From the NCBI GenBank assembly GCA_015065335.1, contig SVQM01000009.1, positions 1-36,261 of the forward strand: a stretch of DNA of 36,261 nucleotides. Reading direction: 5' to 3'. The stretch's first letter is position 1. The number at the start of each line of letters is the position of its first letter. Both the position numbers and the translations under genes were made by a program. Below the pieces are notes generated by a model. That model made no database searches. It saw only the letters and a list, made by a program, of their open reading frames with translations, and was not told the DNA's origin. Below, in pieces: positions 1-36,261 of the stretch. Source of the stretch: Oscillospiraceae bacterium (GTDB lineage: Bacteria; Bacillota; Clostridia; Oscillospirales; CAG-272).

Positions 1-1
1 C

Positions 2-724
2 GGACAGGTCCTCGGATTCTCCGAAGCACAGTCCTCATCCGCATCCAAGGGTGAGAGCGTAGCCGATACCGCCAGAGTGGTAAGCTGCTATGCGGATATT
101 ATCGCAATGCGTCACCCAAAGGAGGGTGCACCTCTCGTTGCATCCATGAGTGCGACTATTCCCGTTATCAACGCAGGTGACGGCGGACATAATCACCCCA
201 CACAAACTCTTGCAGATCTTCTCACCATCAAGCGTGAGAGAGGTCACTTCGACGGACTCACCGTAGGATATTGCGGAGACCTCAAATTCGGTCGTACCGT
301 ACATTCCCTTATCGGTGCACTGTCCCGTTACAATGATATCAAGACTGTACTGATCTCTCCTGAGGAGCTTCGCCTCCCCGACTATATCAAGCATGAGTTC
401 CTCGATGATAAGGGTGCAGACTACAAGGAAGTACTCAGCATGGACGAGGTAATGCCCGAGCTTGATATCCTTTACATGACACGTGTTCAGGGTGAGAGAT
501 TCTTCAACGAAGCTGATTATATCAGACTTCGTGATACCTACATCCTTACTCCCGAGAAGATGGCTCCCGCAAAGGAGAATATGTGCGTGCTCCATCCTCT
601 GCCCAGAGTAAACGAGATCTCCATTGCAGTGGATAAGGATCCACGTGCGTGCTACTTCAAACAGGTGCTGAACGGAAAGTACATGAGAATGGCACTGATC
701 CTTATGCTCCTTGAGCTGATCTGA
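2..724 (+). CDS. pyrB: Aspartate carbamoyltransferase catalytic subunit (5' partial)
   Basis: This is the C-terminal ~240 residues of ATCase, which condenses carbamoyl phosphate with aspartate at the first committed step of pyrimidine synthesis. The frame is open from base 2, so the start lies off the left edge; an internal ATG at 77 is not the start. The first visible residues ([15 protein letters not shown]) match the 80s-loop region that contributes to the neighbouring active site. Further on are HPTQTLADL, the aspartate-binding stretch MTRVQGERF, and the [10 protein letters not shown] loop near the C terminus. The gene is 15 bp upstream of pyrI, so the holoenzyme is the allosteric catalytic-plus-regulatory type. 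Identity is very secure; only the 5' part is missing. Confidence 0.97.
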
Positions 725-739
725 AAGGAGAATTGAAAA

Positions 740-1156
740 ATGAATGTTACCCCTATTACAAACGGAATCGTTCTTGACCATATTACCGCAGGTAAGGGCA
801 TGGAGCTTTACAATATTCTGAACCTTGACAAGCTTGATTGCTCTGTGGCGATAATTATGAATGCTGACAGTAAGAAGCTCGGACGCAAAGATATAATCAA
901 GATCGACAGCGTGATCGACCTGAATTTTGATGTTATCGGCTACGTCGATCCCGGTGTTACCGTGAACATCATAAATGACGGTAAGCTGACCAAGAGAACA
1001 AAGATAGGTCTGCCGAAGACTGTCACCGACATTATCAAATGTAAGAATCCCAGATGCATTACCTCCACCGAGCAGGAGCTTACTCACGCCTTCAAGCTCT
1101 GCGACGAGGAAAAGCGCATCTACCGCTGCATCTACTGCGACAGCGTGGCTAAGTGA
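740..1156 (+). CDS. pyrI: Aspartate carbamoyltransferase regulatory subunit
   Basis: This 138-residue protein is the nucleotide-binding regulatory chain of ATCase, which binds CTP/ATP effectors and bridges catalytic trimers. The N-terminal allosteric domain begins MNVTPITNGIVLDHI. The C-terminal zinc domain carries four cysteines, two as C-x4-C (CKNPRC) and two as C-x2-C (CIYC), which hold the structural Zn. Length is a little below the ~150 residues common in the family. An AAAGGAG ribosome site at 724-730 precedes the ATG, and the gene is co-transcribed with pyrB. A hairpin-rich repeat element follows it. Confidence 0.96.
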   Translation: MNVTPITNGIVLDHITAGKGMELYNILNLDKLDCSVAIIMNADSKKLGRKDIIKIDSVIDLNFDVIGYVDPGVTVNIINDGKLTKRTKIGLPKTVTDIIKCKNPRCITSTEQELTHAFKLCDEEKRIYRCIYCDSVAK

Positions 1157-1178
1157 CAAGACATTATTGAATTATTTT

Positions 1179-1361
1179 GCGGGGAACCCCCTTTTTTGAA
1201 AAAAGGGGCGTTCCCCGCACCCCTCCCCGAAAAACTTTTAAATAAAAACAAGATGATATATGCCATGATTCAAAGGGTTTGTACTTTCTTAGTTTCGTTT
1301 TTATATAAAGCTTTTTGGGGAGAGCGCGAGAACCCCTTTTTGTCCAAAAAGGGGTTCTCGC
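1179..1361. repeat. Nested palindromic intergenic element (MITE-like)
   Basis: The left end is a hairpin at 1179-1218 (GCGGGGAAC arms with A/T-rich centre, one bulged base). The right end is a perfect 16-bp hairpin, 1326-1341 paired with 1346-1361, with a GTCC loop. In addition the inner flank of the left hairpin (1199-1249) is an imperfect inverted repeat of the inner flank of the right one (1297-1346), sharing stretches such as CTCCCC and ATAAAAAC. The whole unit is thus a palindrome with a hairpin at each end. A related half-copy lies at 23872-23940. No transposase is nearby. The left hairpin has no clear U-run after it, so it is not a standard terminator, although it may stop pyrBI transcripts. 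Confidence 0.75.
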
Positions 1362-1392
1362 AAAAAGAAAAGATTAAAAAGGAGGTGTTTCC

Positions 1393-3093
1393 TTGATTAA
1401 ACGATTCATATCTTACTACAAGCCTCACAAGACCATGTTCATCCTTGACATGGTGTTTGCGTTTATCCTTGCGGCTTGTGATCTTTTCTATCCCGTGCTT
1501 ACGGGAGAGATGCTTGACAGATATATCCCAAACGGCATGATAAATGCACTCCTCATTTGTGCCGCCGTACTTTTTGGCGTGTATATCATTAAAATATTTC
1601 TCAACTATTTCGTAATGTATTACGGACACATCGTCGGTGTGCGGATGCAGGCGGATATGCGCCGTGACATATTCGACAGACTTCAGACACTGCCTCTGTC
1701 TTACTTTGACAATAATAAAACCGGAACCATCATGTCCCGGATCATAAACGATCTTATGGATGTGTCCGAGCTTGCCCATCACGGTCCTGAGGATCTTTTC
1801 CTCTCTCTTGTGATGTTCATTGGATCCTTTATCCTCATGGCTAGCATCAGCCTTCCGCTTACACTTATCGTTTATGCCGCAGTGCCTTTCATGGTGGTGT
1901 TTGCCGTGAAAAAACGTAAAAAGATGAGTGATGCATTCACTCAGTCACGAGTTGAGGTTGGTGAGATCAACGCATCTCTTGAAAACAGTATTTCCGGGAT
2001 CCGTGTGTCAAAGGCATATGACAATAAAGAGGAAGAAAGCCGTAATTTTGTTGAGGGAAACAAGAAATTCGTCACAGCAAGAAGTGCCGCCTACAAGGCA
2101 ATGGCGGAATTCCATACGGGAATCACCTTTATCGGTGACTTTTTGCAGGTGGTTCTGTATGTCTGCGGCGGTGTGTTTTGCTACAAAGGCATGATAACTG
2201 TTGGTGAGTTTACCTCATTTGCTTTGTACATAAGCGTGTTTATGAATCCGATACGTAAGCTTGTGGGATTTGTTGAACAGTATCAAAACGGTATGAGTGG
2301 ATTTGAGCGATTTTGTGAGATCATGGATACGGCTCCCGAGGAGGAGACCGGTACGGTAGATGCGGGGATACTCAAGGGGAATGTGGAATATAAGAACGTC
2401 ACATTTTCCTATGATGAAGAATCCGGCGAGGTGCTGAGTGGTCTTGATCTGCGGATAGATGCAGGAAAGACAGTTGCCCTTGTAGGACCGTCGGGCGGAG
2501 GTAAAACTACAATATGTCACCTGCTTCCGAGATTCTATGAGATCACAGATGGTGAGATCACCATTGACGGCAGGAATATTTGCGAGTATACCCGTTCAAG
2601 TCTCAGACGAAATATCGGTATCGTTGCGCAGGATGTGTTCCTCTTCAATGCTACCATCTATGAGAATATAATATACGGTTGCGGCGATGTTACCCGTGAA
2701 ATGGCTGAGGAGGCGGCAAAGCGGGCGAATATCCACGATTATATCATGACTCTTCCCGATGGCTATGATACGGTAGTGGGTGAGCGTGGTGTGAAGCTGT
2801 CCGGTGGTCAGAAACAGCGTATCTCCATCGCAAGAGTATTCCTTAAGAATCCTCCCATACTTATTCTTGATGAAGCAACGTCAGCACTTGATAATGTTAC
2901 CGAAAGAATGATCCAGAAGTCGCTGGAGGAGCTTTGTGTAGGCAGAACTACCATTGTTGTGGCACACAGGCTTACAACTGTAATGAATGCCCATGAGATC
3001 CTTGTTATAACCGATGAGGGTATAACAGAGCGAGGTACTCATGAAGAGCTTCTTCATGCAGGCGGAATATACGCAGGACTTTGGGAAGAATAA
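1393..3093 (+). CDS. ABC exporter, fused permease and ATPase
   Basis: This is a 566-residue half-transporter of the MsbA/multidrug exporter type, expected to work as a homodimer in the cytoplasmic membrane since it has no partner gene. Residues ~1-310 form the six-helix transmembrane domain. The ATPase domain has Walker A GPSGGGKTT (~366-374), signature LSGGQKQR (~469-476), Walker B ILILDEATSALD (~488-499) and the H-loop VAHRL (~523). All catalytic motifs are intact. The start is TTG at 1393, placed 6-7 bases after a strong AAGGAGGTG site; no better ATG lies in frame nearby. The substrate cannot be told from sequence. A hairpin terminator follows. Confidence 0.93.
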   Translation: MIKRFISYYKPHKTMFILDMVFAFILAACDLFYPVLTGEMLDRYIPNGMINALLICAAVLFGVYIIKIFLNYFVMYYGHIVGVRMQADMRRDIFDRLQTLPLSYFDNNKTGTIMSRIINDLMDVSELAHHGPEDLFLSLVMFIGSFILMASISLPLTLIVYAAVPFMVVFAVKKRKKMSDAFTQSRVEVGEINASLENSISGIRVSKAYDNKEEESRNFVEGNKKFVTARSAAYKAMAEFHTGITFIGDFLQVVLYVCGGVFCYKGMITVGEFTSFALYISVFMNPIRKLVGFVEQYQNGMSGFERFCEIMDTAPEEETGTVDAGILKGNVEYKNVTFSYDEESGEVLSGLDLRIDAGKTVALVGPSGGGKTTICHLLPRFYEITDGEITIDGRNICEYTRSSLRRNIGIVAQDVFLFNATIYENIIYGCGDVTREMAEEAAKRANIHDYIMTLPDGYDTVVGERGVKLSGGQKQRISIARVFLKNPPILILDEATSALDNVTERMIQKSLEELCVGRTTIVVAHRLTTVMNAHEILVITDEGITERGTHEELLHAGGIYAGLWEE

Positions 3094-3097
3094 TGTT

Positions 3098-3136
3098 GAC
3101 GGACAGCTGTCCTTTTCAGGTGAGCTGTCCGTCTTT
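3098..3136 (+). terminator. Hairpin terminator after the ABC exporter gene
   Basis: An 11-bp perfect stem GACGGACAGCT (3098-3108) pairs with AGCTGTCCGTC (3123-3133), followed by TTTAC. The U-run is short. The 3' edge touches the -35 box of the next promoter. Confidence 0.6.
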
Positions 3137-3162
3137 ACATTTTGTGAAAGAGGTGTTATAAT
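3134..3162 (+). promoter_or_regulatory. Sigma-A promoter for the formyltransferase-nnr pair
   Basis: TTTACA at 3134-3139 and a perfect TATAAT at 3157-3162 are separated by 17 bp. This gives a start about 25 bases before the GGAGG site at 3181. Confidence 0.75.
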
Positions 3163-3192
3163 AATAACAGAAAACTGTCGGGAGGTGATAAT

Positions 3193-3975
3193 GTGCGAGC
3201 TTGTTATGTTGGACTTGATCTGATGCTGCCTGCACTTGATGCTCTTATCGAAGAAGGAGTCCGGATCGACCGCATTTTTACCTGTCCTGTTGATAATGTA
3301 TATGAATTCAATACGGAGATAATAAGCCGTGCAAAGAAGTACGGTATACCTTATACCACCGATAGGATAACGGAGACTGATGTGATCTCACTGAGAGATT
3401 CGGGATGCGATTTCCTTATTTGCGGTGCGTATTATTATAAGATCCCCGTCGTCGAGGATATGCCCATGATAAATATCCATCCGTCACTTTTGCCGGATGG
3501 CAGGGGATCATGGCCAATGCCTGTGACTATACTCAAAGAGTACCGTAAAAGCGGCGTTACTTTTCATAAGATAGAGGATTCATTTGATACGGGCGATATT
3601 ATCCTCCAAAGAGAATTTGATGTATCTCCACGTGAGGATCTTGAGTCCTTTACCGAGAAATTCCAAATGCTGTTACCCGGAATGACACGGGAACTCGTAA
3701 ATGGATTTGATGAGCTTTTGAGTGGGGCCATACCTCAAGGTGAAGGCGAATATTGGAGGTGTCCTGCAGATGAGGATGCCACGATCACCGAGGATATGAG
3801 CGGGGAAGAATGTGACCGGATCCTTCGTGCATTTTTCGGATTTGAGTGCTTCTATGAGGCAAAAGGAAAACGCTTAAAGATCGTTCGGGGACGGTATTCA
3901 AAAGAAAGAAGTGAAATGTGTATTCCTGCCTGTGGGGGATATATTTGTGCGGATGAGATTTGTGAGGATCGGTGA
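3193..3975 (+). CDS. Formyltransferase-family protein
   Basis: This 260-residue protein belongs to the N10-formyl-tetrahydrofolate-dependent formyltransferase fold (Fmt/PurN/ArnA N-domain). The catalytic N-H-D triad is visible as N94 and H96 in INIHPSLLP and D132 in DSFDTGDII. The family motif SLLPDGRGSWP is present. The C-terminal ~70 residues resemble a reduced Formyl_trans_C domain (EECDRILRAF). It is shorter than methionyl-tRNA formyltransferase (~310) and not next to def, so it is probably not the housekeeping Fmt; the acceptor substrate is unknown. GTG at 3193 is chosen because GGAGG at 3181-3185 lies 7 bases upstream; an ATG at 3191 is in another frame. nnr begins at the base after its stop. 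Confidence 0.82.
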   Translation: MRACYVGLDLMLPALDALIEEGVRIDRIFTCPVDNVYEFNTEIISRAKKYGIPYTTDRITETDVISLRDSGCDFLICGAYYYKIPVVEDMPMINIHPSLLPDGRGSWPMPVTILKEYRKSGVTFHKIEDSFDTGDIILQREFDVSPREDLESFTEKFQMLLPGMTRELVNGFDELLSGAIPQGEGEYWRCPADEDATITEDMSGEECDRILRAFFGFECFYEAKGKRLKIVRGRYSKERSEMCIPACGGYICADEICEDR

Positions 3976-5475
3976 ATGAAAAGAATTCTTACGGCTGAGC
4001 AAATGAAAAAATGCGACAGCTACACAATAGAAACTGTGGGTATCCCTTCAAGGGAGCTTATGCAAAGAGCTGCCGATGCAGCATTCCGTGAGATCATGAG
4101 CAGTGGTCTTGATCTTACGAAGGTGCTTTGCATCTGCGGTACGGGTAATAACGGCGGAGATGGTCTTGCTGTAGCGATGCTTCTCCATGAAAGTGGGGTG
4201 AAGACTGAGTTTTTTGTGTGCGGTGACGTGTCACGAATGACTGAGGAGTGTGCATACAGGTACGATGTGCTGAAAAAAGAGGGAGTCAACGAGCAGACCG
4301 AGCTTGAACTTGCAGGTGTAACATTGGTCGTGGACGGACTTCTCGGAATCGGTATCACGGGAGATGTGCGAGATGAGGCGGCAGATGTGATAGACTTAGT
4401 TGCGGCTTCGGGCGTGCCTGTTGCGGCACTCGATATCCCCTCGGGCGTAAATGCTGATACAGGCGGTATAATGGGCAGAGCGCTCACTGCACAGCTTACG
4501 ATTGCATTTGCAAGGCTTAAAGCAGGACATCTTCTTTATCCGGGACGAAAGAATTGCGGAAGGACAATGGTGGCTGATATCGGCATCGGTGAAGACGGAA
4601 TATCCGATGATGCGCTGATCATGGAGCTTGCTGAGATCCAAGATATTAAAAAATTGATCCCACATCGTGATCCCCACAGCCATAAGGGGACATACGGGAG
4701 AGTGTTGACTGTTGCGGGATCGGAGGGGATGTGCGGTGCGGCGTATTTTTCAGCCCTTGCCTCTTACAGATCAGGTGCGGGACTTGTTGAGGTGTTTACA
4801 CCAAAAGCTAATTTGCCGATAATCCAGACAAGACTTCCCGAGGCGATCGTTACGGGATGGGCAGATAATGCGGCGGTCATTCTCAGTGAAAGGCTTAAAG
4901 CGGCTGATTCCTGCGTGATCGGTCCCGGACTCGGTAAAGGCAGTAATGCCGCAGAGCTTGTAAAAGTGGCACTTGTGTCGGATTTACCACTTGTGGCAGA
5001 TGCGGATGCGCTGAATCTGATCGCAGAATGTGATGAATTAAAGGGAAAGCTTCGGATGCGAACAGCACCTACGGTAATTACACCTCATGCGGCGGAAATG
5101 AGCAGACTTTGCGGGGTGAGCATCAGTGATGTGTTGCATGATCCCGTGAAAATCTCTACAGATTTTTCAAAGGAATACGGTGTGGTCTGTGTTATGAAAA
5201 ATTCAGCAACTGTTGTTGCGATGAATGATCGTGTATTTATAAACAATACAGGCTCATCCGCACTTGCTAAAGGTGGTTCGGGAGATGTGCTGACCGGTAT
5301 TATCGGAGCATTTCTTGCGGCAGGTAAGGATGCATTGACATCTGCAACTGCGGGCGTATATATTCACGGCCTGTCAGGAGAGCTTGCTGCAGAGGAATTA
5401 TCGGAATATTCAGTTCTGGCAACTGATACTGCGGATCATATCGGAAAAGCGATAAAGAAGATAATGCAAAAATGA
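3976..5475 (+). CDS. nnr: Bifunctional NAD(P)H-hydrate epimerase/dehydratase
   Basis: This 499-residue protein repairs damaged nicotinamide cofactors. The N-terminal YjeF_N epimerase domain (~1-210) shows GTGNNGGDG (~55-63) and the GVNADTG loop. The C-terminal ribokinase-like dehydratase domain (~225-495) shows GSEGMCGA, ITPHAAEMSRL and the catalytic NNTGSSALAKGGSGDVLTG region (~421-440), where GGSGD holds the catalytic Asp. The ATG directly abuts the upstream TGA with no convincing ribosome site, which suggests translational coupling to the formyltransferase gene. Full length and intact. A strong bidirectional terminator follows. Confidence 0.95.
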   Translation: MKRILTAEQMKKCDSYTIETVGIPSRELMQRAADAAFREIMSSGLDLTKVLCICGTGNNGGDGLAVAMLLHESGVKTEFFVCGDVSRMTEECAYRYDVLKKEGVNEQTELELAGVTLVVDGLLGIGITGDVRDEAADVIDLVAASGVPVAALDIPSGVNADTGGIMGRALTAQLTIAFARLKAGHLLYPGRKNCGRTMVADIGIGEDGISDDALIMELAEIQDIKKLIPHRDPHSHKGTYGRVLTVAGSEGMCGAAYFSALASYRSGAGLVEVFTPKANLPIIQTRLPEAIVTGWADNAAVILSERLKAADSCVIGPGLGKGSNAAELVKVALVSDLPLVADADALNLIAECDELKGKLRMRTAPTVITPHAAEMSRLCGVSISDVLHDPVKISTDFSKEYGVVCVMKNSATVVAMNDRVFINNTGSSALAKGGSGDVLTGIIGAFLAAGKDALTSATAGVYIHGLSGELAAEELSEYSVLATDTADHIGKAIKKIMQK

Positions 5476-5520
5476 GCTATGGCTGATCGTCATTGACGAT
5501 CAGCCATAGCTCGTTTTTTC
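5474..5520. terminator. Bidirectional terminator between convergent genes
   Basis: Perfect 19-bp arms (5474-5492 and 5494-5512) are separated by one base, with TTTTTT at 5514-5519 on the plus side and a run of five T on the minus side. It overlaps the nnr stop codon and ends just before the stop of the leftward gene. Confidence 0.92.
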
Positions 5521-8220
5521 TTAAGATTTTCTGATACTTAATACGGCAAAGATGATGATGGTAACTAAAATCACGGAACCGATAACGGCATATATGACAG
5601 TAGAGCTTTTAGGTGTGTCATAGGCTCCATCAACAGGATTCTCTGTTGTGTTATCAGCTTGTGTAAGATATACGGTGCTCTCAGCATCTTTTACGGAACC
5701 TGAACCGGTGGCGGAAATGGTTGCAATGTTAAGCTCAACATCGTTTCCTTCACTCAAAACGATGGCAATACGGTCGATCTTGTGGTGGATATTGGTTACG
5801 GATAGGTCGCATGATGGTATGTATATTCCCGAGCCACTGTATTCCGCCGAAAATACAGCACGGTCTTTCCCCGACATAAATATAAACTCAAGGGTGAAAC
5901 TGCTGTTTGAATTGCACTGCACGAGAAAGCTGACAGTTGGTGCATCCGTAAGCATCATTGGAGCCTCGGGCTTTGCAATAAGAACAGGGGATGAAAGATC
6001 AAGGGTAGTTTTAACGGAACGACAGGATGATATACCGGTGAAATCTTCGAGCGCATAATTGGTAACTGTAAATATTCCATCTGATAGCGGAGATATGGTA
6101 AGTCTGCCTGTGTCATATGACTTTGTAAAATCCCAGAGAATTATTGAATTATCAGTATCATATTCCGCTGAGACTGTTGATTTGTAATTTCCCCATGTGT
6201 TCTGTATAGTAGGAATATCGTCATCATCTGTAAGATGATGGATATATGATACGGATCTGCTGATATGTGTAGATCCTGATACAGGTGCGATAATATTATT
6301 TCCATGCTCTGCCATAACGGTAAATCCGTAGCTGTAACCTCCATCGGCTGCGGAATCCGCAACAGCATCAAGCTGATGTGTGGATGATATACCGGTGAGG
6401 ATAAATTCGAGATTTGCTACAGAGAAGCTCTTTGTAAAACCGGAAAGAAACCACGCAAGAGTTTCTCCTTCTTTTGATGCATCGATATCAGTGTAGATCA
6501 CACTGTTTCCTTCTGATGCAGCATAACTTAATCTGAGGATCAAAGCTTTGTTTTGCGCATACGTGGAGATGGTTTTTCCATCTAATGATCCCGTAATTCC
6601 GCTTATGATGAAGCCGAAGGGAGAGTATTCACCGTGAAGATATGAGATGACGGCGGCGAGGGTACGGCAATCTGATTCGTTCTTTGGGCTGAAGTCACTG
6701 TCCAGCGTGATATTGAAGATAGTACCCACTCCTGCGTCGTTGAGAAATCTAACTTTTTTAGTAAGTTCAGATGTGGTATCCTTGTTTATGTAGAAAGGGA
6801 AATTGTCATGAGTGAATACAGAGCTGTTATTGGAGCTACCTTCGAGGAACAGAGAAGATAGATCAATATCTGTAATATAATTGTCATACCCGGAGATCAC
6901 GGCAGCCTCGGGAGTTTTGCCGTACAAGGAATTTGTCAGGCTTATTCCTACATGACCGGTACCTACGTGAGGATAAATGGGATCACTCAGAGGCTGTACA
7001 TTACCATCGTCATTGATTGCGATAATATATACACAGAAAGGAAATCTGTCTTTGCTTACTGGTACGGAAAAGCTGAATGAGGTCGACATATCGGCAGTGT
7101 CTATGGGATCAGTTGCAAGTATCGTATCAAAGCTTGTCTGCCACATGGAAAACTCAAACAGGCAGAGACTTTTGTCAATGTATTTAATAACAGTATCTCT
7201 CGCAATGGAGCCTGTGATATTTAATGTTTCGTTTTCTGCATTGTAGAAATTCTTCGAAACAGTGCATGGAGCTACAGATGATCTTACACTTTCAGTTGGA
7301 ATAAAATCCACAGCGGAGACGGTGACGGAGTTATCTTTGATACCGGTAAATTCAATGCTGTAAAAAGCACCGCTTATAAGTCGGTCTATTGTGAAAATAT
7401 AGCACGATCTCCCGTCAGTTATTACAGATGATCCGTATACGCTGTAATTCTCACCGTCTTCGGCATAGTTTAGGGTAACTCCACCGAGATCACCGTCAAG
7501 AAATACCCTTATGGCAACGGTCTCGCCGGATATGTCTGTAATAATGGGGCCTGCAGTAACACGGGAACCGGCATCAACAGCAGAGCTATTGTCTATTCCG
7601 GTAATGTTGAATGCAGAGTACCTGTTGATGATATCGGAATGATCGGTTTTTGAAAGGGAAGCACCCTTGAGAATAACGGAAGCTTTTGCTTTGCTTTCAT
7701 CCTTATCCGTATCAGTAAGCCTTGCATTAAAGCTAATACTTGAAATATAGGTAGTATTAGAGGGAAGAGCAGTGAAGATGTAATATTCCTCACCTGATGA
7801 TACGGTCTCGCTGTAGGATGATTTTCCGTTACTGTGCTGTACAGTAAGCGTTATGGTATATTCTGTATCACCGATAGGACGAAGATATATTCCTGCCTCC
7901 TTATATGAGGAGCAGTTATATGTCTCATTATATACAAGCTTACCGTCAACTGAGCTGTTTTCGGAGGAGATCCTCAGAAGATCCTCACCGTCAACGGAGG
8001 TAACAGATGAAACATTCTTATCTGCTACTTCCCACCTCTTTATGTCTGAGATGAATTCTTTTGAGGGATAGAATCTCTCAGGAACGATACCACCTGATAT
8101 GCTTTTAGAAGTGGGGGCTTCTGCAAAACTGTTCTGTGGTAATAATGCGGTGAATACCGAAAAAACAATGATTAGTGTCAATAATACAGAAAATACACGT
8201 TTTGTTGTGCAGTAAATCAT
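5521..8220 (-). CDS. Large exported, membrane-anchored protein of unknown function
   Basis: The protein is 899 residues with an N-terminal signal sequence (~7-30, basic then VFSVLLTLIIVFSVF, cleavage plausible after FAEA) and one C-terminal membrane helix (~870-893) followed by RKS. The bulk is therefore outside the cell, tethered by the C-terminal helix; no LPxTG motif is seen. The region is Ser/Thr/Asp-rich and beta-like. A central stretch (ITDIDLSSLF, FPFYINKDT, FLNDAGVGTIFNITL) looks to me like the DUF5722 group of putative glycosidase-fold proteins, but this is a weak visual match. ATG at 8220 is chosen over 8244 because AAAGG lies 10 bases upstream; the longer start would overlap murJ. 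It is cotranscribed behind murJ. Confidence 0.75.
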   Translation of the reverse strand: MIYCTTKRVFSVLLTLIIVFSVFTALLPQNSFAEAPTSKSISGGIVPERFYPSKEFISDIKRWEVADKNVSSVTSVDGEDLLRISSENSSVDGKLVYNETYNCSSYKEAGIYLRPIGDTEYTITLTVQHSNGKSSYSETVSSGEEYYIFTALPSNTTYISSISFNARLTDTDKDESKAKASVILKGASLSKTDHSDIINRYSAFNITGIDNSSAVDAGSRVTAGPIITDISGETVAIRVFLDGDLGGVTLNYAEDGENYSVYGSSVITDGRSCYIFTIDRLISGAFYSIEFTGIKDNSVTVSAVDFIPTESVRSSVAPCTVSKNFYNAENETLNITGSIARDTVIKYIDKSLCLFEFSMWQTSFDTILATDPIDTADMSTSFSFSVPVSKDRFPFCVYIIAINDDGNVQPLSDPIYPHVGTGHVGISLTNSLYGKTPEAAVISGYDNYITDIDLSSLFLEGSSNNSSVFTHDNFPFYINKDTTSELTKKVRFLNDAGVGTIFNITLDSDFSPKNESDCRTLAAVISYLHGEYSPFGFIISGITGSLDGKTISTYAQNKALILRLSYAASEGNSVIYTDIDASKEGETLAWFLSGFTKSFSVANLEFILTGISSTHQLDAVADSAADGGYSYGFTVMAEHGNNIIAPVSGSTHISRSVSYIHHLTDDDDIPTIQNTWGNYKSTVSAEYDTDNSIILWDFTKSYDTGRLTISPLSDGIFTVTNYALEDFTGISSCRSVKTTLDLSSPVLIAKPEAPMMLTDAPTVSFLVQCNSNSSFTLEFIFMSGKDRAVFSAEYSGSGIYIPSCDLSVTNIHHKIDRIAIVLSEGNDVELNIATISATGSGSVKDAESTVYLTQADNTTENPVDGAYDTPKSSTVIYAVIGSVILVTIIIFAVLSIRKS

Positions 8221-8227
8221 GATTTTT

Positions 8228-9787
8228 TTACCTTTCATGATCATTTTTCTTTGTGAAATGCTTTAGGATAAATGATGTCTCCTCAGAACGAAGAATTATC
8301 GAGATTATAAAATATACTGCCATTCCGGTGGGAACACACACTGAGACTGCTGCAATGGGGGAGGCAAAGTATCCTTTTAGGAAGAATATCGCAGTACCCA
8401 TGACTGCAGCCGCAATTATTGATCTCATAAAATCAAGTATATCTCCAAAGCCAAACAGATGCCCGTCTTTTTTACGCATTACGATACTGTTTATTGCAAA
8501 ATTGAGGATCATGGCAATGCCTGAAGCAAGTGCAATTCCGCCAACACCAAGCTTGTCGGCAAAAACGGAAACGAGCGCAATGTTTACGATCATGGAAACA
8601 ATGGAGGAGATCATGGGGATCTTTGTGTTTCCGTCAGCAAAGAATGCTTTGACGATGACCTCGTTTGCCGCAAGGAAGATCATACCGATGGCATATCGGG
8701 AAAGAGCGGTTGCAGTAAGCGCAGTGTCAGATGATGTGAATTCACCCCTCTCGTAAATGAGAGCAGTTATGGGAGTAGAGAGGATGATAATACCTGCAGT
8801 TATGGGTGCGATGATGAATACAAGGATTTTTATTGATGTTGTCATCATCCGTCTGCCTTCTTCCTTGTTACCGGAAGCAGATGCACGTGAAAAATACGGA
8901 AACAGAAGATTTGTACAGATGAAGGTGAATACGCCTGCGATGATCGTATACAAACGGTTAGCATAACCAAGTGCGGTAATAGCCCGTCCTTCGTTCAATC
9001 CCGATGCAAATCTTGTATTGATAAGCGAACATACGGGCTGAGTCCAGGTGCCGAGAAGGATAGGTACGGCATTTTTCAGTGCTTTTTTTATATAAGGGGA
9101 TCTGAAATCAGATCTAAAACTGTATTTCCAACCGAAGGAGTGAAGCTTCGGCATCTGAACTATTGCCTGGGATGCCCATCCGAGAAGCATTGAGACAGCA
9201 AGTCCCACGATGCCGAAAATATTATTAAGAGTGAACAGGTATATCACCATAATAGCATTTGAAAGGAGGCTTATAAGAGCAGGGATCTTAAATTCCCCCA
9301 TGGACTGAAGTATACCCACAAATGAAAAGGCAAGTCCGGTGAAGATTATCATGGGGAACATTATCCTTGTTAGATCTGTTGCCATGGATTTTGCCTCGGC
9401 AGAGATCTCAGGGGCAAGAAATCCGACAAGAACATCAGCAAAAACCACACCGATGACAGACAACGTTGTGGTAATGAGAAGGATCAGGTTTACGTAAGAG
9501 ACAGAGAATCGCATTGCATCATCCTTTCCTTTTTTCACGAGAAGCTCGTTGAAAACAGGAATGAAAGCGGCAGATACCACACCGCCGATGACGAAATCAA
9601 AAAGAAGTACGGGAAGTCGTGAGGCGGTATCATACGCAACTGCCTCAAGTCCCGTACCGTAAGCATCTGCTACAAGTACGTCTCTGAGCAGTCCGAGCAC
9701 TTTTGATAGTATGACGATAACTCCCATTATTGCCGCAGTACCGAGAAATCCCCCGACACCGCTTTTATTTTCACTTTTATTGTCCAT
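8228..9787 (-). CDS. murJ: Lipid II flippase MurJ
   Basis: This 519-residue integral membrane protein of the MOP superfamily flips the peptidoglycan precursor lipid II across the cytoplasmic membrane. The sequence is hydrophobic throughout with about 14 predicted helices. The family-typical N terminus is visible (SKVLGLLRDVLVADAYG), as is SAAFIPVFNE near residue 80. Essential Arg/Asp residues of helices 1-3 appear in the GLLRD and AYDTASRLP segments. The ribosome site is weak, but a consensus promoter lies ~45 bases upstream. Its last codons contain the ribosome site of the downstream exported protein, so the two are one operon. Confidence 0.95.
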   Translation of the reverse strand: MDNKSENKSGVGGFLGTAAIMGVIVILSKVLGLLRDVLVADAYGTGLEAVAYDTASRLPVLLFDFVIGGVVSAAFIPVFNELLVKKGKDDAMRFSVSYVNLILLITTTLSVIGVVFADVLVGFLAPEISAEAKSMATDLTRIMFPMIIFTGLAFSFVGILQSMGEFKIPALISLLSNAIMVIYLFTLNNIFGIVGLAVSMLLGWASQAIVQMPKLHSFGWKYSFRSDFRSPYIKKALKNAVPILLGTWTQPVCSLINTRFASGLNEGRAITALGYANRLYTIIAGVFTFICTNLLFPYFSRASASGNKEEGRRMMTTSIKILVFIIAPITAGIIILSTPITALIYERGEFTSSDTALTATALSRYAIGMIFLAANEVIVKAFFADGNTKIPMISSIVSMIVNIALVSVFADKLGVGGIALASGIAMILNFAINSIVMRKKDGHLFGFGDILDFMRSIIAAAVMGTAIFFLKGYFASPIAAVSVCVPTGMAVYFIISIILRSEETSFILKHFTKKNDHER

Positions 9788-9830
9788 AATAAATCTCGCT
9801 TGTTTTTAAGTTCATTATACACCATTATAT

Positions 9831-9859
9831 ATTATACCACTGATTTTTCTTAAGTTCAA
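9831..9859 (-). promoter_or_regulatory. Promoter for murJ
   Basis: On the minus strand TTGAAC (9859-9854) and TATAAT (9836-9831) are 17 bp apart. The motif TTAAGTTCA occurs twice in this short region, near 9806 and 9850. Confidence 0.7.
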
Positions 9860-9918
9860 GTGAGAACACAGCATAAGTTGCAAAAATGAAAAATTATATA
9901 AGAAGTTCGGAAAAAATG

Positions 9919-9947
9919 TTGCAAAATGGAAAAATGTGTGATATAAT
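9919..9947 (+). promoter_or_regulatory. Promoter for rex
   Basis: TTGCAA at 9919-9924 and TATAAT at 9942-9947 with a 17-bp spacer. I see no clean Rex operator (TTGTTAA-N4-TTAACAA) overlapping it. Confidence 0.7.
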
Positions 9948-10004
9948 CAACATAGTATCGCTTGAGCGATTCTACAGCACAACACAGCATTCTCAGAGGT
10001 TCTT

Positions 10005-10640
10005 ATGAAACGCATACCAAAAAATACCCTTAAAAGATTACCCGTTTACCTTAGCTATCTCAAAAATCTGACAGAGGAACAGATCTATGTGTCGGCAACG
10101 CTTATTGCTGACGGCCTTAAGCTGGGTGACGTTCAGGTGAGAAAGGATCTCGCTGCAGTGAGCGGTGAGGGAAAGCCCAAAGTCGGCTATGACAGAATCA
10201 AGCTTATTGAAGCTATTGAAAATCGTCTTGGATACGGTGAATGTAAAAATGCCGTTATCGTTGGTGCCGGAAAGCTTGGTATGGCGCTTTTCGGATATGA
10301 TAAATTCAAGGATTACGGTATGAATATTTCTGCCGCCTTTGACTCGGATCTCAAGAAGATCGGTGATACTTATCTCGGTAAGCGAATATACCATTTGAAT
10401 GAGCTTGAAGAGTATTGTGTAAGAAATAAAATTAAGATAGGCATAATTACTACTCCCGCCGCTGTGGCACAAAATGTTTGTGATGTAATGGTCGATTGCG
10501 GGATCAGTGTTATTTGGAATTTTGCTCCCGTGTATCTTAAAGTACCCGATGGAGTACATATTCAGAATGAAAATATGGCAGTGTCTCTTGCCGTTATGCT
10601 CAGCCATCTCGGAAGCATGAATGAGGATCCCGATGAATAA
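10005..10640 (+). CDS. rex: Redox-sensing transcriptional repressor Rex
   Basis: This 211-residue protein senses the NADH/NAD+ ratio and represses fermentation genes when NADH is low. Residues 1-75 are the winged-helix DNA-binding domain, beginning IPKNTLKRLPVYLSYL and containing VSATLIADGLKLGDVQVRKDL. Residues ~80-211 form the Rossmann domain with VGAGKLGMAL (~84-95) and the C-terminal domain-swapped helix (AVMLSHL). Length is normal. ATG is preceded by AGAGG at good spacing and by its own promoter; a terminator follows, so it is monocistronic. In anaerobes Rex targets fermentative genes and could reach the glycyl-radical locus in this window, but no operator proves it. Confidence 0.95.
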   Translation: MKRIPKNTLKRLPVYLSYLKNLTEEQIYVSATLIADGLKLGDVQVRKDLAAVSGEGKPKVGYDRIKLIEAIENRLGYGECKNAVIVGAGKLGMALFGYDKFKDYGMNISAAFDSDLKKIGDTYLGKRIYHLNELEEYCVRNKIKIGIITTPAAVAQNVCDVMVDCGISVIWNFAPVYLKVPDGVHIQNENMAVSLAVMLSHLGSMNEDPDE

Positions 10641-10662
10641 GGCATAATCCAATTAAATACCG

Positions 10663-10701
10663 CAAGCAGGAAGATATTTTATATTTTTCTGCTTGTTTTT
10701 T
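10663..10701 (+). terminator. Terminator after rex
   Basis: The stem CAAGCAGGA (10663-10671) pairs with TTCTGCTTG (10687-10695) with one G-U pair, followed by TTTTTT at 10696-10701. Confidence 0.85.
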
Positions 10702-10721
10702 CATAAATTGTCAAAATTCTC

Positions 10722-10751
10722 TTGACCTGTATGACTGTAAGATGATATAAT
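10722..10751 (+). promoter_or_regulatory. Promoter for the sodium/proline symporter gene
   Basis: TTGACC at 10722-10727 and TATAAT at 10746-10751 with an 18-bp spacer. Confidence 0.75.
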
Positions 10752-10815
10752 ATACTATAATTTGTGCCTTAAATTGATAAATGGTACAATCAAGAAAAGA
10801 AAGAGGATTTATTAC

Positions 10816-12363
10816 ATGAAACTTTTAGCGTTTATCGTGTACTTTGCTGTAGTCCTCGCCATTGGTATCGTATTTTTCCTTCGTCAAAGAAGCGGCGGTG
10901 AAAAGGAGTACTTCCTTGGCGGACGTTCAATGGGACCTTGGGTAACGGCAATGAGTGCACAGGCATCCGATATGTCCGGATGGCTTCTTATGGGATTTCC
11001 CGGAAGTATTCTTGCTTTCGGTATGGGAAAGGTCTGGATCGGTATCGGTCTTGCAATCGGTACAGCCGCAAACTGGATCATCGTTGCCAGAAGACTTCGC
11101 AGATTCTCTGCGGCGGCGAATGACTCTATCACCTTGCCTCAGTATCTGACCAACCGTTTTGCTACTGCAAATCCTGTACTTAAGATCGTATGTGCGATTA
11201 TCTTCCTTATCAGCTTTACAGTATACGTTGCATCTGCTTTTAATGCCGGAACCAATGTATTTGTAGCAGTTCTTCCCGTACTTCAGGGAAAGGAAGAGAT
11301 TGCAATGATGATCTTTGCCGTTATCATCCTTGTGTATACATTCATGGGTGGCTACAAGGCTGTTTGCTGGACTGACTTTTTTCAGGGACTTCTGATGCTG
11401 GTAGCACTTCTGGCAGTGCCGATCGTTATGTACACAACAGGTGTCTTTGATCCTTCCTATAAGGATGCTTTTGCCGATGGAGTAACAGCTTTTGGTGCAA
11501 ACCCGTTTACTGCAAGCTGGCAGGATATCGTATCCGGTCTTGCTTGGGGACTCGGATACTTCGGTATGCCTCACATTCTTGTAAGATTTATGTCTATCAA
11601 GAATTCCAAGATGATAAAGAAGGCATCTACCGTAGCTATCGTATGGGTGGTTCTTACACTCGGTGCGGCAATAGTTATTGCTATTCTTGCACGTTCTTAT
11701 ATCCTCTCCGACGGAACAGCTCTTGCAGGAAAACTCCTGCCCGCAGGTAGTCAGGCAAATATCTTTATCGAGACTGTTCTTGATATTTTCCCTGCATTTA
11801 TTGCAGGTCTGATGTTGGCGGCTATCATTGCGGCATCAATGAGCACTGCAGATTCTCAGCTTCTTGTTGCATCTTCTTCCTTTACAAGTGATCTTTACAA
11901 TCCTCTTATCCGTAAGAATAAGGCATCTGAGAAAGAGACACTGTGGGTTGGACGTATCGTTGTAGTAATTATTGCGTTGATCGCTTTTGCTATTGCATAC
12001 AGCGGACTTGGTAAGACTGATTCTTGGGCATCAAACATCATGGCGATGGTCGAGAACGCATGGGGACTCTTTGGAGCTTCATTTGGTCCCGTAATCATCT
12101 TCTCGCTGTTCTGGAAACGTCTTAATTATGCCGGTGCCGTAGCAGGAATTATCGGCGGTGCCGTTATGGATATCGCATGGCTTGTACTCTTCACAAGCAC
12201 CGTTACAGATGCTGTTGTTTATAATACCGGTGTATACGAGATCCTTCCCGGATTCGTTGTAGGTGCTATCGTGACTGTTGTTGTAACTCTCATGACCAAG
12301 GCTCCTTCTGCTGAGGTTTGTGCAATTTACGACCGTGCGCTTGATACAAGCATCGACGACTGA
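10816..12363 (+). CDS. putP: Sodium/proline symporter
   Basis: This 515-residue membrane protein is a sodium:solute symporter (SSS family) importing proline, close in length to E. coli PutP (502). Family features include RSMGPWVTAMSAQASDMSGWLLMG split over helices 1-2, with the Na+-site region near SAQASDMSGW, FSAAANDSITLPQYL, and about 13 hydrophobic helices. SMSTADSQLLVASSSF is the conserved helix-8 sodium site. ATG at 10816 has AAGAGG nine bases upstream, whereas the longer TTG frame start at 10762 lies within the probable promoter/leader. Monocistronic, with its own promoter and terminator. Proline is the most likely substrate, though pantothenate-type transporters share the fold. Confidence 0.9.
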   Translation: MKLLAFIVYFAVVLAIGIVFFLRQRSGGEKEYFLGGRSMGPWVTAMSAQASDMSGWLLMGFPGSILAFGMGKVWIGIGLAIGTAANWIIVARRLRRFSAAANDSITLPQYLTNRFATANPVLKIVCAIIFLISFTVYVASAFNAGTNVFVAVLPVLQGKEEIAMMIFAVIILVYTFMGGYKAVCWTDFFQGLLMLVALLAVPIVMYTTGVFDPSYKDAFADGVTAFGANPFTASWQDIVSGLAWGLGYFGMPHILVRFMSIKNSKMIKKASTVAIVWVVLTLGAAIVIAILARSYILSDGTALAGKLLPAGSQANIFIETVLDIFPAFIAGLMLAAIIAASMSTADSQLLVASSSFTSDLYNPLIRKNKASEKETLWVGRIVVVIIALIAFAIAYSGLGKTDSWASNIMAMVENAWGLFGASFGPVIIFSLFWKRLNYAGAVAGIIGGAVMDIAWLVLFTSTVTDAVVYNTGVYEILPGFVVGAIVTVVVTLMTKAPSAEVCAIYDRALDTSIDD

Positions 12364-12377
12364 TAAAAAGTAAAAAC

Positions 12378-12412
12378 AAAAAATCACACATCGAAAGATG
12401 TGTGATTTTTTT
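12378..12412. terminator. Bidirectional terminator between putP and the ABC fusion gene
   Basis: 15-bp arms (12378-12392 and 12397-12411) with a GAAA tetraloop, A-tract on the left and T-tract on the right, so it can end transcripts from either side. Confidence 0.92.
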
Positions 12413-12425
12413 ATCATTATTAGGA

Positions 12426-15383
12426 TCATTCGCTTCTGAGAGCAACAACGGGATCCTTCTTTGCTGCTACTCTTGAGGGAATCAGTCCTGCAATAAGTGT
12501 AAGTCCCATGCTTATTACAACAAGCACTACACCTGCTGCAACGGGAAGCACGGCTCTCAGCTCAGTGAGATCTGTAAGTGAGTGGATGATAGCATTTATC
12601 GGGAGACACAGCAGAACGGAAACGGCGATTCCAAGCGCACCGGAAACAAATCCCACAATTAGTGTTTCTGCGTTAAATACATTTGAAATATCCCGTTTTG
12701 ATGCACCGATGGAGCGGAGAATACCGATCTCACGTGTACGCTCAAGTACGGAGATATAGGTGATAATACCGATCATGATCGATGAGACAACAAGTGAGAT
12801 TCCGACGAATGCGATAAGGAGATAGGATACACCGCTTATAATGCTGGTTATTGAACTCATAAGAAGCTCAATAAGATCGGTGTATTCGATAACATCTTCC
12901 TCAGCAGCGTTTTTGTTGTAGTCCGCAATGATCTCGGATATCATATCCTTATCGGAAAAATTGTCTGAATAAATGTTTATCTTGTCGGGATCAGCGGGAT
13001 CACAGTATCCGAGGATCTTCAAATTCTCATCGTAAGAGCTGTCGGAATGAGTGGCAGGCATGAATTCATCGTACATGAGGACATACTGAGCATCGGTCCA
13101 TTCAGTTGACAAAAGCTGCATCTGCAAAGCCTCGTCGGGAACGTCCCTAAGGTTTGCCGCAACCTCTGTCGCATATTGCTCAGAGAGCATTTTTCTCATG
13201 CTTATATCAATTGATGAGAAAAGCTCCTCGTCGCTCATTTGGGAGATATAACCCATTATCGTCTGAGCATCAACGCCCATTTCAGCTGCATATGCTTCGA
13301 TTACTAATGCCTCAAGCTCCTCACGAGTCATATTGCCTATCTGTGCATTGATAATGGCAGTGAGATAATCTTCGGTAGGAATAGATGCGATATACTTATA
13401 TACCTCGGCTGCTTCTTTGACAGAAAGCTCCGAAATGCGATTTCTGTATTCTGTGACCTTTTCTGCATCACCCGGAAGAACAGTGTCCTCAGTTATAAAG
13501 GGAAGACCGGTGATCGCATCGATGGATGGATCAGCAAGCTGCTTTTTCATAATATCGCTTGAACGGAATTTTTCTATTAGATGATCTGTAAGACCCTTGG
13601 TATAAGCGATGGCACTTTTAAGGATAGTGCTCTCCGCATCATCACCGGGACGAATGATTCCTGTTATCTTCAGCTCAGTTCCCACATCGGTGGAATTGTA
13701 CAGATATTCAAGACCGGCGGGGGTTGCACTTATGTCTGTATATCCGCCGATACCCTCAAGCACTGAATATTTTTCAACCGGAAGTACTATTTTGTATTTC
13801 TTTTCGCATATCTCCTCATAGCTCCATGAGACATTTCCGTCATTTTCAATGGATTCGCCTGCAAGTGCAGCATTTACGATCTCGTCGAATGTGGAGTTGT
13901 CCTTGAATCCCAGAGCATAGAGAGCAAGATCAGAGAGCTCATTATCCCGAGTGATAACAAGAACTACCTCGTTGTACTCTTTCGGCCATGAGCCGTATAC
14001 AAGATCATAGTTATCTGTGATCTCATGGGAAATGGAACCATCCTCTGCGGTGAGCATCTCCTCGAACATGCTGATCTGTGTGAACATGGAAAGCTCGGAA
14101 TTTATCATTGCAGAATCACCGTTGCCCATACTGTCACTGATGAGCTTTGCAAGATCAGCTTCGACGATGACACCTGCAGAATCCGTTGTGTATATCGGCA
14201 TGTTCAGATCGTAGCCGTATTGGATCGCAGAGGCGTATTTTCTGATATCATCATTTGAATCGATGAAGGCTTTGAAGTCCTTCAGATTGTTGTAATCCAT
14301 AACAGTGGCAGTCATGGAATTGAACATATCGTAGAGAATAGTGTTGGAATAGACAGCATCACGGTCATGCTTTTCTTCGCTTGATTCAACATTTTGCTGC
14401 ATCATAGATTCCATCATAGCAAAGGTGTCATTGTTCTCTTTGGTAATGGTAATGGGGTATGAAGACAGTGTTTCTTTTTGGATGTTATCGATATACGTAT
14501 TTATTCCGTTTGAAAGAGAAAGGATCAGTGCGATTCCGATTATACCGATGGAGCCTGCAAAGGATGTCATAAAGGTACGCCCTTTTTTGGTCATCAGATT
14601 ATTGAGAGAAAGAGAAAGTGCTGTAAAGAAGGACATGGATACACGTGCCTTCTTTTCTTTTTTCTTTTTGGAAGTATCGGCAACAGGTGCAGATATTTCC
14701 TCGGCAGTGCAGGGGTTTGTGTCATCAACAAGAAGACCGTCCTTTATGCGGATGATGCGATTGGCGTATTCCTCCGCAAGCTCCGGGTTGTGAGTGACCA
14801 TAATAACAAGTCTGTCTTTGGCGATCTCTCGGATGATATCCATTACCTGAACGGAGGTTTCGGAGTCGAGAGCACCTGTAGGCTCATCGGCAAGAAGAAT
14901 CTCGGGATCGTTTACGAGTGCTCGTGCAATGGCAACTCTCTGCATCTGTCCTCCGGACATCTGATTGGGCTTCTTTTTGAGCTGATCACCAAGACCTACT
15001 TTTTCGAGCGCTTCGATCGCTCTGCGACGACGCTCCTTTCGGGAGATGCCGGAGATGGTGAGTGCAAGCTCAACATTTGCAAGAACGGACTGGTGGGGGA
15101 TCAGATTATAGCTCTGGAACACAAATCCTATGGAGTGGTTACGGTAGGCATCCCAGTCTCTGTCCTTGTATTTTTTTGTTGACACACCATTTATCAGAAG
15201 ATCGCCGGAGGTGTATTTATCAAGACCGCCAATTATGTTCAGAAGTGTCGTTTTTCCACATCCTGAATGTCCCAGTATCGCCACGAATTCATTTTTTCTG
15301 AAAATTGTGGAGACACCTCGCAGGGCATGAACATCCTCACCGTTCATCTCGTATGTTTTAGTTATATTTTTCAGTTCAAGCAT
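12426..15383 (-). CDS. MacB-like ABC transporter, ATPase fused to FtsX-type permease
   Basis: This 985-residue protein joins an ATPase domain and a permease. The ATPase (1-~225) has Walker [10 protein letters not shown] (38-46), Q-loop Q90, signature MSGGQMQR (142-149) and Walker [11 protein letters not shown] (161-170). After a linker comes a first membrane helix (~275-295), then a ~560-residue, acidic, probably extracytoplasmic domain. The C-terminal FtsX/MacB domain has three helices (~860-980) ending [15 protein letters not shown], a typical permease tail. MacB-type mechanotransmission exporters move lipoproteins, peptides or toxins rather than using bulk channel transport; the substrate here is unknown. 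The extracellular domain is much larger than in MacB (~220). AAAGG lies 7 bases before the ATG. Its own promoter is at 15440-15469. Confidence 0.9.
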
Positions 15384-15398
15384 ATTTCTGCCTTTCGA

Positions 15399-15413
15399 TC
15401 GGTAGTATACCGA
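15399..15413 (-). other. Short inverted repeat in the leader of the MacB-like gene
   Basis: TCGGTA, a 3-base spacer, and TACCGA form a perfect 6-3-6 palindrome located between promoter and ribosome site. It could be an operator or a small leader hairpin. Confidence 0.35.
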
Positions 15414-15439
15414 AAATTTTACCCTTAAGTAATAGATAA

Positions 15440-15469
15440 ATTATATCACTAATATATCCATTTGGTCAA
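15440..15469 (-). promoter_or_regulatory. Promoter for the MacB-like gene
   Basis: On the minus strand TTGACC (15469-15464) and TATAAT (15445-15440) with an 18-bp spacer. The region from here to 15621 is AT-rich and holds no gene that I can support. Confidence 0.7.
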
Positions 15470-15621
15470 TTATAATAGGAAGAGTTTTACAAAGCATTTA
15501 CATACAGTTTATTAAATTTGTATCATAAAGACGGAAAATGAACCGGATATGAAAAGTAAATGGAATTTTCATGATTTTGATGAGGAATTTTTAAAAATAA
15601 TAAAATATGTTGTTGCAGATA

Positions 15622-15650
15622 TTGAAAAAATGAAAAAACTATGGTATAAT
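15622..15650 (+). promoter_or_regulatory. Promoter for the cohesin/dockerin gene
   Basis: TTGAAA at 15622-15627 and an extended -10, TGGTATAAT, ending at 15650, with a 17-bp spacer. The ~100-base leader to the ATG holds a small hairpin (TATGAGA/TCTCATA) and a GGAGATCTCC palindrome; I recognise no riboswitch. Confidence 0.75.
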
Positions 15651-15758
15651 CTAATTTGTGAAAAAGTATGAGAGCGAGCTTTCTCATATTCGTCTAATAA
15701 ATATCTTCGCTGTTTTTTAAACGGAGATCTCCGCAGATGCGAATGAATGGAGGACAAA

Positions 15759-18140
15759 ATGAAAAAACTGTTATCCGTAATTTTGAGTATTGCAATGCTT
15801 GTAGGATCATGTGTTATCGGTACAAGTGCTGCAAATGACACCTGTATCCGTCTGAGTGATACAACGGGAACTTCCGGATATTCCGCAGGATCGGATGATG
15901 TAAATAATTATATCATCGAGCAGAACGGTGGTACTCTCATTTTCGATGTTATGATCGAATCCTACAGTACTCCTGCAACCGGTCTGTTCTCTCAGATCGC
16001 TGTATTCTCCGGCGATACAAATTTCAACTATGCCGCATATAATTTCGGCAAGGGTGCATTTACTGCCGGCGAGGGTACTAATTGGGTTGCAGAAAATCAG
16101 ACAGATTCTTTTAAATGCTACGCATCCCGTGATTATAAGCTTGAAAAGAACACATGGTATGAGATGGCATTCCAGTTCAACGGAAATGAGATCATCGTGT
16201 ACCTCGACGGTACTCCCATGGTAGCGGCGAATGTGGATAAGGTAGAGAATAAGTATCTTATCCTCTACCCCCAGTTCTGTACGGTACTTATCGACAATGT
16301 CCGTGTTTGCGGTAAGGATTACAATGTTCGAGACAGATACGGTGATGTTGTGGCAGCTACAGATTTTACCGGAGTTACCTCTGTTTCAGGTGTTTCTATA
16401 TGGGATTTTGATTCTACATACACCATTTCTCAGAACGGACGTCCCATGACTGAGATCGGTGATATGCTTCCCAACAGAACCGTTGCTCCTTCCATTTCAG
16501 GTGATTATCTGCAGTATAAGGAATCCGGTGGTAACGGTGTAGCTACCCTCTCCAGAGATTTCACAAATTACAGTGGCTTCGTTTATGTTGAGGATATTTG
16601 TGTTGACAGAAAATCCGTTGGTGCGAACTTCAGCGTAAGATTCGGTTCTAACTATATCGCAGGATACGATTGGGATAATAGTTGCTTCAGGATCTCTACT
16701 CGTTCCGGTTACGGCTTCAGCACTGCTGATGCGTACACTTTCGGTGTTGCCGAGTATACTCTTGAGATGGGTGTGACTTATGAGTTTGCCGTGAGACAGG
16801 TCGGAAATCTCGTGTCAATTTATCTGAATGGTGTTATGATACTGAGTGCAACAAATGACAGCTTTGATACAGGTTACAATAGTATCCAGATAAACCACTA
16901 CAGACTCGGTGCTTCCATTGATAACGTTATTATCGCTTATTCTGATTACGATGTCAAGGAAGCAACAGGCAATTCTCTCAATAAGTTAACATTCGGTGAG
17001 ACTACCGACTATCTGAATGATGTATGCGGACTTAATATCGGAACAACCGGTTACGGATATTCCGTTGTAAAGGGAAGTACTACTCCCACTGTTACCGTCG
17101 ACAGCGTTGAAGCTGCTGACGGAAGTGCTACTGTTGGTGTGGCTTTCTCAAATTGCCCCGGTTATGATGCGTTTGAGCTTTCTATCGCTTACGATGATGC
17201 AATGACTATATCAAGTGTTAATGTGGCTGATATTCCCGGCGGTGTAAGCATGGTGTCTCCCACGACATCCAATCCTATCGTTGTTGCTTGCGTAACTGAC
17301 GGTACGGGTGTTACAAATGCCGATATCCTTGATATCACATTCAGCGTTCCCGAAGGACAGGCTGAATACGATGTGACCGTTACCGTTACTCCCTACATCA
17401 ATGATGTCCCCATGACTGTTATAAGCGGTGCCGGCACTGTTACTGTTCCCAGAGCTGCGCTTACATACGGTAAGCCCGACGGTGTATTCTTTGATGGCGA
17501 ATATGTTATCTGGAACGCTATGCTTGATGCAGACTACTATGAAGTCTATGTTGTATATACAAGAAACAACAAGGAACGGGAAGATTTCATTGACAGTACA
17601 AGCGGTACAGACTGCGAGCTCTTCTTTGAGGATTATTACTCAAATGACGGTGAGTATAAGATCGTTGTCAAGGCATTTGATCCTGACTGCGAGGTAATGG
17701 GTATATCCGACCCCGTTTCTATCATCTATGCTGACGGAATTATTTATACATCTCCTTCAGATTATGCAGATGTACTTTATGATCAGCTTCTTGATCTTAT
17801 TGACGGCAGAGAATACAGCGAGAGCAATCAGGAAACTGTAGATTCTATTCTCGATGAAGCGTATGATGCCCTCAGCGATGCGGATTATGCTACAATGCTT
17901 GAGCTTTACGATCAGTATTACACAGAGCTTGATGCTGTTCCCACAGGTGATGATGTTGTTGTTACCGTTCTTCTCGGTGATGTAAACGGTGACGGAATCG
18001 TAAACTCTGCTGACGTAACTCTTCTTGGAAGAAAGCTTTCCGGTGCAACCATGGAGATATGTGAAGGTGCAGATTACAACGAAGACGGTGCGGTTAACTC
18101 TACTGACCTTGTTCTCATTCGCAGACATCTTGTAAGTTGA
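15759..18140 (+). CDS. Exported LamG-like/cohesin-like/dockerin protein
   Basis: This is a 793-residue secreted modular protein. After a signal peptide (1-~26, cleavage near SAA-ND) come two LamG/concanavalin-like beta-sandwich modules (~30-190 and ~200-400), a region resembling a cohesin (~444-565: SATVGVAFSNCPGYDAFELSI and ADILDITFSVPEG), an FN3-like module (~567-660), an acidic helical linker (~664-733), and a C-terminal type I dockerin (~736-793) with two calcium repeats, DVNGDGIVNSAD and DYNEDGAVNSTD. Dockerins bind cohesins, so the protein should dock on a scaffold. ATG at 15759 follows GGAGG by 5 bases; the upstream ATG at 15747 overlaps that site. It is 17 bp before the LTA-synthase-like gene. 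No catalytic domain is recognised. Confidence 0.85.
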   Translation: MKKLLSVILSIAMLVGSCVIGTSAANDTCIRLSDTTGTSGYSAGSDDVNNYIIEQNGGTLIFDVMIESYSTPATGLFSQIAVFSGDTNFNYAAYNFGKGAFTAGEGTNWVAENQTDSFKCYASRDYKLEKNTWYEMAFQFNGNEIIVYLDGTPMVAANVDKVENKYLILYPQFCTVLIDNVRVCGKDYNVRDRYGDVVAATDFTGVTSVSGVSIWDFDSTYTISQNGRPMTEIGDMLPNRTVAPSISGDYLQYKESGGNGVATLSRDFTNYSGFVYVEDICVDRKSVGANFSVRFGSNYIAGYDWDNSCFRISTRSGYGFSTADAYTFGVAEYTLEMGVTYEFAVRQVGNLVSIYLNGVMILSATNDSFDTGYNSIQINHYRLGASIDNVIIAYSDYDVKEATGNSLNKLTFGETTDYLNDVCGLNIGTTGYGYSVVKGSTTPTVTVDSVEAADGSATVGVAFSNCPGYDAFELSIAYDDAMTISSVNVADIPGGVSMVSPTTSNPIVVACVTDGTGVTNADILDITFSVPEGQAEYDVTVTVTPYINDVPMTVISGAGTVTVPRAALTYGKPDGVFFDGEYVIWNAMLDADYYEVYVVYTRNNKEREDFIDSTSGTDCELFFEDYYSNDGEYKIVVKAFDPDCEVMGISDPVSIIYADGIIYTSPSDYADVLYDQLLDLIDGREYSESNQETVDSILDEAYDALSDADYATMLELYDQYYTELDAVPTGDDVVVTVLLGDVNGDGIVNSADVTLLGRKLSGATMEICEGADYNEDGAVNSTDLVLIRRHLVS

Positions 18141-18157
18141 TTTAACAAAGAGGTACA

Positions 18158-20407
18158 ATGAATAATAAAAACAAAAATTCAAGTAAAGAGCTGAATGATA
18201 TCGATGGCGATATTATCCTTGATAATGTTGAGGATAATGACTGTCACGGCGTTAGTTCTTCTTGTGAGGAAAACAAAGACAATACTATTCCTGCTGAAGC
18301 ATCCGGAAATATTCCGGATGCTTCAGTAACGGATGTGACATCTAAAGGGACATTATTTGATATCCTAATTAAAATACGTGATTATATAATAAAAATACCG
18401 AGAAAGATACGTCAAGAGTTACGTGACCCAACAAAACCACATTGGTATACGAGATCTCCAAAGGAGCGCCTCGTTACAATGATCCCCGGTCTTATAATGC
18501 TTATAGTTGTAGTGATAGCATGGATCCAGGCAAAGGATGTTATCGTCTATGACGATTCATACAACACGGAGCTCCGGCTTTCCCTTGGAATATCGGCGGC
18601 AGCTCTCCTCATTGGCGTGTTCTGTATTCGTCTCGGAAAATTTTTCGGTTGGCTCGTTACTGCCGCAACTCCTGCAGCTGTATTTCTGCTTACTGAGTAT
18701 TTTACCCACAATCCGTTTGAGATGACTAAACCTATCGTCATCACAAATTTGATCTTCTACTACGGTACGGCAATACTTGTGTTATTCCTTACCGGAAGCA
18801 TGAAAGTGTCGATCGTGACGACGGCAGGAATTCCGATGATTTTCGGCTTGGTGAATTATTATACTCTTGAGTTTAGAGGTTCACCCTTGTTTCCATGGGA
18901 TATTGCATCGGCAGGTGTCGCTGCTGATGTTGTGGATAACTATACCATTATTATATCATGGCATGTATGTTTCCTTATCTGTGCATTCCTGTTTATAATA
19001 ATGCTGGGTTTCATTTGTACTCCCAGAATAAAGATAAGCTTATGGTGGCTTCGTGCGCCGATATCTGTTTTTGCTGCTGTCGCTCTTGTGATGACGGGAT
19101 CTTTTGTGCAAGTGAACGGAATCAAAGAGCTTAAAATGTATCCGTATCTGTTCTCCCCTAAGCAGGTGTTCAAGAAAAACGGTGCCGCTGTTACTTATGC
19201 ATATACTCTTCAGTTTACCGGTGTTCAAAAGCCTGACGGATATAGCCCCGAGAAGCTTGACAGCTTGCTGTCAGAGCACGATGGAGAGACTTTGACCGAA
19301 GATTCAAAGCGTCCCAATGTGATCGTCATTATGAATGAAGCGTTCTCCGATCTTAAAACCATGGTAGACTATGAACAGAATAAGCCGGTAACTCCTTATA
19401 TAGACGGCATGACCGAAGATACGGTGAAGGGTACACTTCACGTATCAGTAAAGGGAGGTAACACTGCAAATTCAGAGTTTGAATTTTTGACCGGTATATC
19501 AATGGCAAATCTTACTCCCGGAAGTATCCCCTATCAGCAGTATCTTACCGGAGATACGCCTACCTTCGCTACACAGCTTGAGGAGCTTGGCTACACTACT
19601 GTCGGCATGCATCCCTATGGTGCTACAGGCTGGAACAGAGACGATGTTTACGAGTGGTTCGGCTTCGATGAGACATATTTCTCCGATTCTTTTTCGGGCT
19701 TTGAAAAGATAAGAAACTATTATTCCGATGCTGCCACGTACCGTAAGATAATCGATCTTTATGAAAATAAAGATGAAGGAAAGCCACTGTTTGTCTTTGA
19801 CGTTACAATGCAGAATCATGGTGGTTATTCTTCACAGTTTGAGAATTTTACACCCGAGCTTTATGTGAGCGGTATTGCATCTCAGAGCCCCATCAATATG
19901 TACCTCTCACTTATAAATAAATCTGACGAGGCATTTGGTGAGCTCGTAGAGTATTTCAAGGCTCAGGATGAACCGACAGTTATTCTCATGTTCGGTGATC
20001 ATCAGCCTCACGATAGCTATGTGAAAGCGCTTCTCACCAAGTACGGTGTTACGATCGAGCCGGGCTCACTTGATGAACAGCTTCGCAGATATACCGTACC
20101 TTTTGTAATGTGGGCAAATTACGATATTGAGGAAGAAACAGGAGTTGAGTCGAGTATCAACTATATGTCAAGTATTCTTTGCGAAAAAGCCGGTATTCCC
20201 AGAAGCTCTACACAGATGTATCTTACTTCTCTTTATGAGAAATATCCTGTGGTATGCGAAGGTCATTACGGTACCGCAGACGGTAAGTTCCATGATGCTA
20301 CTACACTTACCGATATTCCTGAGCTTATGGATTACAGGATGCTCTCATATAACATGATCGCTGACAGAGATAATACTCTCGAAAAGATCTACTCATACGG
20401 TAAATAG
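18158..20407 (+). CDS. LTA-synthase-family membrane sulfatase/phosphoglycerol transferase
   Basis: This 749-residue protein has a ~95-residue acidic cytoplasmic N terminus, about five membrane helices (~110-320), and an extracellular sulfatase-fold domain (~385-700). Family catalytic features are present: metal-ligand Glu in NVIVIMNEAFSD, nucleophile Thr436 in GGNTANSEFEFLTG, VTMQNHGGY, and the metal site MFGDHQPH. LtaS-type enzymes transfer glycerol phosphate from phosphatidylglycerol to build lipoteichoic acid or decorate other glycans; the exact product is unknown, and the variant may modify another surface polymer. GAGG precedes the ATG. Probably cotranscribed with the dockerin gene. A perfect hairpin lies in its N-terminal coding part. 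Confidence 0.9.
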   Translation: MNNKNKNSSKELNDIDGDIILDNVEDNDCHGVSSSCEENKDNTIPAEASGNIPDASVTDVTSKGTLFDILIKIRDYIIKIPRKIRQELRDPTKPHWYTRSPKERLVTMIPGLIMLIVVVIAWIQAKDVIVYDDSYNTELRLSLGISAAALLIGVFCIRLGKFFGWLVTAATPAAVFLLTEYFTHNPFEMTKPIVITNLIFYYGTAILVLFLTGSMKVSIVTTAGIPMIFGLVNYYTLEFRGSPLFPWDIASAGVAADVVDNYTIIISWHVCFLICAFLFIIMLGFICTPRIKISLWWLRAPISVFAAVALVMTGSFVQVNGIKELKMYPYLFSPKQVFKKNGAAVTYAYTLQFTGVQKPDGYSPEKLDSLLSEHDGETLTEDSKRPNVIVIMNEAFSDLKTMVDYEQNKPVTPYIDGMTEDTVKGTLHVSVKGGNTANSEFEFLTGISMANLTPGSIPYQQYLTGDTPTFATQLEELGYTTVGMHPYGATGWNRDDVYEWFGFDETYFSDSFSGFEKIRNYYSDAATYRKIIDLYENKDEGKPLFVFDVTMQNHGGYSSQFENFTPELYVSGIASQSPINMYLSLINKSDEAFGELVEYFKAQDEPTVILMFGDHQPHDSYVKALLTKYGVTIEPGSLDEQLRRYTVPFVMWANYDIEEETGVESSINYMSSILCEKAGIPRSSTQMYLTSLYEKYPVVCEGHYGTADGKFHDATTLTDIPELMDYRMLSYNMIADRDNTLEKIYSYGK
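18294..18326 (+). repeat. Perfect 15-bp hairpin inside the LTA-synthase-like coding region
   Basis: CTGAAGCATCCGGAA and its exact reverse complement are separated by ATA. It encodes part of the hydrophilic N terminus (EASGNIPDAS). No U-run follows, so it is not a terminator. Confidence 0.85.
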
Positions 20408-20412
20408 CTTTT

Positions 20413-20443
20413 GATCCGTCGGTCACAGACCGACGGATCTTTT
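20413..20443 (+). terminator. Terminator after the LTA-synthase-like gene
   Basis: Perfect 12-bp arms GATCCGTCGGTC (20413-20424) and GACCGACGGATC (20428-20439), loop ACA, followed by TTTT. Confidence 0.9.
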
Positions 20444-20473
20444 CGTATAAAAATAAATTTTATCCAAAAACCA

Positions 20474-20490
20474 TTAAGAATGATTCTTAA
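20474..20490 (+). promoter_or_regulatory. Fur/PerR-family-like operator palindrome
   Basis: TTAAGAAT-G-ATTCTTAA is a perfect palindrome. Its central 15 bases have the 7-1-7 form ending AAT-N-ATT that is shared by Fur, PerR and Zur boxes. It lies 27 bp upstream of the -35 box of the glycyl-radical operon. Assignment to a regulator is inference. Confidence 0.45.
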
Positions 20491-20517
20491 AATTATATTT
20501 AATTTTTAAAAATACTA

Positions 20518-20547
20518 TTGACAATAACAAGAGTAGTGTGATACCAT
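20518..20547 (+). promoter_or_regulatory. Promoter for the glycyl-radical operon
   Basis: A perfect TTGACA at 20518-20523 and a weak TACCAT at 20542-20547 with an 18-bp spacer. A consensus -35 with a poor -10 suggests an activated or regulated promoter. Confidence 0.5.
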
Positions 20548-20589
20548 AATAACGATGAAAATTTGGGTATACAGCTACGTGGAGGAGTT

Positions 20590-21489
20590 ATGCTCGGTAC
20601 TGTTTTTAACATTCAAAGATTTTCCCTGTTTGACGGACCGGGCGTAAGAACTGTGGTGTTTCTCAAAGGGTGTCCTTTGAGATGTATATGGTGTCACAAT
20701 CCCGAGGGAATAAAAAGAGAGCCACAGATAATGTTTAACTCTCAAAGGTGTATTGCCTGCGGTGAGTGTGTTGATACTTGTCCAAGGCATCGGCATTTTA
20801 TCCGTGAAGGACTTCACGGGTTTATCCGTGAGGGGTGTGAAGGATGCGGGAAATGCACCAAGGTGTGTCCTACGGAAGCGGTGTCTCTTGCCGGAAAGCT
20901 GATGGATACAGAGGCTGTTATGGCTGAGGTCATGCGTGATGCATCTCTCTATAAGGAAAGCGGTGGCGGAGTTACTCTTTCCGGCGGGGAACCCCTGTAT
21001 CAGGGAGAATTTGCCGTTTCTGTACTAAAGGCTGCAAAAGATCAGGGTATTTCCACTTGTATCGAGACCTGTGGTCATGCAAAGCGTGATATCATTGTTG
21101 AAGCCGCAAAGTATACCGATGATTTTTATTTTGACTACAAGGCTACAGGGGATGAGATGCACAAAAAGCTGTGCGGAGTTCCTCAGACGATAATACTTGA
21201 AAATCTTGCACTGCTTTGTGAGCTTGGTGCTAGAGTTACTCTCAGATGTCCGATTGTTGAGGGGGAGAATGAATTTCCCGAGCATATAAGGGGTATCGGA
21301 GAGGTTGCAGGTAAGTATTCCTGCATTGGTGAGGTGCATCTTGAGCCTTATCATAGGCTCGGTGTTTCCAAATCCGAAAAGCTCGGTGAGAATGCCGCAT
21401 ACGACGGCAAAGCTCCCGACAGAGTGCGGCTTGAATCGTACTGCGAGGAGATCACACGTATCTCCGGCAAGGCTTGCCGCATAAGTTAA
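20590..21489 (+). CDS. Glycyl-radical enzyme activating enzyme (radical SAM)
   Basis: This 299-residue radical-SAM protein installs the glycyl radical on its partner enzyme by hydrogen abstraction. The radical-SAM cluster motif C-x3-C-x2-C is C28, C32, C35 (GCPLRCIWCHNPE). It is followed by two ferredoxin-type 4Fe-4S motifs, C54-C57-C60-C64 and C83-C86-C89-C93. That insert is typical of activases for dehydratase/lyase enzymes such as glycerol dehydratase and choline lyase, and is absent from PflA itself. GGG-type SAM-binding region: SGGEPLYQ. ATG at 20590 follows GGAGGAG; the longer TTG start at 20563 would lack a ribosome site. The cognate enzyme follows 48 bp later. Confidence 0.93.
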   Translation: MLGTVFNIQRFSLFDGPGVRTVVFLKGCPLRCIWCHNPEGIKREPQIMFNSQRCIACGECVDTCPRHRHFIREGLHGFIREGCEGCGKCTKVCPTEAVSLAGKLMDTEAVMAEVMRDASLYKESGGGVTLSGGEPLYQGEFAVSVLKAAKDQGISTCIETCGHAKRDIIVEAAKYTDDFYFDYKATGDEMHKKLCGVPQTIILENLALLCELGARVTLRCPIVEGENEFPEHIRGIGEVAGKYSCIGEVHLEPYHRLGVSKSEKLGENAAYDGKAPDRVRLESYCEEITRISGKACRIS

Positions 21490-21537
21490 GATGGAACATA
21501 TTTTATACATCCGACAGTCGGAAGAACGGAGGACTAT

Positions 21538-23856
21538 ATGACCGACTACAAAAGAACTGATGTGAAGCTCGAATTCACTCCACGTATGGCGAAGGTGAAG
21601 GAGATTATCATGCCCAGACTTCTCCCCCAGGGAGCAAGAGAGGGAACTGCTTGTAACCTTTGCTCTGCTGAGGATAAGAACCCTATGCTTGACGTATTCC
21701 TTGAGATGCCCGATGCACCGCATGTTATCGCCCATGCTCATGCTATCGTCCGTTCATGGATGGTAACTCCCGTGCTAATTTATCCCTACGAGGCCATCGT
21801 GGGAATTCCGAGACCTCGTTATCCTCTTATGGAGCATTTCAGCTGGGGACTGAACAATCCGGGTGTTGCTTATGAGGTTGAGGGACTGACCAAGGAAGAA
21901 CAGGATAAGCTTGCTCATCGCATCAATCCCCTCACGTGGGATCACGCGCACAAGATGGGTGACGTGCTTTTCGGTTCTCCCGAAAATTACGGTGTTGTTG
22001 CTTCTGACAGTATTTTCAGCGCAGGTGGTTATCAGGGGCATACTATCCCTAATTATTATACTCTTCTTGAGCGCGGTCTTGACGGAATGCTTGAGTATAT
22101 CGATGAGTGTGAAGCAAAGAATAACCGTGATCAGGCTACCCGTGACTTCTATGAGGCTAACCGCATCATCGTCCGCGGTATGTCCGACTGGCTGATGCTT
22201 TATTCCGATAAGGCCCGTGAGCTTGCGGCAGCCGAGTCTGATGCAGAGCAGAAGAAGTACTATGAGGATATCGCAGAGAACTGTGCATTCGTTGCACACA
22301 ATAAGCCCGTTACCCTTTACAATGCGGTGCAGCTTATGTGGACTCTCGCTGTATGGGATTGGTGTGACTGCGTAGGACGTACCGATCAGTATCTCTATCC
22401 CTTCTATAAGTATTCTATGGAGAACGGTGACAAGATCTCCGTAGAGGAGTCCGTTACCTCCATTATGTTTAAGATCTGGGAGTTTGGTGCTCACAATATT
22501 ACAATGTCGGGTGTAAAGCCTGAGGACGGATCTGACGCTACAAACGAGCTGTCATATATGTTCCTGCAGGTGCTCCGCAGCATCCACGATGTTCATCCCA
22601 GAATGTGCGTGCGTATCCACGATGGTACCCCTGCGGATCTTATGAACCTTATCACCACCATCTGGTCTGAGGGTATGAGTGATCCCTCCATCGTAGGCGA
22701 TGCCTGTGCGATCAAGGGACTCACCGACATTGGTGTTCCGATTGAGGATGCACGTGACTATGCAACTCTCGGATGCCAGGAGATCGAGATCCCCGGTAAG
22801 TCCAACTTCGGTTGCGAGGACGGCGTGTTCAACGTAGCAAAGGTATTCGAGATAGCTATGCACGGTGGATACAGTTCCTCTCATCCCGACAAGATCATCG
22901 GCCCAAAAACAAAGACTTTCCTTGAGTGCGAGACCTTTGAGGAGCTGTTCGATTCCTTCAAGACCCAGCTTGAATATTACACAAGAGTGTTCTGCTACAT
23001 GTGTGACAGAGGACAGGAGCTTCGCGGTGCAAACTTCGCAAAGCTCGTTAAGACTCCTTTCACCACAGGATGTCTTGAGCGTGGAATTCCCCATGACTGT
23101 GGCGGTCCCCTCTACAATTACGGCGTAGTTGAGACTGCGGGCGTACCTCCCACGTCAGATTCTCTTGTTGCAATAAAGAAGCTGGTATTCGAGGAGAAGA
23201 AGATCTCCAAGGAGACTCTTTGGGCAGCGCTTGAGGCTAATTTTGAAGGCTATGAAAAGGAGCGTCAGATGCTTCTTAATATGGCTCCCAAGTTTGGTAA
23301 CGATAACGATGAAGCAGACTCTATGGCTGTACGTGTTCTTGACCTCTTCTGGAGCGAGTGCGGCAAGTATAAGAGTGTTCGCGGCGATGTGTATACCGGT
23401 GCGTGCTCACTTCTTACAGGCGGTATCGGATTCGGACGTTCCATGGGTGCAATGCCCGACGGAAGATTTGCAGGAGAGCCTCTCGGTAATACTATGGGAC
23501 CCCGTCCCGGTGCCGATAAGAACGGCGTTACTGCAATGCTCAATTCCGTCGCAAAGCTTCCTCTTCACAAGGGTGTGGGCGGAACTACTCTGAACGTAGT
23601 TCTTACAACAAAGCTTCTCTCTAATCCTGCGCTCCGTGAGAGCATCGGTGCGACTGTCAAGAATTATATGGTAAACGGTGGTCAGCTTGCACAGATCACT
23701 ACCGCAAATGTTGAGGATCTTCTTGACGCACAGGAGCATCCCGAGCGTCACGGTGACCTTATCGTTCGTGTTGGGGGATTCTCTATTCAGTTCGTTCAAC
23801 TCGGACGTGATGCACAGGACGAGATCATCAGCCGTTACAACGGTGAGAGCGCTTAA
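21538..23856 (+). CDS. Glycyl-radical enzyme of the PFL2/dehydratase-like type, substrate unknown
   Basis: This 772-residue protein has the PFL-like barrel. The active-site Cys is C413 in TLGCQEIEIPGKS with E415 two residues on; the C-x-E pattern is that of eliminase-type enzymes (glycerol and propanediol dehydratase, choline lyase, HypD), not formate lyase, which has Cys-Cys. The glycyl radical loop is R744-V-G-G747-F-S, with G747 the likely radical site. Other family landmarks: GHTIPNYYTLLERG, GRTDQYLYPFY, CVRIHDGTP, FNVAKVFEIAMHGG. The radical loop (RVGGFSIQF) and the residue after Cys (Gln, usually Val) depart from common sequences, and the N terminus (~30-110) is divergent. No microcompartment or proC gene is nearby. 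GGAGG precedes the ATG. Confidence 0.88.
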   Translation: MTDYKRTDVKLEFTPRMAKVKEIIMPRLLPQGAREGTACNLCSAEDKNPMLDVFLEMPDAPHVIAHAHAIVRSWMVTPVLIYPYEAIVGIPRPRYPLMEHFSWGLNNPGVAYEVEGLTKEEQDKLAHRINPLTWDHAHKMGDVLFGSPENYGVVASDSIFSAGGYQGHTIPNYYTLLERGLDGMLEYIDECEAKNNRDQATRDFYEANRIIVRGMSDWLMLYSDKARELAAAESDAEQKKYYEDIAENCAFVAHNKPVTLYNAVQLMWTLAVWDWCDCVGRTDQYLYPFYKYSMENGDKISVEESVTSIMFKIWEFGAHNITMSGVKPEDGSDATNELSYMFLQVLRSIHDVHPRMCVRIHDGTPADLMNLITTIWSEGMSDPSIVGDACAIKGLTDIGVPIEDARDYATLGCQEIEIPGKSNFGCEDGVFNVAKVFEIAMHGGYSSSHPDKIIGPKTKTFLECETFEELFDSFKTQLEYYTRVFCYMCDRGQELRGANFAKLVKTPFTTGCLERGIPHDCGGPLYNYGVVETAGVPPTSDSLVAIKKLVFEEKKISKETLWAALEANFEGYEKERQMLLNMAPKFGNDNDEADSMAVRVLDLFWSECGKYKSVRGDVYTGACSLLTGGIGFGRSMGAMPDGRFAGEPLGNTMGPRPGADKNGVTAMLNSVAKLPLHKGVGGTTLNVVLTTKLLSNPALRESIGATVKNYMVNGGQLAQITTANVEDLLDAQEHPERHGDLIVRVGGFSIQFVQLGRDAQDEIISRYNGESA

Positions 23857-23871
23857 TTTATTTGTATTTAT

Positions 23872-23940
23872 GCGGGGGAAAACTTTAAAGGCTTTTCCCC
23901 CGTACCCCTTTTTAAAAACCTTTTATGTAAAAGCTTTTGA
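23872..23940. repeat. Half-copy of the palindromic intergenic element
   Basis: A hairpin CGGGGGAAAA (23873-23882) with TTTTCCCCCG (23893-23902) is followed by TACCCCTTTTTAAAAACC, resembling the inner flank of the element at 1179-1361, including the downstream GATTCAA word near 23943. It lies between the glycyl-radical enzyme and the glycosyltransferase and may stop transcription of the former. Confidence 0.6.
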
Positions 23941-23988
23941 CAGGATTCAAGGTAATACATTGAAATATATTTTAAATCAGGAATAATA

Positions 23989-25263
23989 ATGGAAATACTT
24001 AATAAAATAATCTCCGTGATCCTTATGATCGGCGGAGTTATGATGATACATAAGACTCTTTATCAGTTTCTTGGATTTTTTGTAAGATCAAAGAAATTTC
24101 CGAAGGCTGAAAATCTTCATACATACTCATTCATAATTGCGGCAAGAAATGAGGAAGCGGTTGTAGGTAATCTTATAGAGAGTATACGCAGGCAAAAATA
24201 TGACGGAAGGATTGCGAATATTTTTGTGGTGGCAGATAATTGCACCGACAGTACTGCAGAGGTGTGTCGTAAATACGGAGCCGTAGTATATGAGCGAAAG
24301 GATCCCGAACATGCACGAAAAGGTTATGCTCTCGAATTTCTTTTTGAAAGGATCAGAGAGGATTACGGGATCGACCACTGTGACGGATATTTTGTGTTCG
24401 ATGCGGATAATCTTCTTGCTCCGGATTTTGTGTGTCGTATGAATGAGGCGTTTGATGACGGTTGGAAGATCGTTACCTCTTACAGAAACACCAAAAACTT
24501 CGACACTAATTTTATATCTGCCGCCTATGGTATCCATTTCTGCCATAATTCTCTCGGACGTCATCGTCCCCGTTCCGTTCTCGGTATCGGAACTCACCTG
24601 ACGGGTACAGGATACCTGATATCAAGTGACCTCATGGAAAAGGGATGGCACTATGTAAACTTTACTGAGGATGACGAGATAACTCTTGCTAAAGCAGGCG
24701 AGGGTATCAAGGTAGGGTACTGCGAAGCTGCGGAATTCTTTGATGAACAGCCTCACGATGTTAAAACGGTTTTTAATCAGAGAGTTCGTTGGGCTAAGGG
24801 ACGACTTACAAATTTCTTTCTCCACGGTGTTCAGGCCTTCAAGGGAATATTCAAGCATAAGAGCTTTACTTGCTATGATATGTTTACACATTATTTCCCC
24901 TACGGACTTTTCTCGTGGATACTCGGGATCATCTATCCCACAACGAGCTTTGTTATAGGACTTTTTGATCCCGGTACAAATGATTACAAGGGAATGGTCA
25001 TAAATCTCGGTATAACTCTTGCTACTATGTATGGAACTGAGCTTCTTGCAGGAGCACTGACTGCCATAAGAGAAAGATCACATATCCGTTGTTCAACGGG
25101 AAAACTGATATTATATGTGCTTCTATTCCCGTGGTATACAATGATCTCTATCCCCGTTTATCTCGTGGCGGTGTTTAAAAATGTAACATGGGTCCCCATA
25201 AAGCATGATGATGCCCGTAAGATAGACAGTCTTGTAAAGGAAAAAGAAACTGAAAAGGTATAA
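23989..25263 (+). CDS. Membrane-bound family 2 glycosyltransferase
   Basis: This 424-residue inverting GT2 enzyme has a membrane helix at the N terminus (~5-30) and about three to four at the C terminus (~300-400), with the catalytic GT-A domain facing the cytoplasm. Motifs: FIIAARNEE nucleotide-binding start, VVADNCTDST, DADN (DxD-type metal site), TEDDE acceptor-site motif and QRVRWAKGR (Q-x-x-R-W, ~263-270), the last typical of processive synthases such as cellulose, hyaluronan or poly-GlcNAc types. The polymer or lipid acceptor is not identifiable. A modest AGGA precedes the ATG. Alone in its unit; a hairpin with five T follows at 25322-25371. Confidence 0.9.
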   Translation: MEILNKIISVILMIGGVMMIHKTLYQFLGFFVRSKKFPKAENLHTYSFIIAARNEEAVVGNLIESIRRQKYDGRIANIFVVADNCTDSTAEVCRKYGAVVYERKDPEHARKGYALEFLFERIREDYGIDHCDGYFVFDADNLLAPDFVCRMNEAFDDGWKIVTSYRNTKNFDTNFISAAYGIHFCHNSLGRHRPRSVLGIGTHLTGTGYLISSDLMEKGWHYVNFTEDDEITLAKAGEGIKVGYCEAAEFFDEQPHDVKTVFNQRVRWAKGRLTNFFLHGVQAFKGIFKHKSFTCYDMFTHYFPYGLFSWILGIIYPTTSFVIGLFDPGTNDYKGMVINLGITLATMYGTELLAGALTAIRERSHIRCSTGKLILYVLLFPWYTMISIPVYLVAVFKNVTWVPIKHDDARKIDSLVKEKETEKV

Positions 25264-25292
25264 TATTCAACTATAGGTAGATGATTTCTGTA

Positions 25293-25321
25293 TTGACATA
25301 AGTTTTGTAAAATGATAAAAT
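25293..25321 (+). promoter_or_regulatory. Consensus promoter for the leader peptide and XRE gene
   Basis: TTGACA at 25293-25298 and TAAAAT at 25316-25321 with a 17-bp spacer. The expected start falls inside the left arm of the hairpin just downstream. Confidence 0.8.
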
Positions 25322-25371
25322 ATTACCGTACCGAAGGTCTGACTGCAGCGGATGTCGGTGCGGTAATTTTT
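25322..25371 (+). terminator. Hairpin with T-run, probable terminator of the GT2 gene
   Basis: 13-base arms, ATTACCGTACCGA (25322-25334) and TCGGTGCGGTAAT (25355-25367), pair with one G-U and are followed by T to 25371. Transcripts from the promoter at 25293 would start inside the left arm and form only a shortened stem, so the hairpin mainly stops read-through from upstream. It might also act as an operator. Confidence 0.65.
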
Positions 25372-25390
25372 AATGAAAGGAGGAGACGGT

Positions 25391-25447
25391 ATGACTAATA
25401 TCAGAACTATTGCCGTATCGTTCTCCTGCTCACCTATTCTCGCGTGA
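25391..25447 (+). CDS. Putative 18-codon leader peptide
   Basis: The ORF encodes MTNIRTIAVSFSCSPILA and has an excellent AAAGGAGGAG ribosome site six bases before the ATG. Its stop codon (25445-25447) lies inside segment B of a set of mutually exclusive hairpins, as in attenuators where a ribosome in the leader decides the downstream fold. It lies between a consensus promoter and the XRE gene. Translation is inferred from the ribosome site and placement; nothing in the peptide identifies an inducer. Confidence 0.55.
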   Translation: MTNIRTIAVSFSCSPILA

Positions 25448-25477
25448 GCGAAGAACGGTAGCTCACCTGTAGTGAGT
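25416..25477 (+). promoter_or_regulatory. Alternative-hairpin attenuator-like leader
   Basis: Segments A GCTCAC (25428-25433), B GTGAGC (25444-25449), C GCTCAC (25461-25466) and D GTGAGT (25472-25477) allow A:B with C:D, or B:C. A:B is extended by TATCGTTC (25416-25423) with GAACGGTA (25453-25460). Farther on, CTGTG (25489-25493) can pair with CACAG (25509-25513), touching the AGGAGG ribosome site of the XRE gene. Confidence 0.55.
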
Positions 25478-25525
25478 TATACAGATCTCTGTGTGCGGCT
25501 TATCACATCACAGGAGGTCGTCTAA

Positions 25526-25885
25526 GTGAAAGAAAACAGTATTGATCGGTGCGAAGCAATATTACCAATAGCCGCAGGTGCGGAAATGATCGCCCTTTTT
25601 AATGAGGGATATAAAAGATCCTGCGATGCTAATGGATACAAAAGTAAAGTCATTCTTTGTCGCACGACCGAAGCGTATATGCCACCCGTGGGGCAAAATA
25701 TACGAAGGCTCAGACTGGCTCACGGAATGACTCAGCGACAGCTTGCCTATGAGCTCAGGGTAAGTATGCAGGCTGTAAGCAAATGGGAACGCGGACAGGC
25801 GTATCCCGATATGTCATTGCTCGTGCCGATAGCGAGACTTTTCTCGATCACCCTTGATGAGCTTTTTGGGTGTGAGAGAGTCTGA
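25526..25885 (+). CDS. XRE-family HTH regulator
   Basis: This 119-residue protein has a C-terminal helix-turn-helix domain (~55-115): IRRLRLAHGMTQRQLAYELRVSMQAVSKWERGQAYPDMSLL is the classic lambda-repressor-like fold, here described rather than quoted in full beyond its key QRQLAYEL and AVSKWERG elements, ending FSITLDELFG. The first ~50 residues match nothing I recognise and contain two Cys. GTG at 25526 is chosen because AGGAGG (25512-25517) is 8 bases upstream; no ATG lies nearby in frame. The long structured leader with its own small ORF suggests post-transcriptional control. Target genes are unknown. Confidence 0.8.
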   Translation: MKENSIDRCEAILPIAAGAEMIALFNEGYKRSCDANGYKSKVILCRTTEAYMPPVGQNIRRLRLAHGMTQRQLAYELRVSMQAVSKWERGQAYPDMSLLVPIARLFSITLDELFGCERV

Positions 25886-25894
25886 ACAAAAAGA

Positions 25895-25932
25895 AAGACA
25901 CCCCTCGGAATACCCACTCCGAGGGGTGTCTT
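25895..25932 (-). terminator. Terminator of the metallophosphoesterase gene
   Basis: Perfect 15-bp arms (25895-25909, 25918-25932). The T-run (five T) is on the minus-strand side, so it mainly ends the leftward transcript; it also separates it from the convergent XRE gene. Confidence 0.88.
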
Positions 25933-25936
25933 GACG

Positions 25937-27040
25937 TCAAAGCTCAATTTTGTGTCTTTCGTGGATCTTATATCTGTCGTTGAATACAATGTCAACGGAA
26001 TTTTCTGAGAAGATAAATCCGCCGCCGATGAAAGCTTGATCGGAATTATCCGGTATCGAAGCAATAACTCCGGGGCAGGGAAGCCCCATAACATCACATT
26101 CATCACCGGGCATATCAAGGGTAAGACAATGCTCGTGTCCGTGGATCATGATCTCGGGTTTTATATGTTCACCGACAAGGGAACACCACTTCGTATATAT
26201 GTCCTTTTCGATATTGAACGGTTCGGGGAAAGTACGATAAAATGGAACGTGGGATATTACGGCCTTATGAGTGATACCGTAGGAATCATATTCGTATGCT
26301 GCATTACGGATAACCTTTTCGATGAATTTCGTCTGTTTTTTACGGAATTCGTGACAGCAGACAGTATTGCCGTATTCCGGATGGGTATCGACCTTGTCCT
26401 CGCCGCAGTCAAGCACCATTCCCCAAAGTCCGCCGACACGGAACGTGAAATATGAGTTACCGTTATCGACAGGAGTGTGATCAGCAAGCTTTTCGGCAAA
26501 AATTCCGCGGGTGTCGTGATTACCTCGTGAGAAAACGGTGGGGATCTCACCTTTTGTAATACCTTCGATTATCTTGTAAATATTGTCAAAATTTTCAATA
26601 GCACCGCTGTCATTTGGGACATCACCGTTGAGTATCAGAAGATCAATTCTGCCTGCTTCAGCCTCAAAGAATTTAGCGGCACCTACAGGATTCTCAACAC
26701 TGTTGTGAGCATCAGCGATATGATATGCGGTAATGTTATTATCGGGAACGGGACGGAAGGAGAACTTGATTTCTTCAACATCACCTGTGTCGGAGTAATA
26801 CGGTTTGCGCTCGATCATTTTACGAAAACAGACAGTGTACTCCCCGGCATGATCAAGCTCCTCCATGGGAACAGTGATACGATGAGTGGTTACATCAGAT
26901 TTGATAATACCATTGCAGTCATCGTAGTAGAGCTCCTCACCGATCTTGACCCACATAAGGCAGGAAGATGTTACGGGAACCATTATTTGATATGTATTAC
27001 CTACGGCAAAAACAGCAGGTGTGGTTTTAAGAATGGACAT
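25937..27040 (-). CDS. Calcineurin-like metallophosphoesterase
   Basis: This 367-residue, apparently cytoplasmic protein has an N-terminal beta-sandwich-like part (~1-100) as in purple-acid-phosphatase-type enzymes, followed by the two-metal phosphoesterase domain. Metal ligands are visible: D110-x-H112, NGD (138-140), GNHD (173-176), ISHVPF and IHGHEH toward the C terminus. No signal peptide is seen. ATG at 27040 follows GGAGG at good spacing; the longer open frame up to 27322 is antisense read-through of the upstream gene region and lacks a ribosome site. It has its own consensus promoter. Substrate unknown. Confidence 0.88.
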   Translation of the reverse strand: MSILKTTPAVFAVGNTYQIMVPVTSSCLMWVKIGEELYYDDCNGIIKSDVTTHRITVPMEELDHAGEYTVCFRKMIERKPYYSDTGDVEEIKFSFRPVPDNNITAYHIADAHNSVENPVGAAKFFEAEAGRIDLLILNGDVPNDSGAIENFDNIYKIIEGITKGEIPTVFSRGNHDTRGIFAEKLADHTPVDNGNSYFTFRVGGLWGMVLDCGEDKVDTHPEYGNTVCCHEFRKKQTKFIEKVIRNAAYEYDSYGITHKAVISHVPFYRTFPEPFNIEKDIYTKWCSLVGEHIKPEIMIHGHEHCLTLDMPGDECDVMGLPCPGVIASIPDNSDQAFIGGGFIFSENSVDIVFNDRYKIHERHKIEL

Positions 27041-27067
27041 GATGTACCTCCTGATTATTATACTATA

Positions 27068-27096
27068 ATTATATACCCAAGGGGTCATCAAGTCAA
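27068..27096 (-). promoter_or_regulatory. Promoter for the metallophosphoesterase gene
   Basis: On the minus strand TTGACT (27096-27091) and TATAAT (27073-27068) with a 17-bp spacer, directly after the terminator of the upstream gene. Confidence 0.8.
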
Positions 27097-27131
27097 GAAA
27101 AAATACCATAGCCGAGTGGCTATGGTATTTT
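27096..27131 (-). terminator. Terminator of the zinc-ribbon membrane protein gene
   Basis: 14-bp arms (27100-27113 and 27118-27131), loop GAGT, followed on the minus strand by a run of T. Confidence 0.88.
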
Positions 27132-27140
27132 AAGAAAAAC

Positions 27141-27872
27141 TTAGAAATTGTTGTACATGGGTGCGGGAGCAGGCTTCTTCTCGATAACGAGGAGATCAAC
27201 AGCACCGATAATAGCATACAGGAACATTGCAACCCAAGTAGTCCAGTTAGCAGAAACGGAGATTTCAACACCGAAAACTGACTGACCGGAAACTGCATAA
27301 CAGATAATCTGGATAAGAGCAAAAGCTGCGCAAGCGAAGCCCATAATAAATACAGGGCTCTTACCGTTAAGGAACTTACCGAAAATCTGATCGTAGATAT
27401 TGATTCCTAAGAACTTAATAAAGTAAAGAACACCGAGGGCAACAACTGCAAGATTTGCAATGCCAAACAAAATGTTACCTACCAAAACAGCACCAAATCC
27501 TTCAGTACCTATAACATCGGAAACAGGACCTGAAGAAGACATTCCGGCTCCGGATACAGTTACATCATAAAGTCCGAAGAAGTTGATGATTGCAAGAACA
27601 AGTGAGATAACTGCCATACCCACAGCTACAAAGGGAAGGAACTGCTTGAGAGATGAGAGATTAAAGTTGCCGGGTACACCGTTTCCTCCGAAGCCTGTAC
27701 CGCCGAACTGGGGTCTCTGATTAAACTGCTGCTGATTTTGTCCGTACTGCTGGTTCTGAGCGAACTGAGGAGCGGACTGCTGCTGAGGAGTATCGGCTGA
27801 TGTCTTTGCTCCGCAAGCGGGACAAAAAGCACTGCCGTCAGCTACCTGAGCGCCACATTTTCCACAAAACAT
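27141..27872 (-). CDS. Zinc-ribbon membrane protein
   Basis: This 243-residue protein starts with a double-CxxC zinc ribbon (CGKCG at 3-7, CPACG at 18-22), then a Gln/Asn-rich low-complexity linker (~28-65), then four hydrophobic helices (~78-100, ~125-155, ~170-195, ~205-230). The ribbon plus linker should face the cytoplasm. Such proteins are common in Clostridia and their role is not defined. AGGAGG stands 8 bases before the ATG. Monocistronic with a strong terminator. Confidence 0.8.
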   Translation of the reverse strand: MFCGKCGAQVADGSAFCPACGAKTSADTPQQQSAPQFAQNQQYGQNQQQFNQRPQFGGTGFGGNGVPGNFNLSSLKQFLPFVAVGMAVISLVLAIINFFGLYDVTVSGAGMSSSGPVSDVIGTEGFGAVLVGNILFGIANLAVVALGVLYFIKFLGINIYDQIFGKFLNGKSPVFIMGFACAAFALIQIICYAVSGQSVFGVEISVSANWTTWVAMFLYAIIGAVDLLVIEKKPAPAPMYNNF

Positions 27873-28200
27873 GGTGAAAACCTCCTAAAATATTGTTATC
27901 TAAATTATACTTCAATTAGCTGTGTTTGTCAACAAAAAATACGTATTTTGTTAAATCTTTTGATTATTGTTCCGGTTGGTACACAGTGGTTTATAATGAG
28001 TAATATTACTGCTTGAAAAACGGTAAAAAAAGAAATACAGCAGAATGTACTGCAAATGTATCACTTTTGCTTTGCAAAACCGATGGGTCCGATAGATATG
28101 CCAACACAAAACAAAGAAGGCACGCTGTTGCGTACCTTCTTTTTTGCGAAAGAGCGACTAAAAGTAGTATAAACAGAGGTAAAAACGACCAAAAGTAATG
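27873..28200. other. Intergenic region with a possible small transcript
   Basis: No convincing gene is seen. A TATAAT at 27992-27997 with a poor -35, an internal TTTTGC/GCAAAA mini-hairpin near 28073, and a terminator at 28114-28145 outline a possible ~140-base RNA. The open frame at 28013-28198 lacks a ribosome site and crosses the terminator. The words CGACTAAAAGTA and CGACCAAAAGTA recur between 28155 and 28196. Confidence 0.3.
28114..28145. terminator. Terminator downstream of the four-helix-bundle cassette
   Basis: 12-base arms (28114-28125, 28130-28141) with one mismatch and loop TGTT, followed by T on the plus strand; the minus side is also T-rich, so it may serve both directions. Confidence 0.75.
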
Positions 28201-28440
28201 TTATTTTGTTTTACTTTGCATGACGATAGTCAACACTATTGATATAACAAAAGAAAAGCCAAGATACAATAAGAACGGCAAATCCATAATTTTTTCCAAA
28301 AAAGAATTGAAGCCGTCAAATACGCAATCAATAGTAACTGCTATTACATTGCAGAGACAAAATCCGACGAACAGTGTTCCAAAAAATTCAAGGAACAAAA
28401 CGAATAGACCTAACCGTTTCTTATGTTTCTCGTTTTTCAT
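28201..28440 (-). CDS. Small two-helix membrane protein
   Basis: This 79-residue protein is basic at the N terminus (MKNEKHKKR) with two hydrophobic helices (~10-38 and ~52-74) separated by an acidic loop. I do not recognise a family. AAAGGAG lies 6-7 bases before the ATG, and the start overlaps the stop of the four-helix-bundle gene (ATGA), so the two are translationally coupled and probably functionally linked. Confidence 0.65.
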   Translation of the reverse strand: MKNEKHKKRLGLFVLFLEFFGTLFVGFCLCNVIAVTIDCVFDGFNSFLEKIMDLPFLLYLGFSFVISIVLTIVMQSKTK

Positions 28441-28787
28441 TTGTACTCCTTTGCTGTCTTGCAGGAAGCAATCAAAAGCCTACGAATATTACCGCAAAGT
28501 TTCTCCGCACATTGATATGTAGCCGTATCTATTCTCTGGGTTTCACACATCAATTTCAACCAATAACTAGTTTCATTTGATTCTTTCAATGCGATTTCTA
28601 ATTTTGCCACAAAATCCTTCTTGCTCTGTGCGTATTGGGCTTCATAAATATTCGCACCAACCGATGTGCCTGCTCTTGCAAGTTGATCGGTCATATAAGC
28701 ACTTTTCGGTGCGGTTACACCGTCAACAAGATTAACAATCGCAACCGCAAATTCAAAAGATAAGTCAAGCAATTTGTTTTCGGACAT
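28437..28787 (-). CDS. Four-helix-bundle protein (S23/IVP family)
   Basis: This 116-residue protein is of the family first seen encoded in 23S rRNA intervening sequences (PF05635), related in fold to the Avd proteins of diversity-generating retroelements. Landmarks: LLDLSFEFAVAIVNLV, DQLARAGTSVGANIYEAQYAQS and a segment IALKESNETSYWLKLM that fit the conserved family pattern. ATG at 28787 follows GAAGG; the longer open frame to 28937 runs through the hairpin array. The promoter (28810-28838) has a -35 that overlaps the edge of the hairpin element. No 23S rRNA, reverse transcriptase or template repeat is in the window. Confidence 0.85.
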   Translation of the reverse strand: MSENKLLDLSFEFAVAIVNLVDGVTAPKSAYMTDQLARAGTSVGANIYEAQYAQSKKDFVAKLEIALKESNETSYWLKLMCETQRIDTATYQCAEKLCGNIRRLLIASCKTAKEYK

Positions 28788-28809
28788 AAAAGCACCTTCT
28801 TTCGTCAAG

Positions 28810-28838
28810 ATTATACCATAAGATGCTGCACTTTTCAA
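28810..28838 (-). promoter_or_regulatory. Promoter of the four-helix-bundle cassette
   Basis: On the minus strand TTGAAA (28838-28833) and extended -10 TGGTATAAT (-10 at 28815-28810) with a 17-bp spacer. The -35 overlaps the left inverted repeat of the hairpin element by three bases. Confidence 0.75.
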
Positions 28839-29008
28839 TGATATATCGCTGACGCGATATGATATACGGCGTTGCCGTATGATATATTTGCGCTGCAAAT
28901 ATGATATAATATCCGTTCCTCCATATGCCGAAGGCATATATCATCGCACGACAGTGCGATATCATATCGAAGATATATCACCCGTTCTGACAGGAACGGA
29001 TATCATTG
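28836..29008. repeat. 173-bp array of six different hairpins bounded by inverted repeats
   Basis: The ends are CAATGATAT (28836-28844) and ATATCATTG (29000-29008). Inside are six hairpins with 5-8 bp stems and 3-4 base loops: 28843-28860, 28864-28880, 28884-28902, 28923-28939, 28943-28960, 28964-28976. Stem sequences all differ, but spacers are GAT in the left half and ATC in the right half. Hairpins 4-6 are enclosed by 12-bp arms ATATCCGTTCCT (28909-28920) and AGGAACGGATAT (28992-29003). Confidence 0.88.
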
Positions 29009-29050
29009 TAAAAACCCTCTTTTGTCAGGTAGACAAAAGAGGGTTTTTAC
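29008..29050 (-). terminator. Terminator of the tRNA gene
   Basis: Perfect 19-bp arms (29008-29026 and 29032-29050), loop of five, with a T-run in the descending arm on the minus strand, two bases after the tRNA CCA end. Confidence 0.88.
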
Positions 29051-29051
29051 A

Positions 29052-29076
29052 TGGCGCAGGGAGTGGGATTCGAACC
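29052..29076 (-). other. tRNA 3'-end fragment, probable integration attachment site
   Basis: Read on the minus strand this is GGTTCGAATCCCACTCCCTGCGCCA without interruption in the DNA: TTCGAAT T-loop, T-stem, acceptor 3' strand, discriminator G and CCA. The bases beyond 29076 do not continue a tRNA; the T-stem 5' side (GTAGG) already has one mismatch. So only the 3' end duplicated by integration is here, and the intact tRNA should be at the other end of the element, beyond the window. The amino acid cannot be assigned. Confidence 0.8.
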
Positions 29077-29081
29077 TACTT

Positions 29082-30152
29082 CTACACCTCTATAATTCCT
29101 GTATTTATTGGTATTTCATCTTCTTTGGTATGTATTTTGGTATGCATGAGATTAGAAAAGTAATCATCAATGGTATTTGCAACCTTAATTTCTTCGGCTG
29201 CGAAGGTTTGCTGATAGCGTTTAGACAATGTTGTTCCGTTAGCCCACCCACCTCTTGTTTGTGCATATCGGTCGGGGATTCCCAGCATCACCATTATGGA
29301 AGCATTTGCATGACGGAGATCGTGAAATCTGCAATGAGGGATGTTGTTGTCTCGGAGCATCTTTACAAATGCATCAGTTATCTTTTTGCCGGGACAATCC
29401 ACGATATACTGTGAGTCTTTGGGAGTTGCGTCGATAAGGTTTTTTATGTACTGGGGGAGAGGAATTTTACGTATGGATGAGTATGTCTTTGTTCCTTTTT
29501 CCACGATGCCGTTCTCGGAATATACTCTTGCGTTACGGACATAAATATAATCTTCGAACACGTCTTCCCATTTGAGTCCTATTATCTCAGATTGGCGAAG
29601 AGACATCCACGCTGAGAGAAGTATCGGGAGTTCAAGCCATGTTCCTTTGGCTGCATCCATGATCTGTTTCAGATGATCACCATCGGGTGTAGCATATTCT
29701 ATCGGACGCTCTGTAGGTAATGTTACTTTCGGAGTAAAGTCGGGGCGATAGAACTGTATACCGAGTATAACAAGTCCGTATGCGTTCTTCACCATTTTTG
29801 CAGAACGTTCGGAGGATTCTTTGTTAATGGCTTTCTGCAGTATTATTGTTGATACATCTGAGACCTTATAGTCCATTAAATTTTGGAATCTGTTACGTCG
29901 GTAACTTTTATACGAGCGCAGTGTAGATGGAGAAAGCACGTTTGATTTTGCGGCGATATAATCATCGATAGCTTCGCCTATAGTGATCCTACCCGGATCA
30001 CTTTTTTCTTTTTTGTCGAATTTATACTGTAATGCGAGCAGATCCGCCTCGGATGCTGTCTCGGCATAGAACACTTTATATTTACGCTTACCGCCCAAGG
30101 TACCGAGAAACACGGTGGACTTGTAGCGTCCTTTACTGACCTTTGTTGCCAT
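29082..30152 (-). CDS. Tyrosine-recombinase integrase
   Basis: This 356-residue phage-type integrase mediates site-specific recombination at the tRNA. It has an N-terminal AP2-like arm-binding part (~1-50), a SAM-like core-binding domain (~57-150) and the catalytic domain (~160-330) with R186 (SLRQSE), K222, H277-x-x-R280 (HDLRH), W303 in place of the second His, and nucleophile Y313. ATG at 30152 is chosen because AAGGAG lies 7-8 bases upstream; a TTG six codons earlier overlaps that site. Its stop codon is six bases from the attachment site, the usual arrangement. Confidence 0.95.
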   Translation of the reverse strand: MATKVSKGRYKSTVFLGTLGGKRKYKVFYAETASEADLLALQYKFDKKEKSDPGRITIGEAIDDYIAAKSNVLSPSTLRSYKSYRRNRFQNLMDYKVSDVSTIILQKAINKESSERSAKMVKNAYGLVILGIQFYRPDFTPKVTLPTERPIEYATPDGDHLKQIMDAAKGTWLELPILLSAWMSLRQSEIIGLKWEDVFEDYIYVRNARVYSENGIVEKGTKTYSSIRKIPLPQYIKNLIDATPKDSQYIVDCPGKKITDAFVKMLRDNNIPHCRFHDLRHANASIMVMLGIPDRYAQTRGGWANGTTLSKRYQQTFAAEEIKVANTIDDYFSNLMHTKIHTKEDEIPINTGIIEV

Positions 30153-30227
30153 AGGTTGTCTCCTTCCCAAAATTTACTTGATGACAAAATCTTCCTTCGC
30201 CTTTATCATATAAGCGGAGGTGATTCT

Positions 30228-30296
30228 ATGAATTACAAAGATTATAAAAAGTCACGTGATGCGGCGTGGCAGATCCTGCTCGATCTTGGTGTTTGA
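30228..30296 (+). pseudogene. Truncated duplicate of the ImmA-like gene start
   Basis: A 22-codon ORF (MNYKDYKKSRDAAWQILLDL...) matches the first 22 codons of the ImmA-like gene downstream (MQYENYTNARDLAWQILIEQ...) and even keeps the GCGGAGGTGATT ribosome region. It ends at TGA where the intact gene continues. It is best read as the remnant of a tandem duplication, though it could still be translated as a short peptide. Confidence 0.75.
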
Positions 30297-30316
30297 AAAT
30301 TGCATGGTGACAACCG

Positions 30317-30346
30317 CCTCCGTATTTTATACTATATATACGGAGG
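30317..30346 (+). promoter_or_regulatory. Inverted repeat that can cover the ImmA ribosome site
   Basis: CCTCCGTAT (30317-30325) pairs perfectly with ATACGGAGG (30338-30346), and the right arm contains the GGAGG used by the ImmA-like gene. Confidence 0.5.
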
Positions 30347-30354
30347 TGATTGCA

Positions 30355-30945
30355 ATGCAATACGAAAATTATACCAATGCCAGAGATCTCGCCTGGCAAA
30401 TCTTGATTGAACAAAACATTTGTGAGTTACCAGTAAATGTCGATTTCATCTGCGAAAAAATGGGCATACCTATTGTGCCGTTATCGACATTGATCTCGAT
30501 TACAGAGACGTATTCTCTATCTTCCGAGGAATTACAAAGCGGTAGTGTAATGATAATAGATAATAACGCTATCATCTTCGTTTCAGAAGAAGAGTCAATA
30601 GAACGAAAACGATTTACAATAGCTCACGAACTGGGGCATTATCTGCTAAAACATGCTCAAAGATTTGAAGATTTAGAAGAAGTAAAAAGTGAAAAAGAAA
30701 AAATATTTGAACGAGAAGCGAATGTATTTGCATCGCGTCTCTTAGCACCAGCGTGTGTTCTTTGGGGATGCGGTGTGAACTCCGCCATAGACATTGCTGA
30801 TTTATGTCAAATATCAAAAGAAGCAGCACAGTATCGATGGGAACGAATGAAACTTATAAAAGAGAGGGGAAAATTTTTAGCACACCCATTGGAAAAGAAA
30901 GTGTATGAACAATTTTTGCCCTACATAAAATCTCACAAAAAATAA
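30355..30945 (+). CDS. ImmA/IrrE-family metallopeptidase
   Basis: This 196-residue zinc protease has the HExxH motif at 91-95 (HELGHYLLKH) and a downstream third-ligand region, EREANVFASRLLAP. In ICEBs1 the ImmA protease cleaves the element repressor ImmR on induction; the two XRE repressors next door are candidate targets. ATG at 30355 follows CGGAGG; a longer frame start at 30256 lies in the remnant copy. It is convergent with the adjacent XRE gene rather than co-directional with it, which differs from the usual immR-immA operon. Confidence 0.9.
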   Translation: MQYENYTNARDLAWQILIEQNICELPVNVDFICEKMGIPIVPLSTLISITETYSLSSEELQSGSVMIIDNNAIIFVSEEESIERKRFTIAHELGHYLLKHAQRFEDLEEVKSEKEKIFEREANVFASRLLAPACVLWGCGVNSAIDIADLCQISKEAAQYRWERMKLIKERGKFLAHPLEKKVYEQFLPYIKSHKK

Positions 30946-30954
30946 CTGCAATAA

Positions 30955-31449
30955 TTATTTTTTGTTACAAGTTTGATTTATCACGGTTAAAATATCGTTT
31001 TTAGTTTCTTCGGGTATTTGTGTTCTTATTAGAACACCGTTACGATTAAATACAGCTATCATGTTACCATCTTCTTGGTAGTCATACTCAACTCTATGCA
31101 CTGATTTATATGAATCAGGAATGCTTTGAGAAATACTAATATATTCATCTATCTTTTCTTCTGGAACCCCGTTGTGTTGGAATATAGCGAGACGATTTTC
31201 TGCTGTTTTTTCTTTATCATAATCTTCGAATATTGAAGGGCTCCAAGGGGTGAGCCAGATAAAAAGATATTTTTCTCGTACATTGAGAATAATAGAGAGA
31301 GCTTTTAGATAATCACCGTTTGGTATTTCTGTTCCTTTTTCCCAAGAGATCAATGTGGAGACGGGTACGCCTATGCGGTCTGCTAATTCTTTTTGAGTCA
31401 TATTGCATCTTTCTCTGAAATATGCGATAGCTTTTCTACGCTTATACAT
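30955..31449 (-). CDS. XRE-family regulator with C-terminal extension
   Basis: This 164-residue protein has an N-terminal HTH (~5-60; MTQKELADRIGVPVSTLISWEKG) and a ~100-residue C-terminal region that lacks a LexA-type Ser/Lys protease signature. The C-terminal part may be the region recognised by the ImmA-like protease, by analogy only. AGAGGA precedes the ATG. It is transcribed leftward after the shorter repressor at 31485-31838. Confidence 0.82.
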   Translation of the reverse strand: MYKRRKAIAYFRERCNMTQKELADRIGVPVSTLISWEKGTEIPNGDYLKALSIILNVREKYLFIWLTPWSPSIFEDYDKEKTAENRLAIFQHNGVPEEKIDEYISISQSIPDSYKSVHRVEYDYQEDGNMIAVFNRNGVLIRTQIPEETKNDILTVINQTCNKK

Positions 31450-31484
31450 AATTATTTCCTCTTTCTGATAACTTAATAAAACTA

Positions 31485-31838
31485 TTAATCGCTCGATTCG
31501 TTGTCAAGAGCTTCGAGCATTCCCTTTATAAGATCAATACCTTTGTCCGAGAGGTGCATCTTTATTGCCTTACCGTCTCGACCGCAAATTATTACGGTAT
31601 TTTCATCAATCCCTTCGTCTGATTGGACGGAGGGTTTTTTTTCTTCTGTTCTTCCAAGAAGATAATCCACGGATACGTCGAAATATTCTGCGATTTTTTC
31701 AATAATATCTGCTTTAGGCAATCTTATTCCGCTTTCCCAATTGCCGACTGCCGATTGGCTAACACCAAAGTCACGAGCAAAGGTGTATTGAGATAAACCT
31801 TTGGATTCTCGTAATTCTTTTAACTTTATACGAAACAT
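31485..31838 (-). CDS. CI/ImmR-like repressor
   Basis: This 117-residue protein has a clear lambda-repressor-type HTH (~1-62; LSQYTFARDFGVSQSAVGNWESG, ending FDVSVDYLLG) and a short acidic C-terminal dimerisation-type tail. It is the first leftward gene from the divergent control region and so probably the main repressor of the rightward early operon, by the usual logic of such switches. The ribosome site is a G-rich AAGGGGG. Confidence 0.85.
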   Translation of the reverse strand: MFRIKLKELRESKGLSQYTFARDFGVSQSAVGNWESGIRLPKADIIEKIAEYFDVSVDYLLGRTEEKKPSVQSDEGIDENTVIICGRDGKAIKMHLSDKGIDLIKGMLEALDNESSD

Positions 31839-31919
31839 AAATATTCGCCCCCTTTATATTTATATTTAATCACGCTTTGAAATAAATTACAATACGAAAT
31901 CAAAATAAAATCACAAAAA

Positions 31920-31976
31920 GTGTTGACAAACACATAAGAAGGTGTTATAATCACAGCGTAAACACATTCCGTGTTT
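31920..31976 (+). promoter_or_regulatory. Divergent control region: early promoter with two operator-like repeats
   Basis: TTGACA (31923-31928) and TATAAT (31946-31951), 17-bp spacer, form a consensus rightward promoter. GTGTT-GACA-AACAC (31920-31933) covers the -35, and AAACAC-ATTCC-GTGTTT (31960-31976) lies just downstream of the start. The shared GTGTT half-site suggests binding by the adjacent repressor or Cro-like protein. Confidence 0.7.
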
Positions 31977-31995
31977 GCGGAAAGGAGGTACGCGG

Positions 31996-32202
31996 ATGCG
32001 AGAATGGCTCTGCGGTATTAGAAAAAAACAAGGTAAATCGCAGTATGTTGTAGCTCGAGAAATTGGCGTTTCTCAAAGTTATTATGCTGCGATTGAACTT
32101 GGAACGAGAGGAAATCCATTAAATGTGGATGTAGCAAAAAAAATCGCCGCCAACCTTGGGTTCGATTGGCAGCGATTTTATGAAGATGATGAAGGAGGGT
32201 GA
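31996..32202 (+). CDS. Cro-like HTH protein
   Basis: This 68-residue protein consists almost entirely of an XRE-type HTH (KSQYVVAREIGVSQSYYAAIELG). It is the first gene of the rightward operon, the position of Cro. ATG at 31996 is chosen because AGGAGG lies 7 bases upstream; the TTG at 31975 is upstream of that site and overlaps the operator. Confidence 0.82.
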   Translation: MREWLCGIRKKQGKSQYVVAREIGVSQSYYAAIELGTRGNPLNVDVAKKIAANLGFDWQRFYEDDEGG

Positions 32203-32207
32203 GATGA

Positions 32208-32438
32208 TTGATTAAAGCTGCAAGAAAAGAAAAAAAGCTGACTCAAGAGCAACTTGCAAGGGGAGTAGGGGTAAGTAGAAGCACAGTAGCAATGTGGGAA
32301 ACGAATCAGGCTACTCCTCGCGCAGCGACACTCTTGAAACTCGCAGACTTGTTTGGCTGCACCGTGGACGAGCTGCTCAGAGAAGGAGGTGGAGTGAGTG
32401 GATCCGCTGAAGAAGAAGCTGGAGTACAAGTATTTTAA
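32208..32438 (+). CDS. Small XRE-family HTH protein
   Basis: This 76-residue protein is an HTH (KLTQEQLARGVGVSRSTVAMWETN, ending CTVDELL) with a short tail. The start is TTG at 32208 after GGAGGG; no ATG is in frame. Five bases after the preceding gene, overlapping the next small ORF by ~40 bases. Confidence 0.72.
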   Translation: MIKAARKEKKLTQEQLARGVGVSRSTVAMWETNQATPRAATLLKLADLFGCTVDELLREGGGVSGSAEEEAGVQVF

Positions 32439-32622
32439 CGAAGATATTATTAAGTATCTTCCAACCGATGAGGAGGCTGTCATAGAGAGTTATCCCTTTT
32501 TCAGAGAAGGAGGTGGAGAGAGGGGTGGAAACGAAGGATACGCTTGCTTTTCTAAAGAGGTTAAAAGAAAAACGCTGCACTTCCGGCAAAGTGGTGAGTG
32601 CCGAAAAGCGCAGACGTTTTAG
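32398..32622 (+). CDS. Small hypothetical protein
   Basis: A 74-codon ORF starting with GTG, 8 bases after AGGAGG. The first ~45 residues are acidic (YFNEDIIKYLPTDEEAVIE) and plausible; the C-terminal third overlaps another ORF with its own ribosome site, so the reading could be partly spurious. No family recognised. Confidence 0.4.
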   Translation: MDPLKKKLEYKYFNEDIIKYLPTDEEAVIESYPFFREGGGERGGNEGYACFSKEVKRKTLHFRQSGECRKAQTF

Positions 32623-32695
32623 AAATCTTGTGAAAAGGATATCAAGTGAGAATGAAGTTACGGCTCCAGTATTTCAACTCCGTTTTCATTCATAA
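32525..32695 (+). CDS. Small basic hypothetical protein
   Basis: A 56-codon ORF from GTG at 32525 (alternative GTG at 32513), beginning ETKDTLAFLKRLKEKRC and strongly basic. A GGAGG-rich site precedes it. It overlaps the preceding ORF by ~100 bases and runs into the opposite-strand gene at 32658, so only one of these two rightward frames may be real. Confidence 0.4.
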   Translation: METKDTLAFLKRLKEKRCTSGKVVSAEKRRRFRNLVKRISSENEVTAPVFQLRFHS

Positions 32696-32870
32696 TGGAT
32701 TTCAGTTTACGGATAACCGAATTTGAAAGTTTATTTTGATCGATAGCTATACCGCGTTCCGGATCATCCAGTTCCATATCATCAAGATCATCATTGATCA
32801 TATCCCTGTACAGTAACATTGCTATCATCATAACTTGCATTTCGGATCCTGTAAAAGAAAAATCAGCCAT
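32658..32870 (-). CDS. Small acidic protein on the opposite strand
   Basis: This 70-residue acidic protein (MADFSFTGSEMQVMMIAMLL...) has a strong GGGAGGTGATACC ribosome site and its own promoter at 32893-32922, against the direction of the surrounding operon. No family recognised. Such counter-oriented small genes in mobile elements are often cargo or lysogenic-state functions; that is inference only. Confidence 0.65.
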   Translation of the reverse strand: MADFSFTGSEMQVMMIAMLLYRDMINDDLDDMELDDPERGIAIDQNKLSNSVIRKLKSIMNENGVEILEP

Positions 32871-32892
32871 GGTATCACCTCCCTTCGTTTTG

Positions 32893-32922
32893 ATTATATC
32901 ATGCGAAGATGGGGCGTGTAAA
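32893..32922 (-). promoter_or_regulatory. Promoter for the opposite-strand small gene
   Basis: On the minus strand TTTACA (32922-32917) and TATAAT (32898-32893) with an 18-bp spacer. Confidence 0.7.
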
Positions 32923-32951
32923 GAGCAATCTTAAAAGGAGGCAGGTTAAAA

Positions 32952-33449
32952 ATGAAAATCACAGAAGATTATAAGGGACTAAAACGAGTCAAGTGTGGAA
33001 CTTGTGTTATTAAAGGAGACTTGGAGGTTACGGAAGATCTTGAGATTGAACTCAGAGACAAGCTTATAGTAACAGGTTCTATATTTGTTAACGGAAACAT
33101 CAAAGTAAAGAGAGATATCGAAGTAAAAGGATGTATCGCGGCAGGGGGTAATATCTCGGCAGGTGGTAGCATTGAAGCGAATTTCGGCATTACAGCCGGA
33201 GGGAATATAGAAACGTGCGGCGATATCGAAACGCTTTTCAGCATTACAGCCGGGAGAAACATTAAATCATTGTTTGGTATAGAAGCCGGCCATAACATCA
33301 TGGCAGGAGACGGTATCGCAAGTAAATGTGGCGCCGTTGATGCAGAACAGGATATCAAGGCTTGGAATAATATCGAGGCAAGACGTCGCATCAGAGCAGG
33401 AGGTATCATTATGGCAGGAGGATGCTTTATGGAAGGAGGCAAACAGTGA
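32952..33449 (+). CDS. Beta-solenoid, bactofilin-like repeat protein
   Basis: This 165-residue protein is built of short hydrophobic/Gly repeats from ~15 to the end, such as ITAGGNIETCGDIE and IEAGHNIMAGDGI, with Ile at regular steps and AGG/AGR/AGH turns, as expected of a right-handed beta-helix of bactofilin or FapA-like type. It carries no membrane segment. Polymer formation is known for bactofilins but is not established for this protein. AAAAGGAGG precedes the ATG, and its stop overlaps the next start (GTGA). Confidence 0.75.
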   Translation: MKITEDYKGLKRVKCGTCVIKGDLEVTEDLEIELRDKLIVTGSIFVNGNIKVKRDIEVKGCIAAGGNISAGGSIEANFGITAGGNIETCGDIETLFSITAGRNIKSLFGIEAGHNIMAGDGIASKCGAVDAEQDIKAWNNIEARRRIRAGGIIMAGGCFMEGGKQ

Positions 33450-33649
33450 GGTACAGAATCAAGGCAAGGCTTGCCGAGCTTGGTCGGACAAGCGTGGAGG
33501 TCATTGAGGAGATCCGTCGGAGAGGAGTGGACACATCCCCCACGAGATTCTCGGCGGCGATCAGAGGGGCTGACCGTGGCCCGAAGGCGGAGAAGCTCTG
33601 CGAGATGGCAGATCAGATCATCAGTGAATGGGAGGTGAATTGTAAATGA
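33446..33649 (+). CDS. Small HTH-like regulatory protein
   Basis: A 67-residue basic protein (IKARLAELGRTSVEVIEEIRRRG) with the helical spacing of a small phage-type DNA-binding protein. GTG at 33446 overlaps the upstream stop and follows GGAGG by 6 bases; the ATG at 33422 would include that site. Exact function unknown. Confidence 0.65.
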   Translation: MRYRIKARLAELGRTSVEVIEEIRRRGVDTSPTRFSAAIRGADRGPKAEKLCEMADQIISEWEVNCK

Positions 33650-33864
33650 AGTGGAAAGAAAAGATCCGGTCAATGAATGATGATGAGCTTGCGGAGTTTA
33701 TTCTGGACAGCGCAGACATCGACGGGTTTGTTGACAAAGCTTGCATACAGTGTCCGCATCACCAGAGTGACGGAGTTTGTACAGCACATCCACGTGATCA
33801 AGAGTGCACGGCTGCTGTAAAGAAGCTTCTTGAAAGTGAGGTGCCGGATGATGAGGCGAAGTAA
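33646..33864 (+). CDS. Small Cys/His-rich protein
   Basis: A 72-residue protein with a Cys/His cluster in the middle (C-IQ-C-PHH, GVC-TAH, QEC), which could bind zinc or iron-sulfur. The start overlaps the previous stop (ATGA) after GGAGG. No family recognised. Confidence 0.65.
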   Translation: MKWKEKIRSMNDDELAEFILDSADIDGFVDKACIQCPHHQSDGVCTAHPRDQECTAAVKKLLESEVPDDEAK

Positions 33865-34039
33865 AGAAGACAGGTACATCCGAGAGATCAACGAGCCGGT
33901 ATGCCGGCGGATGATCTTTCCTGCAGAGGTGATCGGTTCTGCGGTCATTGGTGCGGTACTTATAGTTCTTGCCGTACTTGCAGGATGGGGATGCAGTATA
34001 GGAATTTATAAACTCATGGTATTCATGAGACTTTATTGA
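33848..34039 (+). CDS. Small single-helix membrane protein
   Basis: A ~63-residue protein with a basic N terminus and one strong membrane helix (IGSAVIGAVLIVLAVLAG). GAGGTG precedes the tandem ATGs at 33848/33851; the start overlaps the preceding gene by 17 bases. Possibly a phage membrane accessory; function unknown. Confidence 0.6.
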   Translation: MMRRSKEDRYIREINEPVCRRMIFPAEVIGSAVIGAVLIVLAVLAGWGCSIGIYKLMVFMRLY

Positions 34040-34052
34040 AAGGAGTATACAG

Positions 34053-34253
34053 ATGAGGACACCTGAAGAGATCAGAGCTGAGATCGAGAAGGTCGAACGT
34101 GCGAAAAAGGCTGCGGTTCGCAAGGCGGAAAGATGCGATCGGAGGATCTATGAGCTTGCCTGCGAGCACTCGGATGCGCTGAACGAAGAAAACCGCCGCA
34201 GGAGAGCTGAGGCGGCGGGGGTTGTAAAGGAGGCGTCTGATGCCGAGACTTAA
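34053..34253 (+). CDS. Small coiled-coil protein
   Basis: A 66-residue charged, Ala/Glu/Arg-rich protein predicted to be nearly all helix (EEIRAEIEKVERAKKAAVRK). AAAGGAG precedes the ATG. It overlaps the next gene by 14 bases. No family recognised. Confidence 0.65.
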   Translation: MRTPEEIRAEIEKVERAKKAAVRKAERCDRRIYELACEHSDALNEENRRRRAEAAGVVKEASDAET

Positions 34254-34545
34254 TGCGTCGGAGAGGGACAAGAAGATCGCCCGGATCGAGGGCCTCATAA
34301 AGACGGGGCTCAGTCAGCAGAGACTTACATACGGGGACTTCTGCGAGAGGATGGGGTTCTCCAAGACGAGGCTTACCACCATCAGGCGGGACCCGTGGGC
34401 GATGGAGCTGCGTGAGATCGTAAAAGCGGCGAGGATCCTTGGGCTTACGGAGTACGATTTTCTGTCCGTACTGATGGACATTCCGAAAAAGGAAAAGACT
34501 CCTGCCGAAGCAGGAGTCCGTAACCGGTATACCGTAGGGGCGTAA
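34240..34545 (+). CDS. HTH protein of the mobile element
   Basis: A 101-residue basic protein with an HTH-like core (LTYGDFCERMGFSKTRLTTIRRDP, then ELREIVKAARILGLTEYDFL) of phage XRE type. AAAGGAGG precedes the ATG. A 10-bp inverted repeat (34532-34541 with 34556-34565) surrounds its stop codon, without a clear U-run, and may be a weak terminator or processing site. Confidence 0.7.
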   Translation: MPRLNASERDKKIARIEGLIKTGLSQQRLTYGDFCERMGFSKTRLTTIRRDPWAMELREIVKAARILGLTEYDFLSVLMDIPKKEKTPAEAGVRNRYTVGA

Positions 34546-34611
34546 AGTGAGAAGAGCCCCTACGGATAGTATACCACATAATTAAACAAAAGTAAAGTGA
34601 GGATTTTGAAA

Positions 34612-35004
34612 ATGACAAAAAGTGAAATGCAGAAGAAATTTTTGGAGCTTGCGGAAAGCAGAAAAAAGGTTCTACTGGGTATTGATCTGACAAACATTGA
34701 CGAGAGCAATGCGCAGGATCACAGTGATATTATAATGGAACACTCAAAGAAACTCATTGAGATAAACCTTGAAACAATACAGTTTCTTGCGAAATACGCA
34801 CTTGATAATATTCAGCCCTTTTCGAAAGAAAGTCTTGTTTGGTGGGCATTCGTGTTTGAACACTTGAGTGATCAAATTAAAGGGCTCCTCGATGAAAAAA
34901 GCAAAAAACTTTACGAGGGGATCAAAATGACGATGGCGTTTGCGGATGTAGGTGTTATCAAGATCGACATGAGTCAGTTTCCCGGAGGTATGAAGAATGA
35001 GTGA
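34612..35004 (+). CDS. Hypothetical helical protein
   Basis: A 130-residue mostly helical protein (MTKSEMQKKFLELAESRKKVLLG...) ending FPGGMKNE. ATG at 34612 is preferred over GTG at 34597 because GTGAGG is 9 bases upstream. AT-rich relative to the genes before it. The start of the next gene overlaps its end. No family recognised. Confidence 0.65.
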   Translation: MTKSEMQKKFLELAESRKKVLLGIDLTNIDESNAQDHSDIIMEHSKKLIEINLETIQFLAKYALDNIQPFSKESLVWWAFVFEHLSDQIKGLLDEKSKKLYEGIKMTMAFADVGVIKIDMSQFPGGMKNE

Positions 35005-35668
35005 GTATCAGATCGGCAGTAATTCTGCTATGACGGTGGATGAGATCACTGCTTCATACCGTCAGGCGAAGGACAAGAAGGGACAGATAAAGATCCTTGC
35101 GGAGCTGTGCAGTACCTCCAAAGAAGAGATCATACATATCCTGCATGATGCCGGGTATGTTGATGAAAAAGGTAAGTTTATTCCTTCTTCCCTCATAAGA
35201 GACACGGATATGCCGGAGATCGTTCGGATGAGAAAGAACGGACTTCCTCTTTCCGCTATTGCAAAGAAGTACGGAGTAAGCGGACAGACAGTATCAAACA
35301 GGCTGAAGGAGTGGGAAAAGGTGAACGAGGTTACTGTGCCGGCTGATTTTGTTCATCCGCCTGAAGTTACTTCGGGAATAACGGATGCTTCTGAAGGAGA
35401 AGTGAAAACGAAGTCTGTAAAAACTTTTGAAGATCTCCGCCGTGAAAGATTCTTTGACGGTCTGGAGATAGACAAGGATTTCTACAAGGCTGTGCTTGAG
35501 GTATGCGATCTGCTTCGGTACATAGCTTATATATTTCCCGGTGTCGTGATGAAGTGCGCAGTAGAAAAAAACGGATCGGTAGTGGCATCGGGTATGCTCC
35601 AGGATCTTCTTGCGGAATATCAAGGAGGTGGACCTGCGGATGGCGACCTTGATGAGGAACAAGCTTGA
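34997..35668 (+). CDS. DNA-binding-type protein with two HTH segments
   Basis: A 223-residue protein with two helix-turn-helix-like segments, ~20-50 (KGQIKILAELCSTSKEEIIHIL) and ~75-105 (GLPLSAIAKKYGVSGQTVSNRLKEW), the second resembling resolvase/transposase-type HTHs. The C-terminal half is helical and may oligomerise. GGAGG precedes the ATG, which overlaps the preceding gene. It could be a replication or early-regulation protein; placement just before ssb favours DNA metabolism. Confidence 0.68.
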   Translation: MSEYQIGSNSAMTVDEITASYRQAKDKKGQIKILAELCSTSKEEIIHILHDAGYVDEKGKFIPSSLIRDTDMPEIVRMRKNGLPLSAIAKKYGVSGQTVSNRLKEWEKVNEVTVPADFVHPPEVTSGITDASEGEVKTKSVKTFEDLRRERFFDGLEIDKDFYKAVLEVCDLLRYIAYIFPGVVMKCAVEKNGSVVASGMLQDLLAEYQGGGPADGDLDEEQA

Positions 35669-36068
35669 GCTTTGCGGTAGACTTTGTGCCGATCCGGAGC
35701 TGAAGAATACGCCCACAGGGATACCGTGCACTACCGTTACACTTGCGGTACAGAGACCGTTCAAGAACAGTGCCGGCAAAAGAGACGCAGACTTTTTCGT
35801 CATTGACTTATACAAGCATCATGCTACTTTTGTATGCAAGTACATAAAGAAGGGCGAATCACTCTTTGTGGACGGATGGTTGAGGATAAGATCCTTCCTT
35901 GATCCTGCCCGAGGAGAAAGAAGATACAAGACGGAGATAGTGGTACAAAGTGTAGACGGTGTTGATCCCCGTAAAAGTGAAGAAGAGAGTTCCTTTGATA
36001 CAGATGAATTCTTTGAGGCAGCTCTAAGGAGAAGCTACGATATAACAAGTGAGAAAGGAGTTACATGA
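35640..36068 (+). CDS. ssb: Single-stranded DNA-binding protein of the element
   Basis: A 142-residue OB-fold SSB. The fold is clear: NKLELCGRLCADPELKNTPTG, VTLAVQRPFKNSAGKRDADFF, a KGESLFVDGWLRIRSF strand, and an acidic tail region. The usual C-terminal DDDIPF-type tip is missing; the end is ITSEKGVT, so its protein-partner contacts may differ. ATG at 35640 is chosen with AGGAGG at 35624-35629; ATG at 35652 is the alternative. It overlaps the preceding gene by 29 bases. Confidence 0.88.
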   Translation: MATLMRNKLELCGRLCADPELKNTPTGIPCTTVTLAVQRPFKNSAGKRDADFFVIDLYKHHATFVCKYIKKGESLFVDGWLRIRSFLDPARGERRYKTEIVVQSVDGVDPRKSEEESSFDTDEFFEAALRRSYDITSEKGVT

Positions 36069-36261
36069 TGTCAAGACCTGAACGGTTTGAAGATATTACA
36101 GAGATCGCACGTGCCAGAGGTGAGCACATCCGTTCGAATGCCAGGATGATAATTGCTACGGGAGGAAACTACAGTGATAATCGGAGGTACTGGGGATTTT
36201 ACCAGAGGGGTGGTACGTACAAGCTGTATCCTGCAAACGGATACACGAAGTCGGTGACAAA
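36065..36261 (+). CDS. Partial hypothetical protein of the element
   Basis: A frame from ATG at 36065 stays open to the window edge (~65 codons), after AAAGGAG and overlapping the ssb stop. The sequence (MMSRPERFEDITEIARARGEH... then GFYQRGGTYKLYPANG) matches nothing I can name. Confidence 0.6.
   Translation, partial: MMSRPERFEDITEIARARGEHIRSNARMIIATGGNYSDNRRYWGFYQRGGTYKLYPANGYTKSVT

Follow-up and report, generated by a model that had tools for sequence, protein, structure and literature searches.

Organization of the locus

The window, i.e. the whole 36,261-nt stretch analysed, carries on its minus strand a 907-bp cassette located between the CCA end of tRNA-Ser(UGA) and that tRNA's own terminator. 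The features of the cassette and its immediate surroundings are as follows.

28145-29051 (-), whole cassette, 907 bp: terminator hairpin, array, promoter, S23 gene, coupled two-transmembrane (two-TM) gene and right end
29052-29076 (-), displaced 3' end of tRNA-Ser(UGA), the attR of a prophage; its last 23 nt have an exact copy on contig C41
29007-29051 (-), terminator hairpin, first element of the cassette, 45 nt, a bidirectional 20-bp palindrome
28836-29008 (-), hairpin array: seven hairpins between TGATAT / ATATCA words, in inverted halves (4 + 3)
28993-29003 (-), 5' strand of the outer stem, ATATCCGTTCC, pairing locally (hairpin A) or with 28909-28919
28982-28999 (-), hairpin A
28964-28976 (-), hairpin B, pairing also found in the covariation alignment
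28943-28960 (-), hairpin C, likewise
28923-28939 (-), hairpin D, likewise
28909-28919 (-), 3' strand of the outer stem, GGAACGGATAT; helix 1 of the covariation alignment, 99.4 % of cells paired
28884-28902 (-), hairpin E, pairing also found in the covariation alignment
28864-28880 (-), hairpin F, likewise
28843-28860 (-), hairpin G, likewise
28810-28838 (-), sigma-70-type promoter of the S23 gene: -35 TTGAAA (28833-28838), 17-nt spacer, -10 TATAAT (28810-28815)
28437-28787 (-), S23 / PF05635 four-helix-bundle gene, 116 aa (Pfam 5.1e-23, TIGR02436 1.7e-25)
28201-28440 (-), cargo gene, 79 aa, two likely membrane helices; its start overlaps the S23 stop by 4 nt (ATGA)
28145-28166 (-), right-end motif TACTTTTAGTCGCTCTTTCGCA, identical or near-identical in L052, L146/L178, L040, L087, L098 and L144
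28110-28145 (-), native terminator of the tRNA (inverted repeat), now beyond the cassette and not part of it

The left boundary falls between CCA and TG at 29052/29051, in agreement with the 33 arrays found 32-62 nt behind tRNA or tmRNA ends (see below), while the right boundary, between TTTCGCA and AAAAAG, was found again before native or next terminators at five further loci (L040, L052, L087, L144 and L178). The right-end motif is clear in only part of the GATAT class. As the initial annotation had noted, the end of the array contributes to the -35 box of the S23 gene, since TTGAAA takes in the last letters of the array; such an overlap was present at 34 of 81 S23 loci, compared with 0.6 % of random windows. 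The 79-aa two-TM protein returned no Pfam family match.

ARAGORN detected no tRNA in the window, the tRNA-Ser(UGA) having been split by a prophage. The stop codon of the integrase gene (29082-30170) abuts, at 29082, the last 25 nt of a tRNA, and this exact tRNA 3' end occurs at one other place in the genome, the intact tRNA-Ser(UGA) on contig C41, which is followed by genes that read as phage (L326, 1435-3023). The integrase gene thus lies outside the cassette, in a prophage divided between contigs C126 and C41, with attR in the window and attL on C41. Prior to the arrival of the prophage, the cassette lay directly behind tRNA-Ser, and the tRNA was split later. We therefore rejected the idea that the array is a piece of the neighbouring integrase element. 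The prophage-like element itself (window 29052-36261) encodes an integrase, an ImmA/IrrE-like protein, XRE repressors and an SSB.

Structure and covariation of the array

On the minus strand, the first half of the array reads CAATGATAT-A-TGATAT-B-TGATAT-C-TGATAT-D, then (GGAACGGATAT), and the second half TATATCAT-E-ATATCAT-F-ATATCAT-G-ATATCATTG. The word TGATAT therefore occurs four times, followed by ATATCA four times, while the stems are all different. The initial annotation had described six hairpins separated by constant GAT and ATC spacers. The array is real and the spacers are constant; however, the hairpins number seven, in addition to the terminator hairpin at 29007-29051, and the full spacer is the six-letter word TGATAT (inverted, ATATCA). 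Its 12-bp outer stem is genuine, with 28993-29003 pairing with 28909-28919 over 11-12 bp and competing with hairpin A for one CCGTTCC strand, as is the inverted repeat CAATGATAT/ATATCATTG said to bound the whole.

Folding of the array is not a matter of chance, as fold z-scores were -9.5 on the plus strand and -10.6 on the minus strand, with 0/200 shuffles as good. Across 30 aligned homologous arrays, 94.4 % of pair cells were paired and 20 pairs changed on both sides (123 cells), and none of the covariation measures was reached in shuffled data (0/500). The stems thus covary, bearing out the earlier suggestion that different stems have kept their pairing.

A search of Rfam returned two inverted matches to Gut-1 (RF01706; gathering score 50) within the array: 28933-29008 (-) at 59.2 bits, and the second half at 49.1 bits, just under the gathering score. 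The proposal that the system is undescribed consequently needs qualification, as half of the array is already filed in Rfam, where it is read as an ncRNA. According to Weinberg et al. (2010; PMC2864571), Gut-1 is a candidate RNA of unknown function, identified in 2010 in human gut metagenomes. The window's own genome also contains solo half-arrays, with the word GTGAAAT, that match Gut-1 (contigs C34, C120, C89, C5 (three), C30 and C47; L001, L004-L007, L010, L012 and L014). They apparently lie at the ends of protein genes, without S23, and look like non-autonomous relatives.

Association of arrays with S23 genes

Arrays were collected by a pattern scan of genome contigs together with loci of the window's own genome, yielding a sample of at least 58 arrays of the GATAT word, nearly all of those listed being from gut Clostridia. 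Counted from the arrays, the association with S23 appeared loose: among those listed (at least 58), 16 had an S23 gene behind them and 42 did not, some of them cut by contig ends. The S23-less GATAT arrays were followed by other genes or by none, and approximately eight genomes with strong arrays showed no S23 of the same class. A count of 16 Gut-1 matches vs three S23 genes had at first led us to consider S23 an incidental neighbour.

This was overturned by a sample drawn from the protein side. A profile of six S23 proteins was run against 196 genomes of the window's bacterial family, and the upstream DNA of approximately 60 mostly lower-ranked S23 genes, chosen blind to arrays, was inspected; the two other S23 genes of the window's own genome are counted in this sample. 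An inverted-word hairpin array was present no more than 420 nt upstream of 54/60 S23 genes, and a tRNA within 600 nt of 44/60. Over all 86 S23 loci, there were 80 arrays, vs 1 in shuffled sequence and 9/84 in downstream DNA. Among the 14 closest S23 relatives in the 196 genomes (window included), 13 adjoin a scored GATAT array and the exception adjoins a degraded one. The co-occurrence with PF05635 that the initial annotation anticipated therefore holds in one direction only: nearly every S23 of the family has an array, whereas most GATAT arrays listed lack an S23.

The layout does not change, running from the terminator hairpin through four hairpins, the closing strand and three more hairpins to the promoter, while the word varies (TGATAT, TGATG, TGAAG, TGAAAT, TGAATT, GTGATAT and rarer ones). 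At two further loci (L032, 4407-4641; L065, 6958-7183), where there is no tRNA, inverted word arrays surround a central hairpin resembling a terminator and are flanked by additional perfect hairpins. In the open-access literature, we found papers on Gut-1, on rRNA intervening sequences (IVS) and on heptamer repeats, but none that links S23 with either hairpin arrays or tRNAs.

Insertion sites and cargo

Among the GATAT arrays listed (at least 58), 33 begin 32-62 nt past the 3' end of a tRNA or tmRNA, with the terminator hairpin filling the gap, and the starting half is the same in 32 of these 33; at least four further arrays lie equally close to such ends. The tRNAs used are Arg, Leu, Lys, Ser, Thr, Tyr, Gly, Glu, Gln, Pro, His and Val, in addition to tmRNA. 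The terminator hairpin recurs in related forms (CTTTTGTCTACC...) behind many different tRNAs, indicating that it belongs to the element. S23 arrays of the TGAATT class (L262, L263, L266 and L274) are not at a tRNA; at L262 the array lies behind the 3' end of a gene for an rlmD/rumA-like methyltransferase, with L263 and L266 similar in appearance.

Cassettes also occur in tandem. L208 contains three units of the GATAT and TGAAAT classes behind one tRNA-Arg:

Unit 1, TGAAAT array, S23 gene and DUF4279-like gene
Unit 2, GATAT array, truncated S23 gene and nucleotidyltransferase gene
Unit 3, GATAT array and another gene

Genes are exchanged between cassettes. The DUF4279-like cargo of the TGAAAT cassette in L208 is 74 % identical to that behind an S23-less GATAT array in the window's own genome, and a nucleotidyltransferase cargo is 73 % identical between cassettes whose S23 proteins are 54 % identical and differ in word class. 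Conversely, the S23 proteins of the window and of L123 share 94 % identity, with the L123 cassette at a different tRNA and its cargo unrelated, while a homologue of the 79-aa protein (52 % identical) is coupled to a TGATG-class S23 in L233. The start of the next gene overlaps the S23 stop by four bases in 26/64 cases. The initial annotation had treated array, S23 and the two-TM gene as one cassette; this is correct for the arrangement beside the tRNA, but the gene for the two-TM protein is not a fixed partner and belongs to a large set of cargo genes that can replace one another.

Empty and occupied sites, a comparison that the initial annotation had called for, were found at a tRNA-Thr(CGU) locus in genus g4, where G070 carries the element while G117, G445 and G444 run straight into a short terminator, homology stopping exactly at CCA in G117 and G445; the comparison is between species with a rearranged right flank. 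No circles, excision or recent transposition were seen among the loci examined, and the cassettes read contained no recombinase, transposase or relaxase genes. A general target-site or tRNA 3'-end duplication was not found (3/51 loci), and we rejected such a duplication as a general attR; copies of the tRNA 3' end do follow some cassettes (C66, C115, L031 and L188). L188 (G014:C28:195500-201000) comprises an S23-less cassette and its tandem duplicate behind tRNA-Gly, followed by several decayed tRNA 3'-end copies. The GATAT array had no match in viral contigs, and viral carriage of it was discarded. Two unannotated phage contigs carry S23, with a TGAAAT array in the one inspected.

The spacer word follows the S23 clade

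When the ten word labels were placed on the S23 tree (87 proteins, few columns, many open forks; word classes assigned by a simple count), they required 11 changes, close to the minimum of nine, vs 53.7 after shuffling (0/200 as low). The tRNA isotype, in contrast, required 49 changes vs 50.2 shuffled (73/200 as low), and a single S23 clade uses approximately ten different tRNAs without phylogenetic signal. Since isotype is random on the tree, the match between word and S23 does not derive from linkage to a chromosomal locus. Physical linkage of array and gene could by itself account for the co-segregation or for part of the signal.

Eight copies of the word, dispersed along the array, have stayed alike while the stems between them drift, suggesting that the word is probably read in trans by something. 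As the only gene shared by the loci on this tree, S23 is the natural candidate, and we infer that the word, as the conserved and class-specific feature, is a likelier object of recognition than the hairpin stems.

The S23 protein and S23 genes outside the family

The window protein is a member of the S23 family by both profiles (PF05635, 81.8 bits, cut-off 33.8; TIGR02436, 89.3 bits, cut-off 24) and has no known catalytic motif. Foldseek with its AlphaFold model (pLDDT 89) returned the S23 structures 2rld (E 7e-8) and 2gsc as well as Avd (4dwl, TM 0.79); against 4dwl and the ribonucleoprotein of a diversity-generating retroelement (DGR; 8ube), TM values were 0.77-0.79 at 11-13 % identity. The entries 2rld and 2gsc contain five chains each; by analogy, the window S23 is expected to be a pentamer, which would fit an array of repeated words.

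Outside the family (a phylum sample plus plasmids), S23 genes mostly lack a hairpin array or tRNA and have direct repeats just upstream, significant in 21/33 cases, 19 with period 7 and two with period 11. We thus abandoned the view that hairpin arrays are a general feature of S23 genes. The heptamer (twice 11-mer) repeats were seen at L284-L309, L312 and L313, in Nostoc, Dolichospermum, Bernardetia and Treponema as well as in various genomes of the window's phylum. By inspection of upstream DNA, three S23 genes lie in 23S rRNA (L302, L307 and L315) and two in RNase P RNA (L309 and L312). The RNase P RNA gene, as which the latter two sites read, is an unexpected location beside the known 23S rRNA. 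S23 genes in general may have a repeated word beside them, and hairpin spacing of that word may then be peculiar to these gut Clostridia.

DNA or RNA as the active form

In the orientation of the unit, the loops of the array hairpins are mostly C(TNC)G or C(TNNC)G, so the opposite strand presents cGNAg/cGNNAg loops: these were present in 158/273 array hairpins on the opposite strand and in 0 on the unit strand. Among 401 non-array hairpins of the same loci, both loop forms together made up 15 %, without strand bias (32 and 27). RNA hairpins favour GNRA and UNCG loops; the array tetraloops comprised 26 GNRA, 23 GNYA and no UNCG. According to PMC4686876, which cites Hirao 1994 and Yoshizawa 1997, extraordinarily stable DNA mini-hairpins have GNA and GNNA loops with closing G-C pairs. 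The word recurs with a period of 21.6 nt, about two turns of DNA. Moreover, the array is flanked by a terminator on one side and an outward-pointing promoter on the other, so that transcription from either neighbour is not expected to reach it. Loop types and position thus make DNA more likely than RNA as its active form. No reverse transcriptase (PF00078) was found in 11 of the 12 array-bearing genomes searched, namely the window's own (75 % complete) and 10 of the other 11, on which ground we rejected retro-mobility.

Proposed explanation and alternatives

Our preferred reading, to which we assign a probability of roughly 0.6, is that of a mobile cassette whose S23 protein binds the words of its array. 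It starts from the observed architecture, covariation, co-segregation of word and S23, random tRNA choice, cargo exchange, tandem units and within-genus occupied and empty site, and would add to these binding by S23, DNA as the active form, movement and autorepression. The cassette would insert directly 3' of the CCA of tRNA or tmRNA genes, so leaving them undamaged, and the terminator hairpin at its head would protect termination of the tRNA. Its seven hairpins would present eight word copies, four per orientation and approximately 21.6 nt apart, to an S23 pentamer, which would bind the words of the array in its own cassette, most likely with that array in a folded state, either single-stranded DNA or a cruciform. 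The resulting complex would mark the cassette for movement and, as the overlap of the -35 box with the array end suggests, may also repress the promoter of S23 itself. The variable second gene, often translationally coupled to S23, would be cargo, cassettes would stack head to tail behind one tRNA, and S23-less arrays would presumably be non-autonomous copies moved in trans.

Three other explanations were weighed against this reading. The array may be the substrate of a tyrosine recombinase or integrase supplied in trans from prophages or integrative and conjugative elements, the cassettes being passive riders and S23 an accessory or mere cargo. Insertion at the 3' ends of tRNA, tmRNA and the rlmD/rumA-like gene is typical of tyrosine integrases, some cassettes (those at C66, C115, L031 and L188) are followed by copies of the tRNA 3' end, and in the window an integrase element occupies the same tRNA; yet the use of approximately ten tRNAs per S23 clade without phylogenetic signal is unlike a sequence-matched att site, a general 3'-end duplication is absent (3/51), and the joint change of word and S23 would be left unexplained. 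We consider this explanation unlikely, albeit one deserving serious attention. Another, which dispenses with mobility, is an autoregulated operator, with S23 repressing its own promoter via the words and the hairpins merely insulating the tRNA. It would suit the -35 box at the last word in 34/81 loci and a word spacing of about two helical turns (21.6 nt), but it accounts for neither the S23-less arrays, the tandem cassettes, the exchange of cargo and random choice of tRNA, nor presence and absence at one locus, and we judge it very improbable.

The remaining explanation takes the array as a structured ncRNA (Gut-1) that is bound by S23 in the manner of Avd in the DGR ribonucleoprotein and has an RNA- or retro-type role. 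The RF01706 match, the covariation of the stems and the resemblance of the S23 model to Avd 4dwl and to 8ube (TM 0.77-0.79) all speak for it. Set against these are the position of the array between a strong terminator and the S23 promoter, DNA-type cGNAg/cGNNAg loops without GNRA preference or UNCG, and the lack of a reverse transcriptase in 11/12 array-bearing genomes, the window's included; in addition, as the halves are inverted, only half the hairpins of a single RNA would carry the stable loop type. We thus regard an RNA role as improbable. Returning to the mobile cassette, a broader version would have S23 proteins act as mobility factors for a new class of transposable elements that moves without a known recombinase or reverse transcriptase, each S23 clade reading its own word. 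Such elements would insert at genes for stable RNAs, here at tRNA 3' ends and elsewhere in 23S rRNA and RNase P RNA, and the rRNA IVS and heptamer-repeat S23 genes of other bacteria would belong to them. We put this forward tentatively, as conceivable but falling short of probable.

Comparison with known systems

To our knowledge, S23 proteins have been known since rRNA intervening sequences were described, and we know of no account of the function and spread of those insertions. Several known systems share features with the cassettes. Integron attC sites are folded DNA sites whose structure is conserved and whose sequence is variable, and integrons resemble the present cassettes in having small tandem gene cassettes with such sites; however, the cassettes here contain no integrase gene, have their own promoters, use many tRNA anchors and often begin with S23. 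In REP/RAYT systems of the IS200/IS605 type, a small protein is matched to hairpin DNA, with non-autonomous hairpin copies elsewhere. The pairing of a small protein with hairpin DNA and the non-autonomous copies are shared, whereas S23 is not an HUH transposase and its specificity apparently resides in the spacer word rather than the hairpin. With Avd of DGRs (4dwl and 8ube), S23 shares the fold (TM 0.79), but at only 11-13 % identity and without a reverse transcriptase having been found in the genomes searched. Tyrosine-integrase islands are characterized by a direct repeat of the tRNA 3' end at the far end, seen here at 3/51 loci (the few with one include C66, C115 and L188), and by an integrase of their own; the integrase at 29082-30170 is outside the cassette.

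Gut-1 (RF01706) is the closest match at the level of the array, as the first half scores above the gathering score, the second just below, and the solo GTGAAAT half-arrays of the same genome match too. The difference is that here two inverted copies form one array heading an S23 cassette behind tRNAs, whereas Gut-1 is filed as an ncRNA of the human gut only, with no link to S23 or tRNA in the available text of PMC2864571. The 23S rRNA IVS with an S23 ORF of Coxiella burnetii (PMC4990558) likewise places a PF05635 gene beside short repeated words at a stable-RNA gene; in that case, heptamers (GACAGAT) lie ahead of the S23 ORF and the insertion, within a 23S rRNA helix, has been called a selfish element. 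The cassettes lie behind the CCA of tRNAs and not inside rRNA, their words are spaced by covarying hairpins (period 21.6 nt), and they have a promoter, coupled cargo and tandem units. IVS elements may nevertheless be cousins of the cassettes. The STRR heptamer repeats of cyanobacteria and Beggiatoaceae (TAACTGA; PMC4679880) are also arrays of a heptamer word, though without hairpins or tRNA; S23 is not mentioned in that paper, but S23 genes with heptamer repeats ahead of them occur in Nostoc, Dolichospermum and Bernardetia plasmids.

As each known kind compared lacks a defining feature here or has it unconfirmed, we regard the element as new in kind, and the data point to an undescribed kind of mobile element built on the S23 family. 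The match between word and protein in several word classes turns the function of S23 into a direct binding or word-swap test, Gut-1 (until now an orphan Rfam RNA) gains a genetic context, and the gut Clostridia gain an integron-like store of exchangeable genes at tRNAs, including methyltransferases, nucleotidyltransferases, DUF4279, NUDIX and others.
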